Below, piece by piece: positions 1 through 64,000 of a DNA stretch of 64,000 nucleotides. Origin of the DNA: Sulfurovum lithotrophicum. Its GTDB lineage: Bacteria > Campylobacterota > Campylobacteria > Campylobacterales > Sulfurovaceae. The notes beneath the pieces were generated by a model. It was given only the letters and a program-made list of their open reading frames with translations, was not told where the DNA came from and searched no databases. The stretch spans positions 1,302,001-1,366,000 of the forward strand of contig NZ_CP011308.1 in the NCBI RefSeq assembly GCF_000987835.1, read 5' to 3'. The translations under genes were made by a program, and so were the position numbers. Position 1 is the stretch's first letter; every line of letters starts with the position of its first letter.

Positions 1-671
1 AATCCAAGCAGAAGCAGCGCGAAGCCTTTGTTGATCCAATCAGATATCTTTGCCATAGTACTGCTCGAAGCGATACTCTGTGCAAAGCCCACAGAGACAC
101 CGGCGATCAGCAGCAGCAGAGAGTGTCCCAGCGCGAAGGTCAGAATGAGCCCGTAGGCCTGCAGATATCCGCTGCTGCCAGCCAAAGACATAATAGCAAA
201 CAGCGGTGCAGAGGCACAGGGTGTACTGACAAGTCCGAAGATCAGACCAATGAGAAAACCGCCAAAGAGACGGTAGTGTATCAGCCGGTGTATGATGGCC
301 GATTTGTCCACCTCTCCAAGCACACCAAACGCATAGAGCGCGATAAGGATGCTCACCATCCCTGCAACCAGGTAGGCCCACATCGGTGCAATGGAGAAGA
401 ACCCTCCGAACTTGGCGACTATGAAGCCCAGAATGGAGAAACTCAGCGCCACACCCAGTGCAAAGAGTGCGGTAAAAAGGTAAGTGTAGACTACCTTTTT
501 TCTGCCCTCAAGATCTTTGTTCAATGCAACTGCACTGCCCACAAGCAGCGGGACGGCCACCAGTGAACAGGGAGCTGCCGCAGTGATGCTGCCTGAAAGA
601 AAAGCACCCGCATAGGTAAGCAGAGAGTTCGACTCCAGAAGATGGGCGATGAAGGGCTGCAGTTCACCCAT
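1..671 (-). CDS. CcdA/DsbD-type membrane thiol-disulfide transporter (3' end cut by window edge)
   Basis: Reading the minus strand from the ATG at 669-671 gives an open frame running off the left edge (about 223 codons seen). It is strongly hydrophobic with about six membrane segments. Two membrane cysteines sit in the family's typical Pro-Cys settings: APCSLVAVPLL (Cys35) and STPCASAPLF (Cys152). CcdA/DsbD-beta proteins use this pair to pass reducing equivalents from cytoplasmic thioredoxin to periplasmic thiol proteins. The gene begins 2 bp after the stop of the FmdE-like gene and closes a run with two small thioredoxins, so it probably supplies electrons to its periplasmic neighbours (inference). 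Cytochrome c maturation is an alternative role. Confidence 0.8.
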   Translation of the reverse strand, partial: MGELQPFIAHLLESNSLLTYAGAFLSGSITAAAPCSLVAVPLLVGSAVALNKDLEGRKKVVYTYLFTALFALGVALSFSILGFIVAKFGGFFSIAPMWAYLVAGMVSILIALYAFGVLGEVDKSAIIHRLIHYRLFGGFLIGLIFGLVSTPCASAPLFAIMSLAGSSGYLQAYGLILTFALGHSLLLLIAGVSVGFAQSIASSSTMAKISDWINKGFALLLLG

Positions 672-673
672 GT

Positions 674-1393
674 TTACCTGCCGACGTTTTTATTGATGAC
701 ATCACTTCGCGAACCGATATCATCCATCTTGAATTCGTACTGATAGTCCTTCAGTTTCGTGATCTTCAAAAGCTGTTTCGGATCAGTGTTGAGCATAGTT
801 GTCATCGCTTCAAAAGCAAGTGCTTCCACTTCATCGATATCTTTGGGAGTGATCTTTTCACCCTTTTTCTGCTTTGTTCTGATCTCTTTTTCTTTCTTCT
901 TGAGGGCTTTGATGAAACCCGTATCGGCAAGCTCTACCTTGTAAGTCTCACCTGTAGAGATCTTCTGCACGATGAAACTGCCTCCAAGAGAGTTGTCCAG
1001 TGAGAGTGTCCTGTGGTTGATGCGTGCACCGCTCATCAGGCTTGAAGTATCGACCAGGCAGGGACTGTTCTTGGCTACCACGCGCAGATCTGTCCTGTCT
1101 ATGACACCGTCGGCAAAGAGTTTTGGCAGAGTGTTGGAGAGTTCCACATACGCCAGTACCAGCCCGTCACAGAGGTGCCCGTGTGCACGTGCAAGTGTCT
1201 TGATGTCGAGCTTTTTTGGGTAGAGGTTGTAGCGCCCCAGTGCACTGTCAGTGTCTTTGACCAGCACCGGTTTTGCATTGGGTGCATTTTTGACAGACTT
1301 TTCGTAAAAAGCGTCATCGATGTTCAGATGCGCTACCTCTCCTGCCCAGACCGCCACGCCGGCAAAGGTCAGTAACAGTGCCCTTTTAAGCAT
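674..1393 (-). CDS. Exported FmdE-domain protein
   Basis: 239 aa with an N-terminal signal peptide (MLKRALLLTF, cleavage near residue 18), so probably periplasmic. HGHLCDG at residues 71-77 is the FmdE-family signature (Gly-His-x-Cys-x-Gly), and a second conserved-looking cysteine follows at SPCLVD (Cys112). FmdE domains were named from a subunit of formylmethanofuran dehydrogenase, but stand-alone exported versions have no settled role and are thought to bind a metal through the His/Cys pair. The start overlaps the end of the upstream small thioredoxin gene by 8 bp, so the two are translationally coupled. A redox- or metal-linked role is inferred from the operon. The C-terminal third is Lys/Glu-rich and not recognised. 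Confidence 0.7.
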   Translation of the reverse strand: MLKRALLLTFAGVAVWAGEVAHLNIDDAFYEKSVKNAPNAKPVLVKDTDSALGRYNLYPKKLDIKTLARAHGHLCDGLVLAYVELSNTLPKLFADGVIDRTDLRVVAKNSPCLVDTSSLMSGARINHRTLSLDNSLGGSFIVQKISTGETYKVELADTGFIKALKKKEKEIRTKQKKGEKITPKDIDEVEALAFEAMTTMLNTDPKQLLKITKLKDYQYEFKMDDIGSRSDVINKNVGR

Positions 1394-1634
1394 TCTTTTG
1401 CGCTTCTTCTATGAGCTTTACCACTTCATCGACACTCAGCAGTTTTCCCGTAGACTTCACTTCACCGTCAATGACAAGGCCGGGTGTACTGACCACATTG
1501 TACTTCATGATCTCCATGATATCATCGACCTTTTCCACCTGATGGAAACCACCCACTTTGGCAAGCGCTTCCTGAACGACTTTTTCAAGTGCCACACATT
1601 TAGCACATCCTGTTCCGAGTATTTCTATTTTCAT
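1386..1634 (-). CDS. Small thioredoxin-fold protein (redox-active disulfide protein 2 type)
   Basis: 82 aa, about the size of the minimal thioredoxin/glutaredoxin fold. The active site is GTGCAKC (Cys10, Cys13) right after the first beta strand, and the cis-proline loop is STPGLVIDG (Pro51). This is the pattern of the 'redox-active disulfide protein 2' family often found beside COG0701 permeases. There is no signal peptide, so it should be cytoplasmic. It overlaps the FmdE-like gene by 8 bp and follows the Cys-rich fusion by about 10 bp. Its likely job is dithiol exchange with the permease or the fusion protein (inference). Confidence 0.8.
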   Translation of the reverse strand: MKIEILGTGCAKCVALEKVVQEALAKVGGFHQVEKVDDIMEIMKYNVVSTPGLVIDGEVKSTGKLLSVDEVVKLIEEAQKNA

Positions 1635-1643
1635 TGTTTCTCC

Positions 1644-2228
1644 TTATGCGCAGCAGGCTGCGTCTGTTTTTTCTTTGATAATGTTATCGCTTTCAAGCAG
1701 TGCTCTGATCTCTTCTGCTTTGAGTACCTTTCCTGTACTTCTGACCTTGCCGTTGATGACAAGCCCCGGTGTGTGCATTACCCTGTAGGCTGCAATTGTC
1801 TGCGGGTCTTCGACCTTTGCGATCTCAAAGTCACCCTCCAGTCCGTTTACTGCCTCTTTGGCTGCTGCTTCGAGCTCTCCGCAGCGTTTGCATCCGCTTC
1901 CGAGTACTTCTATCTTCGTCGCAGTGTCGCAGCAGCTGTCATCGTCGCTACAGCATGCTTCAGCTTTGGCAGGCTGGGCTGCGGAAAAAGACGAAACCTT
2001 CGTCGGTGCCGCAGGTGTACAGCAGGCACTTGTGTTTTGTGCCGGGGTAGAAGCACAGCAACCCGATGCCGGATCGCAGGTGCCCATCTTCATCTCCAGC
2101 GGGCACCAGTTGACGATGCCTGTGATCAGAGGTATGATCCCCAACGCGAACCACCAGTTCTGTGCGTAAATTCCGTAACCTATCAGACCCAGTCCGACGA
2201 CTATCCTGACTATTCTATTTGTACTCAT
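1644..2228 (-). CDS. Fusion: DUF2892 membrane segment, Cys-Cys linker, thioredoxin-like domain
   Basis: 194 aa in three parts. Residues 1-40 form a DUF2892 (YgaP-like) membrane hairpin. Residues 42-100 are a linker with ten cysteines, including Cys-Cys pairs at 57-58, 69-70, 92-93 and 99-100. Residues 104-183 are a small thioredoxin-fold domain with active site SGCKRC (Cys113, Cys116) and cis-Pro loop HTPGLVING, paralogous to the 82-aa protein downstream. A fifth Cys-Cys pair ends the chain (192-193), for 14 cysteines in all. Vicinal cysteines suggest binding of a soft metal or metalloid (inference). The gene follows the permease by about 30 bp. The combination is not a named family that I recognise. 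Confidence 0.75.
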   Translation of the reverse strand: MSTNRIVRIVVGLGLIGYGIYAQNWWFALGIIPLITGIVNWCPLEMKMGTCDPASGCCASTPAQNTSACCTPAAPTKVSSFSAAQPAKAEACCSDDDSCCDTATKIEVLGSGCKRCGELEAAAKEAVNGLEGDFEIAKVEDPQTIAAYRVMHTPGLVINGKVRSTGKVLKAEEIRALLESDNIIKEKTDAACCA

Positions 2229-2259
2229 GCAATTCCTTTAGATATTTCATCTGTGTCTC

Positions 2260-3207
2260 CTATGCCAATATAAAGTTGAATAGGTACCCTACCCCGATGA
2301 TACCCACGCCTACAATACCAAAAAAGATCGCGATCAGTTTCGTATGCAAAATCTTTTTGAGGATCATCGCTTCGGGCAGGCTCAGTGCCGTAATGGCCAT
2401 CATGAAACTCAGCGCCGTTCCAAGCAGCATACCTTTGTTCGTCAGTACCTCTACAAGCGGCATGACACCCGCGGCATTGGAGTACATCGGGATACCCAGG
2501 ATCGTCGCTAACGGTACACCGTACCAGTTGTCACCGCCTGCATATTTGGCAATGAAGTCTGCCGGAACATAGCCGTGGATGAAGGCACCCACGCCCACAC
2601 CGATGAGTACATAGAGCCAGATCTTTTTGAAGATGTCCCAGGTGTAGTCCCATGCCTCTTTAGCCCGCTGTTTTACGGTCATTTTTATCTCGACCTCTCC
2701 CAGTTCACCCTCCATCGGCGTGACGGGAATGAGAATATACTTCTCCATTCCCAGCTTCCCGATGACATAGCCGCCTACGATCGCAACAAAAAGCCCGAAA
2801 CCGATGTAGACTGCCGTGATCTTCCAGCCAAAGAGCGTGAAGAGCATCGCTATGGCGATCTCGTTGTTCATCGGTGCGGAGATCAGGTAGGAAAAGGTCA
2901 CACCCAGCGGGATACGTGCCTGAATGAAGCCCAAGAAGAGCGGAATGGCCGAGCAGGAGCAAAAGGGTGTAATGATCCCAAATAGTGCAGCCAAGACGTT
3001 CCCGTAGAGTTCTGATTTCCCCTGAAGGTGCGCTCTGACGTACTCTGTGTTGAAGTGTGTTCTCAAGTAGGAGACCACAAAAATAATGACGATCAGCAAA
3101 AAAAGTATCTTTACTGTATCGTAAATAAAAAAATTGACCGTGTCGTTGACCCTTCCGGTCAGGCCGAGAAGGTCGACAGTCAAATGGTCTACTGTTTCTT
3201 TCCACAT
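2260..3207 (-). CDS. COG0701/DUF318 family permease (ArsP-like)
   Basis: 315 aa with about eight membrane segments and the family hallmark TPFCSCSAIPLF (Cys83, Cys85), plus the motif APMNNEIA in a later helix. The family includes ArsP, an exporter of organoarsenicals, and relatives often found with small redox-active disulfide proteins, as here. It is first in the operon; the ATG at 3205-3207 has a good ribosome site (AAAGGA). The upstream region carries a sigma70-like promoter overlapped by a palindrome, so repression by an ArsR-type regulator encoded elsewhere is plausible. The substrate cannot be read from sequence. Confidence 0.82.
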   Translation of the reverse strand: MWKETVDHLTVDLLGLTGRVNDTVNFFIYDTVKILFLLIVIIFVVSYLRTHFNTEYVRAHLQGKSELYGNVLAALFGIITPFCSCSAIPLFLGFIQARIPLGVTFSYLISAPMNNEIAIAMLFTLFGWKITAVYIGFGLFVAIVGGYVIGKLGMEKYILIPVTPMEGELGEVEIKMTVKQRAKEAWDYTWDIFKKIWLYVLIGVGVGAFIHGYVPADFIAKYAGGDNWYGVPLATILGIPMYSNAAGVMPLVEVLTNKGMLLGTALSFMMAITALSLPEAMILKKILHTKLIAIFFGIVGVGIIGVGYLFNFILA

Positions 3208-3245
3208 GGGGATCCTTTATTAGAGATGCCTATAAAATGATAGAG

Positions 3246-3274
3246 AGTATAGCATATTTTTTATATTATATCAA
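3246..3274 (-). promoter_or_regulatory. Promoter of the permease/thioredoxin operon
   Basis: On the minus strand there is a -35 box TTGATA (plus 3269-3274), a 17-bp spacer and a -10 box TATACT (plus 3246-3251), about 40 bp before the permease start at 3207. The -35 box lies inside the palindrome at 3268-3287. Confidence 0.65.
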
Positions 3275-3287
3275 GATATCTTGATAT
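3268..3287. promoter_or_regulatory. Perfect 20-bp palindromic operator
   Basis: ATATCAAGATATCTTGATAT is a perfect palindrome covering the -35 box of the permease operon. Size, symmetry and AT-rich outer arms suit a dimeric winged-helix repressor of the ArsR/SmtB group, a usual partner of these permeases. No such regulator gene is visible in the window, so its identity is inference. Confidence 0.6.
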
Positions 3288-3312
3288 TTAGTTATTTTTA
3301 TTTATAGAGGGT

Positions 3313-4677
3313 TTAAAGAAAACAGAGAAGAAGATACGATACAGGCAATAATGCCAACCACCAAAAAGCCTTTCTTTTGGCTTCATATGGCTTGCCTTCA
3401 CTGATGAGATCGATCCTGCGAGAGAGAAGAAGCAGAGTCCATGCCACGGCAATGAAGTCAAAGACACCGAAGAGATCGAGCCACCCTGCATCGGGAGAGA
3501 CCAGTGGGTCAATGAAACCAAACGGCAGATGAAAGGCTTCGATAAACCCGTTGACGACGTTATGGAAATAGCGGGTAAAAAAGCTGGTGATGGCTACACC
3601 AATGGAGGAGACAAGTGCCAGCGGCGCATAGGCATACCCTACTTCAGTAAAAAGTGTTTTTCTGTCTATACCCAGTTTCTCCTCAGCTTTCTTAAACCCC
3701 ATATAGACTACATAAAGCGTAAAAGAGACAGAGACAAGCAGTGTTAGTACTGCTTCAAAATTGAGAGGGCTATGCGGGGACACCCCTTTGAGCCACTTGG
3801 AGATCCACATCCATGGCAGCCAGGCAGCAAAGTCACTGTGATTGAAGTTGGTCGTCAGCTTCATGGTCAGGGTCATGAAGGCAAAGAGCAGAAGATAGGT
3901 CCACACATCTACCGCTCTGGCACGACGGATAGGCTGGGAAAGTGAAAAACCGAATCCTTTGGACTTGTAGCTGATCGCGGCACAGGCGTTGGCACAGTCC
4001 ATACAGAGCGTACAGTCACCCATACTGTTGTTTTTGTCGAAATTGAACGGAGACTGCCCGAACTCACACACCTTGGCACACTCGAAAGTCGTGCAGGTAT
4101 CACAGGCACTGCGGTAACTTCCCAGCCACATGAAAGAGATACGGGAGAACGCATTGCGTATGGCGCTGATGGGGCAGATATGGGCACAGTAGCTCATGTC
4201 TTTGAAAAGAAAGTAAAAGAGAAAGGCCAGCAGCGTAAAGAACGTGTAGAAGAACGCTACAGCGACCGGTTCAGCAAAAACGGCAGGGAAAGCATAGAAA
4301 AGCCCCCAGTAGACGCCCAGGACGACTCCGAGACTAATGTAGGGATTTTTCAATACTTTGGGCATTTTAAAGGCTTTACCTTTACGCTTGATGATCTTCT
4401 TACCGACGAATGCCAGTGGACAGACTGAGCAGAAGTACGCACCCAGTGTCGGCAGGGAGATAAACATGAAAAAGGGCCAGAAGAATGACCAGAAGACCGC
4501 TGTAGTGAAGTGGTTCTCAGAGGCCTTGGGATGAACGAAACCGTACGCCAGAGCGTAGACGAATACACCAAGCGCCACACTGCGTACAATAAAAAGCGTT
4601 TTGGGATTCTTAAAAAAACGCTCTCCCCACCTGTAGGCAAAGAGATCATTCTTGTCACGCTCTATCGTCTCGACCAT
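3313..4677 (-). CDS. Membrane polyferredoxin (4Fe-4S protein, NapH/NosR-like cysteine motifs)
   Basis: 454 aa from the chosen ATG at 4675-4677. The frame stays open to 4755, but that extension overlaps the upstream gene and is unlike the family. About nine membrane segments surround cysteine clusters: CSVCP, CAHICP, then CDTC..CAKVC and CTLCMDC..C, enough for two or more 4Fe-4S clusters on the cytoplasmic side. This architecture recalls NapH and the C-terminal part of NosR, which move electrons from quinol or to periplasmic partners. It lies 7 bp after the AhpD-like gene. No terminal reductase is nearby, so its partner is unknown. Confidence 0.75.
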   Translation of the reverse strand: MVETIERDKNDLFAYRWGERFFKNPKTLFIVRSVALGVFVYALAYGFVHPKASENHFTTAVFWSFFWPFFMFISLPTLGAYFCSVCPLAFVGKKIIKRKGKAFKMPKVLKNPYISLGVVLGVYWGLFYAFPAVFAEPVAVAFFYTFFTLLAFLFYFLFKDMSYCAHICPISAIRNAFSRISFMWLGSYRSACDTCTTFECAKVCEFGQSPFNFDKNNSMGDCTLCMDCANACAAISYKSKGFGFSLSQPIRRARAVDVWTYLLLFAFMTLTMKLTTNFNHSDFAAWLPWMWISKWLKGVSPHSPLNFEAVLTLLVSVSFTLYVVYMGFKKAEEKLGIDRKTLFTEVGYAYAPLALVSSIGVAITSFFTRYFHNVVNGFIEAFHLPFGFIDPLVSPDAGWLDLFGVFDFIAVAWTLLLLSRRIDLISEGKPYEAKRKAFWWLALLPVSYLLLCFL

Positions 4678-4684
4678 TTTTGTG

Positions 4685-5047
4685 TTAACTCTCGAAGGTA
4701 TCGAACGCCGCTTTGGCATTGCCCATGACAGCGCTGCCCTGCGCATGCTTGACAATTCTTACCAGATAGGCAAGTTCTTCTTTGGTAATACCCATTTTTT
4801 TAAGCATTCTTGTCTGTTCCATGACACATTCATCACTTCCAAGTGTAATGGATGCAGCCAATGCGATCATCATCGAAGTTTTTGGATCGAACGGGTTCTT
4901 CTCATCCTGTACACTGAACTTGCTGCTCATTGCCTGCTCGACCAGAAATCTCGGATCGATCGCCTTTGCGCTGTTCAGACTTTGGGGCAGTGCTCCCATT
5001 TTCTCTATCATCATTGCTTCTACCTGTTCCGGTGTCGGTGCATGCAT
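4685..5047 (-). CDS. AhpD/carboxymuconolactone decarboxylase-like protein
   Basis: 120 aa, all-helical, of the CMD/AhpD size class: a core such as ALAASITLGSDECVMEQTRML and then ITKEELAYLVRIVKHAQGSAVM. Active AhpD proteins carry E..CxxCH; here only the first cysteine remains (DECVMEQ, residue about 77), so classical disulfide peroxidase chemistry is unlikely. It sits between the terminator of the efflux operon and the polyferredoxin gene and is probably co-transcribed with the latter. A redox-sensing or non-enzymatic role is possible but not shown. Confidence 0.65.
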   Translation of the reverse strand: MHAPTPEQVEAMMIEKMGALPQSLNSAKAIDPRFLVEQAMSSKFSVQDEKNPFDPKTSMMIALAASITLGSDECVMEQTRMLKKMGITKEELAYLVRIVKHAQGSAVMGNAKAAFDTFES

Positions 5048-5098
5048 TATTATTCCTTTAAATATAATTTATTTGATAAAACATTTGGTTTTATCTTC

Positions 5099-5118
5099 AA
5101 AACACTCCCAAAGGAGTG
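5099..5118 (-). terminator. Intrinsic terminator of the efflux operon
   Basis: Stem CACTCC/GGAGTG with a 4-nt loop, followed on the minus strand by TTTT, about 35 bp after the DUF4395 stop. A partial second copy of the right arm (AAAGGAGTGC twice in tandem) lies next to it. Confidence 0.6.
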
Positions 5119-5151
5119 CAAAGGAGTGCTTCAAAGAGAAAACATATCACA

Positions 5152-5928
5152 TTACTCGTCCTCATCATCATCTTTGAAGAAAGCATCTACTTCAGCTTGT
5201 TCTTTTGCTTTTTTAATGGCATCACGTTCCGCCTTCATAGCATCTAATTCCTCCTGACTCATCATAAGGGTCTTCATCTTTTTGACAAAGATCGTTTTAT
5301 CCGGCAACTTTGTAAAATAGGCGAAGATTCCGTATCCCATAACCAGTATGGTAAGAACAAGAATGATCTTCTGTGCCGGAGAAAACCGTTGGATGGGCTC
5401 TTTGATCTGTATCTCACAGACACCGCCCGGACAGTATTTGGGGTCATTCTTTTTAACCCATTCAAAAATCTTGCATCCCAGACAGATGGAAAATGCCGCT
5501 TCAAAAAAGAGAAGTGCCATACAGATAAGACAGACCAGGACCTTCAGCGGATTTGGCTGCAAATCGATGACCAGATAGTAGAACATCGGCCATGCCAGGA
5601 TAAACCCAAGTGACCAGGCAAAACGTTTCTGTACCGCACCGACATACTCGGGTTTCTGATTCTGCACAAAAAATCGCCCCAGCATCAGACTCGGGGCATA
5701 ACGCGGCTGAACGACTCTCATGGTAAAATCGATCGCAAAAAATGTTACAAAATATTGGGAAAAGACAGGCGTACCGAGCATCACACCGTTCATCAACCCC
5801 AAAAAAGCACCGACGAACAGAATGGCTGCCGCTGCACGCGCTTCTCTCTCATTGAGTACAGGCACCTCATAACCAGCTACCTCCTCGCCGTAAGCGAAAA
5901 ATTCATTTACCGTGCTACGCATACTCAT
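5152..5928 (-). CDS. DUF4395 family membrane protein
   Basis: 258 aa. Residues 25-160 match the DUF4395 pattern: paired membrane helices, the segment FAIDFTMRV..PRYAPSLMLGRF, KRFAWSLG, and a closing Cys pair in ICLGC, with a further Cys pair in CPGGVC. After two more membrane segments the protein ends in a charged coiled tail (KAERDAIKKAKEQ..) and an acidic end (DDDEDE). Its start overlaps the RND pump stop by 4 bp, so it is coupled to the pump. DUF4395 proteins have no established function; placement here suggests an accessory to the efflux system or to thiol redox (inference). Confidence 0.75.
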   Translation of the reverse strand: MSMRSTVNEFFAYGEEVAGYEVPVLNEREARAAAAILFVGAFLGLMNGVMLGTPVFSQYFVTFFAIDFTMRVVQPRYAPSLMLGRFFVQNQKPEYVGAVQKRFAWSLGFILAWPMFYYLVIDLQPNPLKVLVCLICMALLFFEAAFSICLGCKIFEWVKKNDPKYCPGGVCEIQIKEPIQRFSPAQKIILVLTILVMGYGIFAYFTKLPDKTIFVKKMKTLMMSQEELDAMKAERDAIKKAKEQAEVDAFFKDDDEDE

Positions 5929-8900
5929 TTCAGCAATGCCTTCTCTACTTCATTGATAGGATTAGTCTTTTTGTTTCCTTTGTCAAAGATGTATGCATAC
6001 ATCGGCACATACACCAGTGTCAGCAGTGTACCTACCAGCAGACCGCCGATGGCAACATCCGCCAAAGGAGAAAGACGTTCCAGTCCGACCGCCTGTTCCA
6101 GAGCAATAGGAATCATCCCCGCAATGGTACCGAACGCCGTCATCATGACCGGACGGAAACGCACGCGTACGGCTTCCTGTGCACTTTCGAACGGACTCTC
6201 GCCTTTTTCCCTGTAGTCCTGATAAAAATCTATGAGCAGGACGGCATTCTTGATGATAATACCAAAGAGCAGCAGTATCCCCAACAGGCTCGGCATACAG
6301 CTCGGCTTGTCAAAGAGCAGCATCCCCCACGCCGCACCAATAAGCGAGAGCGGCAGTACAAGAATCATAATAAATGCAAGTCTGACCGATCGGTAGATCG
6401 CAATCAGTGTCATAAGCAGAATGATCACACCCAGTCCGATGGCTTTGAGCATACGCTTGAAGCTGTCGTTGATCTGGGCAATATCCCCTGTCTGGTCTAT
6501 CTGAATATCACTGATGTCAGCATCTTTGAGTGCCGCGATCGTATCGTCAGTCAGATGCGTGACCGGACGTTTCGCACGGTAACCGTTGACATCAACACTG
6601 TAGAGCATTTTGTCACGCTCTATTTTGGCAAAGGTCAGGTGCCGTTTCAGCGTCGCGATCTGGCTGAGCGGTATCTCTCCGTTAGGTGTCGTGATCGGCA
6701 GCAGCCTGAGCGTCTCGATATTCTGCGAGAATTTTCCTTTCAGATAGAGCCGGACAACCTGCGTGTTCATCGACTGGAAGTCCGCATTGAGTCCGACGAC
6801 CTGCCCTTTGATCGGAAGCTGCATAGCGATCTGGTACGGTGTAATGCCGTAGCTGAGCGCTTTGTTCTCATCGATGTCAAGTTCCACTTCCATGAAATCC
6901 TTGTCCCAGCTGGTACTGATGGAAGTCAGTCCTTTGACATCTTCAATGGCTTTGGCAACCTCATGTGACGCATTCGGCAGTCCGTCAACATAAGGGGAAC
7001 TCAGCCGTACATCGACCGTCGCTTTAATGGACGAGAGTGCCGTCGCACCGAAGTCGAATACATCATTACGTTTAAGCCCGTCTATATGGGAGAGCTTTTC
7101 ACGAATGACATCTTCAAGTTCCCACATACTCTGTTTTCTTTCAAAACGGTTCACTGCATTGATGGTAATGGTCGCTTCGGCAGGCAGGTTACCCGAACCC
7201 AGACTGAGTACTCCCGGTTCCGTTCCGAATGCAACAGAACTCATTTTGATCCATTTCTGTTTATCGAGCCAGTTCAGGAACGGCTGTATCTTTCGTTCAG
7301 CACTCTCTACTGTATCATTGGAACTGAAAGCGATCTGTGCTTTGATGATACCGGTATCCATTGGCGGCATGGCATCCTTACCGATGGTCGGCATAATGTT
7401 CTTCATACTCATAAGCAGGATCATGATAACACCAATAGTAAGCATCATACGTCTGAAGAACCAGAATTTGCCGTTTGAAAAACGGATGATCCCAACATAA
7501 GGCCCTACCAGACGCCCAATGGTATTTTGGTAAAACCATTCAAAACCGTTTTCGATCTTCGTTTTGCCTACACCGTTTTTGTAAAGCCACTTTGAAAGTA
7601 ACGGAATGAAGGTAATGGAAAGGAACCAGCTCACCAGAAGCGCAATGATCAGTGTTTCGATAAGAGGCTTGAATATCTTCTCCGGGAATCCACCGATGAA
7701 CATCAGAGGAAAAAGGATGGCGATGGTCGCAACAGTACCTGCAAATACCGGACTGAGTACCTCTTTGGTCCCCTTAACAATGGCCTCTTCAAGATTCTCA
7801 TGCCCCTCTGTCAGGTGCCGTTCAATATTCTCCAATACCACAACCGCATCGTCGGTCAGCATTCCCAGTGCCAGGATGATCGCCGTGTAGATAACAATAT
7901 TGAGCTCACCGCCCGTTAGCCAAATGATGGCCATGGTCGAGAAGAACACCATAGGGATGGAAAACCCGGCAGCCACGATGGCACGGAAGTTCCCCAGAAA
8001 GATCATAATAACCAGCAGAGTATAGATGATGGCGTCACGCAGGGCTTCCAGCATATTGTCGTTCGCCTGTTCGATCAGGTCACGCTGCGTATCGGAGATC
8101 TGAAAACGGATATTGGGGTATTTCACCTCAAGGTCCTTCATTTCAGCCCGTGCCGCTTTGGATACATCCAGTACAGAGCCGCCGGGTGCACGCTGAACAG
8201 CCAGGGCAACGGCATCTTTACCGTTGCCTATGTAGCCGCTGGTACGTTTCTGATAGCTCCATGAGACCTTCGCGATATCTCCCAGACGTACATTGGGCAT
8301 GATCTGAAGTTGTTTCAGGCGCTGGACATTGTCCTTTTCCCCATAGAAAGTGACCGTATAGAAATCATTCTTCCCTTTGATGAAACCAATGGGCATATCT
8401 CGGTTAAGCGTAGCGATAGCTTTGGCAATAGTTTCGAAGTTCACATGGTACTTCTTCGCCTTGAATGGGTCGACCTCGATGTTGATCGCGCTCTCATAGC
8501 CACCGAATACTTCTACATTACCGATGGTTTTATTACTGAGGAGAGCCGGTTTGATAAAGCTGTCTGCGATCTTACGGATATCTGCAAGCGTAACCGAATC
8601 ATTCTTCGGACTCATGGCAATGACATCAACAGGCAGGGTGAAATCCCCTGCCGTATAGATGGCAGGGTTCGTACCCTTGGGCAGTTTGGCCTTGACGATG
8701 CTCAGTGCATTGGCCACGTCGACCGCTGCGGCATTAAGCCCTTTTTTATAACCAAACTCTGCTTTGACGATAGAGTAGTTCGCCACATTCACGGAACTGA
8801 CATCGGTCACAAGCCCCAAACGGGAGATCTCCTGTTCAATAGGCTTGGAGACGGTCGAAGCCGCTACCTGCGCCGTTGCACCGGGCACGTTTGTAATGAC

Positions 8901-9032
8901 GATGACCTGCGGCGGGTTTGCATCGGGGAAAAGGTTCTTGGGCAATGTTACCAGCGCGATGATCCCCATGATGAAAAAGGCGGCGATCACCGAATAGAGC
9001 AGATAAGGCCGTTTATAGAAAAACTCGAACAT
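5925..9032 (-). CDS. RND-family efflux pump inner-membrane transporter
   Basis: 1035 aa, the usual length for AcrB/CusA-type pumps. It shows the first membrane helix, two large periplasmic loops with porter-domain text such as GGYESAINIEVDPFKAKKY, and the relay motif GMLTDDAVVVLENIERHL in TM4 carrying the proton-coupling Asp pair. A second helix bundle follows (PSLLGILLLFGIIIKNAVLLIDF, PVMMTAFGTIAGMIPIAL). It would work with the adaptor and TolC-like channel encoded just upstream. It starts 3 bp after the adaptor stop. There is no Met-rich signature, so drugs, solvents or acids are more likely than copper (inference). Confidence 0.9.
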   Translation of the reverse strand: MFEFFYKRPYLLYSVIAAFFIMGIIALVTLPKNLFPDANPPQVIVITNVPGATAQVAASTVSKPIEQEISRLGLVTDVSSVNVANYSIVKAEFGYKKGLNAAAVDVANALSIVKAKLPKGTNPAIYTAGDFTLPVDVIAMSPKNDSVTLADIRKIADSFIKPALLSNKTIGNVEVFGGYESAINIEVDPFKAKKYHVNFETIAKAIATLNRDMPIGFIKGKNDFYTVTFYGEKDNVQRLKQLQIMPNVRLGDIAKVSWSYQKRTSGYIGNGKDAVALAVQRAPGGSVLDVSKAARAEMKDLEVKYPNIRFQISDTQRDLIEQANDNMLEALRDAIIYTLLVIMIFLGNFRAIVAAGFSIPMVFFSTMAIIWLTGGELNIVIYTAIILALGMLTDDAVVVLENIERHLTEGHENLEEAIVKGTKEVLSPVFAGTVATIAILFPLMFIGGFPEKIFKPLIETLIIALLVSWFLSITFIPLLSKWLYKNGVGKTKIENGFEWFYQNTIGRLVGPYVGIIRFSNGKFWFFRRMMLTIGVIMILLMSMKNIMPTIGKDAMPPMDTGIIKAQIAFSSNDTVESAERKIQPFLNWLDKQKWIKMSSVAFGTEPGVLSLGSGNLPAEATITINAVNRFERKQSMWELEDVIREKLSHIDGLKRNDVFDFGATALSSIKATVDVRLSSPYVDGLPNASHEVAKAIEDVKGLTSISTSWDKDFMEVELDIDENKALSYGITPYQIAMQLPIKGQVVGLNADFQSMNTQVVRLYLKGKFSQNIETLRLLPITTPNGEIPLSQIATLKRHLTFAKIERDKMLYSVDVNGYRAKRPVTHLTDDTIAALKDADISDIQIDQTGDIAQINDSFKRMLKAIGLGVIILLMTLIAIYRSVRLAFIMILVLPLSLIGAAWGMLLFDKPSCMPSLLGILLLFGIIIKNAVLLIDFYQDYREKGESPFESAQEAVRVRFRPVMMTAFGTIAGMIPIALEQAVGLERLSPLADVAIGGLLVGTLLTLVYVPMYAYIFDKGNKKTNPINEVEKALLK

Positions 9033-9035
9033 CCG

Positions 9036-10046
9036 CTACTCCTTTACTTTGAGGGCATATCCGCTGGTCAGTTTCAGGAGTATGTCCGGTTTGGCTACAA
9101 CGATCTTTTTACCTGTGATATCCTCTGAAACGATCACTCCCTGCTCTGCACTCTGGACAATATGCACTTCTTTTGCCGAAGCATGGTCCTTGTTGACAAG
9201 CAGTACATAGCTTTTGCCTTCACGGTCCAGAATAGCGTCAAAAGGAAGTTCGATCCCTTTCCCCTCGAAGATCACGACGTTGACCTCTACACGTTCGCCG
9301 GAGCTGAGCCCTTTGCTGTCACTGATATAGGCTTTGTACTCTTTCAGTCCGCGGAGTGTACTTCCCAGACCGTGCAACGTATACTCTTTGCCGTTGAACA
9401 GGACAGATTTTGGACTGATATCCTGCGGCGTACGTACCAGGAGACTAAAACCAGTCTCCGCACTGATCTGTACCAGCGGTTTCCCTGGCATGGTCACATC
9501 CCCGACAGCAGCCATCGTCTTGGCAACAATGCCGTCTATAGGAGCAGTGATGGTCGCATAGCTCAACTGATTCTCTGCCGCTTTGAGTTTGGCTTTGATC
9601 GACGCAATCTGGGACTGCTCTTTCTGCAGCTGCTCGATGGAAGCACCTTTGACCCTGTAAAGCGCCTTGGTACGTTTATGGCTTTTGAGCAGATTATCAA
9701 GCGAGATCTTCAGGGCATTGATGTTTGCAGTGAGATCCGTCGTATCGAGTGTGGCAACAATCTCTCCCTTTTTCACTTCACTGCCGCTCTTGACAATCTG
9801 TTCGACACGCGATGCGATGCGTGAAGAGAGTGTGACATCCGTCTCATTGAGTGTCTCTGCAAGATACGGCAGTGTCAGTTTAACCTGTGCGACCTTGGGT
9901 ATCATGGCCTTTGCAACGATCGGATAAATCTTTGCAGGAGGAGTGGATGCTTCTTTTGCACGTTTATCATGGATCAATTTTGCACCCAATACTACCAATG
10001 CAATAATCACAACCAAAAACAATAATATTTTTAACACTTTTTTCAT
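9036..10046 (-). CDS. RND periplasmic adaptor (membrane fusion protein)
   Basis: 336 aa with an N-terminal membrane anchor or signal (KKVLKILLFLVVIIALVVLG). It has the order typical of adaptors: a lipoyl-like half (VTLSSRIASRVEQIVKSGSEVKKGEIVATLDT), a coiled-coil hairpin (residues 105-150), the second lipoyl half (YATITAPIDGIVAKTMAAVGDV) and a beta-barrel domain. It bridges the RND pump and the outer-membrane channel. The start overlaps the TolC-like gene by 4 bp. Confidence 0.9.
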   Translation of the reverse strand: MKKVLKILLFLVVIIALVVLGAKLIHDKRAKEASTPPAKIYPIVAKAMIPKVAQVKLTLPYLAETLNETDVTLSSRIASRVEQIVKSGSEVKKGEIVATLDTTDLTANINALKISLDNLLKSHKRTKALYRVKGASIEQLQKEQSQIASIKAKLKAAENQLSYATITAPIDGIVAKTMAAVGDVTMPGKPLVQISAETGFSLLVRTPQDISPKSVLFNGKEYTLHGLGSTLRGLKEYKAYISDSKGLSSGERVEVNVVIFEGKGIELPFDAILDREGKSYVLLVNKDHASAKEVHIVQSAEQGVIVSEDITGKKIVVAKPDILLKLTSGYALKVKE

Positions 10047-11320
10047 TTTACTATCCTTCTTAAATCATTTCCGTAAATTACCGCCAGTTGTGCAGTATCC
10101 TGCCATTCCTTGGCTTCCGCCTTATAGAGTGCCGCTTTGGCATCCGCAAGGGCATCTTCATAGCGCAGATATTCTTCCTGTGTGATCGTCCCGTTTGAAA
10201 ATGAGACTTTGGCGATCTTCAGCAGCCGTTTCTGCTCGGTAACACTTTTTCTTGCCAACACTACAGACTTTTTCAACAGCCGGATCTCATGTTCCAGCTG
10301 TTTCGCCTGTACCGTGAGTGCATGTTCTGTCTGGTCCAAAGTCGTCTTCTCTTTGAGGTAGTCCACTTTTGCCTGCTGTGATACCGTTCCTTTGGAGGAA
10401 TCAAAAAGCGGCATGGAAAGATACAGACCGGCTGTTCCGAAATTCTCATGCAGTGATTTACCGTTATTGTAGGCATCTGCCTGGGAAAGCGTATAGTTCC
10501 CTTTGGTTACAATGCTGGGGATATAAGCTTCATCTGCCGCCTGCATACCTTTTTTACCTGCTTCGACTTTGCTTCGAAGCGGTCTGAGTGCAAAGATCTC
10601 ACCTCTGTTTACCGATGCCTTGGCACGCATGGGGACACTCTGTTTCAAGTGGATCCCTGTCAGTGTTTCGATCTTTGAGCTCAGAAGGTTGATACTCTGG
10701 TCGATATTGTTCATTGCAATATCAAGTTCGTTGATGTGGCTGTTGAGAACGAAAATAGCACTTTGGGGTGCCCGCCCTTCTTTGACTTTCACTCTAACGG
10801 TGACCTGTGTCTGCAAGATGGAACGTTTTTTTGCCTTTAACGCATTTTTCAGTGCTTCAAGGTAACGCAATTGCGCCACAGAACCGACCACTACGGCTTC
10901 CCTCTGTATGAGATTGAGTTTCTTCTTTTCTTTGGCCGCCAGATTGAGCAGTTCGGCTTTCTCTTTGAGTGTATAGACTGACTTGACGAACAGCGGCCAG
11001 GTAAAATTCACTCCCTCACGCATGATCTGCTTGCTGAAAGGCTGTGGTATTTCCTGATGTGGTACCATCTTGAACATTTCATTTGGAGGTACCGGTAACA
11101 TACTGTTTGGAGAATTGGATATTTCATATCCGGCATATAGACCGACTGTCGGCATCAGCTTGTCACTTAACGCCTGTTTGCCCAATGCGCTCTTTTCCAC
11201 ATCCAGCATATCGAGTCTGTGTTCGGGTCGTTTCTCAAGTGAATTGAGTAGCGAGGTGATGGATGTAGCCTGAAGCTGCAATGTTGCAGCCAGACCGACC
11301 AGCCATAGTTTATGTTTCAT
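10043..11320 (-). CDS. TolC-family outer-membrane efflux channel
   Basis: 425 aa with a signal peptide (MKHKLWLVGLAATLQLQA) followed by two long helical repeats of the outer-membrane efflux protein family, with a segment such as GTAGLYLSMPLFDSSKGTVSQQ at the second beta-strand pair. Exit duct for the RND pump encoded downstream. It overlaps tetR by 4 bp and the adaptor by 4 bp, so the operon is fully coupled. The order TolC, adaptor, pump behind a TetR gene is common in Campylobacterota. Confidence 0.87.
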   Translation of the reverse strand: MKHKLWLVGLAATLQLQATSITSLLNSLEKRPEHRLDMLDVEKSALGKQALSDKLMPTVGLYAGYEISNSPNSMLPVPPNEMFKMVPHQEIPQPFSKQIMREGVNFTWPLFVKSVYTLKEKAELLNLAAKEKKKLNLIQREAVVVGSVAQLRYLEALKNALKAKKRSILQTQVTVRVKVKEGRAPQSAIFVLNSHINELDIAMNNIDQSINLLSSKIETLTGIHLKQSVPMRAKASVNRGEIFALRPLRSKVEAGKKGMQAADEAYIPSIVTKGNYTLSQADAYNNGKSLHENFGTAGLYLSMPLFDSSKGTVSQQAKVDYLKEKTTLDQTEHALTVQAKQLEHEIRLLKKSVVLARKSVTEQKRLLKIAKVSFSNGTITQEEYLRYEDALADAKAALYKAEAKEWQDTAQLAVIYGNDLRRIVK

Positions 11321-11973
11321 AGTGAATCTCCTTTTTTTGTTGTACCCAGCATACGGAATATTTTTTCCACTACATAGTCAGCAATCTCGTCAATATCACA
11401 GGAAGAGCAGGTATCCACATCGATATCTTCCATATGTGACGCTTTGATACGCAGCGGTTTTGTCGTGATCATCAGGTTGAGCGTACCGAGGACCATAAAG
11501 TAGAGTATCATCGGTACCGCATTTTCAAAGCATCCCTTTGCTTCTCCACGTTTTAAAATATCACTGAAGAGCGCAAAGAGCTGCCGCATAGAAGCGAAAA
11601 GCATCTCTGGTATAACTGCACCGCTGTCACTGAGCTCTTTGAGCAGCAAAGAAGGCAGGTAGGGATGCTCGCAGGCGAATTTCGCGTAAGTACGGATGAA
11701 CCCTTCGAGTTCATCTTTTGGCCTGCTGTGCTGTTTGTTCTCTTCCACGATCGTCTGCTGTATCTCAATGAGTACTTCCCGCATGACCGCTTCGTAAAGT
11801 CCTTTTTTGTTCTTGAAGTAGTAAAAGACCATCGCCTTATTCAGTCCACATTGTTCCGCCAGTTCATCCATCGAAGCCGATGCATAGCCTTTTTGGGAAA
11901 AAAGTTCTATGGCATGGGTAATGATGAGCTGTTTGGAAGCTTCCGCATTGCGTTTCTGTATTTTTTTAGACAT
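11317..11973 (-). CDS. TetR/AcrR-family repressor of the efflux operon
   Basis: 218 aa. The N-terminal helix-turn-helix is clear: ITHAIELFSQKGYASASMDE and the recognition region CGLNKAMVFYYFKNKKGLYEAV (residues 20-60). The C-terminal ligand domain is divergent; a cluster CSSCD near residue 190 could sense metal or redox state (inference). The ATG at 11971-11973 follows an AGGA ribosome site. An inverted repeat just upstream is the likely binding site, making the operon autoregulated. Confidence 0.88.
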   Translation of the reverse strand: MSKKIQKRNAEASKQLIITHAIELFSQKGYASASMDELAEQCGLNKAMVFYYFKNKKGLYEAVMREVLIEIQQTIVEENKQHSRPKDELEGFIRTYAKFACEHPYLPSLLLKELSDSGAVIPEMLFASMRQLFALFSDILKRGEAKGCFENAVPMILYFMVLGTLNLMITTKPLRIKASHMEDIDVDTCSSCDIDEIADYVVEKIFRMLGTTKKGDSL

Positions 11974-11985
11974 AAGTATCCTAAT

Positions 11986-12007
11986 TAATTAACTGGTTAG
12001 TTAATTA
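11986..12007. promoter_or_regulatory. TetR-type operator
   Basis: Two perfect 9-bp arms, TAATTAACT and AGTTAATTA, separated by GGTT, 13 bp before the tetR start. The right arm overlaps a minus-strand -10 hexamer TATAAT (plus 12004-12009). Size and location fit a TetR dimer repressing its own five-gene operon. Confidence 0.7.
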
Positions 12008-12220
12008 TAACAGATAAAGCTTCAACTTTATATTAAAATGGGGGAATTTTGTATGATTCATTACGTAAGGCCAATATAGTCAAAAGGATTATACTGTTTG
12101 AGGACAGTAAGTTTAGAATTAATAGTCAGGAACCAATTTATCACAGATAGAATAAATGCTCTCATTCATCACTTTTGATTCTCGGATGGATCGGGAACAA
12201 ACCCGATACATCTGCCAATT

Positions 12221-12808
12221 TTACCTTATTCGGCAAGCACTGTAACCTGCATTCCAACCATGTCTATAAGTTCTATAGTTGTTAAAAAGATTATAGTCTT
12301 TTTTGATGCCACGATGCCTTCTTGACCAGCATCCATCACTGTATCCTCTTTGATAATAGTTATGTGCAGGATGTCTTCTGCATTCTTTGTAACCTGCATT
12401 CCAACCGTTTCTGTAACTTCTGCGATTATTATAGAGACGTCTATTTTTTCTCGTACCAGGATGTCTTCTTGACCAACAGCCGTCATTATATCCTGTTTGG
12501 TACAAGTTTTGACTATAATGTCTTCTACATCTATTATAGCCGGCATTCCAACCATTTCTGTAACTATAACTGTTTCGATAAAGATAACGGTCCTTTCGCC
12601 ATGTACCGCGTTTAGAGCTGCATCCGTCGCGAACCCCCCGTCTGTAATTTGCATCTCTGTTAATACCATAGTTGTAACCATCATAATAATATGGATCCCC
12701 AATAGCAACCTTCTGGACAACCAAGGCTTCCCCATATGGTGCACACCCCGTAAAACTGAATGCAGCTACTAATGCAGCTACAAAAATCATTACTTTTGAA
12801 ATTTTCAT
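12221..12808 (-). CDS. Lipoprotein with three Cys/Trp/Tyr-rich tandem repeats
   Basis: 195 aa. The signal peptide ends in a lipobox (FSFTGC, Cys21). Then come three repeats of about 46 residues, each with the core YxxGYxDGCxSRR and later YRNGWNAGYxxCRR; the clearest copies start near residues 54, 101 and 149. Each repeat has two cysteines and many Arg, Tyr and Trp. I do not recognise the family. The protein should be anchored in the outer or inner membrane facing the periplasm; the basic, aromatic repeats could bind polyanions or peptidoglycan (speculation). The ribosome site AAAGGAG precedes the ATG, and a perfect inverted repeat lies just upstream. Confidence 0.75.
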   Translation of the reverse strand: MKISKVMIFVAALVAAFSFTGCAPYGEALVVQKVAIGDPYYYDGYNYGINRDANYRRGVRDGCSSKRGTWRKDRYLYRNSYSYRNGWNAGYNRCRRHYSQNLYQTGYNDGCWSRRHPGTRKNRRLYNNRRSYRNGWNAGYKECRRHPAHNYYQRGYSDGCWSRRHRGIKKDYNLFNNYRTYRHGWNAGYSACRIR

Positions 12809-12820
12809 TTATACTCCTTT

Positions 12821-12847
12821 GCTATAATTAAAATTATTAATTATAGC
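12821..12847. promoter_or_regulatory. Perfect inverted repeat before the repeat lipoprotein
   Basis: Arms GCTATAATTAA and TTAATTATAGC (11 bp, perfect) with a 5-bp spacer, 13 bp upstream of the lipoprotein ATG. Each arm contains a TATAAT-like sequence, so the repeat overlaps any promoter here. It could be an operator or simply an AT-rich promoter core. Confidence 0.45.
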
Positions 12848-13106
12848 ACTTTAGTAACAGAAGTGTCAATTTGATAAAATCCCAAATCCGTAAATAGCTC
12901 TCAAGTACATTAATTCCAGAATGAAAGAATAAACGATTTCACAATTTTATTCATCATAAAATGAGATTGCTTATTTCATTGTGTAAGAAGGTATCCTATC
13001 GCTGAAGGATACTGTGTATTTTTTACTAATAATGCTGTTTTTCAGGCACTATTCTAGTGTTTTAAGTTTGTGTCAAATTGATATTTTTTGGAACATTATA
13101 TGCGTA
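12848..13106. other. Non-coding stretch, probably holding the distal end of the IS1380 relic
   Basis: AT-rich. I see no open frame with a ribosome site and no clear terminal inverted repeat. By position it should contain the end of the IS1380 element whose transposase stops at 13107, but I cannot place the boundary. Confidence 0.4.
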
Positions 13107-14259
13107 TCATTCCAGGGAAGCCTTATATATACGCTCCCTTATAGCATGAAATATTTCTACAAATTCTTCTTGAACTTTGAGTATGATCTGCCTGCTGTGC
13201 CTCACAACCTTTCCTGCTAAACGATAAAACTTATAGCGTACCGTGGCAACCGTATGTTTTTGCCAACTATTTTGCAGCATTTGTTTAAAAAGGATAAAAA
13301 GATTGTATGCCAATACACCTATCTGAAAGTAAAATGCATTGGAGATAAAATTTGATGAAGGAAGATAATTGAGATTGAAACCATTTTTAAGTTCTTTGAT
13401 CCGGTTCTCGCTTGTATCTCCACGTTTACGATAGAATCTAACAACCTCTTGTGCGGACATACTTTCATCTGCATTGGTAGCGATAACATGATAATGTTCT
13501 CTGGCAAGATCAAGTTTTTCGTCTATACTCAACATATCCCAGATCTCCGGAAGTACCGGTGTCACTGTCTTCTTAACAACAATCAGTCTAAAGGCATGGT
13601 CTGTGTGCTGCATGGTATGTATAAACTCAGCTACTTCTTCTTTAAGGTGATGTGCTGTACCTTCTTTGGTTTGGAATGATTGCCACTCTTTAATTTCTTT
13701 GATATTGGCGTAGACGGAATGATCTAAGTTGGCGCCCACGGTATAGGAGATATGATGATTATTGCAGTGGTTAAAAAGTTCAGCCTGATAAGAAGCAGAA
13801 TCTGCTCTAAAAAAAGAGAGTGATTTTGCTTTGGGTAATTGTTCCAGACATCTTTTTAGAAACGTCAGATTATTATCTGCGGGCGCAATATTGCCTGAAC
13901 GAAATTCACTGTGGACCACATATCCACCATTGATATGTCCTATCATGGGTGTATAGCCACTTTGCATTTTATAAGTTGTCACTGCTGTACTTTTTTGTGA
14001 AAATATCACCGAAGCATCAATATCAAGTACCAAAGGCTCATCTATCGTTTTTAAATGTCTTTGCAGTAACTTACGATTAATAGACTCAATTCCATAGATA
14101 CCATGTAGTCCGTGACGTGTGATCCATTTTCCTACACTCTCTGATACAGGTATACGTTTAATCTTCAACGTCTCTTTGATGGCTTTATCTTTATGAATCA
14201 TACGTAAGTCATCCAGAACCCTTCCTCCGCTATGAAGCATCAGCAGTAATGGTTCTATA
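13107..14259 (-). pseudogene. IS1380-family transposase, 5' end removed at the IS21 junction
   Basis: The frame encodes about 380 residues of a DDE transposase of the IS1380 type: the entry block LHSGGRVLDDLR, catalytic-region text VLDIDASVIFS, FFRADSASYQAELF, and the C-terminal RKRGDTSENRIKELK block. Family members are about 420-450 aa. Coding similarity continues upstream of the first ATG (14240) as IEPLLL up to base 14259, where IS21 sequence begins. The N-terminus is therefore lost and the gene is a relic. The missing part is not found on the far side of IS21. Confidence 0.8.
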
Positions 14260-14343
14260 TGTCAACCGCGGAGTTAAATTAGGCAGTTTTTCGTGAGTTT
14301 TTTTCACGAAATGTAACCTCAAGCAACACGTGTATTTTTAGTC

Positions 14344-15141
14344 TTATTTTTTACTCTTTTTAGGTTCAAATTCGTAAAGATCAGAACCATTCATTTCTTC
14401 CTCCTTTTTTTCTTTTAATCGATAAGAATCTCCAAGTATATTTATCACATGAGAATGATGTAAAAGTCTGTCTAAAATAGCAGTAGTCACGACTTTGTCA
14501 TTGGCGAATATGCCACTCCATTGAGAGAAGACCAAATTGGAAGTTACAATGGTTGAACCTCTTTCATATCTTCGGGAGATTACCTGAAAGAAATGATGGG
14601 CATCTTCTTTGCTCATAGGGAAATAGCCTATCTCGTCAATGACCAGCAGTGCCGGTGCCAGGACTGCCTGTCTAAGAAAGGCATCATACCGCTTCTCTTT
14701 TTTAGCCTGGCTCATTTGCATGATCAGGTCGCTTGCCGTTACAAACCGTGCTTTGATACGCTTCTGAACAGCTTGATATGCCAGTGCTATCGCCAGGTGT
14801 GTCTTGCCGACACCGGACTGCCCCAGCAGGATAATATTCTCTTTTCTTTTTACGAATTCCATCGAGGAGAGTTCTTCTATCTGTCTTCTATTGACGCCTA
14901 CAGTAAAGTCGAAGTCAAACTGTTCGAGTGTCTTGATCGTAGGGAAACCTGCCATCTTTGTAAGTGTTGCCTTGCTTCTCTCAGCCTTACCCTCAGCTTC
15001 ACTCTTCAGTGCTTCGTAGAGGTATTCACTGTATTTCCAGTTCTCTTTGGCAGCACGGTTGCTCAGTTCATGGTAGGCATTAGCAAGCGAGGGAAGCTGT
15101 AGTTCTTTGCATAAGAGCACTATCTGTTCATTTACTGCCAT
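14344..15141 (-). CDS. istB: IS21 helper ATPase IstB
   Basis: 265 aa, the standard IstB length. AAA+ ATPase with Walker A GQSGVGKTH (residues near 108), Walker B LLVIDEIGYFP and the sensor region TSNLVFSQW. IstB assembles on target DNA and recruits and stimulates IstA. Its start overlaps the istA stop by 10 bp, as in other IS21 elements. No damage is visible. Confidence 0.92.
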   Translation of the reverse strand: MAVNEQIVLLCKELQLPSLANAYHELSNRAAKENWKYSEYLYEALKSEAEGKAERSKATLTKMAGFPTIKTLEQFDFDFTVGVNRRQIEELSSMEFVKRKENIILLGQSGVGKTHLAIALAYQAVQKRIKARFVTASDLIMQMSQAKKEKRYDAFLRQAVLAPALLVIDEIGYFPMSKEDAHHFFQVISRRYERGSTIVTSNLVFSQWSGIFANDKVVTTAILDRLLHHSHVINILGDSYRLKEKKEEEMNGSDLYEFEPKKSKK

Positions 15142-16238
15142 GCCACACCTCCGGTGATCATGCTGTAGGTAAGCAGATAGGCAACAGCTGCAGGAATGAA
15201 CTCGTCATAGCTTTGGAGATCACGTTGTGGGATATGCACGCGTTGTTTCACTTGTGTTTTATGGGCTTGTGTTATACTTCTACTTGTAGCTTTTAACAGG
15301 TGGATACCAAGATAAGGCTTCGGTACGGGAAGCAGCTGCAACTGCTCCTGTGCAAGTAATTCAAACGGCTTTTGCAGGGTAGTCTGATGTATTCTCGCAT
15401 TTGCACTGTAATCAAGCCAGTCCATCACTTCGGCATTGGCATTCTCTTTGGTCATCTTATATCCCATCATCGACAAACGCACTTTAAAAGCATTATGGAA
15501 ACTGTAACGCAGATAGTGATTGAAACGTTCCACTTTTCCTTTGGTCTGTGCCCTATAGGGCTTACATACCTTTAGATCCATCCCGCAGTGCTTGGCAAAG
15601 TCGCGGAATTGTTCATTGAACTTATGCTTTCCTCGTCCGTAGGCATTTCGCTTGATGATCACGGTCTTCATGTTGTCACACAGCCCTTCTGTCGGTACAC
15701 CGCCAAAGTAATTGAAGGCATTCATATGGCATTGAATCCATGTTTCTACTTTCTCATCCGTGACATATTCTACATACGAAGCCCTGGAATATCCCATGGT
15801 CGCAACAAAGGCAGAGAGCCCGTCTTTAGGGAATTCTACCCAGTCCACCTGCATTTGATGACCGGGATCGGTCTCAAAGCGTATGCGAAACTCATCTTCT
15901 TTAACACGTTCTCTTAGATTATGTTTCTGCATGATCTCCTGCATCCATCGAAGAGAACCCGTGTAGCCCATCTTTTTTATCTCGTCATAAATGGATGTGG
16001 AAGGGATATGTATATCCAGTTCATGGGCTTTCTCCAGCATACTGGCTATATGGGGAAGGTAGGCATCCACTGTCGTTCCCGGTGCTACTCTTTTTATTGC
16101 TGGGACATGTCCCTCCGGCAGTTTGGCATACTTTGAAACAGTATCCCGGCTCAAGCCAAGTTTGCGTGCAATGGCACTTTTACTCAACCCCTCTTTTATC
16201 ATCTTGTGGATCATTTTTACTTCACCTTTTTTAAGCAT
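15132..16238 (-). CDS. istA: IS21 transposase IstA
   Basis: 368 aa. N-terminal helix-turn-helix (MIKEGLSKSAIARKLGLSRD), then the RNase-H-like integrase core with Asp in QVDWVEFP, Asp in GLCDNMKTV and Glu in AQTKGKVERFNHYLR (DDE triad). It ends by overlapping istB. It is a little short for IstA (commonly 390-500 aa), mainly at the C-terminus, but all catalytic residues are present, so the element may still be active. Confidence 0.9.
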   Translation of the reverse strand: MLKKGEVKMIHKMIKEGLSKSAIARKLGLSRDTVSKYAKLPEGHVPAIKRVAPGTTVDAYLPHIASMLEKAHELDIHIPSTSIYDEIKKMGYTGSLRWMQEIMQKHNLRERVKEDEFRIRFETDPGHQMQVDWVEFPKDGLSAFVATMGYSRASYVEYVTDEKVETWIQCHMNAFNYFGGVPTEGLCDNMKTVIIKRNAYGRGKHKFNEQFRDFAKHCGMDLKVCKPYRAQTKGKVERFNHYLRYSFHNAFKVRLSMMGYKMTKENANAEVMDWLDYSANARIHQTTLQKPFELLAQEQLQLLPVPKPYLGIHLLKATSRSITQAHKTQVKQRVHIPQRDLQSYDEFIPAAVAYLLTYSMITGGVAWQ

Positions 16239-16364
16239 AAATCTCCCTTCAATTTTATTGAAGAAAGACTCTAACAGATTTACTCTGTTTCTTTGGCTTT
16301 TTGGTTGTAAAAACTACTCTTTTAGCAGTCTTCTATACTGCCTATTTTAGCACCGCGGTTGACA

Positions 16365-16579
16365 TTTAGCTGTTTACAGTGCTCCTGAAGACCTTTATCA
16401 AGCACTATAGGTTTAGTTATTTCGAGTGGCAGACCCGAGTTAACAATAGCAGTACATTCATTTAGTAAAGCATTTAGTGTATCCACTTCACCTTGTGTTT
16501 TAAATGTTCTGTATATCTCTTTACAGTTCAAAATTTGTGTTAGTGCAGATGGCACTCTCTTTCTGTATTTTATAGACAT
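16365..16579 (-). pseudogene. N-terminal fragment of a tyrosine recombinase/integrase, cut by IS21
   Basis: From the ATG at 16577-16579 about 71 residues are genuine before the frame enters IS21 (MSIKYRKRVPSALTQIL.., REIYRTFKT-like text, then NALLNECTAIVNSG). The opening (KRVPSAL....EIYRTFKT) resembles the N-terminal domain of phage-type integrases. The catalytic C-terminal part is absent from the window near IS21, consistent with a deletion when IS21 arrived. Confidence 0.5.
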
Positions 16580-16664
16580 AGGGTTTCCTTGTAAAATGAA
16601 TTACAAACTACCTTCATGTATTAATTTGTGGGGTAAATGTGTGGGGTATCACTGAATCAAACAC

Positions 16665-16735
16665 ATCAGATAACGCTGTATCGCGTAACTCAGTTTGTAG
16701 AGTACTTCCTTGACATAGAAATTCTTCGTTCTTAT
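16665..16735 (+). pseudogene. tRNA-Val(GAC)-like relic
   Basis: The stretch from about 16675 resembles the D-arm and anticodon loop of bacterial tRNA-Val: GTAACTCAGTTTGTAGAG (compare GTAGCTCAGTTGGTAGAG), then CCTTGACATAG (compare CCTTGACATGG, anticodon GAC). The anticodon stem no longer pairs fully, and no T-arm or matching acceptor strand follows. It is at best a decayed tRNA end, perhaps left by the integrative element whose integrase fragment lies next to it. Confidence 0.35.
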
Positions 16736-16829
16736 CTAAAATTTAAGTATATTTATTTGTTGTTTGTACTAGAAGCTCTATTAAATACCAGTGAAAAAGT
16801 TGATGGAATTCTTGATAGATGGTAATGAA

Positions 16830-16857
16830 GAAGAAAGTCTCTCCCCGCCCGGGAGAG
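16830..16857 (-). terminator. Intrinsic terminator of pckA
   Basis: Stem CTCTCCC/GGGAGAG (7 bp, GC-rich) with a 5-nt loop at 16839-16857, followed on the minus strand by ACTTTCTTCTT, 12 bp after the pckA stop codon. Confidence 0.75.
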
Positions 16858-16869
16858 TCTGAAGAAAGA

Positions 16870-18459
16870 TTACAACTGAGGGCCGGCAGAGGCAAAGTTA
16901 AATTCGCCGCCTTTGTCATCATAACGGTGGAAATTCTCCTGGAACATTTTAGCAAGTTTTGCCAGTGAAGCATCGTATTCTGCTTTGTCTGTCCAGGTAT
17001 TTCTCGGGTTGAGCACTTCAGTATCTACTCCCTCAAGTGTTTTGGGAATGGCAAGGTTGAAAGTGTCGAGTGTATCAAACTCACTCTCTAAAATAGCCCC
17101 ACTTAAAATACCATTGATACACGCTCTGGTATTTTTGATGCTCATACGTTTACCCACACCGTATGCTCCACCGGTCCAACCTGTATTGACCAGATAAACG
17201 TTCACACCGTGTTCATCGATCTTCTCACCCAGTAGTTTGGCATAGACTGTCGGGTGAAGTGGGAGGAAAGCTTCACCAAAACAGGCAGAGAAAGTCGCTA
17301 CCGGTTCTGTGATCCCTCTTTCCGTTCCTGCTACTTTTGCGGTATATCCGCTCAGGAAGTAGTACATTGCCTGTTCTTTTGTCAATTTGGAGACTGGAGG
17401 CAGTACACCGAATGCATCGGCTGAGAGGAAGATAATGTTTTTGGGGTGGCCCGACTGAAGGTCTTCTTTATGGTTTTCAATATGCTCTATAGGGTAGGAA
17501 ACACGCGTATTCTCCGTTTTTGAATCGTTTGTATAGTCTACGTTCCCCGTCTCATCGGCCACGACATTCTCAAGCAATGCATCTTTGACGATGGCACCAT
17601 GGATCTCCGGTTCGCTTTTAGGGTCGAGGTTGATTACTTTGGCATAACATCCGCCTTCGAAGTTGAAAACACCGTTATCATCCCAACCGTGTTCATCGTC
17701 CCCGATCAATGCACGGTTTGGATCAGTCGAAAGTGTTGTTTTGCCTGTACCTGAAAGTCCGAAGAAGAGACATACATCACCCTCTTTGCCGACATTCGCG
17801 GAACAATGCATGGAGAGTTTACCCTCAAGCGGCAGCCAGTAGTTCATCATGGAGAAGATACCTTTTTTCATCTCTCCACCGTACCATGTTCCTCCGATAA
17901 TCGAAACATTGTCTTCGATATTGAATACAACGAATACATCAGAATTGAGCCCGTGTTCTTTGTATTTTTCATCGACTGCTTTACAAGCATTGTAGACTGT
18001 GAAATCCGGTTCGAACGTTTCAAGTTCCTCTTCGGTAGGACGAATGAACATATTCTTGACAAAATGTGCCTGCCATGCAACCTCTGTAATGAATCTGATG
18101 GAGCGTCTGCTAGCTTTGCTGGCGCCCGTATAAACGTCCATCACATAGATATTTTTACCTGAAAGTTGATCTTTTGTAAGATCAAACAGCTCTTCATAGA
18201 TCTCTTTTTTGATAGGCCTGTTCACGTCCCCCCATGCAATGTGCTTATTTGAAGGCGGTTGATCAACAAAATATTTGTCTTTGGGACTTCTTCCTGTAAA
18301 AATCCCCGTATCACACATCGCTGTACCTGTGGTAGAGATCTTACACTCTCCCTGGTTTATTTCGTGTGCTTGCAACTCGTCATAACTCAAATTGTAATAC
18401 ACTTCTCCGATATTTTTCAATCCGAGCTTGTCAAGTCCGTTGGGCGTTCTGGTACTCAT
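16870..18459 (-). CDS. pckA: Phosphoenolpyruvate carboxykinase (ATP)
   Basis: 529 aa from the ATG at 18457-18459, which has a strong ribosome site (AGAGGAT); a longer frame to 18510 lacks one. Family signatures are clear: TGRSPKDKY near residue 55, the PEPCK-specific loop [14 protein letters not shown], the kinase-1a P-loop [12 protein letters not shown], kinase-2 IGDDEHGW, and NTGWTGG. It interconverts oxaloacetate + ATP and PEP + CO2 + ADP. It lies downstream of oadGAB, so a C3/C4 node is encoded together. This ATP-dependent class is standard in bacteria. Confidence 0.95.
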
Positions 18460-18592
18460 AGTATCCTCTTTGTATAATTTTGTAAGGCAGTATGGATCTA
18501 TCCACTGCATGTCTCAAATAAAAACTTTTTCCAAAGTTTTTATCAGAAACTGCAAACCGAAACCCTTCAATGAGGATTCCGGATCGTTCATC

Positions 18593-19942
18593 TTATTTGA
18601 AGATAGAGAGCAGCACCCCTGCTGCAACTGCTGAACCGATAACACCTGCAACATTCGGCCCCATGGCATGCATGAGCAGAATATTACCCGGTTTTTCTTC
18701 AGAACCGACCTTGCTTGAAACCCTTGCAGCCATCGGAACAGCCGAAACTCCGGCAGAACCGATAAGCGGGTTGATAGGCTCTTTGGAGAACTTGTTCATC
18801 GTTTTTGCCATCAATACCCCGGCAGCCGTGCCGGCAGCAAAGGCAAGAAGACCAATGACCATGATCCCTAGGGTCTCGGCAACAAGGAACTTGTCCGCCT
18901 GTAGCGTCATACCGACACCGAAACCAAGGAAGATGGTCACAATGTTGATCAGCGAGTTCTGCATTTCATTGGAAAGTCTGTCTACCACACCGGACTCTTT
19001 GGCAAAGTTACCGAAGGCAAATGCACCCATCAGTGGAGCCGCATCGGGAAGGACCAAAGCGATCATCATGATCACTACAACAGGGAATACCAGCTTTTCA
19101 AGTCTGTTGACTTTTCTTGTTGTTTTCATAACGATTTTACGTTCTTCAGGTGTGGTCAATGCTCTCATTATCGGAGGCTGTATGACCGGTACAAGGGCCA
19201 TATAAGAGTAGGCTGCTACCGCGATCGCACCCAGCATTTCCGGTGCCAGGGCAGACGCAATGAAGATCGATGTCGGGCCATCGGCACCACCGATGATCGA
19301 GATCGCTGCTGACTGTTTAAGCGTAAAGTCTACCATGCCCGTATACTGTGAAAGTGCCGCTGCACCGACCAGTGAACCAAAGATACCAAACTGCGCCGCA
19401 CCGCCGAGCAGTGCCGTTTTTGGATTTGCAAGCAGCGGGCCGAAATCGGTCATAGCACCGACACCCATAAAGATAAGCAACGGGAAGAATTCATTGGCAA
19501 TACCCATGTTGTAGATGATTCCCAGCATACCGTGGGGACCGGTCATATTGGCGATAGGAATGTTGGCCAAAAGCCCTCCGAAGGCAATAGGAAGCAGAAG
19601 AAGCGGCTCAAACCCCTTGGCAATAGCTAAATAGAAAAGAATGAATATGATAATGAACATGATCACACGCCCCCAACTCTGTGCGAAGGTGGACATTTCT
19701 ACCCCCTGACCATTCTTCACACCCTCTTTAGGGTTCAAGATCGCGTCAAGTCCTGTAGTATGAAAAAAGCTGACGATCAACTGCCCGACACTTTTTTCCT
19801 TATAGGTAGCTTTCTCTTCGGCTATCAACTGTTCCTGTGTTTTGAAATGATGCGCACCGGCTTCATGCTCACTCGCTGTTGCTGCATTTGTCAGAAAGGC
19901 AAATGCAAAAAGCACTGAGAGTAAAAGATGTTTGATCTTCAT
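18593..19942 (-). CDS. oadB: Oxaloacetate decarboxylase beta subunit (Na+-translocating)
   Basis: 449 aa, polytopic. After an N-terminal signal-like segment it has the conserved blocks of the family: [18 protein letters not shown], the key helix [20 protein letters not shown] (with the Asp used in sodium transport), and [16 protein letters not shown]. The beta subunit decarboxylates carboxybiotin on OadA and couples this to sodium export. It starts 2 bp after the oadA stop. It is slightly longer than many homologues because of the N-terminal extension (residues 1-80). Confidence 0.92.
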
Positions 19943-19944
19943 AA

Positions 19945-21732
19945 CTACTCCATTGTTGCAAGAAGCTGTCCGTCTGTAACAGCATCATTGACATTCACAT
20001 TGATCGATGCGATCTTTCCTGCCTGAGGTGCCGCAATATCGATCTCCATTTTCATCGCTTCAAGGATCATGATCACATCACCCTCTGCTACGGTATCACC
20101 CGGGTTCTTCAGGATCTTCCAGACATTACCCGGTGTCTGCGAATGGATTTCTACTGAACCTACACCATTGGCCGGAGTCGGAGCTGCCGCTGCCGGAGCC
20201 GTTGCCGGTACCGCTTCGGAGATCTGTATATCCGCATCACCCTCTGCTACCTGAACACTGTACTTCTTGCCGTCTACCACTACTGTATAATTTCCTGCCA
20301 TTTCTGCTTCTCCACTGTTGTTTTCTTTACCTTTTCTTACCATGAGAGGACTTTCGCCTTTCAGGAACGCAATACCCTTCTGATCACATGCACCCGCGAT
20401 GAAGATATTCTCTTCAGTCGTTTCAAGTCCTTCATCTTCAAGTACTTTCTTCCAGTGTGCAATGGATTTTGTCTCATCTCTGTCTGCAATATCAAGAGGA
20501 TTTTCCGTTGTAGGATCGAGCTTCAGCTTCTGTGCCGCCAGCTCCATGATCTCCTTGTCCGGCTCTACCGGTGTCTTGCCAAAGTAACCGAGGACCATAC
20601 GGCCGTATCCCGGAGCAATCTGCTTCCATGGGCCGAACATAACATTCGCATATGCCTGCTGCCAGTAGAACTGGCTGACAGGTGTGACCGAAGTTCCAAA
20701 ACCACCGCGTTCAACGACCTCTTTCATCGCTTTGATGACTTCATCGAATTTGTCAAGATCGCCATTGTCTCTCATCATCTGAGTATTGGCAGTCAATGCG
20801 CCTCCAGGCATTGGAGAGAATGGTATGAGTGGAGAAACCTGTGTCGCTTCCGGCGGGATCATGTAGTCAGCCAGGCATTCTTTGAGTCTCTCTTCGTACT
20901 TCAGTACTTTGTCGAGTTGAAGGTCACCCAGGTTGTAGTTTGTTCCCTTGGTGGCATGAAGCATTGTAAGGATGTCCGGCTGGGCAGTACCGCCGCTTAC
21001 CGGTGATGCCGCCATATCGATACCGTTGGCACCGGCTTCAAGCGCTGCAAGGTAAGAAGCAACCGAAACACCTGCTGTTTCATGCGTGTGCAGTCTGAGA
21101 TGTACACTTTCTCCCAGAAGTTTTCGTGCCATTTCGATCGTCTCATAGACTTTATGAGGATTAGCCGTTCCCGAAGCATCCTTGAAACAGACAGAATCAA
21201 ACTCGATACCGCTGTCGAGGATATTACGGAGTGTTTTTTCATAAAAAGGTACATCATGTGCCCCCTTGCATCCCGGAGGAAGGTCCATCATGGTCACAAC
21301 GACTTCATGGTTCATACCGTGCTTTTTAATGCACTGTGCGGAATACTCAAGATTATGCACATCATTAAGCGCATCGAAGTTCCTTACCGTTGATGTACCG
21401 TGCTTTGCAAACATCTTTGCAAAAAGGTCTATCATCTCACGGCTGCCCGTATCGAGCATTACGGTGTTGATACCGCGTGAAAGTACCTGAAGATTCGCAT
21501 CGGGACCCACGATCTCCCTGAAACCGTCCATCATTTTGAAGGCATCTTCCTGAAGATAGAAATAGAGTGACTGGAAACGCGCCCCGCCACCGAATTCAAA
21601 GTGTGTTATACCCGCTTTTTTTGCTGCTTCAACCGCCGGGAAGAAGTCATCCATAAGTACACGACCTCCAAAGACGGATTGAAAACCGTCTCTGAATGTT
21701 GTGTCCATTACATCAATATATTTTTTAGCCAT
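19945..21732 (-). CDS. oadA: Oxaloacetate decarboxylase alpha subunit (biotin carboxyltransferase)
   Basis: 595 aa. The N-terminal HMGL-like carboxyltransferase barrel has [10 protein letters not shown], the catalytic Lys in [11 protein letters not shown] and the metal-binding HTHETAG. The PYC/OADA conserved domain occupies the middle. An Ala/Pro-rich hinge near residue 515 ([12 protein letters not shown]) leads to the C-terminal biotinyl domain with ILEAMKMEI, whose Lys is biotinylated. It transfers the carboxyl group of oxaloacetate to biotin. First-pass alternatives (pyruvate carboxylase subunit B) are excluded by the neighbouring oadB and oadG. It lies 37 bp downstream of oadG. Confidence 0.93.
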
Positions 21733-21769
21733 TTAAACTACCTTGCTGTTATGATTGTCATCATGAGAT

Positions 21770-22006
21770 TTATTTTTTACGAAATTCCGTTACCGCTGCG
21801 ATGATGGCCGCTGTACGGCGTGCATCTTCATCACTACTGTCCTGTGTGCTTGGCATAGGAACTGCCGGCTCTTTTTCAGGAAAGTATTTGTTGATGATCT
21901 TTGCCTGAAGTTTCATGACTTGCACCAATACGATCAGGAATATAAATACGATCAACATCCCCAGGACCATGAACTTCAGACCTTCGCTTACCAAGTTTAC
22001 TTCCAT
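21770..22006 (-). CDS. oadG: Oxaloacetate decarboxylase gamma subunit
   Basis: 78 aa: one N-terminal membrane helix (LKFMVLGMLIVFIFLIVLVQ) and a short polar tail ending VTEFRKK, the usual OadG plan. The gamma subunit anchors the alpha subunit to the membrane complex. First gene of the oadGAB group, reading into oadA after 37 bp. Confidence 0.85.
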   Translation of the reverse strand: MEVNLVSEGLKFMVLGMLIVFIFLIVLVQVMKLQAKIINKYFPEKEPAVPMPSTQDSSDEDARRTAAIIAAVTEFRKK

Positions 22007-22060
22007 ATGGACACCTTTCTAACTGTGAATTACAAATTTTAAAACAGTTTTGCTTGTTAT

Positions 22061-22090
22061 TTGTTAAAAAAACCGCATATTCTGCGGTTT
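22061..22090 (-). terminator. Intrinsic terminator of the DEAD-box helicase gene
   Basis: Stem AAACCGCA/TGCGGTTT with a 5-nt loop (22070-22090), followed on the minus strand by a run of T (plus 22065-22072 is all A). It lies about 55 bp after the helicase stop, before oadG. Confidence 0.8.
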
Positions 22091-22145
22091 ATTTTATTAT
22101 TGGACCTTCTCTATGACATAAGTACACAAAATCATTCAAAAAGGT

Positions 22146-23528
22146 TTATCTTCTCTTTCGTCTGCGGTTATTGTTTTTTACCGCCTTTTTCTCCGAACTA
22201 TACTCTTGCATCATAGAATCCACAGTATTCTGGTCAAAACCTATCTGAGAACCGACATTGGGCTGCTCTTTCTCGAGAAAACAGGAGATCAGCTTTTCCA
22301 AAAGCAGCTCCCTGTCCATTTCACCAAGATACTCTATAAGGTGTTTCGCTTCCTTGTGTACAGACATATCACGAACCTGGTCTGCAAGATATTCAAGGCT
22401 TGATTCATCCAGGGCTTCTCCTCCCTGCAGTGTTGCAAGATACATATCGGCACCCACCTCTTTCTGGATACGCTGTAACTCCCTGAACTCTTCGGTAGTC
22501 ACCAGTGTGATCGCCTGCCCGCTTTTTCCCGCACGTCCCGTCCGACCGATACGATGGACATAGGACTGAGGATCAAAAGGAATATGGTAATTGAACACAT
22601 GCGTAACATCCTTAACATCCAGTCCGCGCGCTGCCACATCGGTAGCAACCATGATCTTCGTCTCACCTCTTCTGTAAGCTTTGATGACCACTTCCCTCTC
22701 CTGCTGTTCCAGGTCTCCATGCAATCCCGCTGCATTGAAACCCTGGGCTTGAAGATACTCAGTCAGTCTGTCCACTTCTCTTTTCATACGGCAGAAAATA
22801 ATGCATTTGTTCGTTTTTTCCGTCTCAAGCAGCTTGACGATCGCTTCGTCCCGCTGGTTCTCGTTGATCACATAGTAGCGCTGTTCAATGACATTGTTTG
22901 TTGTCTCTTCGTCTCCCACAACTGAAATGAATTCAGGCTGGTAGAGAATGTGGTTGGCCAACTCTTTGATAGGTTCGGGCATCGTCGCCGAAAAGAGCAG
23001 TGTCTGCCTGTTCTGAGGTATATACTCAAATATCTCCTTGATCTCGTCTAGGAATCCCATATCGAGCATTTCATCGGCTTCATCGAGTACGACGATCTCA
23101 GGATTGAGCACATCGATCTTTCCTTTACGGTAAAGGTCTTTCAACCTTCCCGGTGTGGCTACGACGATCTGCACTCCCTTGTGAATAAGCGCGATCTGAC
23201 GCCCGTACCCCACCCCACCGTAGACGGTCAGAGTTCTGATGCCCGCAAAACGTCCGAGATGGTAGAGCTCATCTGCCACCTGTGTCGCCAGTTCTCTCGT
23301 CGGAGTGATGACCAAAGCCCTTTCTATTTCGCCTTTGGCGAGCTTGTCCATCATCGGCAGGCCAAATGCGGCAGTTTTTCCCGTACCTGTATGTGCCTGT
23401 CCTACCAGGTCCTTCCCGCTCTCGATAATCGGTATTGCCATCTCCTGTATGGGACTCGGCTCCTTAAATCCTGCTATCTTCACCCCTTTTGCCAGATCGC
23501 GGTGAAAATTAAAGTGACTGAAATTCAT
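22146..23528 (-). CDS. DEAD-box ATP-dependent RNA helicase
   Basis: 460 aa. All core motifs are present in order: Q motif (GFKEPSPIQEMAIP), I AHTGTGKT, Ia PTRELA, Ib TPGR, II DEAD, III SAT, IV IIFCRMK, V ATDVAARGLD, VI HRIGRTGRAG. A short C-terminal domain with a basic end (NNRRRKRR) suits RNA binding. Members unwind RNA duplexes in ribosome assembly and mRNA decay, often in the cold. It is closest in layout to CsdA/DeaD or RhlE; I do not assign the subfamily. Confidence 0.93.
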   Translation of the reverse strand: MNFSHFNFHRDLAKGVKIAGFKEPSPIQEMAIPIIESGKDLVGQAHTGTGKTAAFGLPMMDKLAKGEIERALVITPTRELATQVADELYHLGRFAGIRTLTVYGGVGYGRQIALIHKGVQIVVATPGRLKDLYRKGKIDVLNPEIVVLDEADEMLDMGFLDEIKEIFEYIPQNRQTLLFSATMPEPIKELANHILYQPEFISVVGDEETTNNVIEQRYYVINENQRDEAIVKLLETEKTNKCIIFCRMKREVDRLTEYLQAQGFNAAGLHGDLEQQEREVVIKAYRRGETKIMVATDVAARGLDVKDVTHVFNYHIPFDPQSYVHRIGRTGRAGKSGQAITLVTTEEFRELQRIQKEVGADMYLATLQGGEALDESSLEYLADQVRDMSVHKEAKHLIEYLGEMDRELLLEKLISCFLEKEQPNVGSQIGFDQNTVDSMMQEYSSEKKAVKNNNRRRKRR

Positions 23529-23672
23529 TTTTTTCCTTCATAATGGCCAATCTCTCAACCATCAGGCAGACATTCAGGTCTACCCAACATAAAATTTGTC
23601 CAAAATAGTTTTTGAACTTAATGGAGGCTCCGGGCAGAGACTCTATAAATTCAATTGTATCAATCCGTCATA

Positions 23673-24437
23673 CTACAATATCATCAGCAAAATAATCCCA
23701 AAAATAATCCGGTAGATACCGAATGCCACAAAGGTGAAACGCTGAAGAAAAGCCAGAAAGAGTTTGATCGTCGCATAGGCCACTGCAAAGGCGACAATAA
23801 AGCCTATCATAAAAGCGCCCCAGTTGGCATTGGCAAAATCCTGATAATGCTTGAGCAGGTCATATCCGCTGACCGCCGCCATAACGGGGATGGCCAGAAG
23901 AAAGGAGAATTCCGCAGAGGTCTTTCTATCCATACCTGAGAGTAATCCTCCAATGATCGTCGCACCTGCACGACTCGTACCGGGGACGAGAGAGAATATC
24001 TGTGCAAAACCGACCCACCAGGCCTGTATCCAGCTTACTTTCTCTACATCCTTGACATGGTATTCCTGCTCCGTGTAGAAATACTCTACGATTAGAAATA
24101 CAATACCGCCGATGATGAACATCCAGGCCACAGTCTGTACATTGAAAAGTGTTTTGATCTGGTCTTTGAAGATAAAGCCTACAATGGCAAGGGGAAGAAA
24201 GGCGAAAAGCAGCTTCATCCACAAATCGATCTTTTTGAAAGTGATCTTCTCTCTGTAGATCAGCATCACGGCCAAAATAGCCGCGAACTGGATGATGACT
24301 TCATACGCTTTGGTAAGATCTGTCTCCGCAACACCGAGAAATTTCGATGCTACGATCATATGTCCTGTTGAGGAGATGGGCAGAAACTCCGTAAATCCCT
24401 CGATAATCCCAATGATTATCGCCTGGAATATATCCAT
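23673..24437 (-). CDS. uppP: Undecaprenyl-diphosphatase UppP
   Basis: 254 aa, about eight membrane segments. Signature motifs EGFTEFLPISSTGHM (residues 14-28) and PGTSRAGATIIGGLLSG carry the catalytic Glu, Ser, His and Arg. It dephosphorylates undecaprenyl pyrophosphate to recycle the carrier lipid for cell-wall and O-antigen synthesis, and gives bacitracin tolerance. No operon partner is evident. Confidence 0.93.
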   Translation of the reverse strand: MDIFQAIIIGIIEGFTEFLPISSTGHMIVASKFLGVAETDLTKAYEVIIQFAAILAVMLIYREKITFKKIDLWMKLLFAFLPLAIVGFIFKDQIKTLFNVQTVAWMFIIGGIVFLIVEYFYTEQEYHVKDVEKVSWIQAWWVGFAQIFSLVPGTSRAGATIIGGLLSGMDRKTSAEFSFLLAIPVMAAVSGYDLLKHYQDFANANWGAFMIGFIVAFAVAYATIKLFLAFLQRFTFVAFGIYRIIFGIILLMIL

Positions 24438-24457
24438 AAAAAACCTTTTATTTCCAT

Positions 24458-24517
24458 AGGGTGCTGTGTCCTCACGGCACCGATCTGTTACAGCATACTG
24501 TCAGGGGACAGCACCCT
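24458..24517. repeat. Inverted repeat of the GGGTGC..GCACCC type
   Basis: AGGGTGCTGT at 24458-24467 is matched by ACAGCACCCT at 24508-24517, with partial pairing inward (GTCC/GGGG). The right arm includes the stop codon of the ABC transporter gene. It may act as a terminator for that gene on the minus strand, but no T-run follows. Confidence 0.4.
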
Positions 24518-26279
24518 ACAGCATTTGTGAAAAATAGCTCTCATCTTTTTCCAGCAGTTCTTGCGGTGTACCGCAGTCTACAACATGTCCGTCTTCAAGT
24601 ACATAGATATATTCTGCACTTTTGATCGTACTGAGTCTGTGTGCTATCGTCATCACTGTTTTCTTTTTCAAAAAGTCCCTCAGGGCTTCAAAAAGTCTCG
24701 CTTCCGTGTGTACATCAAGTGCCGACGTAGACTCATCGAAAATGACCACACGCGGGTCACTCAGGATCATCCTCGCAATGGCTACCCGCTGGCGCTGTCC
24801 GCCGCTCAGCTTGATGCCGTCCTTGCCGACCAGTGTCTCAAGTCCTGAATCCAAATTCTCTATGACCTCACTCAACTGTGCTATCTGCAATGCTTTGTGT
24901 ACCGCTTCTTCACTGTAGGTTTTGCCCAGAGTCAGATTAAACAACATTGTATCATTAAAGAGTTTAGGATGTTGCAATATAAGATGAATATTTTCACGGA
25001 TTGTGGAAAGTTTCAGCTCATGGTTGGAAACACCACCGTAAAAGATCTCTCCCTCATCCAAAGGGTAGAATCCGACAAGTATATTGGAAAGTGTCGTCTT
25101 CCCACTCCCACTGGCGCCGACAACGGCGACTTTTGAGCCCGCTTCAATATGCATATTAATATTTTCTAATATTGGTTTATTCTGTATGTAGGAAAAGGAC
25201 AGGTTCTTCACCTCTATACCAATGGTTTCAATCCCTTCAAAGGGGTTTTTCTTCTGAACTACGACAGGTTCCTGCTCCATGTCAAATACGGTATTGATAC
25301 GCTTGCAGGCTACCTTCGCCGTTGCCAGAACATACTGGAAATTGATGATATCCTGTATGGGCGAGACCATGACCCAGAGGTAGGAGAAGATCGCCAGCAT
25401 CAGGCCCACGCTCAGGTCGCTGTAGGCTACTGCCAGGATACTCACTCCCCTGAAAACCTCATATCCTGAAAGAAAGACCAGGTAGGAGAACTTTACTGCC
25501 GCATCGCTTTTGTAACCGTAGTTGACCGAATGTTCTTTAAGTTCCCTGGCTTTGGCTTCACTTTGTTCAAAGAAATATTCCTCTTTGTTGGCCGCACGTA
25601 TCTGATGAAAGAGTTCCAGTGTTTCGGTCAATGCAGACTGAAAGAGTTCGACTGCTCTATTCTCCTCTTTTTTCAATTTTCCAATATTCCGTGAGAGTTT
25701 GACGGTAAAGAGTACCACCACGGGATTGGTCACCAGAATGAAAAGTGCAAGCTGCCAATGGATCCAGAGCAGTACTACTGCTGAAAAGATGAGTATCAGC
25801 ACAGCTATGATAAGCTTTGAGATCGTACTGCTCACAAAACCGTCTATCGTTTCCACATCCGTGACCAGTTTTGACGTGACTGCTCCTACACGCATCATCT
25901 CATATTCTTTAAGAGAAACCCGCTTAAGATGACGCAGCATTGCCTCTCTTAGTCTATAAGTAATATTTTTTGATATAGAAACGAATATCTTGGTCTGAAG
26001 TATCGACAACAGGGTACTCAGCACACGAAGAACAAGTATCACCACCAAAACAAAAAGAACATAACCCTTGGTATCCGATGTAAAGAAATGTGTCGAAATA
26101 AAGGTGATGAATCCGTGGTCTTTCTTTAAAAGCAGTTCATCGACAATGATAGGGATGAACAGAGGGATGGTCACAACCAGAAGTGCAGAAAGTATTGCAA
26201 TAATATTTCCGAATATTAACTCTCTTCTGTATGACAGAAGCTGTTTGACAATACCTTTGATACTGCATCGGGACTGCAT
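24516..26279 (-). CDS. ABC transporter, fused permease and ATPase (exporter type)
   Basis: 587 aa: six membrane helices in residues 1-320 and a nucleotide-binding domain after residue 350, with Walker A VVGASGSGKTTL, Q-loop LILQHPKLF, signature LSGGQRQRVAIAR, Walker B VVIFDESTSALD and switch His in IAHRLSTI. It works as a homo- or heterodimer; only one gene is present. The family includes lipid A/MsbA-like flippases and peptide or drug exporters, and the substrate cannot be assigned. It begins 2 bp after serB and is probably co-transcribed with it. Confidence 0.9.
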   Translation of the reverse strand: MQSRCSIKGIVKQLLSYRRELIFGNIIAILSALLVVTIPLFIPIIVDELLLKKDHGFITFISTHFFTSDTKGYVLFVLVVILVLRVLSTLLSILQTKIFVSISKNITYRLREAMLRHLKRVSLKEYEMMRVGAVTSKLVTDVETIDGFVSSTISKLIIAVLILIFSAVVLLWIHWQLALFILVTNPVVVLFTVKLSRNIGKLKKEENRAVELFQSALTETLELFHQIRAANKEEYFFEQSEAKARELKEHSVNYGYKSDAAVKFSYLVFLSGYEVFRGVSILAVAYSDLSVGLMLAIFSYLWVMVSPIQDIINFQYVLATAKVACKRINTVFDMEQEPVVVQKKNPFEGIETIGIEVKNLSFSYIQNKPILENINMHIEAGSKVAVVGASGSGKTTLSNILVGFYPLDEGEIFYGGVSNHELKLSTIRENIHLILQHPKLFNDTMLFNLTLGKTYSEEAVHKALQIAQLSEVIENLDSGLETLVGKDGIKLSGGQRQRVAIARMILSDPRVVIFDESTSALDVHTEARLFEALRDFLKKKTVMTIAHRLSTIKSAEYIYVLEDGHVVDCGTPQELLEKDESYFSQML

Positions 26280-26281
26280 TG

Positions 26282-26908
26282 TTACCCGATAATTTTCAGG
26301 ATCTCTTTGAGGTCCTTCGCATCCACACAGTGAGTCGCAGCCTCTTTGAGGACAGGCTTTGCACAGAATGCCACACGTGTGTCGGCATGGGCGAACATAC
26401 TGAGGTCATTGGCGCCGTCACCGACCACCAGTGTATCTGCTCGTCCTGCCCCGAGAAGTTTCTGCATGCGGACGATCATATCGCCTTTGGCTTCAGAGTA
26501 CATCATCTCTCCGCCTACACGTCCTGTGAGTATGCCGTTCTCGTCATGCAGGAAGTTGGAGAAGTCCGCATCGATACCGAGTCTTTCACAGGCAGGTTTG
26601 GTCGCATTTCTGAACCCTCCGGAGAAGCAGACCACGGTATAGCCTTTTTCTTTGAGCCCCCTAACCACTTCTGCCGCACCAGGCATCATGGGAAGGTCGT
26701 TACAGATCTCATCGACCCTTGACTTTTCCAGCCCTTCCAGAAGGGCCACCCTGGCGACCAGTGATTTAAAAAAATCCAGCTCTCCTGCCATCGCACGTTC
26801 CGTAATGGCAGCCACCTGCTCCTCAATCCCGAGGGGTGCAGCCAGGAAATCGATGGTCTCACCATCCATCAGCGTCGAATCAAAGTCAAATACAGCCAGT
26901 TTGGACAT
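26282..26908 (-). CDS. serB: Phosphoserine phosphatase
   Basis: 208 aa from the ATG at 26906-26908, which follows AGAGG; a GTG three bases earlier is less likely. HAD-superfamily motifs: FDFDSTLMDGE (nucleophile Asp), CFSGGF, and VGDGANDLSM, with the two lysine-bearing segments between them. It hydrolyses phosphoserine in the last step of serine synthesis. It lacks the N-terminal ACT domain found in some versions. It is followed directly by the ABC exporter gene. Confidence 0.9.
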   Translation of the reverse strand: MSKLAVFDFDSTLMDGETIDFLAAPLGIEEQVAAITERAMAGELDFFKSLVARVALLEGLEKSRVDEICNDLPMMPGAAEVVRGLKEKGYTVVCFSGGFRNATKPACERLGIDADFSNFLHDENGILTGRVGGEMMYSEAKGDMIVRMQKLLGAGRADTLVVGDGANDLSMFAHADTRVAFCAKPVLKEAATHCVDAKDLKEILKIIG

Positions 26909-26976
26909 CACATATACCTCTATGCATTATTTGGGTAGAATTATAGCCAATTAACCAAAAAACTAAAGAGTCGAAA

Positions 26977-27900
26977 ATGTTTGAAAAATTCTGTGACATC
27001 CTCTGTGGGGACAAAAACTTCATTACCGTCGAAGTCAACCCTCCACACGGGGCTTCCTTGGATAAAATACTTGAAGATATTAAAAAATATAAACTTCATG
27101 AGAAAGTGACCGGTTTCTCCTGTACAGACAACCCTCTGGCAAAGCTCAAAATGTCAGGCGTTCTCTCCGCCATCAAGCTGCAGCAGACCTTCAAAAAACC
27201 CGTTATCGCTACGATGAGTATGAGAGACAAGAACAAACTCTCTCTGCAGTCCACCCTGCTCGGGGCCAACGATTTTGACCTGCGCTGTATTCTCGCACTG
27301 ACGGGCGACCCGGCAAAGTTCTCTGACCAGCCGGAGGTCAAGGGGGTACTGGAGCGGGACTCCACCCTTCTTCTGAGCATCATCTACCATTTGAACAACG
27401 GTGTGGATTACAGCAACAAGCCGCTCAACCCGGCACCAAAGCCTATCTACCCTTTTGCCGTAAGCAACTCCTATGCACGCAACATGAAGAGCCTGCAGAA
27501 ACGCATTGTCAAAAAGCTTGACTATGGCGCAAGAGCAATCATCACCCAGCCTGTGTACGATCTGGAAAATGCCACCGAACTGCTTGAGCTTTTCGAAGAA
27601 GCTAAAACAATGAGTGTCAGAGAAACAGCCAAAGAAGCACATCTGATACTCGGCCAGTTCCCGATCGTCAGAGCCAGAACTGCCAACTTCATTGATGATA
27701 AAGTACCGGGAATCTCCGTACCAAAAGAGATCATCGATGAAATGAATCTTGCCGCTATGGACGGAGAAGCCAAAGAGCAGGAAGTAGGTTTTGCTCTTTC
27801 AAAAAGAATTTTTGATGCAATGATGAAGAAGCATGGAAAAGTACATCTGATGACGCATAACCGTTTTGATCTGTGCAGCGAACTGATTGGAGAGGTTTAA
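26977..27900 (+). CDS. metF: Methylenetetrahydrofolate reductase
   Basis: 307 aa TIM-barrel protein: VEVNPPHG near the start in the position of the family's F-PP block, ALTGDP (residues about 108-113) and ITQPVYD (about 187-193), both typical of MetF flavin and folate sites. It reduces 5,10-methylene-THF to 5-methyl-THF for methionine synthesis. Divergent from serB and on its own. The sequence is of the divergent type seen in Campylobacterota, so 0.8 rather than higher. Confidence 0.8.
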   Translation: MFEKFCDILCGDKNFITVEVNPPHGASLDKILEDIKKYKLHEKVTGFSCTDNPLAKLKMSGVLSAIKLQQTFKKPVIATMSMRDKNKLSLQSTLLGANDFDLRCILALTGDPAKFSDQPEVKGVLERDSTLLLSIIYHLNNGVDYSNKPLNPAPKPIYPFAVSNSYARNMKSLQKRIVKKLDYGARAIITQPVYDLENATELLELFEEAKTMSVRETAKEAHLILGQFPIVRARTANFIDDKVPGISVPKEIIDEMNLAAMDGEAKEQEVGFALSKRIFDAMMKKHGKVHLMTHNRFDLCSELIGEV

Positions 27901-27966
27901 AATCTTTCCCAAACCTCACTGTTTTGTCATAGTGCCGAAAAGGCAGCTTTGATCTTCAGAGAGTTT

Positions 27967-28344
27967 TTACTCTGTACCCTGAGCTGACTGCTGCTGTTCT
28001 ATCTCTCTGCGTACCATATCCATGTCAAGTTCCTGTACCTGTCTGATGATGTCTTTGAGACCCTCTTCGGGCATAAGACCCGGCTGCTGGAAGATAGCGA
28101 TGTTGTCCCGTAAAATGATTGTCGTCGGGATAGACTTTATCTGAAAGTGTCCGGCCAGTTCCTGTTCCTCTTCCGTATTGACCTTTCCAAAAAGAATGTC
28201 GGGATACTCTCCTGCTACTTTTTCAAAGATCGGAGCAAACTGCTTACACGGTCCGCACCACGGAGCCCAAAAGTCGATAATCACGATATCATTGGAGGTC
28301 ACTTTTTCGTTAAAGTTCTGTGCGGTCAACGTTTCTAATGCCAT
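27967..28344 (-). CDS. trxA: Thioredoxin
   Basis: 125 aa with the canonical active site FWAPWCGPCKQ (Cys31, Cys34), cis-Pro loop SIPTTIILRDN and the typical TLTAQNF..... start. No signal peptide, so cytoplasmic. The C-terminus extends about 15 residues past the usual fold with a Glu/Gln-rich tail (EIEQQQSAQGTE). It is convergent with metF. General dithiol reductase; a second housekeeping thioredoxin may exist elsewhere. Confidence 0.88.
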   Translation of the reverse strand: MALETLTAQNFNEKVTSNDIVIIDFWAPWCGPCKQFAPIFEKVAGEYPDILFGKVNTEEEQELAGHFQIKSIPTTIILRDNIAIFQQPGLMPEEGLKDIIRQVQELDMDMVRREIEQQQSAQGTE

Positions 28345-28401
28345 TTTTAATCCTTAATATTTGAGTAAACAACATTATGACATAACGGACTGAATATAAT
28401 A

Positions 28402-29106
28402 CTATAAAGGAATTTCAATCTGTTTTAGTGGAACAAATTCCACTTTACCTTTCTTAACCATAGCAACTGCTCCCTGACAGGCAAGTGAAGGCAGAGAAAT
28501 ATACTTTCCAAGTACCTTTGCCTGATGGTAGTGTCCTTCGATCACCAAGTCGCATGATTCATAATGCTTCATTATCTCTTTCACCTTTGTATCAAAGCCG
28601 GTAAAAGTATGACAGATATTCTTTTTTGAAAGTTTTTGTATTCTGTCATCAATGATGATTTTTTCAAATGGTCTCAGCAGTGTCAATATTGTCCTGCTGC
28701 GTATTATTTTGCAATAAAGGTCGTACCCAACCTCTGTGGCAAACCTGTCTCCATGCGAAAGTCCCACCTTCTTTTCACCCAGTGTAAAGATCACAGGCTG
28801 TTCATTTCGGTCGTAGACATGGATATCGGGGAACAATTCTTTCAGGCAGAAGTCATGGTTTCCTTCAAAATAGTGTATCTCCATCTTTTGGGAAAGCGTT
28901 TGCAGCAGACTGATAGCCTCGGAAGAAAAAGTTTGAATATAATCGTTGTATCCAAAAAGAAGATCGAAGTTGTCACCCATCAGGAAAAGCTGTGATACTT
29001 TTATCTCACCGGTATGCAGTTTTTTCAGGATCGTCAGGAAAGCATCGCCATGGTGGGGATAGTGGGAGTCTGCAATCAATAAAGCGTGTTCTTTAATTTC
29101 AAGCAT
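28402..29106 (-). CDS. Calcineurin-like phosphoesterase of the LpxH type
   Basis: 234 aa with metallophosphoesterase motifs DSHYP, GDNFDLLFG, GNHDF, LSHGDR and GHYHQ, giving the two-metal centre. Spacing and the DNFDLLFG block resemble LpxH-like UDP-2,3-diacylglucosamine pyrophosphatases, which make lipid X in lipid A synthesis; Campylobacterota lack a standard LpxH and use a related enzyme (LpxJ). I think that role likely but cannot decide it here. Confidence 0.72.
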   Translation of the reverse strand: MLEIKEHALLIADSHYPHHGDAFLTILKKLHTGEIKVSQLFLMGDNFDLLFGYNDYIQTFSSEAISLLQTLSQKMEIHYFEGNHDFCLKELFPDIHVYDRNEQPVIFTLGEKKVGLSHGDRFATEVGYDLYCKIIRSRTILTLLRPFEKIIIDDRIQKLSKKNICHTFTGFDTKVKEIMKHYESCDLVIEGHYHQAKVLGKYISLPSLACQGAVAMVKKGKVEFVPLKQIEIPL

Positions 29107-29118
29107 CTATTCTCCCGT

Positions 29119-29141
29119 AGGGTGGCGTAAGCACGCACCCT
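29119..29141. repeat. REP-like palindrome
   Basis: AGGGTGGCGT then AAGC then ACGCACCCT: near-perfect arms with one bulged G, in the gap between the phosphoesterase gene and argC. Similar GGTGCG/CGCACC hairpins occur at 30218-30235 and, more loosely, at 24458-24517. Confidence 0.5.
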
Positions 29142-29194
29142 CTATCAAAATATACATCTACCAATTTTTCGACCGTAATATAAAAGGTGTGTGG

Positions 29195-30202
29195 TTACGG
29201 AACGTAAGCTATCGTAGGAATTCCCATCCCCTCATCATATCCGCACATCAGGTTGGCTGCGACCAGCGCCTGAGAACTTGCACCGCGCAGCAGGTTGTCT
29301 ATGGCAGAGCTGACAAAAAGCGCATTGCCGTTCTTTGCCGCATAAATATCACAGAAATGCGTTCCTGCCGTACTCTTGATATCGACCGGTTTTTCTCTGA
29401 TACGGATGAATCTGTCATTGGCATAATGCTTCTTTAAAACTTCCAGGGGATCTATATCTTCCTTCAGCATTGCATAGACCGATACAAGTTCTCCACGTGT
29501 AGCCGGAATAAGATGCGGTACAAAATTGACATTCATCTTTGCCCCGTGTACTTTCTCGATCTTTTCCGCGATCTCTGGGGCATGACGGTGCTTGAGGGGA
29601 TTGTAAGCAAATATATTGTCATTAACCGTCACGAAATGTGTTGTCTCCGAAAGTTTCTTGCCTGCCCCGCTCACACCGGATTTTGCATCGACAAAAAGCG
29701 GCGCTTCGGTATCAATGTAGGGAATGAAAGGGAGGATACCAAGCAGTGTAGCAGTAGGGTAGCACCCCGGACCTGCCGCAAGTTCTGCCTCTTTGAGCTC
29801 TTCTCGGTAGTATTCTATCAGCGCATAGACACTTCCATCAAGATGTGCTTTGTCCTCATGTTCGCAGTAATGCGATTCATAAGTGTCGAGTTCCAGACGA
29901 TAGTCGGCCGAAAGGTCCACAACCTTGACACCTTTTTCAAGGAGCCCTTTGGCAAAACCCATCGATGCTTTATGTGGCAGCGCCAGGAAAACAAGTTCAC
30001 AGGCATTTGCTACAGCATCTGCATTTGCTTTCTCTACTTCCAGTATCAGAACACCTTCAAGTGACGGATGCAGGGCTTCGATGGTCGTATCACCCTGTGT
30101 TGTCGCCAGGTATGTTATTTCGAAACCCGGATGGGTTATCAGCATCTTAACCAGTTCAAGCCCCGTATAACCGCTGGCTCCTACTACACCTACTTTTACC
30201 AT
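29195..30202 (-). CDS. argC: N-acetyl-gamma-glutamyl-phosphate reductase
   Basis: 335 aa from the ATG at 30200-30202, preceded by AAAGGATG; the frame is open to 30229 but that part is not conserved. N-terminal NADP-binding Gly motif VGVVGASGYTGLELV, catalytic Cys in AAGPGCYPTATLLG, and the C-terminal SSAIDNLLRGASSQA..NLMCG block. It makes N-acetylglutamate semialdehyde in arginine synthesis. It follows greA by 44 bp with a short palindrome between. Confidence 0.95.
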   Translation of the reverse strand: MVKVGVVGASGYTGLELVKMLITHPGFEITYLATTQGDTTIEALHPSLEGVLILEVEKANADAVANACELVFLALPHKASMGFAKGLLEKGVKVVDLSADYRLELDTYESHYCEHEDKAHLDGSVYALIEYYREELKEAELAAGPGCYPTATLLGILPFIPYIDTEAPLFVDAKSGVSGAGKKLSETTHFVTVNDNIFAYNPLKHRHAPEIAEKIEKVHGAKMNVNFVPHLIPATRGELVSVYAMLKEDIDPLEVLKKHYANDRFIRIREKPVDIKSTAGTHFCDIYAAKNGNALFVSSAIDNLLRGASSQALVAANLMCGYDEGMGIPTIAYVP

Positions 30203-30217
30203 TTTGCCATCCTTTTT

Positions 30218-30235
30218 GGTGCGAAACATCGCACC
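30218..30235. repeat. Perfect 7-bp hairpin between greA and argC
   Basis: GGTGCGA-AACA-TCGCACC. No U-run follows on the minus strand (AAAAAGG instead), so it is not an obvious terminator; it may attenuate or process the greA-argC transcript. It belongs with the other GGTGCG/CGCACC palindromes of this window. Confidence 0.45.
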
Positions 30236-30245
30236 CTCCCTTCAT

Positions 30246-30734
30246 TTAATTTAATTCGATCTCTTCATACAATATCTCTTCGATATCATATGTTTTTTTA
30301 CCGGAGGGGAGGGTAAGCTCCACTTCATCCCCCTCTTCCTTACCGATAAGGACTCTTGCCATAGGCGATTGAATGGAGATAAGACCTCTTTGCGGGTTGG
30401 ACTCCTGTCCGCCTACAATGGTATAGCGTATCTCTTCATCCGTATCCTGGTCTACCAGTACTACGGTCGAACCAAAACTAACACGGTCATGCGAAAAGGT
30501 GGAAGGGTCTACCACCTGTGCACGTCCTACCACATCGGTCAACTCAGCAATACGCGCTTCCATAAGACCCTGTTTGTCCTTTGCTGCATGGTACTCTGCG
30601 TTCTCTTTGAGGTCACCGAGTTCACGTGCCTCGTCTATGACTTTGGCTATCACACCTCTCTCCACTGATTTCAACTGCTCCAACTCTTCGGACAGTTTTC
30701 TGTATGTCTCTTCCAGCATCGGCTCTTTTTGCAC
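30246..30734 (-). CDS. greA: Transcription elongation factor GreA
   Basis: 162 aa with a GTG start at 30732-30734 preceded by AAAGGAT at good spacing; the next ATG (30719) lacks a ribosome site. N-terminal coiled coil with the acidic tip (DEARELGDLKENAEYHAAK) and the C-terminal FKBP-like domain ending in IQSPMARVLIGKEEGDEV. It rescues backtracked RNA polymerase by stimulating transcript cleavage. It is divergent from surE and appears to lead into argC. Confidence 0.94.
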   Translation of the reverse strand: MQKEPMLEETYRKLSEELEQLKSVERGVIAKVIDEARELGDLKENAEYHAAKDKQGLMEARIAELTDVVGRAQVVDPSTFSHDRVSFGSTVVLVDQDTDEEIRYTIVGGQESNPQRGLISIQSPMARVLIGKEEGDEVELTLPSGKKTYDIEEILYEEIELN

Positions 30735-30792
30735 GATTCATCCTTTAAAATAGTTCATTGATTATAAATTTAAAGTATTATACCAAAAAGGT

Positions 30793-30798
30793 TATAAT
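30793..30798 (+). promoter_or_regulatory. -10 box of surE
   Basis: TATAAT, 35 bp before the surE start, in the divergent greA-surE gap. The -35 region is not clear. The surE ribosome site is CAAGGA. Confidence 0.4.
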
Positions 30799-30832
30799 AG
30801 CGCTCAAATAATCAACTCAAGGATCCTCCCTT

Positions 30833-31627
30833 ATGTCAAAGCGTAAACAGATACTGGTCACCAATGACGATGGATACGAATCGGAAGGCCTTTTGGCGCT
30901 TGTCGAAGCACTTAAACCACTTGGCGATGTGATCGTCGTTGCACCTACCACGGAGAAATCTGCCTGTGGGCATTCACTGACCCTCACCAGGCCACTGCAC
31001 TTTGTTCAAGTAGCTGAGCATTTTTATAAACTCGATGACGGAACACCTACTGACTGCATTTTCCTCTCCCTGACCAAACTTTTTACGAACGAGAAAAAAC
31101 CTGACATTGTTATTTCCGGTATCAACGTCGGAGCGAATATGGGTGAGGATATCACCTATTCCGGTACAGCATCCGCTGCTATGGAAGCGGTACTTCAGGG
31201 CATTCCCGGCATTGCCGTCTCACAGGTCTACATGAACAGTGGAGCGAGTATCAGGGAGTTCGGCTATGAACTGGCACAGCAGAGCATCATCAAACTGGTA
31301 CAGAAGATCTTTGAAGGCTCATACCCTCTGCCGGACCGTAAATTCCTCAATGTGAACATCCCCCCTATTCCTGCTGCCGAATGCAAAGGTTTCAAGAGTA
31401 CCCGGCTGGGGAACAAGCATTACGGTTTTCATGCGGAAGTCCACTACAATCCCCGGGGACTGGAATATTACTGGATAGGTCTTCCGCGGCTGGAATGGGT
31501 GGAAACCGCAGGACATACCACCGATTTCGAAGCCGTAAAAGAGGGTTATATTTCCATAACTCCCGTTCAGCTTGACATGACCTCGCACAGCGATATCCAC
31601 AATCTGGAGGAGTGGCTCAACAAATGA
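30833..31627 (+). CDS. surE: 5'/3'-nucleotidase SurE
   Basis: 264 aa. Opening metal site ILVTNDDGYES, then VVAPTTEKSACGHSLT, and SGINVGANMGEDITYSGTASAAMEA, all SurE hallmarks with the catalytic Asp pair and Asn. It dephosphorylates nucleoside monophosphates and related stress metabolites. Followed after about 100 bp by the TcdA-like gene on the same strand. Confidence 0.95.
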   Translation: MSKRKQILVTNDDGYESEGLLALVEALKPLGDVIVVAPTTEKSACGHSLTLTRPLHFVQVAEHFYKLDDGTPTDCIFLSLTKLFTNEKKPDIVISGINVGANMGEDITYSGTASAAMEAVLQGIPGIAVSQVYMNSGASIREFGYELAQQSIIKLVQKIFEGSYPLPDRKFLNVNIPPIPAAECKGFKSTRLGNKHYGFHAEVHYNPRGLEYYWIGLPRLEWVETAGHTTDFEAVKEGYISITPVQLDMTSHSDIHNLEEWLNK

Positions 31628-31726
31628 CGCAATTAATTATCCATCAACAAAAGCCTTTTCATACAATGCTTACCGACATTCCTCATTCCTCGCTCTTCAC
31701 TCTCATTGCTTTTTCGGAGAAAAACA

Positions 31727-32362
31727 ATGAGATATGAACGCTGCCGTATGCTCTTTGGAGATGAAGACTTTGAAAAACTTCAAAAAACCAAGATACTGAT
31801 ACTCGGTGTGGGTGGTGTCGGCTCCTATGCGCTTGACTGTCTCTACCGTTCAGGTGTTCAGGACATCACCATACTCGACTATGATGTCTTTGACGAGACC
31901 AACCAAAACAGGCAGATCGGTTCTGAGGCTGTAGGAGAAGTCAAGGTCGAAGCTTTGGAAAAGCTCTACCCGGGTGTCAAGATCATAAACCATAAAATGG
32001 ATATAGCCTGGGTGGCATCATTTGATTTTGACCCCTATGATATCATCATCGATGCAGCCGATACCACCAAAGTCAAGATAGAAGTGGCTAAAAAGTGTTA
32101 CAAAAAGCTCATCATGGCACTGGGTTCCGCCAAACGCTACGATACGAACAAGATAGAGGTCTCCTCCATCTGGAAAACGCATGGAGATGCACTGGCACGA
32201 AAGATACGCAATGAGCTCAAAAAAGCGAAGTTCGACAGGAATTTCACTGTGGTATTTTCCCCAGAAGAGGACAGGTGTAAAGAAAAAGGCTCATGCGTGG
32301 CTGTGACTGGTGCAGTAGGCCTTACCGTCTGTTCGGAAGCGATCAAGCGTATACTTGGATAG
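31727..32362 (+). CDS. ThiF/MoeB-family adenylating enzyme, TcdA-like
   Basis: 211 aa from the ATG at 31727, preceded by GGAG; an upstream in-frame start at 31706 lacks a site. Rossmann motif LILGVGGVGSYALDCLYRSG, then DYDVFDETNQNRQ and IDAADTTKVK, as in E1-like enzymes. The end (KGSCVAVTGAVGLTVCSEAIKRIL) and the RYERCRMLFG start match TcdA (CsdL), which dehydrates t6A37 of tRNA to its cyclic form. It is shorter than typical TcdA (about 260 aa), so the exact substrate is not certain. Confidence 0.78.
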   Translation: MRYERCRMLFGDEDFEKLQKTKILILGVGGVGSYALDCLYRSGVQDITILDYDVFDETNQNRQIGSEAVGEVKVEALEKLYPGVKIINHKMDIAWVASFDFDPYDIIIDAADTTKVKIEVAKKCYKKLIMALGSAKRYDTNKIEVSSIWKTHGDALARKIRNELKKAKFDRNFTVVFSPEEDRCKEKGSCVAVTGAVGLTVCSEAIKRILG

Positions 32363-32370
32363 AGACTGTC

Positions 32371-33258
32371 CTACTCAACAAAACAGTAATTTTCACCATC
32401 CCAGCCAATCTGTTTCGCCTGCATCTTTTTTCCTTCCATTTCATAAACCCAGCAACCCTCATGACCCTGCATTGTGGCACTCCCGGCACAGAAGAGTTCA
32501 CTCTTCACACCCGGAACATGCAGACGGTAGGTTTTATGAATATGTCCAAAAAGAATGGCACCGTTTTCTATCCCCTTGCAGGTTTCCAGAAAATCATCCG
32601 CATTGATGAGCCCATGCAATTTTTTATCCGGTTCTCCATTGGAGAGACGAGGTGCATAGTGCGTCATCACAAAGAGAAAACGCCCCTTCACTCTTTCATC
32701 TTTCAGTATCTCCTCGAGTGCCTGCAACTGCTCGGGAGGAATTTCACCACTGGATTTCCAGGGCACGGGATTAGGGCGGGCACTGTCGATTGCGATCACT
32801 GCTGCATTATCCCCCAAAAGGCGTATCAGCGGCCAGTGGCCTCCCCTGCAGTATTCAGGCAGATCATTTTGCAGGACAGAACAGAACTGTTCGCTAAAAC
32901 GGTAATGGCTGTTTCCTTCATGTACATAGATATCATGGTTGCCCGGCACGGTAATGTAGTTCTGAGGAGGGGTCATAAACGGGTCAAGCAGTTGTCTTGC
33001 AAGGATCAGTTCGCTCCTGAGCCCCAAAGCGGTATAGTCACCGGTATTGATGACGATGTCAATGTCATTCTCTTCTTTGAAGCGTACCAGTGCAGCAAGC
33101 TTCTTCTCTGTATCATCAAAATAGCTCGCCCGTCCCCGCAACAGGTTTATGGCACCTATGGCACGTTTGCTGAACCATTTTTTCCAGTGCATGTGACGGA
33201 TCTGTATATTGACATGTATATCACTGAAATGCAGGATACGAAGAGACTTTTGCATCAT
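32371..33258 (-). CDS. Metallophosphoesterase (Icc/CpdA-like)
   Basis: 295 aa. Calcineurin-type motifs: FSDIHVN, NTGDYTALG, VPGNHDIY, VMTHYAP and FGHIHKTY, which build a two-metal site. The layout is of the cyclic-nucleotide phosphodiesterase group, but members have many substrates and no partner gene helps here. Convergent with the TcdA-like gene and 16 bp upstream of ccsBA on the same strand direction. Confidence 0.8.
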   Translation of the reverse strand: MMQKSLRILHFSDIHVNIQIRHMHWKKWFSKRAIGAINLLRGRASYFDDTEKKLAALVRFKEENDIDIVINTGDYTALGLRSELILARQLLDPFMTPPQNYITVPGNHDIYVHEGNSHYRFSEQFCSVLQNDLPEYCRGGHWPLIRLLGDNAAVIAIDSARPNPVPWKSSGEIPPEQLQALEEILKDERVKGRFLFVMTHYAPRLSNGEPDKKLHGLINADDFLETCKGIENGAILFGHIHKTYRLHVPGVKSELFCAGSATMQGHEGCWVYEMEGKKMQAKQIGWDGENYCFVE

Positions 33259-33274
33259 TTCTCCACAGGATATA

Positions 33275-36200
33275 TCATACCGGCTTTACAGGAGCCTTTT
33301 TCATCTTCCTGTTCCTCCATGCCAGGAGCGTAAGTACCGCAAGCCCTGCAATACCATAGTAGACCCACATAGGGATCGGTACAGGATCACCCGCTGCGTA
33401 GGAATGCAGCCCGGAGAGGTAGTAGTTCACCCCGAAATAGGTCATAAGCACCGATGAGTATGCCCAGGTGGATGCCACGTTGAAGATGAAGGTATCGTTC
33501 AGTTTCGGCACAAAACGCATATGCAGTACGGTCGCATAGATCAGGATGGTCACCGCCGCCCAGGTCTCTTTTGGGTCCCAGCCCCAGTAGCGTCCCCAGC
33601 TCTCGTTGGCCCAGACACCGCCCAGAAAGTTCCCTACGGTCAGAAGCATCAGGCCGATAATGAGTCCCATTTCGGCAAGGTTCGTCAACTCTTTGATGGA
33701 GCGGTCTATATTGGCATTACCCTCTTTCCCTCTGATTATGAAGAGGATCAGTACCAGAAGTGACAGTATGGAGCCAAGACCGAGGAAACCGTCTCCGGAA
33801 ATGATCGTCGCCACGTGGATCATCAGCCAGTAGGACTTGAGTACCGGTACCAGGTTGGTGATCTCGGGGTTGATGAAGTTCATGTGCGCCACGCCCATGG
33901 TCACACCAGCCAGGATCGCGGTCCCGGCCAGTGCGAACGGTGACTTGCGTGCAAGAATGATCCCTGCCAGTACCGTGGAAGCTGCAATGAATACAATGGA
34001 TTCATAGGCATTTGACCACGGTGCATGTCCTGCGATATACCAGCGGATACCCATACCGGCCACATGCAGTATGAACGCGATGATCAGTATGGTCCATGCA
34101 CCGCGCATGATCCACTTCATAGGGAAGTTCTGCTTGATGACATGAATGAATGCAAAGATAAGCAGGAGAAGCCCCAACAAGAGATAAACCGGTACCAGTT
34201 TGCCAAAAAGTCCCAGTTTATTGTACCAGATCTCCATTTCCACATGGCGTTTGCTTGGCAGTACATCGGCACCATATTTTTGTTGATATTTATGTATCCC
34301 GCGCAGTGCAAGGTCAGCATTTTTCCAGTCACCTGTTTTGAGTGCTTGCCCTACCATGATAAAATACGCTGACATAGCCATTTTTACATTTTGTGCCTCT
34401 TTGGGCGGGAATGTTTTCATAGCCTCCATCGGTGCGTACCATTTGTGATTCCTGTCATTGGGTTTAGGGAAGATACGCATTAATGTTCCCTGGTACGCCA
34501 TGAAGGAAACATTTACACGCTCATCTACTTTGATTAGTTCTTTGTCATATTGTGATTTTTCAAGGGGTTTCTTCCTGCTGGCTTCGGAAACCGCATCGAA
34601 GAGCTTGTAACCGTTGTCTTTTTTACTGAAGAAATCGGTGAACTTCGCAAACTTCGTATCTTCGGGCAGTCCAAGGTCAAGTGCGATCTTTTTATGCCCT
34701 ATTTTGATCATCGGTATATTCTGATACAGCTCAGGCTGGAGTATCATTCCCATAAAGACCTGTGTCGGTTCCATACCGAACACGGAGCTTTTCCCTGTGA
34801 TCTTTGCTACGACATCATGGGCAATGGTATCCATTGGTTTCATACGCCCTTGATGGTCCTGTACGACCAGTTCTCCAAACTTCACGGCATGTTTCGCATC
34901 ATACTTTGAGAGTGCAGTCTGTTGTTCCGGTGTAAGTGAGGGAGCTGCTGCATTTGCATATTGCGGTGCAGCCAGCATAAATGCGAACAAAAGGGCTATG
35001 GCACCATGTTGCAGTTTTCTCGCACCCTTGAGAAGTTTCTGGAAACGTCCGTTCGGGATGAAGAGACTCCAGAGCATTCCAAGTGCCAGAAGGATATAGC
35101 CGATGTAAGTCGGTATGGTTCCCGGATCATGGTTGACTGAAAGGACCGTACCTTTTTCATCAGGATCATAGGATGACTGGAAAAATCGGTATGATCTGTG
35201 ATCAAGTATATGGTTCATATAGATCCTGTACGGCATGGTCAGGTTCTCTTCTTTGTCAATAAGCACAACTTCACTGGCATATGACGATGGAGTCATTGAC
35301 CCCGGGTAACGCTCAAGCTGGAAATCGACCAGTTTTATGGAGAATGGAAGCCTGATGACCTTGGCACCGATACTCATGCTGATATCCACTCCGTTGAGTG
35401 TAAATTTGTGCAATTTCCCTACCTGTCCCTTGGAAGGACGGAATGTCTCTATTTTACTCTTGTCACCGACACTGACCTTCAGCTGCACAAACTCGGATTT
35501 ACCGGGCTTTGTCTTAATGTCATGGGAGACCGTTCTCAAACGTACCTTCTCTTTAACAGATTTCAACACGACAGCATTGTCGGCAAAACGGTAGAGCATT
35601 CTGCGAGTCAAATTATTTTCACCTGCATCGAGCTCAGCAGGTTTTTTGGTTTTCATATTAAGCGTTTCAATTACAAAAGGGAAATGAACCTTCAGCGTAT
35701 CCGGATCACCGCTGATCAGAAAAGTAGGTTTGTCCGTTTTTTCCTCTTTGGGCTCATACGCAACATAAAAATTCCCGAAATCCATTCTGTCACCTTTGCT
35801 GAAATAATACAGTTTACCCTGTCCGCCGGCAGATATCTTGAGTTCGAGCATGGTCTTGCCGTTTGGATCACTTACAACTTCTTTATCGGCCGTCGGCAGG
35901 TACTTGACCAGATCAATTTTTACTTTCTTGTCTCCGACGGAGAGGCTTTCAGAGAGATGGTTCTTCGTCATGGAGGAGAAATAGAGCTCTTTTTCCAGAG
36001 AAGCGTTCCTGTCACCGCTTTTGGCAAATACCTGCAGTATTTTTGTATCAGAAACCATAATATTCGTTGTCTGCCCCTCACGGATGTGCATGATTCCCTC
36101 ATAGCCGACATATCGAGTGATCAATGCCCCGATCGCTATAATGAAAAATGCAAAGTGGAAGAGGAATACAGCCGGTTTCGTTTTGTACGACTTGTACTTG

Positions 36201-36388
36201 AAGATATTGTAAAGAAGTATGGCCGTAAAGTACGCCAAAAAGAGTTCAAACCATTTTGCTTTGTAAATAAGTGCCTGGGCTGTCTGTGTACCGTAATCAT
36301 TCTCGATGAATGTCGCAATACCTATGCTGACACCGAAAATAAACAGCACGAGCACTGCCATTTTCATAGAAAAAATATGTTTTATCAT
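33275..36388 (-). CDS. ccsBA: Fused cytochrome c synthetase CcsBA (ResB-ResC)
   Basis: 1037 aa from the ATG at 36386-36388; the frame continues to 36457 but that stretch reads as leader, and the chosen start opens directly on a membrane helix. The N-terminal half is ResB-like (membrane segments and a large periplasmic domain), the C-terminal half ResC/CcsA-like with the tryptophan-rich haem motif WGRYWGWDPKETWAAV and flanking conserved His. The fused form is typical of Campylobacterota. It exports haem and attaches it to apocytochromes c. Confidence 0.94.
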   Translation of the reverse strand: MIKHIFSMKMAVLVLFIFGVSIGIATFIENDYGTQTAQALIYKAKWFELFLAYFTAILLYNIFKYKSYKTKPAVFLFHFAFFIIAIGALITRYVGYEGIMHIREGQTTNIMVSDTKILQVFAKSGDRNASLEKELYFSSMTKNHLSESLSVGDKKVKIDLVKYLPTADKEVVSDPNGKTMLELKISAGGQGKLYYFSKGDRMDFGNFYVAYEPKEEKTDKPTFLISGDPDTLKVHFPFVIETLNMKTKKPAELDAGENNLTRRMLYRFADNAVVLKSVKEKVRLRTVSHDIKTKPGKSEFVQLKVSVGDKSKIETFRPSKGQVGKLHKFTLNGVDISMSIGAKVIRLPFSIKLVDFQLERYPGSMTPSSYASEVVLIDKEENLTMPYRIYMNHILDHRSYRFFQSSYDPDEKGTVLSVNHDPGTIPTYIGYILLALGMLWSLFIPNGRFQKLLKGARKLQHGAIALLFAFMLAAPQYANAAAPSLTPEQQTALSKYDAKHAVKFGELVVQDHQGRMKPMDTIAHDVVAKITGKSSVFGMEPTQVFMGMILQPELYQNIPMIKIGHKKIALDLGLPEDTKFAKFTDFFSKKDNGYKLFDAVSEASRKKPLEKSQYDKELIKVDERVNVSFMAYQGTLMRIFPKPNDRNHKWYAPMEAMKTFPPKEAQNVKMAMSAYFIMVGQALKTGDWKNADLALRGIHKYQQKYGADVLPSKRHVEMEIWYNKLGLFGKLVPVYLLLGLLLLIFAFIHVIKQNFPMKWIMRGAWTILIIAFILHVAGMGIRWYIAGHAPWSNAYESIVFIAASTVLAGIILARKSPFALAGTAILAGVTMGVAHMNFINPEITNLVPVLKSYWLMIHVATIISGDGFLGLGSILSLLVLILFIIRGKEGNANIDRSIKELTNLAEMGLIIGLMLLTVGNFLGGVWANESWGRYWGWDPKETWAAVTILIYATVLHMRFVPKLNDTFIFNVASTWAYSSVLMTYFGVNYYLSGLHSYAAGDPVPIPMWVYYGIAGLAVLTLLAWRNRKMKKAPVKPV

Positions 36389-36569
36389 GTGACAAAAACC
36401 TTCAAAATGTGATCCCGAATACTTGAGCCGGGTTAATAAGGGGTGATTATAGCCCATCTTTATTAATCATTCGATAATTTTGATAAAAAATCAAGGCAAA
36501 AAAACTCTCTTGCAATAAAATAAGATATTTTTAGTCCTATTTAAGGAAAAAAGGAATATTATCATAACA

Positions 36570-36588
36570 GATAATCATTCTCATTATA
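36570..36588. promoter_or_regulatory. Candidate Fur box before the Nfu gene
   Basis: GATAATCATTCTCATTATA matches 14 of 19 positions of the classical Fur consensus. It ends 11 bp before the Nfu start codon, touching the ribosome site AAAGGA, so bound repressor would block the promoter or early transcription. Iron control of an Fe-S scaffold gene makes sense. Confidence 0.5.
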
Positions 36589-36599
36589 AAGGATAATAG

Positions 36600-36950
36600 A
36601 TGACATTTAACGATCAGGATATTTACCAGGCAGTCAAACACCACCTGCCCTCTGTTAATGAATATGTCGAGTCTCACGGCGGAGCCATCAAATTACTCGG
36701 TGTGAAAAACGGAACGGTTTACATTGAACTCACCGGTACCTGCCACGGCTGCTCCATGAGTCTGATGACCACCAAGATGGTTGTACAGAAAAAACTCAGG
36801 GAACTGATACACCCGGAACTCAATGTGGTCAATGTCGACGGCACGCCTGAAAATACACTGCCGGATGATTGTTATACCGAAGAGGATACGGAAGAAGAGA
36901 AGATCGAAGACAAAGAAGGTCTTTTCGATAAAATTAAAAAATATTTTTAA
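36600..36950 (+). CDS. NifU C-terminal-domain (Nfu-type) Fe-S scaffold
   Basis: 116 aa. The NifU-like domain spans residues 8-80, with VESHGGAIKLLGV and the cluster-binding motif GTCHGCSMS (two Cys two residues apart). An acidic tail (EEDTEEEKIEDKEG) follows. It carries and delivers Fe-S clusters. Followed after 9 bp by the DUF1858 gene, so probably co-transcribed. Confidence 0.87.
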   Translation: MTFNDQDIYQAVKHHLPSVNEYVESHGGAIKLLGVKNGTVYIELTGTCHGCSMSLMTTKMVVQKKLRELIHPELNVVNVDGTPENTLPDDCYTEEDTEEEKIEDKEGLFDKIKKYF

Positions 36951-36959
36951 AAGGTAAAT

Positions 36960-37478
36960 ATGATGAAAGAGATAACTCTTGCAACAACCATAGCCGATCT
37001 GCTTAAGAATTATGAAGGGATGAAAGATATCCTTATAGGGATCAATCCCAAATTCAAAAAACTGAACAACCCTGTACTCAGACGTACTATTGCCAAACTG
37101 GCAACCGTGAAACAGGCTGCCATCGTCGGTGGAATGGATGCCAATGACCTGCTCAATCAACTTAGAACTGCGGTAGGACAGGAACCTCTGCAGACTGAAA
37201 GATCAGAAACTGACACAAAAGAGCATGAACCCCTTCCGGACTGGGCAAAGCAAACACCCAAAGCAACCCTCAATGCCAACGAGATACTTGACAACGAGGG
37301 CAATCCTCTTGCCGAAGCGAACAAAACTGTCAGAACCCTCGCTTCCGGAGAAATCCTGGAGATCATCTCGGACTTCAGGCCCGAACCCCTCATCGATGAA
37401 TTCACCAAAAAAGGTCATGAAGTCGCAGTAAAGGAAGAAAAAGAAGACCGGTTCATCACGCTGATCAGAAAAGCCTGA
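36960..37478 (+). CDS. DUF1858 domain protein with C-terminal DUF2249-like domain
   Basis: 172 aa. Residues 5-65 match DUF1858 (TTIADLLKNYEGMKDILI..INPKFKKLNNPVLR..IAKLATVKQAA). Residues 95-170 look like a DUF2249/TusA-like fold (LNANEILDNEGNPL..VRTLASGEILEII). Such pairs occur with Fe-S and nitrosative-stress proteins, but no reaction is known. Two ATGs lie in tandem at the start; either is possible. It sits between the Nfu gene and a methyltransferase-like gene. Confidence 0.75.
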   Translation: MMKEITLATTIADLLKNYEGMKDILIGINPKFKKLNNPVLRRTIAKLATVKQAAIVGGMDANDLLNQLRTAVGQEPLQTERSETDTKEHEPLPDWAKQTPKATLNANEILDNEGNPLAEANKTVRTLASGEILEIISDFRPEPLIDEFTKKGHEVAVKEEKEDRFITLIRKA

Positions 37479-37486
37479 AGTCCCCG

Positions 37487-38032
37487 ATGAAAGTAAAAAC
37501 TACCGCTTCTGTCATCGTTCGAATTCTCTTATGGCTGCTGATGCTCATCGGCGGCGCGTACATCGGCATAAAGAATGACCTGAACGATCCTCTCTTTACC
37601 AGCCCACTTTTCCATTTCTTTACTGCTTTTGCAGGTCTGATCGTTCTCAGGCTGGCCTTTCACGCCGCTGCAAACGGAGGAAGAGAGCTGACCAAAGGAA
37701 GAGTTGGCGATATTCCCCGGCTCGAAACGAACCACCTTGTGACCACAGGAATTTACAGCTGTATGCGCCACCCCATGCTCTTTGGACTCACACTGCTCCC
37801 TTTGGGATGGGCCCTGCTTTTGGGAAGCCCTACGTTCATCTGTATCATTGCACCTGTCGAAATGCTCTTCATCATTTTCATGGTCACCATATTTGAAGAG
37901 ATGGAAGTCAAAAGAAAATTCGGCGATGAGTACAAAGCCTATGCCCAGAAAGTACCTATGGTCTCTTTCAGAGCGGTATGCCTTAAAAAGCTCTTCTCAA
38001 AACCCGCCAAGCAAGATACGAAGGCTACTTGA
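37487..38032 (+). CDS. ICMT/PEMT-like membrane methyltransferase family protein
   Basis: 181 aa with four or five membrane helices. The family motif GIYSCMRHPMLFGL and the later FEEMEVKRKFGDEYKAYAQKVP are typical of isoprenylcysteine carboxyl methyltransferase-like enzymes, which bind SAM at this site. The substrate is unknown; bacterial members methylate lipids or small thiols. Its 3' end overlaps polA by 8 bp tail to tail. Confidence 0.8.
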   Translation: MKVKTTASVIVRILLWLLMLIGGAYIGIKNDLNDPLFTSPLFHFFTAFAGLIVLRLAFHAAANGGRELTKGRVGDIPRLETNHLVTTGIYSCMRHPMLFGLTLLPLGWALLLGSPTFICIIAPVEMLFIIFMVTIFEEMEVKRKFGDEYKAYAQKVPMVSFRAVCLKKLFSKPAKQDTKAT

Positions 38033-40721
38033 GTTCACCCCAACTGTCACCGACACTCACGGAACAGACCAGCGGCACTTCAAGCTCCCAGATATGTTCC
38101 ATGACATGGACGAAACGTTTGGAAATCTTCTCGACCTGATCCTCCTTGATCTCGAAGATCAGTTCATCGTGTATCTGCAGCAGCATATGCGCTTCCAGCG
38201 CTTCATCGATGATCATGCTGTCGATATCGTTCATTGAGAGTTTGATGAGATCGGCTGCCGATCCCTGGAAGACCGTATTGACCGATTCGCGCATGTAGGC
38301 GGCTTTTTGCATGCCATTGGCATTCTCATAGTCAAAGATGCGTCTTCGTCTCAGAAGTGTTTCCACATAGCCGTCTATCTTCACTCTCTCCTGTATACCT
38401 TCGAGGAAATTCTTCACCGTGGGGAAACTCGCGAAATAGTTGGCAATGATCTCTTTGGCTTCTGCAGAGGTGATGCCCAGTTCGTCAGAAAGTTTCTTAG
38501 GGCCCATGCCGTAGAGCAGACCGAAGTTCACAGACTTGGCGAAGTTACGTTTTGCTTTCGCCTCATCCTCACCGAAGAGTTTGATGGCCGTCGCCATGTG
38601 GATATCGGTACCTTTGTTGAACGCTTCCATCAGTGCAGCATCTTTTGAGAAGTGTGCCAACAGGCGAAGTTCGATTTGAGAATAGTCGATACTGACCAGC
38701 TTATAGCCCTCTTTGGCAACGAACGCTTCACGTACCGAACGTCCCAGAGCGGAACGTACAGGAATGTTCTGCAGGTTGGGGTCTTTGGAGCTTAAACGAC
38801 CTGTTGCCGTACCTGTCTGGATGAAAGAGGTATAGATACGGCTTTTTTCATCTTTTTTGGCCAGTTTGAGCAGGGGTTCCACATAGGTCGAGAGCATTTT
38901 GTGATATTCACGATATTCGAGTATTTTTCCTATAACCGGGTGCTCATGTTTAAGTGACTGAAGTACCGCTTCATTGGTACTGTAACCTGTTTTGGTTTTC
39001 TTGCCGCCTTTGAGCCCAAGCTGCTGGAAAAGCACCACACCGAGCTGCTGCGTAGAACGGATGTTGAATTCGCTGCCGCTGAGTTCATGTATCTCCGAAG
39101 TAAGCCGGTGCAGGTCTTCGCTGAGTGTTTTCTTCAGTGTTTCCAGCTTGGCCTGGTCCACTTTGATACCGAGACGCTCCATGCGTATCAGTACATTGAT
39201 GAACGGATATTCTACATCCTTTGCCTCTTTCAGCAGATGCGTAAGAGAAGAGAGTTCCATCTTCTTCTTGATCGCACCATAAAGCAGAAAGGTCATCCAG
39301 GCATCTTCCGCCGCATAGAAGGTTGCATCGGCAATATTGACATGGGAGAAATTTTCCCCTTTTTTGACCATCTCTTTGAAAGGTTTCATATCATACTTGA
39401 AAAATTTCTGTGCCAGAGAATCCAACCCGACCCTTGAACCCGGATCGGTAAGCCATGCCATGATCATCGTGTCAGCAAAGGGGAGTACCTCTTCCATCCC
39501 GTATTGATTGTAAAGCAGAGAGAGGTCGAACTTCAGATTCTGACCCACGATTTTATGTTTCATCAGCTTTTGAAGCGCAAACACGGCATCTTCAGGATCG
39601 ACTTGCTCCTCCACACCGAGGTAGGAGTGCCCTACCGGCACATAGTAAGCCTTTTCATTTGAGGTACAGAAAGAAAAACCGACCATCTTATCCGTTCGTG
39701 TATCGAGTCCGGTAGTCTCGGTGTCGAAAGCGACCAGTATATCCTTGGAAAGTTCGTCTATGACTTCATTCAGTTTCTCTTTGGTATCGAGTGTTATCGA
39801 TTCGAATGTAAGTAAAGGCGTCTTCGGTTTTGGCGGTGTAATGTCATGGCAGCCGGCTTCATTCTCCCTAACTTTTGCTTTCTGTAACGCCCGTTTCATT
39901 TCATACTTTTCAAATTCGTCGATCAGACAGCTGAGATAATTTCTCTCTTCAAAAACAAACTTGCTCAGGTCGAGATCATCATAGACATCATCTCGCATTT
40001 TGACCAGTTCGCGAGAAAGGAACGCACTCTCTTTGTATTCGAGCAAAAGTTTTTGTATACGCGGTGTACCGCACTTTTCTATATTCGCATAAATATTCTC
40101 AAGCGTATGGAACTCGTTGATGAGCTTGGCCGCTCCCTTCACACCAATGCCTTTCACACCGGGAACATTGTCAGAAGCATCACCCACGATCGCCTGAAAA
40201 TCAACAAAATCTTTCGGATTGACACCGAATTTCTCGATGCAGGCGGCTTCGTCTATCTCTTTTCTTTTAATGGAGTCATACATCACGACCAAACCGTCGT
40301 CTATTAGCTGATAGAGGTCTTTGTCATGCGAGACCACTTTAACCTTCATATCCTGCTCTCTGGCAAATTTGGTCACTGTGGTGATGATGTCATCCGCTTC
40401 GAAGCCCTCTTTGGCAAGGTTGGCAAAACCCATCTTCTCCACCCACCTGATCGCAATGGGAAGCTGTTTGGTCAGGTCTTCCGGCGGTGCTTCCCTGTTT
40501 GCTTTGTACTCAGGATAGATCTCGTTTCGGAATGTCGGCCCTTTGCTGTCGAGCGCAAAGACAAGATAATCCGTCCCGTGGTCACGGTGCAGAGAGTCAA
40601 CGAGGTTGATAAAGCCTGTCAGAAGTCCCGTAGGGAAACCCTCTGAATTACGCAGCGGAGGCAAAGCATAATAGGATCTGAAGAAGAAGCCGAATGTGTC
40701 AATAATGGTGATTGTTTTCAA
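38025..40721 (-). CDS. polA: DNA polymerase I
   Basis: 898 aa. Residues 1-290 are the 5'-3' exonuclease (FGFFFRSYYALPPLRNSEG, DDIITTV, VKGIGVKGAAKLI). The 3'-5' exonuclease appears intact: AFDTETTGLD, NLKFDLSLLY, YAAEDAWMT. The polymerase has motif A VSIDYSQIELRLLAHFS, motif B RNFAKSVNFGLLYGM and motif C QIHDELIFE. Works in Okazaki fragment processing and repair. Intact length and motifs, convergent with the ICMT-like gene. Confidence 0.96.
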   Translation of the reverse strand: MKTITIIDTFGFFFRSYYALPPLRNSEGFPTGLLTGFINLVDSLHRDHGTDYLVFALDSKGPTFRNEIYPEYKANREAPPEDLTKQLPIAIRWVEKMGFANLAKEGFEADDIITTVTKFAREQDMKVKVVSHDKDLYQLIDDGLVVMYDSIKRKEIDEAACIEKFGVNPKDFVDFQAIVGDASDNVPGVKGIGVKGAAKLINEFHTLENIYANIEKCGTPRIQKLLLEYKESAFLSRELVKMRDDVYDDLDLSKFVFEERNYLSCLIDEFEKYEMKRALQKAKVRENEAGCHDITPPKPKTPLLTFESITLDTKEKLNEVIDELSKDILVAFDTETTGLDTRTDKMVGFSFCTSNEKAYYVPVGHSYLGVEEQVDPEDAVFALQKLMKHKIVGQNLKFDLSLLYNQYGMEEVLPFADTMIMAWLTDPGSRVGLDSLAQKFFKYDMKPFKEMVKKGENFSHVNIADATFYAAEDAWMTFLLYGAIKKKMELSSLTHLLKEAKDVEYPFINVLIRMERLGIKVDQAKLETLKKTLSEDLHRLTSEIHELSGSEFNIRSTQQLGVVLFQQLGLKGGKKTKTGYSTNEAVLQSLKHEHPVIGKILEYREYHKMLSTYVEPLLKLAKKDEKSRIYTSFIQTGTATGRLSSKDPNLQNIPVRSALGRSVREAFVAKEGYKLVSIDYSQIELRLLAHFSKDAALMEAFNKGTDIHMATAIKLFGEDEAKAKRNFAKSVNFGLLYGMGPKKLSDELGITSAEAKEIIANYFASFPTVKNFLEGIQERVKIDGYVETLLRRRRIFDYENANGMQKAAYMRESVNTVFQGSAADLIKLSMNDIDSMIIDEALEAHMLLQIHDELIFEIKEDQVEKISKRFVHVMEHIWELEVPLVCSVSVGDSWGELK

Positions 40722-40857
40722 ATGAAGAACCTGATTTTTTTTGTATTTTAACCTATTTATGATTACAGCTGTAACATTTCAAAATAAATTATATTAAGTA
40801 TCCTGTTATAACTTTTTTTATAAAATAAACACAATTAATATATAAAGGTGGGGACCA

Positions 40858-41250
40858 ATGGAGAAGAGAGGACGCACATCAACCACAACCACTTTCTCAC
40901 GCCCACAAAAGCGGATCAAATCTGCTGAGGGTATCGGCGGAAATTTCAAAAACCAGGAAGTAAAATTGCAAGATACACCCCTTTTCTTTCCAGAGGGACT
41001 GGAAAAAGTCTTTCTGGGCATCTATTTTGTTTCGCTGCCTTATATTCTTGGGCTTCTCTTTCTTTTCTTCTATATCGCCGAAGGAAAGTTCAAAGTCTTT
41101 CTTGCCGTCAACAAAGAGTCACCCTTTCTGATGGTATGGGCGATCGGCTATGAGATCCTTGCCGTGATTATCATTCTTTGGGTCATTAAAAGTGCCATTT
41201 CTTTCACACATAACAATACACACAAAAAGCATTTAGACCGTTTACGATAA
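40858..41250 (+). CDS. Conserved hypothetical inner-membrane protein
   Basis: 130 aa with a strong ribosome site (AAAGGTGGGG). About 45 polar, basic N-terminal residues (MEKRGRTSTTTTFSRPQKRIK) are followed by two membrane helices (YILGLLFLFFYIA and MVWAIGYEILAVIIILWVI) and a short His/Lys-rich tail. I do not recognise a family. It stands alone between polA (divergent) and uvrA (convergent). Confidence 0.65.
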   Translation: MEKRGRTSTTTTFSRPQKRIKSAEGIGGNFKNQEVKLQDTPLFFPEGLEKVFLGIYFVSLPYILGLLFLFFYIAEGKFKVFLAVNKESPFLMVWAIGYEILAVIIILWVIKSAISFTHNNTHKKHLDRLR

Positions 41251-41306
41251 ACCACTTTGTTAGAAAAATTTTCGAATAATGCTAACTTATCATCACCCAG
41301 TGAAGA

Positions 41307-44141
41307 CTATTCATCGGGTGGTGACAATTCCTTGGCCAGATACTCTCCGGTATAAGATCCTGTCTTCCTGTAATTCTGTGCCAATGCTTCGGGCGATCCC
41401 TCTGCAATGATCAATCCGCCCTTGTTTCCGCCCTCCGGCCCCATATCGACAATATAGTCTGCATTTTTCACCATGTCGAGGTTATGCTCGATGACTACGA
41501 CAGAGTTACCAAGTTCCACTAAATGATGCAGTACTCCTGTGAGCCTGTCCACATCGGCAAAATGCAGTCCGGTAGTAGGTTCATCCAGGATATAAAGCGT
41601 TTTACCCGTATCTTTACGGCTGAGCTCTTTGCTCAGTTTGATACGCTGTGCTTCACCGCCCGAGAGCGTTGTGGCGTTCTGGCCCAGTGTAATGTAGTCG
41701 AGTCCGACGGCTGTCAGTGTCTTGAGCTTGGCAGCAATGGAAGGGATCGCTTTGAAGAATTCCAGTGCTTCCCCCACACTCATCGCCAGTACATCAGCGA
41801 TCGATTTGCCTTTATAGAGAACTTCTAGTGTCTGGGCATTGTAACGTGTACCGTTACAGGTATCACAGCTGACCAGCACATCAGGAAGGAAGTGCATCTC
41901 TATCTTGATCTGTCCGTCCCCCTGACATTTCTCACAGCGTCCGCCTTTTACATTGAAAGAGAATCTTCCTATCTTGTATCCGCGCAGTTCTGCCTCTTTG
42001 GTCTGGGCAAAGAGTTTGCGTATTTCATCCATGATACCCGTATAGGTCGCCGGGTTCGAACGCGGTGTCCGTCCGATGGGGCTCTGGTCGAGATAAATAA
42101 CTTTGTCAAGATGCTCAAGCCCCGTGATCTCCACGCCGTCCACCTTATTGACCTTCTTGGCGTTGTTCAGCAGTTCCCTCGCCACAGGCAGCAGCGTCTG
42201 AAGGATCAGCGAACTCTTTCCACTTCCGCTCACACCGGTAATACAAACAAAGTTATGCAGCGGAATCTTCGCATCAAGATCCTTGATATTGTTGATCGTC
42301 ACATTTTTGATCTCTATCCACTTCTTTTGAGGATTGTCATGCGAATAGGAGATCTCCTTCCTGCCAAAGAGATAGTCAGCTGTCAGTGTTTTGGCTTTAG
42401 GCAGTTTTTTGGCATCGCCGGCAAAAACGATCTTCCCGCCATACTCCCCTGCTCCCGGGCCGATATCGACAATGTAATCCGCCGCAAGGATCGTCTCCTT
42501 GTCATGTTCGACCACGATCACGGAATTACCTTTTTCTTTGAGGGAGTTGAGCGTACGTATCAATTTCATCGTATCACGTTCATGCAGTCCGATGCTTGGT
42601 TCATCAAGTACATACATTACTCCTGTCAGTCCCGAACCGATCTGCGAAGCGATACGGATACGCTGTGCTTCCCCTCCGGAGATACTTCTGGCATCACGGC
42701 TGAGCGTAATGTAGCCAAGCCCCACATCATGCAGGAAATAGAGACGTTCATACAATTCTTTGAGGATCGATTCGGCGATCATTTTCTGCTGATCGGTCAA
42801 GTGTGAGAAATTATTTCTGTCGGCAAAATAGGCATAGGAATCGTCAATGGGCATATCGATGATGTCGGCAATGTTCTTGCCTTCGAGTTTGACCGCCAGA
42901 GAACGCGGACGAAGCCTGTGTCCGTTACACTTGTCACAGACCTTTTCCGTCATATACTCCGAGAGGTCTTTTTCATCTTTGAACATATCATGCGCAAATT
43001 TGACCACGCCGGGCCATTCACGCTTGAGCTTGTGGCGCTTCCAGGTAAAATCTACTGTAGAGCCGTTGCCGTAAAGAATCGCTTTTTGTTCATGCGTCTC
43101 CAATTCACCGTAGGGCTTTTTGATATCGATGCCGTTCTGTTCACAAAAGGCGTTAAGGAATTTGGTGTAGTAGCTTTTGTTGAATCCATACATGATCTTC
43201 ACCGCACCCTTGTCGATGGAGAGGTCAGGGTCTATCACTTTTTTAAGGTCTATGGCATAGCGGATCCCCAGTCCGTCACAGGCCGGACATGCCCCTTTGG
43301 GGGAATTGAATGAGAAGCTGACAGGCTCCAGCGGTTCAAAACTGAGTTTACAGTCAAAACAGGCCAGGTGTTCCGAGTAGTGAAAGTCCTTACGGTCGAG
43401 CCCTACCTCTTCATGGTTGAGCACTTCGATCTCCATCTCTCCGTAACTCTCTTTGAGCGCCTTTTCGACATCCTGTCCTATACGGTCACGGTTATCCTCT
43501 TTGATGACCACACGGTCAATGACCACTTTGATGGTATGCATCTTTGTCTTGCTCAGTTCGATCTCATCATCGAGACGCACCATCACGCCGTCGATCATCG
43601 CACGAACGTAGCCTTTGTGGCGGAGGGATTCGAGCATATCGGCAAAGGTACCTTTCTTCGCCTTGACCAGCGGCGCCATGATGATCAGTTTGGCACCTTC
43701 GGGCAGTTTAAGTACCTCTTCGATGATGTCAGAAGCCGACATGGAAGAGATGGGCTTGCCGCACTTATGGCAGTGCTGAACCCCTACACGGGCAAAAAGC
43801 AGCCTGAGGTAGTCGTAGATCTCCGTAATGGTCCCCACCGTTGAACGCGGGTTCTTCGAGGTGGTCTTCTGATCTATCGCGATCGCAGGGGTCAGACCGT
43901 CGATCTTGTCCACATCGGGTTTCCCCACACGTCCAAGGAACTGTCTTGCATAAGAGGAGAGAGACTCGATGTAACGTCTCTGTCCTTCGGCATAGAGCGT
44001 AGAGAATGCCAGTGTCGATTTACCCGAACCCGAAATTCCCGTAATGACCACCAGCTGGTTCTTTGGTATAGAGATATCAATATTTTTTAAATTATTCTCT
44101 TTGGCTCCATACACATGGATCATATCTTGTTTTTTTGCCAT
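41307..44141 (-). CDS. uvrA: Excinuclease ABC subunit A
   Basis: 944 aa, the normal length. Two ABC modules: Walker A GISGSGKSTLAF and GVSGSGKSSLI, signatures SISGGEAQRIRIA and TLSGGEAQRIKLS, and zinc-finger cysteines CPACDGLG and CEKCQGDG, CDTCNG. It recognises bulky DNA lesions and loads UvrB in nucleotide excision repair. No frameshift. Upstream of its start lies the integron relic. Confidence 0.97.
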   Translation of the reverse strand: MAKKQDMIHVYGAKENNLKNIDISIPKNQLVVITGISGSGKSTLAFSTLYAEGQRRYIESLSSYARQFLGRVGKPDVDKIDGLTPAIAIDQKTTSKNPRSTVGTITEIYDYLRLLFARVGVQHCHKCGKPISSMSASDIIEEVLKLPEGAKLIIMAPLVKAKKGTFADMLESLRHKGYVRAMIDGVMVRLDDEIELSKTKMHTIKVVIDRVVIKEDNRDRIGQDVEKALKESYGEMEIEVLNHEEVGLDRKDFHYSEHLACFDCKLSFEPLEPVSFSFNSPKGACPACDGLGIRYAIDLKKVIDPDLSIDKGAVKIMYGFNKSYYTKFLNAFCEQNGIDIKKPYGELETHEQKAILYGNGSTVDFTWKRHKLKREWPGVVKFAHDMFKDEKDLSEYMTEKVCDKCNGHRLRPRSLAVKLEGKNIADIIDMPIDDSYAYFADRNNFSHLTDQQKMIAESILKELYERLYFLHDVGLGYITLSRDARSISGGEAQRIRIASQIGSGLTGVMYVLDEPSIGLHERDTMKLIRTLNSLKEKGNSVIVVEHDKETILAADYIVDIGPGAGEYGGKIVFAGDAKKLPKAKTLTADYLFGRKEISYSHDNPQKKWIEIKNVTINNIKDLDAKIPLHNFVCITGVSGSGKSSLILQTLLPVARELLNNAKKVNKVDGVEITGLEHLDKVIYLDQSPIGRTPRSNPATYTGIMDEIRKLFAQTKEAELRGYKIGRFSFNVKGGRCEKCQGDGQIKIEMHFLPDVLVSCDTCNGTRYNAQTLEVLYKGKSIADVLAMSVGEALEFFKAIPSIAAKLKTLTAVGLDYITLGQNATTLSGGEAQRIKLSKELSRKDTGKTLYILDEPTTGLHFADVDRLTGVLHHLVELGNSVVVIEHNLDMVKNADYIVDMGPEGGNKGGLIIAEGSPEALAQNYRKTGSYTGEYLAKELSPPDE

Positions 44142-44190
44142 ATTTTTATTCTTTGCCTTGCTGAAAAATTAATTTGGAATTATAGCATAT

Positions 44191-44322
44191 TTACACCATA
44201 TCCAACGGGCTTGCCACCCTGACCTTGTTCATCTCGGCAACTATGTGGGTATAGATCATCGTGGTTTCAACACTTTTATGACCTAACAGTTCCTGTATAC
44301 TTCGCAGATCAATGCCCTTTTT
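44191..44322 (-). pseudogene. C-terminal remnant of an integron-type tyrosine recombinase (IntI-like)
   Basis: The minus strand reads about 43 codons ending in TAA at 44191: [19 protein letters not shown], then [13 protein letters not shown], then RVASPLDMV. The block (D)[21 protein letters not shown] contains the LGH histidine and catalytic Tyr of tyrosine recombinases, and the closing VASPLD corresponds to the GVxSPLD end typical of integron integrases. An in-frame stop lies just upstream (TAA before KKG), and no N-terminal part is recognisable. Its orientation, opposite to the cassettes on its 5' side, is canonical for intI. Confidence 0.65.
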
Positions 44323-44665
44323 TTATGCTGTAATGCTTAAATCATATTTTCTCACGAACAACATCTAGTTATTTCTTTTTTTACTTCCATAAAATACTCC
44401 TCAAAAATAGGAAAACATAATGTCCTCTATTACCGGAAATTAACAAATAGAGGAATACTTTGTCCAAATAACGGCTTATATCAGACTAAAAGGACATAAG
44501 CAATTTTTATGATTCTATACTATTTATAAAAATAGCGTTAAAAATCTTTCAAATTGACATATTTTTAGCAATAGCAAGACATTTTTGATATACTACTAAT
44601 ATTAAAAATAAAGCAATAGTGGGACAAAGTGTTCCCCTAATAAATAGATGCGACGTTTCCACTTC
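44323..44665. other. AT-rich non-coding stretch with a 192-bp inverted-repeat unit
   Basis: No credible gene. Eighteen-base arms TAGAGGAATACTTTGTCC (44448-44465) and the reverse complement of TAGGGGAACACTTTGTCC (44622-44639) agree at 16 of 18 positions and delimit 192 bp, the size of a small non-autonomous element (MITE-like). In an integron this region would hold the integrase 5' part and attI; none is recognisable. Confidence 0.4.
44448..44639. repeat. Possible MITE with 18-bp terminal inverted repeats
   Basis: Two imperfect inverted copies (16 of 18 matching) bound 192 bp of AT-rich sequence with no coding capacity. No clear target duplication. Alternatively the arms could be recombination sites of the decayed integron. 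Confidence 0.35.
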
Positions 44666-44841
44666 GCTACAACATCGCATCGGCCGCGCTGATCACTGAA
44701 CGCAATCCCTTGCCATTTGCTGGTCTCCGCTTCGCTACGTCCATCAAATGCCAGGATACACACATCAAGTCTGCTACCAGAATACCCTTCGGGTTATTCT
44801 GATATCATACTGAATGGTGATCAGCGCGGCCGTTATAAGCC
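44666..44841 (+). other. attC-like recombination site 1
   Basis: R''-type box GCTACAAC (44666-44673), a perfect 16-bp outer stem CGGCCGCGCTGATCAC (44681-44696) paired with GTGATCAGCGCGGCCG (44817-44832), then an R'-type box GTTATAAG (44832-44839). The large centre holds further hairpins, including CAGAATACCC/GGGTTATTCTG. Length about 176 bp, as for long attC sites. It ends just before the ribosome site of cassette gene 1. Confidence 0.6.
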
Positions 44842-44855
44842 AAAGGAGAGCTGAG

Positions 44856-45557
44856 TTGATAAGTCCAGAAGATAGAAATCGGGTGTTGATTAAGTTTATG
44901 GACGAGACGCATGTTGACTCTTTTGTTAATCAAGGGCTTCTTCACATGAATAATATTCAATATTTTAGAGAGTATGAAGATAAAGACCCAGCATTAAGGG
45001 GTGATCTTCACGAGGGGTTATCAGCTAGCTATCTACCTGAAAATGTTGTGTTAGAGATTAACGGACATATCATTGCTGATGCAGTTGATAAAATAGACAT
45101 AAGAGAAATTCATAACGAAGAAACTAATGTCTACTGCATGACAATTCTAAGTGATAAAAATATTATTGATGCTGGTCATGATGGTTTGCACTTGTCTAGT
45201 GATTTTATAAAATTTGGTAATAAAGCGGTTTTTATCGGTGGTAGTGATATAGCTAAGTTTTATAGGCGTTTGGAAAATGCAATTAATAATCACCCCTCTA
45301 TATATACTTTAGAAGATGATTCTATAGTTGGTAGAAAGGTTACATACCTAAATAGATCAGATCATCATAGTAGGCTTAATATATACAATAAGTTCCATGA
45401 GTATTCTTGGCAATTCGAATGGAGGCTTGCACTGAAACAGAAAAATAAAAAGGGCGTATTGGAGCTTCGGATTGGTAATCTCTCCGATATTGTGCATGTT
45501 GTTGATACTGAGTCACTTATAAATGAAGCAATTAAATTCCAAAAAAATGGCTTATAA
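44856..45557 (+). CDS. Integron cassette gene 1, unknown protein
   Basis: 233 aa from a TTG at 44856, preceded by AAAGGAGAG six bases away; an ATG at 44814 lies inside the attC stem and has no site. I do not recognise the family. The N-terminal part has KFMDETHVDSFVNQGLLHM, NIQYFREYED and RGDLHEGLSASY; aromatic-FRE and RxDxxEG features recall DUF2971-type and other mobile-element proteins of unknown role. The C-terminal part (EYSWQFEWRLALKQ) is well ordered. There is no signal peptide. The stop codon lies inside the next attC box, as in true cassettes. AT-rich compared with the flanks, consistent with transfer. Confidence 0.7.
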   Translation: MISPEDRNRVLIKFMDETHVDSFVNQGLLHMNNIQYFREYEDKDPALRGDLHEGLSASYLPENVVLEINGHIIADAVDKIDIREIHNEETNVYCMTILSDKNIIDAGHDGLHLSSDFIKFGNKAVFIGGSDIAKFYRRLENAINNHPSIYTLEDDSIVGRKVTYLNRSDHHSRLNIYNKFHEYSWQFEWRLALKQKNKKGVLELRIGNLSDIVHVVDTESLINEAIKFQKNGL

Positions 45558-45634
45558 CAAGGCACTGCAGTTGACCCAGCAATACGCCGTTTCGCTTCGC
45601 TGCACTCTGCATTGCAGGTCAACTGAGTTTAAGC
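45551..45634 (+). other. attC-like recombination site 2
   Basis: R'' box CTTATAAC (45551-45558), inner stem TGCAGTTGACC (45566-45576) paired with GGTCAACTG (45617-45625), R' box GTTTAAGC (45627-45634). It has TTCGCTTCGC in the centre. About 84 bp, a standard attC size; the TAA stop of cassette 1 is within R''. Confidence 0.65.
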
Positions 45635-45642
45635 GTAAGCAC

Positions 45643-45671
45643 TTGACAAAGTTTTTTATTTGCACTACAAT
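45643..45671 (+). promoter_or_regulatory. Sigma70-type promoter of the toxin-antitoxin cassette
   Basis: TTGACA (45643-45648), 17-bp spacer, TACAAT (45666-45671): nearly consensus. It begins 9 bp after attC site 2, so the cassette carries its own promoter. Confidence 0.8.
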
Positions 45672-45682
45672 TGTATATACAA
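45671..45682. promoter_or_regulatory. Operator-like palindrome for the RHH antitoxin
   Basis: TTGTATATACAA is a perfect 12-bp palindrome touching the -10 box. Antitoxins of the ribbon-helix-helix type repress their operon from such sites. Confidence 0.55.
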
Positions 45683-45708
45683 ATTGAAATGAAAGGCGCT
45701 TTGGTATT

Positions 45709-45939
45709 ATGAAACAAGCAATAAATATTAGACTAGAAAAAGATGTGGTAAAAGCTCTTGATGAATATGCACAGGAACTTGATAAAACACGAACAAGTCT
45801 TGTTGAAAAAGCTATTGAATTGTATTTTGACAAACTAGATGAAATGATTGCTGATAAAAGAATTGATGATTTAAAGTCTGGGAAAACTACACTTGTCCCA
45901 CTAGAAGAAGTTTTCAAAAAAGCAGGGATTGATGTATAA
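45709..45939 (+). CDS. Ribbon-helix-helix antitoxin
   Basis: 76 aa. The start KQAINIRLEKDVVKALDEYAQ is a ribbon-helix-helix DNA-binding domain (one beta strand plus two helices). The C-terminal part (KTTLVPLEEVFKKAGIDV) is the usual toxin-binding tail. It should neutralise the RelE/ParE-type toxin encoded next and repress the operon. The last 8 bp overlap the toxin gene, so translation is coupled. Confidence 0.85.
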   Translation: MKQAINIRLEKDVVKALDEYAQELDKTRTSLVEKAIELYFDKLDEMIADKRIDDLKSGKTTLVPLEEVFKKAGIDV

Positions 45940-46183
45940 AATTGCATTTGATAAAGATGCTGAAAAAGAATTTTTAAAATTAGATGTACAAGCACAAAAA
46001 CTTGTATCGACTAAAATCTTAGACTTGCAAGATGGAAACTTTTCAAATGATAAACAGCTCAAAGGCAAACACAAAGGCAAGTTCAGGAAAAGAGCTGGAA
46101 ATTACAGAATCATATACCTAAAAGAAAATGGTTATTTGGTTATTTCTGTCATTAGAATTGCTCACAGAAAAGAAGTTTACTGA
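45932..46183 (+). CDS. RelE/ParE-family toxin
   Basis: 83 aa from the ATG at 45932. Typical RelE-fold layout: MYKIAFDKDAEKEFLKLD, then LKGKHKGKFRKRAGNYRIIYLKE and ISVIRIAHRKEVY, with the basic C-terminal residues (Arg, His, Lys) used by this family for mRNA cleavage or gyrase inhibition. The stop codon is just before attC site 3. Whether it acts as RelE or ParE cannot be told from sequence. Confidence 0.85.
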   Translation: MYKIAFDKDAEKEFLKLDVQAQKLVSTKILDLQDGNFSNDKQLKGKHKGKFRKRAGNYRIIYLKENGYLVISVIRIAHRKEVY

Positions 46184-46184
46184 A

Positions 46185-46255
46185 CTTATAACAAAACATA
46201 CATAGTCAATAAATTACCTGACAGCCATTTATTGGCTGAAATCAATTGTTATAAT
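46185..46255 (+). other. attC-like recombination site 3
   Basis: R'' box CTTATAAC (46185-46192) and R' box GTTATAA (46248-46254); the outer TTATAACAA/TTGTTATAA pairing is perfect over 9 bp. Inner stem CAATAAAT/ATTTATTG. About 71 bp. It closes the toxin-antitoxin cassette. Confidence 0.6.
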
Positions 46256-46328
46256 AATATTTAGAAATTTAAATATAATGCCAATTCTAACTTTTAATAT
46301 GTTAAAAACAAATCTTTAGAGGTTCCCT

Positions 46329-47072
46329 TTACACAAAGAACATCTTCCTGACCAGTATTGCGAGAGATATAAGATAGAGCAGCATCAAGGCTGACTTGTG
46401 GTGTGTATCGTGTACGTGGTCTTTGAGCCAGATACCTCCGAATACACCTATGAGCGAACCGACCGCCACGATGAGCCCGTTCTGGAAGTCGATCGTGCCT
46501 ATCATCAGGCGGCTTATCATACCTGCGATGGACGAGAAGACAACAAAGAAAAGCCCGGCACTGATCGCTTTTTTGAGCGGATAATGCAGCAAGCCGACCA
46601 GAATAGGTGTAAGGATGATCGACCCGCCGATCCCCAGGGTAATAGAGAAGATACCGATCAGCAATCCTATAAAAAAGAGCAATCCTTTGTTCAGGGTTTT
46701 CGAGTGAGAATCGTCTATGTGCATCTTTGAGAAGAACAGTCTGAAAAGGGCAAAAAGCAATATGCCGAGAAAGAGTACCTGAAGTACCGTATCGGAGACG
46801 TAATGGGTCACGTATCCTCCAAGATATCCCCCGGCAAAACCGCCGATACCGACAAAGATCCCTTCACCAACAATAAGAGAACCCTTTTTATGGTTCAGGT
46901 AGGAGCCGTAGACCGAAGAGAAGACCATCTGGATGATGGAGATACCGATGGCATCTTTGATCTCAAAACCGATCGCAAGCAGTATCGGTACGAGGATCAT
47001 CCCCCCGCCGATGCCGAAAAAACCGGACATAGACCCGATGAAAATACCGACAAGTAGAAGTTCTATGAACAT
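46329..47072 (-). CDS. TSUP-family (DUF81/TauE-SafE) permease
   Basis: 247 aa, eight membrane helices in two similar halves; both carry the family motif GIGGG near the N-terminus of the half (GFFGIGGGMILVPIL and TLGIGGSIILTPILVGLL). Family members export sulfite or small sulfonates, or move other anions. No sulfur gene is adjacent, so the substrate is open. It lies immediately after the integron relic. Confidence 0.87.
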   Translation of the reverse strand: MFIELLLVGIFIGSMSGFFGIGGGMILVPILLAIGFEIKDAIGISIIQMVFSSVYGSYLNHKKGSLIVGEGIFVGIGGFAGGYLGGYVTHYVSDTVLQVLFLGILLFALFRLFFSKMHIDDSHSKTLNKGLLFFIGLLIGIFSITLGIGGSIILTPILVGLLHYPLKKAISAGLFFVVFSSIAGMISRLMIGTIDFQNGLIVAVGSLIGVFGGIWLKDHVHDTHHKSALMLLYLISLAILVRKMFFV

Positions 47073-47114
47073 AGTTCTGCTCCAAAAATGAATGCGAAAT
47101 TATAGCATTTTTAT

Positions 47115-47537
47115 CTATACCGGCAGGTACATGAACTGCGACAGGAAAATAATCGTGATCACGAAGGCAAAAGGAAGTACATGACTTTTAAAAACAAACG
47201 GCTGTATCTTGAAGTAAACCTGCAGTCCGCCTCTGAGTCCAAGCCAGATACCCAGGAATGCTTTTAAAGAAAGAAGCGACTGAAACCAGGTCAGTCCGTC
47301 AGGCCCGATGGGACCATAGACCTGAGAGATAAGATAGAGTCCGGTCAGTACGGCTACAATAAGGCTCGGCGGCACTACTTTACGCACATACTTCATAAAG
47401 GATTCACGTATGGCTGCATGTTCTTCTTCGCTGTAGGAGCGTTTGATCTTACTAAGAAAAAGATTGTCAGTGATAAGAAAACCGCCATAGATAAAAGCGG
47501 CAAAAAGATGGATGGTCTTGATGATTACAAAAGTCAT
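47115..47537 (-). CDS. CopD-like small membrane protein
   Basis: 140 aa, four membrane helices, beginning IIKTIHLFAAFIYGGFLITD with a His in the first helix. The fold resembles the CopD/DUF2269-type integral membrane domain, which binds copper or haem. I cannot decide the ligand. It is 42 bp upstream of the TSUP gene on the same strand and may be co-transcribed. Confidence 0.55.
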   Translation of the reverse strand: MTFVIIKTIHLFAAFIYGGFLITDNLFLSKIKRSYSEEEHAAIRESFMKYVRKVVPPSLIVAVLTGLYLISQVYGPIGPDGLTWFQSLLSLKAFLGIWLGLRGGLQVYFKIQPFVFKSHVLPFAFVITIIFLSQFMYLPV

Positions 47538-47611
47538 GAATTCTACCTTGAAAAGTTTGTGTGATTATAGTCTGATGAGCTTTATATCTCTTTGATATGC
47601 ATCAAAAAACC

Positions 47612-48568
47612 CTATGCTTCGTGAAAGAACTTCTGTGAAAAGAACTCTTCCACTACTTCACGCATCTCTTTGGGATCTTCAATACGGTTGACCCTGTCTC
47701 TGAAGATCGAGGCACCCTGGTATCCTGCTTTGGAATAGGAGTGAAGATTCTTTCTGAAGATGATCGCCCCGTATTTGTCATAATACTCGATCATCTGGTC
47801 GAAATGCTCCAGAACCACCTCTTTGATAAGTGAAGAGGTCGGTTGTGACATTCCCTCTTTGATCTGTTTGAATATCCAGGGTTTGCCTACCGCGGCACGG
47901 CCTATCATGACACCGTCGGCACCGGTATATTCCAGAACCCACTGCACTTTTTCCGGAGAATCAATATCTCCATTGGCAATGACCGGAATATCCACTGCCT
48001 TCTTGATTTCCCTTATGGCATCATAGTCCACCGGGGCTTTGTAGCGCCCTGCTCTGGTACGGCCATGCACGGCAATGTAGTCCGCACCGCTTGCCTCGGC
48101 GATCTTTGCGATCTCTATATGGTTTTTTTCATTGAAACCAAGTCGCATTTTCATACTGGTATAAGGCTTGTTGGAGTATTTCTTGATGGTCTCTATGACC
48201 CTTCCCATTTGGGGAAGATCCGTCAAAAGAGAACTTCCCTGAAGATTGTTCACCACCTTGGGAGCGGGACAGCCGCAGTTCAGGTCGATCACGCTCACAC
48301 CTTCCTGTTCATTGATGATCTCTACGGCATGTCTGATCACCTCAAGATCAGACCCTGCGATCTGTATGGAGTACGGGTCTTCCAGAGGACTCTTTTCAAG
48401 CATTTTATGGGTCTTTTTGCTGTTATGGACCAGGGCATTGGAGCTGATCATTTCAGAAACGGTAAGATCGACACCGAACTTTTTGACAACGGAACGGAAA
48501 GGAAGGTCTGTAAAGCCCGCAAGCGGGGCTAAGGCATAAAGGGGTTTTGAAAAATTGAGAGATGCCAT
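47612..48568 (-). CDS. dusB: tRNA-dihydrouridine synthase
   Basis: 318 aa. FMN-binding TIM barrel with LAPLAGFTDLPFRS, catalytic Cys in DLNCGCPAPKVV, MKMRLGF, HGRTRAGRYK and the phosphate-binding end IANGDI..GADGVMIGRAAVGKPW. Reduces uridine to dihydrouridine in tRNA D-loops; the DusB class is indicated by the overall match. It heads toward the CopD-like gene after the LapA-like gene. Confidence 0.93.
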   Translation of the reverse strand: MASLNFSKPLYALAPLAGFTDLPFRSVVKKFGVDLTVSEMISSNALVHNSKKTHKMLEKSPLEDPYSIQIAGSDLEVIRHAVEIINEQEGVSVIDLNCGCPAPKVVNNLQGSSLLTDLPQMGRVIETIKKYSNKPYTSMKMRLGFNEKNHIEIAKIAEASGADYIAVHGRTRAGRYKAPVDYDAIREIKKAVDIPVIANGDIDSPEKVQWVLEYTGADGVMIGRAAVGKPWIFKQIKEGMSQPTSSLIKEVVLEHFDQMIEYYDKYGAIIFRKNLHSYSKAGYQGASIFRDRVNRIEDPKEMREVVEEFFSQKFFHEA

Positions 48569-48588
48569 TTATTTAAAGATGCAAAATA

Positions 48589-49623
48589 CTACTTGACACA
48601 AATAGTATCTACACTGACAAGATCTTCAAGTTTGAATTTTCTATGACTCTTTTTCAATTCATTGAAAGCTCTGAATTTCAGAAATTCGTGTGCTTCGTGC
48701 TCATCGAGATAGGCACTTGCCTCATCTAGCAGTTCATAGTCAAAAAGAAGATAGAGATAAGCTGTCTGTGACTTCGGATACTTACTCTGGTATGATTTGA
48801 AAAGTGCAAGGTTCTCGTTGGGAGAAAGAACCTTTTTGGTGACATTGGCGATCTTCACAAAGTCGGTACAGCTTAGCTTCAATACGGCAACAAAGTCATT
48901 CAGAATATCGACACTTAGCCCCATATCCTCCTCATGTACCGCTCTTGCAAGCATCACATGCAGACTTTCAGCATCAAAGATCTTGGCATACTTGCGTGCC
49001 TTGAAGAATGTCTCTTTGCGCGCAAAGATATCGAGTGCCTGCTTCTGTACCATTTTGGAATATTGCGAAGAAGATTTCATAACCTCTTCGACAAATTCAG
49101 GGTCGGTCTGAAGCCGGTTAAGTCTGTTCTTGATCAAATGCGGGTTCCCCTCGCTGAAAACCTTTGACATCTTGTTCTCTTTGAGATCGACATATTCACC
49201 GTTTTTGATCTTATTGAGGATATTCACTACTTTGGACAGTCTTGCATTAAGCCCTTCAACCGTATCATTGACGGTCAATAGGGATTTACCCAAGAGAATA
49301 GCCGAACCTCTGATCTCTTCTATGCCATATTTCTGTTCTTTGGGTTCATTGACCAAAGACCAGTAAAGTGCATCTTCAAGCGTAGAAGCGTCCTTTGCCC
49401 ACCTTTTGAGTTTGAAATAGCTTTTCAAAGAGTAAAAGATCATATGGATAGCGGTAAAGAGTAATAACACTCCCATAGGCAATACAACCCAGACTGCCAC
49501 AGGGAAATTAAAATTGATCCCCATGAATTCTACAAGATAGTTATTGGGATTGACGGTATAGGTCAATGCCCCGGTAATAGCCATTAATGTCAAAGCAGCG
49601 AATATATACAGCCCCAGTCTCAT
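48589..49623 (-). CDS. Conserved Campylobacterota membrane protein, LapA-like N-terminus
   Basis: 344 aa. Residues 1-70 form two membrane helices around NYLVEFMGINFNFPVAVW, resembling the LapA domain of lipopolysaccharide assembly proteins. The remainder is helical and cytoplasmic (VEGLNARLSKVVNILNKIKNGEYV, later repeated LFDYELLDEASAYLDEHEAHE), perhaps TPR-like. By analogy with LapA/LapB it could link to envelope synthesis, but this is inference. It lies between the DksA-like gene and dusB. Confidence 0.6.
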   Translation of the reverse strand: MRLGLYIFAALTLMAITGALTYTVNPNNYLVEFMGINFNFPVAVWVVLPMGVLLLFTAIHMIFYSLKSYFKLKRWAKDASTLEDALYWSLVNEPKEQKYGIEEIRGSAILLGKSLLTVNDTVEGLNARLSKVVNILNKIKNGEYVDLKENKMSKVFSEGNPHLIKNRLNRLQTDPEFVEEVMKSSSQYSKMVQKQALDIFARKETFFKARKYAKIFDAESLHVMLARAVHEEDMGLSVDILNDFVAVLKLSCTDFVKIANVTKKVLSPNENLALFKSYQSKYPKSQTAYLYLLFDYELLDEASAYLDEHEAHEFLKFRAFNELKKSHRKFKLEDLVSVDTICVK

Positions 49624-49636
49624 CTTCTCATCCTTT

Positions 49637-49993
49637 TTATTGTTGTTCTTTTTCGTTGATCTCCCGGCAGGTGATACAGAAACGTGCGAAGTTCTTCACC
49701 TCGAGTCTCGCCTTTCCTATAGGCTCTTCACACATTTCACAAATACCGTAAGTTCCTTTTTTTATTTTATCCAAAGCTAGGTCAATTTCCGCTAATTCCT
49801 TACGCTGTTGCTCCAAAATCGCGGAGTCCACTGCTGTTTCCGCAGAAGCAGCGGCATAATCCCCCTCATCATTAAGGTCAAGATTTCTCATACCTTCCAG
49901 TTCAAGCTCAGTCCCGTTAAGATTCCTCTCTATCTGAACACGTCTGTCCAGCAACTTGTTTTCAAACTCTTTCAGTTCTTCCTGTGTTAACAT
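49637..49993 (-). CDS. DksA/TraR-type zinc-finger regulator
   Basis: 118 aa. N-terminal coiled-coil (LTQEELKEFENKLLDRRVQIERNL), acidic stretch NLDLNDEGDYAAASAE with the coiled-coil-tip acidic residues, and the four-cysteine zinc finger CEMC..CITC (CEMCEEPIGKARLEV, FCITCREINE). DksA-type proteins bind the RNA polymerase secondary channel with ppGpp. It lies 13 bp after rlmH. Confidence 0.88.
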   Translation of the reverse strand: MLTQEELKEFENKLLDRRVQIERNLNGTELELEGMRNLDLNDEGDYAAASAETAVDSAILEQQRKELAEIDLALDKIKKGTYGICEMCEEPIGKARLEVKNFARFCITCREINEKEQQ

Positions 49994-50005
49994 TTCTCTT
50001 CCTGT

Positions 50006-50467
50006 TTATTTATGATATGGGTGATTGTGATTAATGCTCAGACCTCTGAATATCTGCTCCATCAACACAACCTTCACCAGTTTATGTGAAAGCGTTATTT
50101 TACCAAATGATACGGCATTATCACATTTGCTTAAAAAATCCCTCTCAAAGCCGTATGCGCCGCCAATGTAGAAGTTTATCGTTACGCTATCCTTAAGCAA
50201 TTTCGCGAATTCGAAGCTGTCCACCTCTTTTGAAGCAGGATCCAAAGCAATATTGATACCGCTGCCCAAATATTTCTCCAGTACTTTGCTATAGGATCGC
50301 TGTGCCACCTCAGGAGAGAGGTCCTGCGCTTTGGCGATCTCTTTGTCAAAAAGTTCGATCACTTCGACTTTGGCAAAAGGTTTGGATATTTTTTTATAAT
50401 GCTCGATCAATGGGGCATAGAGCTGATCTTTACCCTTTTTATCGATGATAATAACGTTTATTTTCAT
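50006..50467 (-). CDS. rlmH: 23S rRNA (pseudouridine1915-N3)-methyltransferase RlmH
   Basis: 153 aa from the ATG at 50465-50467; a TTG 12 bases upstream is in frame but the ATG has the family's MKINVI start. SPOUT-fold motifs: FYIGGAYGFER and SFGKITLSHKLVKVVLMEQIFRG at the C-terminal knot. Methylates pseudouridine in helix 69 of the large ribosomal subunit. Confidence 0.93.
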   Translation of the reverse strand: MKINVIIIDKKGKDQLYAPLIEHYKKISKPFAKVEVIELFDKEIAKAQDLSPEVAQRSYSKVLEKYLGSGINIALDPASKEVDSFEFAKLLKDSVTINFYIGGAYGFERDFLSKCDNAVSFGKITLSHKLVKVVLMEQIFRGLSINHNHPYHK

Positions 50468-50538
50468 GCATAACCCCAAAAAATTTTGTAATTGTATCCA
50501 TTTTTCAATACAATTACAAAAAAGAAGAGGAATAAGAG

Positions 50539-51255
50539 TTGCATAACCTCATCGATACCATTCAGCTCGGCATATATCATCTGCCCTATGACCTTCTATC
50601 CGATCGGGCACTGCTTACGGAGAAGATCTATTCGGATATGCGGAAAAACTATTACTGGAGTGAAGATTTCACACCCGAATATTACATTGCCCAGGCCAAG
50701 GCGGGTTTCATTGCAGTTACCGACTCTTTTGAAGAAAACGATCTCCTCCTGCCAGAGATACAGTTCTCCTATGCCCTGCTCGACTTCAGGGACCTTCATA
50801 TCAATAGAAAAGTACAGAAACTTCTTAGGAAAAAACCACTCCACATCGAGATCGATACAGCACTCGATGCCGTTGTCCAAGGTATAGAGCTGACACACAG
50901 GAACAACTGGCTGACACCACGTTACCTGAAGATGCTCAAAGAGACAGAAGGAAAAGATGGGAACTTCAAGGTCATCTCCGTAAGTCTCAGTGACGGGGAA
51001 AAACTTGTAGCCGGTGAGATTGGATATATCATAGGCAGAACCTATACCAGCCTGAGCGGATTCAGCTGCAAAGAAAAACCCTATAACCATTACGGTACCG
51101 CCCAGCTGGTCCTGCTTGCACAGCATCTTGAATCCGAGGGTTTTGCTTTCTGGAATCTTGGACAACCCTATATGGACTACAAGTTCGCACTGGGTGCAAA
51201 AATCTATGAGCGGGGCGAATTTTTAAAACGCTGGTTTGAAGCTACAGGGCAATAA
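50539..51255 (+). CDS. Aat-like (leucyl/phenylalanyl-tRNA-protein transferase fold) protein
   Basis: 238 aa, TTG start with AGAGG nearby. Text such as NYYWSEDFTPEYYIAQAKAGFI, RNNWLTPRYL, GEIGYIIGRTYTSLSGF, GTAQLVLLAQHLESEGFAFWNLGQPYMDYKFALGA is that of the Aat-like family: it shares the GNAT-type fold of leucyl/phenylalanyl-tRNA-protein transferase (GxxxGRxxxSL..F and FW.L). These epsilonproteobacterial forms are divergent, so the N-end-rule role is only likely. Divergent from rlmH. Confidence 0.7.
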   Translation: MHNLIDTIQLGIYHLPYDLLSDRALLTEKIYSDMRKNYYWSEDFTPEYYIAQAKAGFIAVTDSFEENDLLLPEIQFSYALLDFRDLHINRKVQKLLRKKPLHIEIDTALDAVVQGIELTHRNNWLTPRYLKMLKETEGKDGNFKVISVSLSDGEKLVAGEIGYIIGRTYTSLSGFSCKEKPYNHYGTAQLVLLAQHLESEGFAFWNLGQPYMDYKFALGAKIYERGEFLKRWFEATGQ

Positions 51256-51282
51256 AAATACAATCTCTTTCTCTACACAGTA

Positions 51283-51900
51283 TTATTTTCCATCCTCTGC
51301 AATCCACTCCACTTCTATCAGAAGTTTCTCCCCTGCATAGATCTGACCTAGGAACCTGTCCCCTACACGGTAGGTAGAAACACCTTTGGGCGTACCGCTC
51401 ATAATGATGTCGTTATCTTCGAGTGTCATGAACTGCTGTATCTCTTCAAGCATCGTATGGGGTTTATAAATCATCAGGTCATATTCTGCGGACTGGACCA
51501 GAACATCATTGATATAAAGCTTCATGTGTAAACTTTCCACCGGATCATTCAGAGGTACAAAATCACTCAATACTGCAGACTTGTCAAAGGCTTTGGCACG
51601 CTCCCATGGCAACCCCTTCTTTTTTAAGTGCTTCTGTATATCAGCATGGGTAAGGTCAAGACCAAAGCCCACACCAGTAATCTCGCCATGACGTATCAGA
51701 AAACAGATCTCCCCTTCAAAACGACACTGTTCCGAGAAGTAATACAGCTTGTTTGAAATAGCGGAGTTCGGTTTGTTGAATACCACCATATTTTTTGGAA
51801 TCTCGTTGCCGAGTTCTTCTATATGCTCTATATAGTTTCTGCCTATACAAACCACTTTTGAAACAGGAAGATGCTCATTTAAATACTTTACTGTTTTCAT
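51283..51900 (-). CDS. Fumarylacetoacetate hydrolase-family protein
   Basis: 205 aa from the ATG at 51898-51900 (MKTVKYLNE); the longer frame to 51948 uses a TTG and has no conserved lead. FAH core: VVCIGRNYIEHIEELG, the metal residues in FEGEICFLI, and GVGFGLDLTHADIQ, IMSGTPKGVSTYRVGD. Such proteins are acylpyruvases or oxaloacetate decarboxylases/tautomerases in small-molecule repair. It is downstream of the Met-rich exported protein gene. Confidence 0.82.
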   Translation of the reverse strand: MKTVKYLNEHLPVSKVVCIGRNYIEHIEELGNEIPKNMVVFNKPNSAISNKLYYFSEQCRFEGEICFLIRHGEITGVGFGLDLTHADIQKHLKKKGLPWERAKAFDKSAVLSDFVPLNDPVESLHMKLYINDVLVQSAEYDLMIYKPHTMLEEIQQFMTLEDNDIIMSGTPKGVSTYRVGDRFLGQIYAGEKLLIEVEWIAEDGK

Positions 51901-51951
51901 TTTCTTTTTCTTTGGGAAGGCTTCAATAGAGTATCCTGCAATAAGCAATGC

Positions 51952-52551
51952 TCAGGTCCCTTGCCCCTCTTTCATTATCTGCTTGAGTTCATCCGCATAG
52001 GGTTTTACCACTGCTATATCCTCTGCTTTGGCACTTCCCATCATTCCCGACATCATATTGCGCATCATCTCCTGCTGCTCTTTGGGTGCCTGGGCAATCT
52101 GCTTCTCCATCTCCACAGCCATCATTGCCCTTACGATCCTTGTCGTTTTCAGTGTCAGGTCCAAAGCACTGTCATAACCGATCTCCCGGGCATCCTTGTC
52201 CAATACGTTCTGCACACCGGAAAGCTCTATGGCCTTTTTGACGAATGTATCGAAACTGACACCCTTCTTGAGGACTGCGGCAGCTTTTTCATACCCTTTT
52301 TCCATTTTGTCACTGTAGTCGGCATAGTGACTGTCCTTCTTTTTTATCAAAGCCATGAACAACTCTACATCCTTGGATGAGAGTTTGTCATTACTCTCTA
52401 TGGGAGCGGTCAGGAACGGCAGAAGTGCCATTCCCTTTTGCATTTCCTGCATTTGGGCATTCATATTGGGCATCTGTGCCGACATTTCGGCATGGATGTT
52501 CGACAAAAAACCAAAGGTGAGAAGCAGCGTGAAAACTATTTTCTTGATCAT
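51952..52551 (-). CDS. Exported hypothetical protein, Met-rich
   Basis: 199 aa with a signal peptide (KKIVFTLLLTFGFLSNIHA, cleavage near 21). The mature start is methionine-rich (EMSAQMPNMNAQMQEMQKGM) and another Met cluster lies near 165 (EMMRNMMSGMMG). The rest is helical. Methionine clusters can bind copper(I) (inference). I do not recognise the family. Head-to-tail with the FAH-family gene. Confidence 0.6.
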   Translation of the reverse strand: MIKKIVFTLLLTFGFLSNIHAEMSAQMPNMNAQMQEMQKGMALLPFLTAPIESNDKLSSKDVELFMALIKKKDSHYADYSDKMEKGYEKAAAVLKKGVSFDTFVKKAIELSGVQNVLDKDAREIGYDSALDLTLKTTRIVRAMMAVEMEKQIAQAPKEQQEMMRNMMSGMMGSAKAEDIAVVKPYADELKQIMKEGQGT

Positions 52552-52738
52552 GATATATCCTTTTTGTATGTTTGGTCTACTGTAACAGAAAAAACAATAA
52601 CTCCATTCCCTCTTTTAAATTGTATCATATATAGTATTTTCTTTTAAACCATACCGGCGGCTTTACTCCTGTAAGAGAAAAGAAGCTCTGGGCTTGCAGT
52701 ACTGCAAATAGAAACAAAAAGCGAACACTTCCATGCAT

Positions 52739-52954
52739 TTACCTTTTAAACAGTTTTGCAATACCTCTTATGATAAGAAAAATAATGTAAACTACAAATG
52801 TGATGATCAGCGGATGCAGCGGGCCCAGACCAAAAGCACCTGCATTTGGCAGTGCCATAAGATGGTCTACAGGGTGGGAGATCCACTCTTTGAAATGCAT
52901 TGCTATGGCTAAAAACAGAAATATTCCTGTAAATATCATCAACTCTTTTTTCAT
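52739..52954 (-). CDS. Small two-helix membrane protein
   Basis: 71 aa with a good ribosome site (AAAGGAAC). Two membrane helices (ELMIFTGIFLFLAIAMHF and IITFVVYIIFLIIRGI) around a His-containing loop (WISHPVDHLM, LHPL). No family recognised; positive-inside rule places both ends in the cytoplasm. Confidence 0.6.
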   Translation of the reverse strand: MKKELMIFTGIFLFLAIAMHFKEWISHPVDHLMALPNAGAFGLGPLHPLIITFVVYIIFLIIRGIAKLFKR

Positions 52955-53117
52955 AGGTTGTTCCTTTAAACTGAATATATTTATATGGATATAATGATAA
53001 CAGAAAGAGTTAAGAAAGAAGCGGATATTTGAAGGTTGTTATAATGATCCTTCAGAAAAAGTGTATAAAACATAAGAGAAGACGGACCTCTGTCCATCTT
53101 CTTTGAGATACTCAGGG

Positions 53118-54596
53118 CTACATCAAACCTTTCATCATTAAATGCCAGTACATAGGCTTGAGCATATAAAGGTCGAACGCCCACCATATCCATCTTGGTT
53201 TGGTTGGGTCCAGGAATGGGAATGACGGAGCTACACCATCAAAGTCAAACTCGGCAAGCATGATCTCACCATACTGTGTTTTAAGAGGGCATACGGTATA
53301 ACCATCGAATTTCGCTTCGGGTTTTTTTCCGTTCATCACTGCAATAAGATTTTCCGTAAGGACAGGTCCATGGTGTCTAGCAGACCCACCTGTCTTTCCT
53401 TTTGGAATACCGAGAATATCTCCGATACCAAATACGTTTTCATAGCGTCTATGCTGCAATGTATACTGGTCACACTCCAGCCAGCCTTTTGCGGTACCCT
53501 TCTGCCATCCAAGAGGAGAACTGGCAACTGCATCGACCGGTTTCATCGGAGGAACGACATGGATGAAGTCATACTCCATCTCTACCATTTCGGTATGGTT
53601 GATCATATCGTATTCTTCGAGGTCCTTGTCATATTCGCCTTTGGTCTGATAGGTATGCTCAAAAGTCGCTATTTTCTTTTCTGCATCGATCTTTCTGAGG
53701 ACATGGTTCCATTTATCGGTAATATTGCCGTACATCGGTGTCACTTCTTCTACCAGTGTTTTGTTATATCCCGGAAGACCAAAGAGCTTTGTACCTTTCT
53801 TACAGAAGCTGAACTGTGCATTTTTGCTGACATCCGCACCACCTTCCGGACCGTTCCCTCTCAGGTTGTCATCACTCAGGTAAAGAATCTTCTGCGGTGC
53901 ACCACCACACTTGATCGGTGTATCAGGCTGTGTACAGATCACCTTGATCGGTTTTTCCGGAGAAGCCGATTCTGCCGCCGATCTCATCTCCTTAAACCAT
54001 TCCCAGGTAGCCACGCCACCTTTGGCCGTTCCATCTACAGGGTTGTTAAGATAGACAGAAGAGATTCCGTTCTTGCCCACAAGATCCGGACTCATTCCTT
54101 CGATACCTTCATAATTGTAGGCAAGCCCTGTTGCAACGACCAGGTAGTCATAAGAAACATCACCATTTTTCGCTGTCGTTACTTTATTGTTGTCAGGATC
54201 GAATGAAGTCACTTCATCTTTTACCCAGTTCACACCATCGGGTACAAGATCGGCATTGCTGTGCTGTATGTCACTTTGTTTATAAAGTCCTGCCGCCATG
54301 AAAACCTGTCCCGGCTGGTAGAGATGCGTTTCATTGGGTGCGATCAGTGTGATCTCGGCATTGGATGCCGCTTTTCTCAATCTTGCAGCTGCCATAATAC
54401 CGCCGGCACCACCGCCCACTATCACGATCTTTGCTTTTTTGTCACTGCTTGGTCCTGCTTCCGCCCGGGTAGGCGCACCCATCATCATTGCTGCACCGCC
54501 TGTCAGTCCCATGACCTTCAGTGCATCCCTTCTGCTCATACCCGCAGTAGTTAATGCATCATATGCAATTTTACTTGATTTTATTTCGTTTGACAT
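53118..54596 (-). CDS. Sulfide:quinone oxidoreductase-like flavoprotein, Tat-exported
   Basis: 492 aa. Residues 15-45 contain SRRDALKVMGLTGGAAMM, a twin-arginine-type signal ending near AEA. FAD-binding IVIVGGGAGGIMAAARLR follows, then LVVATGLAYNY, and cysteines in PIKCGGAPQKI, FSFCKKG and YTVCPLKT in positions like the SQR redox triad. A Trp-rich end (RWIWWAFDLYMLKPMYWH) may sit on the membrane surface, as in SQR. It would pass sulfide electrons to quinone on the periplasmic side. A related flavocytochrome c sulfide dehydrogenase is the alternative; no cytochrome gene is adjacent. Confidence 0.8.
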   Translation of the reverse strand: MSNEIKSSKIAYDALTTAGMSRRDALKVMGLTGGAAMMMGAPTRAEAGPSSDKKAKIVIVGGGAGGIMAAARLRKAASNAEITLIAPNETHLYQPGQVFMAAGLYKQSDIQHSNADLVPDGVNWVKDEVTSFDPDNNKVTTAKNGDVSYDYLVVATGLAYNYEGIEGMSPDLVGKNGISSVYLNNPVDGTAKGGVATWEWFKEMRSAAESASPEKPIKVICTQPDTPIKCGGAPQKILYLSDDNLRGNGPEGGADVSKNAQFSFCKKGTKLFGLPGYNKTLVEEVTPMYGNITDKWNHVLRKIDAEKKIATFEHTYQTKGEYDKDLEEYDMINHTEMVEMEYDFIHVVPPMKPVDAVASSPLGWQKGTAKGWLECDQYTLQHRRYENVFGIGDILGIPKGKTGGSARHHGPVLTENLIAVMNGKKPEAKFDGYTVCPLKTQYGEIMLAEFDFDGVAPSFPFLDPTKPRWIWWAFDLYMLKPMYWHLMMKGLM

Positions 54597-54963
54597 ATTC
54601 TTCCTTTAGTAAAATTAAAAATCAGGATTATTATAAATTTATTACCATTTAATCAGGCTGAATTTTCGTTAAATATTATAATTTTTATTTGAATATATTA
54701 TAATTTTAATCCCTTTCTACTCCTATGAGGTGATTGAGATTAATCTTAAAGATTCAAATATCAAAACGCATGTTCAGTATCATCTTGGACATACAGTCAT
54801 AATACTATTCATTTGCAAAGGTGCGTGGATTTAGCCTGGGTATCAAAAATACTGGATCGCAAAATTGAATGTTGCTATGCCCTCTGCATGCTCACCATAA
54901 TATTATATCGCAAGGTTACGACCCAAGGGCTGGGGGAATAATTCTCTCAGAATTGAAACAAGA
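54597..54963. other. AT-rich promoter region of the SQR-like gene with possible integrase fossil
   Basis: No intact gene. Close to the SQR start the minus strand has TATAAT-like boxes. On the plus strand broken text resembles ends of tyrosine recombinases (KTHVQYHLGHTVI; DLAWVSKILDRK), with stops and shifts between. Weak evidence. Confidence 0.35.
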
Positions 54964-54990
54964 TAGAGAGGGCTGCACCAGCCCTCTCTA
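54964..54990 (-). terminator. Strong hairpin after the IgGFc-binding-like lipoprotein gene
   Basis: Eleven-bp perfect stem TAGAGAGGGCT/AGCCCTCTCTA with loop GCACC, 8 bp after the stop codon at 54999. On the minus strand it is followed by TCTTGTTTC, a weak U-run; it probably ends the OMP1-lipoprotein operon. Confidence 0.65.
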
Positions 54991-54998
54991 CAATGCTA

Positions 54999-56333
<1,335 letters not shown>

Positions 56334-56346
56334 GCTTTATTCCTCC

Positions 56347-56958
56347 CTAAAATCTATAAGAGACACCAAGTGTCCACGCATTAGAATCTACATCTTCGAA
56401 TTGTGCTCTGTAGTCAAACCCTGTATCATCATACAAAGAGACATAATCTGCAAAGATAAGTACATTCTCCATCACTTCATACTGTGCACCAAGTCCCCAC
56501 TGGAATCCACTCTCATAGGCATCACCACTTTCAAGGTTTCCTAACTGCACACCACCGTAGCCAAGCAGTGCATAGATATCGAACTTTTCAGTTACCGGAT
56601 ACATCGGTTTCACATAAATTCCCCAGTAAGAAATATCATCTGCAGCATCACTGCTTGGATTTCCTGTATTTCCCGGATCATAATCGGTATTGAAACCAAA
56701 CGATGCTCTACCTTCCAATGCTATATATTGATTGTACTGGTATCCTGCCTGCAGCATCACCTGAGACGAAGTGAACTCTTCAGCACTCTGATCATCATGC
56801 AGTATTGTCCGTCCAAAGCCCAACCCTACATAAAATGCAGAGTTATCTACTGCCACTGGCACAACTACTGGTTCCTCTACAGGTGCAATATCCCCTCCCG
56901 CATATGCCAATCCACTCATTGCCATGATCGAGACCAAAGAAAGTGTTAATTTCTTCAT
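56347..56958 (-). CDS. Outer-membrane beta-barrel protein 1
   Basis: 203 aa with a signal peptide (KKLTLSLVSIMAMSGLAYA). Alternating amphipathic strands of an 8-stranded OmpA/OmpX-like barrel (FYVGLGFGRT, MLQAGYQYNQYIALEGRASFGF, IYVKPMYPVTEKFDIYALLGYG, FQWGLGAQYEVMENVLIFADY) end in SYRF with the terminal Phe required for BAM assembly. It is closely similar to the barrel at 61645-62256, identical over long stretches of the C-terminal half. First gene of the module; its promoter contains the tandem repeat at 57043-57064. Its role with the lipoprotein is unknown. Confidence 0.85.
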   Translation of the reverse strand: MKKLTLSLVSIMAMSGLAYAGGDIAPVEEPVVVPVAVDNSAFYVGLGFGRTILHDDQSAEEFTSSQVMLQAGYQYNQYIALEGRASFGFNTDYDPGNTGNPSSDAADDISYWGIYVKPMYPVTEKFDIYALLGYGGVQLGNLESGDAYESGFQWGLGAQYEVMENVLIFADYVSLYDDTGFDYRAQFEDVDSNAWTLGVSYRF

Positions 56959-57042
56959 TTTTTCTCCCTTTTTTAAAACTTTTTAATTTAGCTGGCTTTA
57001 TGTAAACTATACAGCCCACCATTTTTTATTTTATAATAAAAA

Positions 57043-57064
57043 TGTGCCAAAAATGTGCCAAAAT
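57043..57064. promoter_or_regulatory. Tandem 11-bp direct repeat in the divergent OMP1/kinase promoter
   Basis: TGTGCCAAAAA then TGTGCCAAAAT (exact 11-bp period), 84 bp before the OMP1 ATG and 33 bp before the histidine kinase ATG. Eleven-bp-spaced direct repeats are the usual binding form of OmpR/PhoB-type regulators. A near-identical pair lies at 62340-62361, 83 bp before OMP2. The regulator encoded at 58945-59640 is the obvious candidate. Confidence 0.7.
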
Positions 57065-57097
57065 GAGGTTTTTACATGATTTTAGATAAAATTTTTT

Positions 57098-58948
57098 ATG
57101 ATTTACAACTATTTAAAAAGTATTATCATTATTTTTATCCTATTGACCGGTTCAGCGTTATACGCTGAGACTGTAGATATCTCCAAAAATGAAAAAGTCT
57201 CTCTCCTGGAGCACAGCAGTATTTTTATAGGAAAAAAAGATCTTCCTCTCAAAACGATCATAAGAGAAAATAAATTCCAACCATTCCATGATGATTATCT
57301 GAATCTCGGTATCTCAAAGGGTTACATCTATATACATTTCAGGTTGCTAAACCCTACTGAAAAGCCCATCACTAAAGCACTCATAGCCCATTCACCTCTT
57401 TTGGAGAACATCACGCTCTATGTTCAGAATGACCTTGACAAAGGTCAGAGCAGAGGCATCATGCATCTGGACGATACACATATTACCATTCCATATTATT
57501 TCACTATTTCAATAGCCCCGCGGAGTACAAAAGATTACTACTTGAAAGTGCATTCTTCTATCAGAACCGTTGGTTTCTCACTCACCATAGATGACAAAGA
57601 AAAGTTTTTGGAACATGACCGTAAACTTCAGGCTGTTGACATGCTGTTCATTGGGATGGTCATGGCACTCATGTTCTACAGTTTTTTCCTCTCCTATTTC
57701 ATTAGTGACAGAAGCTACTTCTTCTATGGTTCATACCTTCTCATGCTGCTTTACCAGCAGTCAAGCTATCTGGGACTCATACAGCTCTATACACCAAAAT
57801 GGTTTATTGTCTTCGATACACATATGATCATTATGAAGATCAGCCTTCTTCTGATATCTGCAGCCCTGTTTGCCATATATTTCCTTGAAATAAAACGATA
57901 TCCATGGCTGCACAAGATCTATTTCCTTATTATTGGCATTTCGTTTATTCAGATCATGATTCTCGATCCGTACAAAGCATCTCACCTGCTTACAGCCATA
58001 CTGGTTTCAACCGTCTACATTTTCTTCAACCTCTATGCCGGGATTTATGTTTACAGAAGAGGCCTCAAACAGGCAAGGTTGTTCATTGTCGGTGTCGGTT
58101 TGGTCTCCCTCCTTTATATTGTCATGCTTCTCGATGTACTGGGCATGGTCTCACTGATGCGATATTTCAACAGTTTGCTGCTGTTTGGAACTGCTCTGGA
58201 AGCATTCATTCTCTCTCTTGCGTTTGCAGACAGATATCTGATCTTACAGGCAGCCAAAGAAAAAGCAGATACCCGTATACTGCTGGAATCAAAGAACAGA
58301 GCCTCGATAGTCGAGCAGGAAGTGCTAGAAAAGACGAAAGAGCTCAACCAGGCACTGGAGACAAAAGAACTTTTAATCAAAGAGATACACCATCGGGTCA
58401 AGAACAACCTTCAGCTTATCCTCTCCATCATCCGTCTACAGAATGATGAAATAGACGATATACAAGTTTCACAAAAACTCTCCGACCTTGAATCGCGCAT
58501 CAATGCTATTGCCACGACCTACTCGATGCTTTTGGAAAATGCAAGTCTTGAAGAGATCGATATGAAAATCTATTTGGACAACCTGCTTCTGGACATTTCC
58601 GAATACCATAACTACTTACATTACCGTATCGATATACATACCGATATCGATGCCGGCCTTCCCATAAAAGAGTCTGTCTATGTCGGTCTCATTGTCAACG
58701 AACTTGTTACCAACTCCTACAAATATGCTTTCCCTGACGGCAAAGGGTCTATCGATGTCAAGCTGCATGAAGAAAAAAACCATTATACTTTGATTGTTGA
58801 AGACAGTGGTGACGGATTTGAGCCCGATGCCAACAACAAAAGCCTGGGTCTCAAACTCATACATACCCTGGTCTACGACCAGCTGGGCGGGAACATGGAA
58901 CTGTTCACCAGCGATCATACCAAATACATTATAAAGTTCGCTATATGA
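57098..58948 (+). CDS. Sensor histidine kinase with 7TMR-DISM sensor
   Basis: 616 aa. Signal or first helix (LKSIIIIFILLTGSALYA), periplasmic 7TMR-DISM extracellular domain (residues 25-175), seven membrane helices (about 180-380), a short coiled coil (LLESKNRASIVEQEVLEKTKEL), the HisKA_2 phosphoacceptor IHHRVKNNLQLILSIIRLQ (His near 431), and an HATPase domain with NELVTNSYKYAF and DSGDGFEP. The 7TMR-DISM ectodomain is thought to bind carbohydrates or other small ligands. The kinase overlaps the response regulator by 4 bp. The signal is unknown. Confidence 0.9.
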   Translation: MIYNYLKSIIIIFILLTGSALYAETVDISKNEKVSLLEHSSIFIGKKDLPLKTIIRENKFQPFHDDYLNLGISKGYIYIHFRLLNPTEKPITKALIAHSPLLENITLYVQNDLDKGQSRGIMHLDDTHITIPYYFTISIAPRSTKDYYLKVHSSIRTVGFSLTIDDKEKFLEHDRKLQAVDMLFIGMVMALMFYSFFLSYFISDRSYFFYGSYLLMLLYQQSSYLGLIQLYTPKWFIVFDTHMIIMKISLLLISAALFAIYFLEIKRYPWLHKIYFLIIGISFIQIMILDPYKASHLLTAILVSTVYIFFNLYAGIYVYRRGLKQARLFIVGVGLVSLLYIVMLLDVLGMVSLMRYFNSLLLFGTALEAFILSLAFADRYLILQAAKEKADTRILLESKNRASIVEQEVLEKTKELNQALETKELLIKEIHHRVKNNLQLILSIIRLQNDEIDDIQVSQKLSDLESRINAIATTYSMLLENASLEEIDMKIYLDNLLLDISEYHNYLHYRIDIHTDIDAGLPIKESVYVGLIVNELVTNSYKYAFPDGKGSIDVKLHEEKNHYTLIVEDSGDGFEPDANNKSLGLKLIHTLVYDQLGGNMELFTSDHTKYIIKFAI

Positions 58949-59640
58949 CCACAATGAACGTACTGATAGTCGAAGATGAGAGCATTGTTGCAATGGAGAT
59001 AGAGAGCTATGTCAAAAAACTCGGCTATCATGTCGTAGACATCTGCTCCAACGCCGAAGACGCACTGGCCGTTGCGAGAGATGAAAGGATCGACATTGCC
59101 CTGATGGACATCTGTATCAAAGGTGACCTCGATGGTGTAGAAACCGCAGAGCTCATTAAAAAAGCCTATCCGAGAACAGAGATCATCTTCCTGACCGCAC
59201 ACACAGATGACTACAACGTTGACCGTGCTATCACACTCGATCCTGTCGCCTACCTTTCAAAACCGTTTAACCGTGAAGAGCTGCGTATCTTTTTGAAGAT
59301 CGCTACACAGAAAGTACAGGGGAAAACGTTTAATAAAAAAGATATTCCACATCATATCTATCTCGACGAGGAGTTCTGCTACGACACACGAAACACCATG
59401 CTCTTCTGCTGCGAAGAGCCTCTGCGTCTGACCAAAAAGGAAAGTGCCCTTATGGACATCCTCATCGCCAACAAGAACAAGGTCGTAGCCACCTACACGA
59501 TTGAAAATACCCTCTGGCCGGAGAAGGATACTACGCCCAATACACTCAGAACACTGGTAAGGAGGTTGCGGGAGAAGCTGAAATACAGGTTTGTGAAAAC
59601 GGTTAACGGGCAGGGATATATACTGACCATTAACCAGTAA
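58945..59640 (+). CDS. OmpR-family response regulator
   Basis: 231 aa. Receiver domain with VLIVEDE (acidic pair Glu10, Asp11), phosphoacceptor Asp55 in ALMDICIKG, TAH and LSKPF (Lys). C-terminal winged helix (RLTKKESALMDILIANKNKVV, TPNTLRTLVRRLREKLKY, VNGQGYIL) as in OmpR/PhoB. Partner of the kinase just upstream. Its likely sites are the direct repeats at 57043-57064 and 62340-62361, so it would regulate its own operon and both barrel-lipoprotein modules (inference). Confidence 0.9.
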   Translation: MTTMNVLIVEDESIVAMEIESYVKKLGYHVVDICSNAEDALAVARDERIDIALMDICIKGDLDGVETAELIKKAYPRTEIIFLTAHTDDYNVDRAITLDPVAYLSKPFNREELRIFLKIATQKVQGKTFNKKDIPHHIYLDEEFCYDTRNTMLFCCEEPLRLTKKESALMDILIANKNKVVATYTIENTLWPEKDTTPNTLRTLVRRLREKLKYRFVKTVNGQGYILTINQ

Positions 59641-59670
59641 AACGTTAATTACACTAATATCTTCTAACTA

Positions 59671-59699
59671 TGTATTCCCACGAAGATCGTGGGAATACA
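59671..59699. terminator. Strong hairpin between convergent regulator and lipoprotein 2 genes
   Basis: Thirteen-bp perfect stem TGTATTCCCACGA / TCGTGGGAATACA with a 3-nt loop AGA, between two convergent genes. It could stop transcription from both sides, though neither side has a clean T-run; it also looks like REP-type extragenic palindromes. Confidence 0.5.
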
Positions 59700-59727
59700 A
59701 GGGAAATACTATTGGCTCAATTTGCTA

Positions 59728-61638
59728 TCAATCTCCATTTTCTGTATCTTCATAACAAATATTGAGTTTAAACGACGTTTCATCATCCCTCCATCGCAAA
59801 AATTGAGCTGTTAATTGATAAGAACTGCCATCTGCATGTAATTCTGCACGTATAGACAGGTTTTTTGTTCCTATACGGGCATTTTCTAAAAAGTCATTAT
59901 ATCTTTGAATATTATAGCCATTAATAGCAGGCGTTTCAGCATAAAGAAGCTGGTTCCAATCACCTCCATTTGCAGTATAAAGATAGGCTGTTCCCGCACT
60001 ATAACTAAAATGGAATGTTGTGATTCTGGCTGTGAGATAAGCAATTTCTATGTTTCCTGGAAAAGAAAAATCAAATGTGACATTTCCAGGATCAGCAGGT
60101 GTCTCCGAATCACTATTGGTTGTTGTTGTAGCCCAATAATGAAATTCTGATTCTTCATATATATTAGCATTATCAGGGGTAACGGTCAGATATGGACTTG
60201 TTGGCTGCGCAGCTGGATCATTTATAATATATGAAAAATCATAATCAGAATCTTCAGCCTGGACAGTTATTGTTATATTGTCTTCGGATGTTGCTCCATC
60301 ATTATCTGTAACCCTTAAAGTGAATGTATGCTCATTCGCGTTTGTTCGATTAATTGATGGCGGAAGTTGAATAGTTGGTCCATTATCAATATGAGACATA
60401 TTTCCATCAGACCAAACAAACCATTCATAACTGACAATTGTTCCATCAGGATCGTTACTTTCTGATCCATCCAATATTAATGTCTCACAAATACTTATGT
60501 TGTGATCATCACCAGCCTTAGCTACGGGAGGTTCATTTTCAGGAATATACGGCTTACTCGTCGCCGGGTTGATACAGCGTACTTCAAGACCATATTCTCT
60601 TGGCAGTCCTGCGATCATATCCCCTTCACCATTACCCCAGAATACAAGACTTATATCTGGAGATCCATAGTCAGGATTTCTTGTCCAGTATGCCCATTCA
60701 TCAGGACTACTCAAACTACCATCCTCATAATTTCTATGCCCTCCTACTGTTTCAAAGTGCAGCGTCTCAGTATCTGCTCTCGTCAGTACCATATAATCCT
60801 GTGCCGATGGAACCACATAACCACACGGACAGACCTGTGTAGAGGAAACTTTATCTGTACTCTTCCACCCTACATATCTGAGAGAACCGTTATTGTCAAC
60901 ATCATATGCTACCCAGTCAGGAGCACGCTGTACATACCCAGATGCATGTGGAAATGTTCCTACAGTTTTTGCTTCACTTCCTATATCTTCAATTATAAAT
61001 TTACCATACCAGCTGTCACTGCTATTGGACTCAATTGTCGTTGCTTTTGTCATTGTAGTCTCTGAGTCTCTCTTTTCATGACCATCAGCAGCTCTACCCC
61101 ACTGATAGAGATCGCCGATTGCGTCACTGTCATTTTCATCATCCGCTACTTTATTTGCTCCAAGGTTTCTGTCCAGCCACTCCTGACCATTTGCAAGAGT
61201 AATCGTTCCGAACCCCGCTGTTTCCAGACAAGTCGGACCTTCAGGCTCAACCAGTGTCACTTGAGTATTATCGGTTGCGGTTGCCCCGTTATTGTCCGTT
61301 ACAACAAGCGTGACCGTATAGGTCCCTGCAGCCAGATCCTCAGTAGAAACATCCTCAGTCATTCCTGATCCGATGATAATATCCTGTATTTTCCATACAT
61401 AAGAGACGATTGTCCCGTCCGGATCATAACTCTCACTTCCATCTGCCGTCACGGTATCTCCGATTGTAACTTCACTTGGGATCACTTTTGCAACTGCTAC
61501 AGGAGGTATATTTTTTGCACTTCCGACAAGTTGTGTGTCGGATGATATACCTTCGGTTTCACATCCTGACAAACCAAGTACTACAGCACCAGATATGAGT
61601 GCGATTACTGTTTTTCTATTGATATATTTCATTTTCAT
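59728..61638 (-). CDS. Surface lipoprotein 2: PKD domains and a FISUMP-like centre
   Basis: 636 aa. Anchor: lipobox GLSGC, then CETEGISSDTQLVG, nearly the same as in lipoprotein 1. Residues 45-130 form a PKD domain (PPVAVAKVIPSEVTIGDTVT..GSESYDPDGTIVSYVW), residues 135-365 a FISUMP-like region (QEWLDRNLGANKV, DLYQWGRAADGHEKR, CPCGYVVPSAQDY), residues 375-470 a second PKD (NEPPVAKAGDD, GSESNDPDGTIVSYEW), then a beta-rich C-terminal part of unknown type. A surface or secreted recognition protein is likely; the ligand is unknown. It follows OMP2 by 6 bp. Confidence 0.8.
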   Translation of the reverse strand: MKMKYINRKTVIALISGAVVLGLSGCETEGISSDTQLVGSAKNIPPVAVAKVIPSEVTIGDTVTADGSESYDPDGTIVSYVWKIQDIIIGSGMTEDVSTEDLAAGTYTVTLVVTDNNGATATDNTQVTLVEPEGPTCLETAGFGTITLANGQEWLDRNLGANKVADDENDSDAIGDLYQWGRAADGHEKRDSETTMTKATTIESNSSDSWYGKFIIEDIGSEAKTVGTFPHASGYVQRAPDWVAYDVDNNGSLRYVGWKSTDKVSSTQVCPCGYVVPSAQDYMVLTRADTETLHFETVGGHRNYEDGSLSSPDEWAYWTRNPDYGSPDISLVFWGNGEGDMIAGLPREYGLEVRCINPATSKPYIPENEPPVAKAGDDHNISICETLILDGSESNDPDGTIVSYEWFVWSDGNMSHIDNGPTIQLPPSINRTNANEHTFTLRVTDNDGATSEDNITITVQAEDSDYDFSYIINDPAAQPTSPYLTVTPDNANIYEESEFHYWATTTTNSDSETPADPGNVTFDFSFPGNIEIAYLTARITTFHFSYSAGTAYLYTANGGDWNQLLYAETPAINGYNIQRYNDFLENARIGTKNLSIRAELHADGSSYQLTAQFLRWRDDETSFKLNICYEDTENGD

Positions 61639-61644
61639 TCCTCC

Positions 61645-62256
61645 TTAAAATCTATAAGAGACACCAACTGTCCAGTCTTCGGCATCCACATCTTCAAGCT
61701 GTGCTCTGTAGTCGAACCCTGTACCGTCGTACAGTCTGACATAATCAGCGAAGATCAGCACATTCTCCATCACTTCATACTGGGCACCAAGTCCCCACTG
61801 GAACCCGCTTTCGTATGCATCTCCGCTCTCGAGGTTCCCCAGCTGTACACCACCGTATCCAAGCAATGCATAGACATCAAAGACTTCAGTGACAGGGTAC
61901 ATCGGTTTGACGTAGATCCCCCAGCTTGAGATATCGTTATCGTACTCTCCGCCTGTATTGGTTGTCAGGCCCGGGTCATAGTCCGTATTGAACCCCAGCC
62001 ATGCACGTCCTTCGAATGCTACATACCTGTTATACTGATATCCTGCCTGGAACATAACCGTTGTGGAGCTTATCTCTTCTTCGGTCTGGTCATCATTGAT
62101 ATAGGCAGCACCCATACCGAGACCGATATAGAAGGCACCCTCATCTACAATAACCTGTACCGGTACCACTTCTTCCACAGGAGCGACATCGCCCCCAGCA
62201 TAAGCCATTCCGCCCAGTGACAGAATGGCCACAAAAGAAAGAACACTTTTCTTCAT
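61645..62256 (-). CDS. Outer-membrane beta-barrel protein 2
   Basis: 203 aa with signal peptide (KKSVLSFVAILSLGGMAYA) and an OmpA/OmpX-like barrel ending SYRF. Paralogue of the barrel at 56347-56958: same length, same order of strands, and an identical long block around GFQWGLGAQYEVMENVLIF. The two differ mainly in external-loop segments (TDYDPGLTTNTGGEYDND here). First gene of module 2. Its promoter carries the second direct-repeat site. Confidence 0.85.
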   Translation of the reverse strand: MKKSVLSFVAILSLGGMAYAGGDVAPVEEVVPVQVIVDEGAFYIGLGMGAAYINDDQTEEEISSTTVMFQAGYQYNRYVAFEGRAWLGFNTDYDPGLTTNTGGEYDNDISSWGIYVKPMYPVTEVFDVYALLGYGGVQLGNLESGDAYESGFQWGLGAQYEVMENVLIFADYVRLYDGTGFDYRAQLEDVDAEDWTVGVSYRF

Positions 62257-62642
62257 CTTTTCCCCTTTTCAAACTTCTTAATTATTAGCAGACAATATAT
62301 AAAATACTTAATCCACTTATAACAAGTATAGTGAAAAGATGTGCCAAAGGTGTGCCAAAATGAGTTTTTGTAGTTTTTTTGCAATATTTTTTAAATTTTA
62401 ATACCATATACTGCTTATTTCACTTTCGAGAAATGAACGGTCCATACCTTTATAGTCATAAGAACTTTTTTAATTCTTACCTGATGCGAAGGAAAAAAGG
62501 ATTTACCCAATTGAGATGGAGGTGAGTACCCAAAGAGAAGAAGTATACTACATAAAACTGATCATCAATAATGAAACTTTAAACTTAAAATAAGAAAGAA
62601 AAAACATCAACCCAAAATCATGAAAATAAATGAAACAAGTAA
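62257..62642. other. Intergenic promoter region of module 2, AT-rich
   Basis: 386 bp without a credible gene. It holds the OMP2 promoter with the direct repeat at 62340-62361. The remainder, up to the end of the PqiC-like gene, is AT-rich with no feature I can name. Confidence 0.5.
62340..62361. promoter_or_regulatory. Tandem 11-bp direct repeat in the OMP2 promoter
   Basis: TGTGCCAAAGG then TGTGCCAAAAT, the same 11-bp period and nearly the same bases as at 57043-57064; both are followed by GAG and a T-run. It ends 83 bp before the OMP2 ATG, about the same distance as at OMP1. Confidence 0.7.
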
Positions 62643-63206
62643 TTAGAACAACTTGATACCAAGTGCCACCTGCTCTTCAAGCTGATCGAATGCTTTGTCC
62701 ATAGCATCTACAATACTTGAAGCTTGGCTTCCCGAAGGTACGCTTGTACTGAAGAGTCTGGCCTTTCGTTTTCCTGTTCTCAGGTTTTCAAGCTGGATGG
62801 AAGCATCAAGGTAAACCCTGTTGCCCTGCGCAATGAAACGTGAGAGCTGTACTTTGACTCTGATTTTCGGCTGGGAACCGACACCCCATGGATAGCCATA
62901 GACTTCTGGCTGCTTGAACTTCTTCTGCAAATAGCTGATAAGCCTCTGTGTCAGCCCCTCATCGATATCTTCCGCCCAGCTTGCACCGCCCAGAAAAGAG
63001 ACCTGGCTGTTTGACTTGGCTACCGCTATCTCCCTTTTGAAGAGATATTTCGGCACAGTGACCTTCTCTACACCGATGACACCGTTGAAAGACTTATATG
63101 TCGTGGCGGGCTGTGGTGCCGTGGAGAGGATGTAGTAGCTGGAAGTACCGCAGCCTCCCAGAGTCAGCAGCAGTAACAGTGTTGAAATGGTCTTTGTTCT
63201 AAACAT
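62643..63206 (-). CDS. PqiC-like ABC-type transport auxiliary lipoprotein
   Basis: 187 aa. Lipobox LTLGGC (Cys19), then SSYYILSTAPQ, the family's opening, and the ABC_trans_aux/DUF330 domain (VIGVEKVTVPKYLFKREIAV, ASWAEDIDEGLTQRLISYL, LSRFIAQGNRVYLDASIQL). PqiC partners MCE proteins such as PqiB in lipid transport across the periplasm. It directly follows the MCE gene, touching it at 63206. Confidence 0.85.
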   Translation of the reverse strand: MFRTKTISTLLLLLTLGGCGTSSYYILSTAPQPATTYKSFNGVIGVEKVTVPKYLFKREIAVAKSNSQVSFLGGASWAEDIDEGLTQRLISYLQKKFKQPEVYGYPWGVGSQPKIRVKVQLSRFIAQGNRVYLDASIQLENLRTGKRKARLFSTSVPSGSQASSIVDAMDKAFDQLEEQVALGIKLF

Positions 63207-64000
63207 TATTTATCTCCGAAAATGAGTGAATTTGGTTTACGGTTAAGCATCTTGAGGAACTCCTGCATCTCTCTGGAAGTTTGTGAAACAACCTTCAGTG
63301 TCTCTGTAAGCTGACGGCTGAGCAGAGAATTGCTCCCATAACCCTTGACGACCTTTTTCGTTGTCTTCAGCGTACGTGTTAATTCTTTAAGTGCCTTATC
63401 AATCTCATCTGGCATAGAAGCGAAAGTTTTCTTGCTGGTAAGTGCATTAAGGTTCTTCACTGTCTTTTTCAACTCTTCAAGTACTACATTGGCGTTGGCA
63501 ACCGGCTTCTCGCTCTCTTTAACCACCTTGTTCAGCGAAGCAACAAGTTCTTCGATGGGCAACCTGTTGATCTTGTCCATGATCTTCGAGAGTCCGGCCA
63601 TCATATCACCATTCACGGATCGCACGGTTGGGATAAGGGCATAGTTTCCTGTTTTTTCTATGCTTTTGTTCCCGTCGTTATCTGTAAAAAGAAGATTGAC
63701 ATAGAGCCTTCCCGTAATGGGGTCTATAGTGTCGATACGTGCGCGCAGCCCCTCCTCTACCGCATGATAGAGATTTGCTTTCCCTGTATCGTTCGCATCG
63801 GAAAGGTCGTCGAAAACGGAGGTGTCTATCTCGGTGAGCACCGTACCGTTCATTTTGTGCGTCTTTTTGTCGTAAGAGAGCGTAATTTCCGAAACAGTAC
63901 CGATCCTGAAACCGTCATACTTTACAGGTGAGCCTATTTTCAGACTGGCGATGGAATCTTCCGTATGAAGCAAGAAGAAGCCGATCTCTTTTTTTTCATG
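63206..64000 (-). CDS. MCE (MlaD/PqiB)-family protein, 5' part beyond the window
   Basis: The frame is open to the right edge (264 codons seen) and reads FFLLHTEDSIASLKIGSPVKYDGFRIGTVSEI, the middle of an MCE domain, so the N-terminal membrane anchor is outside. The C-terminal half is a helical coiled-coil (KIMDKINRLPIEELVASLNK, ELTRTLKTTKKVVKG), as in single-MCE proteins. MCE proteins form hexameric rings that shuttle phospholipids between membranes. PqiC-like downstream gene supports this. Confidence 0.85.
   Translation of the reverse strand, partial: HEKKEIGFFLLHTEDSIASLKIGSPVKYDGFRIGTVSEITLSYDKKTHKMNGTVLTEIDTSVFDDLSDANDTGKANLYHAVEEGLRARIDTIDPITGRLYVNLLFTDNDGNKSIEKTGNYALIPTVRSVNGDMMAGLSKIMDKINRLPIEELVASLNKVVKESEKPVANANVVLEELKKTVKNLNALTSKKTFASMPDEIDKALKELTRTLKTTKKVVKGYGSNSLLSRQLTETLKVVSQTSREMQEFLKMLNRKPNSLIFGDK

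Follow-up and report, generated by a model that had tools for sequence, protein, structure and literature searches.

Small exported modules that bind peptidoglycan, such as LysM and PG_binding_1, occur singly or in tandem and are sometimes encoded near cell-wall enzymes, and small exported lipoproteins with disulfides often act as inhibitors or shields. In E. coli, the residue that follows the lipid-anchored cysteine, aspartate or not, decides the membrane in which a lipoprotein is placed. Two further described families touch on the protein considered here, the LprI lysozyme inhibitors (PF07007) and the Alvin_2107 family of sulfur-globule oxidation (NF049856); Alvin_2107 is named in a figure legend in the accessible part of PMC8269255, and it is not mentioned in the accessible parts of PMC11267869 and PMC10386293.

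The window, by which is meant the whole stretch of 64,000 nucleotides analysed, belongs to the one-contig genome (2,217,891 bases) of the sea-vent bacterium Sulfurovum lithotrophicum, a sulfur oxidiser according to the accessible part of PMC5588614. A gene on its minus strand encodes a putative lipoprotein built of three copies of one small module. Like LysM and PG_binding_1, the modules of this family are small, exported, single or tandem and sometimes encoded near cell-wall enzymes, but they match neither in sequence or fold, the predicted unit being helical and furnished with a conserved pair of cysteines. The same genome holds two further module genes. One of them, L003 (105 residues, adjoining rpmA, the neighbour assigned by eye), exemplifies the single-module lipoproteins, which share with the window protein the lipobox, a YYYxGxxFG hairpin segment and the G..DGC...Y..GW..G...C module but have one module against its three. 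The other, L002 (391 residues; G000:C1:85819-86406, locus L002 1432-2607), is likewise tandem, with four modules at 50-residue spacing of which units 2 and 3 are identical in 129 of 129 nucleotides, yet it differs in having a signal peptide without a lipobox (by eye) and an extra C-terminal stretch. That stretch, of about 150 residues, has no Pfam match above cut-off.

The gene and its product

The first-pass annotation had described a lipoprotein with three Cys/Trp repeats, and this description holds: the open reading frame begins with a lipobox-type signal (FTG before C22, by eye, so that lipidation itself is predicted) and continues into three tandem modules with two cysteines each (Table 1). 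Similar lipobox N-termini are found in the relatives L004, L045, L071 and L175. Each module follows the pattern G..DGC, 19-20 residues, Y..GW..G...C, and a Tyr-rich hairpin segment, YYYDGYNYGIN, common to many single-module relatives, precedes the first. The modules are spaced by 48 and 49 residues rather than the 46 first reported, with a period of 147 nucleotides for copies 2 and 3. The core of module 1 is one residue shorter than the other two and reads YRRGVRDGCSSKR, and the consensus given earlier therefore fits copies 2 and 3 best. Identity amounts to 28 of 44 residues between modules 2 and 3, and to 24 and 21 of 44 between module 1 and modules 2 and 3, respectively. Our family definition, an exported protein with G..[DH][GA]C, 19-20 residues and Y..GW..G...C, describes the window protein in three copies. 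The module profile A2 (18 rows, one of which is module 1 of the window) picks out each copy separately, at E 3.7e-25, 2.2e-8 and 8.7e-8, so that the array is not a product of chance.

Table 1. Positions of the features of the three-module lipoprotein gene in the window
Feature	Position	Strand	Remarks
Sigma-70 promoter TTGACA-18-TATAAT	12840..12869	minus	12 of 12 consensus positions; TG before the -10 box
Inverted repeat, 29 bp	12820..12848		perfect 12-nt arms 12820-12831 and 12837-12848; 5-nt spacer
Likely ribosome-binding site AAGGAG	12814..12819	minus	upstream of ATG; by eye
Three-module lipoprotein precursor gene	12221..12808	minus	195 aa, ATG start at 12808; from the ORF, paralogues and orthologues
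Signal peptide with lipobox, MKISKVMIFVAALVAAFSFTG/C	12743..12808	minus	residues 1-22, predicted lipid anchor Cys22; by eye
Module 1 core GC...GW..G...C	12527..12625	minus	residues 62-94
Module 2 core GCWSRRH...GWNAGYKEC	12380..12481	minus	residues 110-143
Module 3 core GCWSRRH...GWNAGYSAC	12233..12334	minus	residues 159-192

The product would be a lipid-anchored periplasmic protein, probably of the outer membrane, since alanine and not aspartate follows Cys22 and the E. coli rule would then place it there. Its mature part (174 residues from C22) has seven cysteines, the anchor and six in the modules, a pI of 10.2, 30 arginines and 25 tyrosines. Such a composition, in what is by sequence an exported lipoprotein with amplified tandem units, could belong to a basic, Tyr-rich array that takes no part in cross-linking the wall. 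It would bind to surfaces or to anionic polymers of the envelope or the extracellular space, with LPS, polysaccharide or mineral as the target, and would help the cell to attach or its envelope to stay stable. This is a possibility to be taken seriously, if a rather unlikely one, as the relatives are mostly less basic, with a median pI of 8.6 among 100 single-module mature proteins; nine of these reach 9.5, and 27 fall under 7, so that strong positive charge is not a trait of the family. It also leaves unexplained the linkage to L,D-transpeptidases described below.

Predicted fold and the cysteine pair

The annotation had proposed small disulfide-closed units and structure prediction of one of them as a check. 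With the first unit and 94 aligned units, AlphaFold2 returned a confident and compact model (pLDDT 92.1, pTM 0.78) in which a short hairpin is predicted to be followed by three helices, at 17-30, 38-43 and 45-57. The full-length prediction from 15 rows (pLDDT 78.6, pTM 0.38) has the helix triplet three times. Both cysteines are present in 199 of the 204 units found by profile in the fetched loci, with a gap at one of them in four units and loss of the first in one; among 81 units outside the loci fetched by pattern, 79 have both and two have a gap there, counts that are not wholly free of bias in that the profile itself contains the cysteines. A DsbA-family protein is found above cut-off in the source genome. 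Export signal, paired conservation, DsbA-family protein and compact predicted unit together make an intramodular disulfide likely, from the DGC cysteine to the cysteine after GW..G, and the proposal of disulfide-closed units gains support accordingly from these same lines.

The near-absolute conservation of both cysteines would equally suit a thiol-redox or metal-binding sensor in which the pair forms a reversible switch or a metal site. The module alignments contain one nearly invariant aspartate but no invariant histidine or third cysteine, and the oxidising periplasm would favour a structural disulfide; a sensor is thus quite improbable.

Searches for known relatives

The annotation had further held that the repeat family is uncharacterised, a view that a match of the repeat to a known domain would have overturned. 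No such match emerged: none of the four collections searched, Pfam, NCBIfam, PHROGs and the PDB, yielded a convincing relative. In Pfam the window protein has a single match, to ETRAMP at E 0.12, on its signal peptide, and the 94 units taken one by one give weak matches only (Glu2-Pro for five, best E 0.0084; other families one each). NCBIfam has no match to the window protein, the PDB none by sequence to the window protein or by profile to any of the 94 units. Foldseek against the PDB finds no relative for the unit, a second comparison with one chain gave none at Z 2, and the whole protein has a single Foldseek match at E 9.8. With no fold match in the PDB, a binding function cannot be read from the structure. 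PHROGs matches to the window protein are at E 0.033 or worse; the paralogue L002 has one at E 2.2e-7, but no stretch of it passes on its own. DUF2799 (PF10973) was set aside, having no match in the window protein or, even at E up to 10, in the genome, as was a mobile origin, there being no match in phage or plasmid collections and none confirmed in viral contigs.

Taken singly, 27 of the 94 units match NF049856 at E up to 1, the best at 0.0021, and in an organism that oxidises sulfur this raises the idea of an accessory protein of sulfur oxidation related to the Alvin_2107 family. The idea is very improbable. The best match is 11.5 bits in the window and 14.4 in the genome against a curated cut-off of 60, and six of 14 control genomes match at the same loose threshold. 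Profile comparison aligned 17 columns with seven members, at a probability of 40 and without a whole-profile alignment, and what the two have in common is the Y..GW..GY helix motif; by eye, the members (28 of 30 loci) are short, with the motif order reversed and with neither an export signal nor a module-type cysteine pair. Membership of NF049856 was therefore rejected.

LprI shares with the module a local W...R..C motif and export, without any profile relation. LprI as a relative was rejected as well: a 13-column match to one sequence disappeared when 12 sequences were used (probability 0.9%; the set comprised 11 of 16 loci plus one sequence, five loci with cut flanks being left out), and the window protein has no Pfam match to it. 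The family nonetheless bears on a further reading, in which the module would block a lytic enzyme, such as a lysozyme of host, rival or phage origin, or modulate a neighbouring transpeptidase. An inhibitor or shield of this sort would be in keeping with the habits of small exported disulfide lipoproteins, and an LprI-family gene does lie within one of the clusters described below (L277), but the negative LprI comparison and the lack of matches in the phage, plasmid and viral material argue against it, and we regard it as unlikely.

Distribution and copy number

Searching with the repeat as a profile, the other check that had been suggested, shows the module to be a real family, present in genomes of the phylum and in Betaproteobacteria; its spread is wide but patchy. 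Profile A2 at E 1e-4 matches 26 of 397 phylum genomes, in seven of 68 genera, and 24 of these 26 belong to the Sulfurovaceae, the family of the window. Module genes are matched in 34 of 60 relatives. A DNA pattern for the module finds at least 118 stretches in a collection of 84,980 species, in Sulfurovum, Nitratifractor, their relatives and Betaproteobacteria; among the 80 matches listed, 53 titles are campylobacterotal and 27 betaproteobacterial or unspecified proteobacterial. Within the class of one betaproteobacterium found by pattern, six of 339 genomes match, including that genome itself, and at least three of the other five have a longer spacing. Sixteen betaproteobacterial units and 43 campylobacterotal units (the latter not fetched by pattern, the sets split by locus) match as profiles over 45 columns at a probability of 98.9, a score raised by the fixed pattern positions of the betaproteobacterial units, which were chosen by pattern. 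The lipobox expression fits 108 of 153 distinct ORFs of the family. Two observations stand beside these. At L052-L054 the gene next after one with two modules encodes a shortened module, with about 15 residues from Cys to Tyr, so that the spacing can shrink; and the two-module relative at L006 1423-1851 (G023), which has no visible signal peptide and for which one match reported a stop, is either a broken gene or an assembly error.

Copy number, for which the annotation had suggested a comparison of strains, varies between species. Counted by a regular expression, which may overlook units, the 153 distinct ORFs have one module in 134 cases, two in 14, three in two and four in three. The closest relative of the window gene, L004 (G016), has four modules against its three; two modules each are present in L044, L045, L071 and L175, at least two in L005, which lies at a contig end, and four in L056, where one pair is identical over 132 nucleotides. 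In a unit tree of 112 rows and 46 columns, with 45 of 109 inner branches open and used only to place first and later modules, the modules of the window fall in two places, module 1 among first modules from other arrays and the remaining two among later ones. Most simply, the arrays would go back to a protein of two modules, the second of which multiplied in some species.

Promoter and inverted repeat

Judged by its sequence, the promoter is an ordinary sigma-70 one of strong appearance, and it is conserved along with the gene: L004 keeps the TTGACACTTCTGT...AGTGCTATAAT hexamers and much of the spacer. With as many as three mismatches allowed, the promoter string occurs once in the genome. What had been annotated as a perfect inverted repeat of 27 bp is longer and interrupted (Table 1); it covers the -10 box and stops just short of the ribosome-binding site. 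Chance would seldom produce such a repeat in this A/T-rich stretch: when the 298 nucleotides upstream were shuffled by dinucleotide 3000 times, arms of at least 12 with a spacer of up to 10 arose in 6 shuffles. The dedicated control that had been read into this repeat is nevertheless unsupported: the repeat shares the -10 box with a promoter of perfect consensus, its upstream arm would by position lie outside the transcript made from there, and in the closest orthologue, L004, that promoter is retained without a perfect repeat. Against this stands a looser inverted match in L004 at another spacing, GAGTGCTA...TAGTACTC (by eye), so that the repeat may act as a local operator. Conservation lends that role no support, and the mechanism favoured here would give the repeat no necessary part. 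An RNA hairpin at the 5' end is made unlikely by where the promoter lies. Elsewhere in the window, perfect inverted repeats occur at 50484, 54964 and 59671, their arms 12-14 bp long.

Genomic setting

The window gene is flanked by a TetR/RND cluster (by eye) on one side and by two insertion sequences on the other. The latter, at 13107-16238 directly upstream of the gene, comprise a DDE_Tnp_1_4 transposase and an IS21-like pair (the pair recognised by eye), with an rve domain in the larger ORF of the pair. On the cluster side a palindromic stretch at 11980-12012, with TTAACTAACCAGTTAA on the strand of the TetR-type gene and lying before that gene (by eye), is perhaps the operator of the TetR-type gene. 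In G016 the module gene sits between an asparaginase-like gene and a gene for a lipoprotein of 115 residues, with queC following (by eye); G023 has these neighbours too, with the module gene after the lipoprotein gene, and in G020 the module ORF adjoins queC at a contig end. In the window genome fabI, the asparaginase-like gene and the small lipoprotein gene lie together without a module gene, about 70 kb away. Promoter and gene align to G016 as one block of 634 columns at 72% whose first position lies 1 nt beyond the -35 box on the upstream side (L275 3872 = window 12870), and the alignment suggests that gene and promoter moved away from the shared site as a unit. The small lipoprotein, a neighbour of the module gene in both G016 and G023, belongs to a family of its own (YHRMALDTPE..AWFK.LMYRLWD.QIT; L004 2498-2845, L274 3025-3462) that occurs in 18 of the 37 genomes searched and has no Pfam match.

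L,D-transpeptidase neighbours and a proposed role of the module

Single-module genes sort into groups by synteny; among 118 contig loci, rplU/rpmA/obgE are neighbours in 28 or 29, a NifU-like gene (Pfam NifU) in 16 and a YkuD gene in 15 (motif scan). In the reverse direction, a YkuD L,D-transpeptidase (L119, above the Pfam cut-off) was searched for in 60 relatives, and the matches were divided into classes by identity and partly also by their neighbours. Nine genes closest to L119, at 60% identity or more, form the first class; eight of them directly adjoin a module lipoprotein, and the remaining one sits at the end of a contig. In the second class (mostly 53-58%) a module gene lies within 2.3 kb in eight of eight places, as paired from coordinates with two short G005 fragments left out, and one member, G024, reaches into the range of the third class, its pieces being at 49 and 53%. 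This third class (45-52%) has no module ORF in the 1.5-kb flanks of the 20 loci examined; in several of its genomes the obgE-side module gene is about 16-21 kb off on the same contig. At L277 (G012) and L278 (G007), both of the second class, a module lipoprotein, a 700-residue L,D-transpeptidase and a small L,D-transpeptidase follow one another on one strand. The 700-residue ORF has the transpeptidase motif in both genomes, and in L277 its YkuD, Scaffold and PG_binding_1 domains all score above the Pfam cut-offs; next in the L277 cluster comes an LprI protein. Single-module gene and L,D-transpeptidase are thus apparently an operon in some relatives, within a comparison that covers related genomes and in which adjoining genes may be co-inherited without working together.

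The window gene itself has no L,D-transpeptidase neighbour, and in its genome neither of the two L,D-transpeptidase matches is near any of the three module genes. The sub-branches linked to transpeptidases consist of single-module proteins that lie apart from the window modules in the unit tree, with weak support (55/81), and other module genes have plainly unrelated neighbours (ribosomal protein/obgE, NifU-like, dnaE and spoT, partly by eye). For the window gene, the link to the cell wall is a hint carried over by analogy from the gene neighbours of its relatives.

A cell-wall role is still the most likely, as the linkage is the only specific functional signal found in the family. The sequence is tentatively read, at somewhat less than even likelihood, as encoding a chain of helical modules, lipid-anchored and probably locked by disulfides, that would bind at the cell wall or act there as an adaptor. 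In the mature part one small helical module would be repeated like three beads on a string, with a disulfide probably closing each bead. The module would be a candidate adaptor or binder of peptidoglycan or another wall polymer and would in some relatives work with L,D-transpeptidases. Several modules on one anchor would raise avidity, the number of modules setting its degree, and the strong positive charge and the Tyr and Trp content would suit the binding of an anionic or glycan polymer. A bolder version is possible, though unlikely to hold in full: that the module is a new and unnamed wall-recognition or transpeptidase-adaptor domain of Campylobacterota and Betaproteobacteria with a disulfide-locked helical fold of its own, that tandem amplification in Sulfurovaceae tunes its avidity, and that some lineages place it in one operon with a large Scaffold/PG-binding and a small L,D-transpeptidase.

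An open-licence literature search on cell-wall cross-linking L,D-transpeptidases and Sulfurovum found nothing. The module described here adds to the exported bacterial repeat modules an unnamed one with a confidently predicted fold, and its tandem arrays, which include DNA-identical units in two of the compared proteins, offer a natural example of how module number evolves. The linkage to particular L,D-transpeptidases in some Sulfurovum-like bacteria offers a handle on cell-wall cross-linking in this group.
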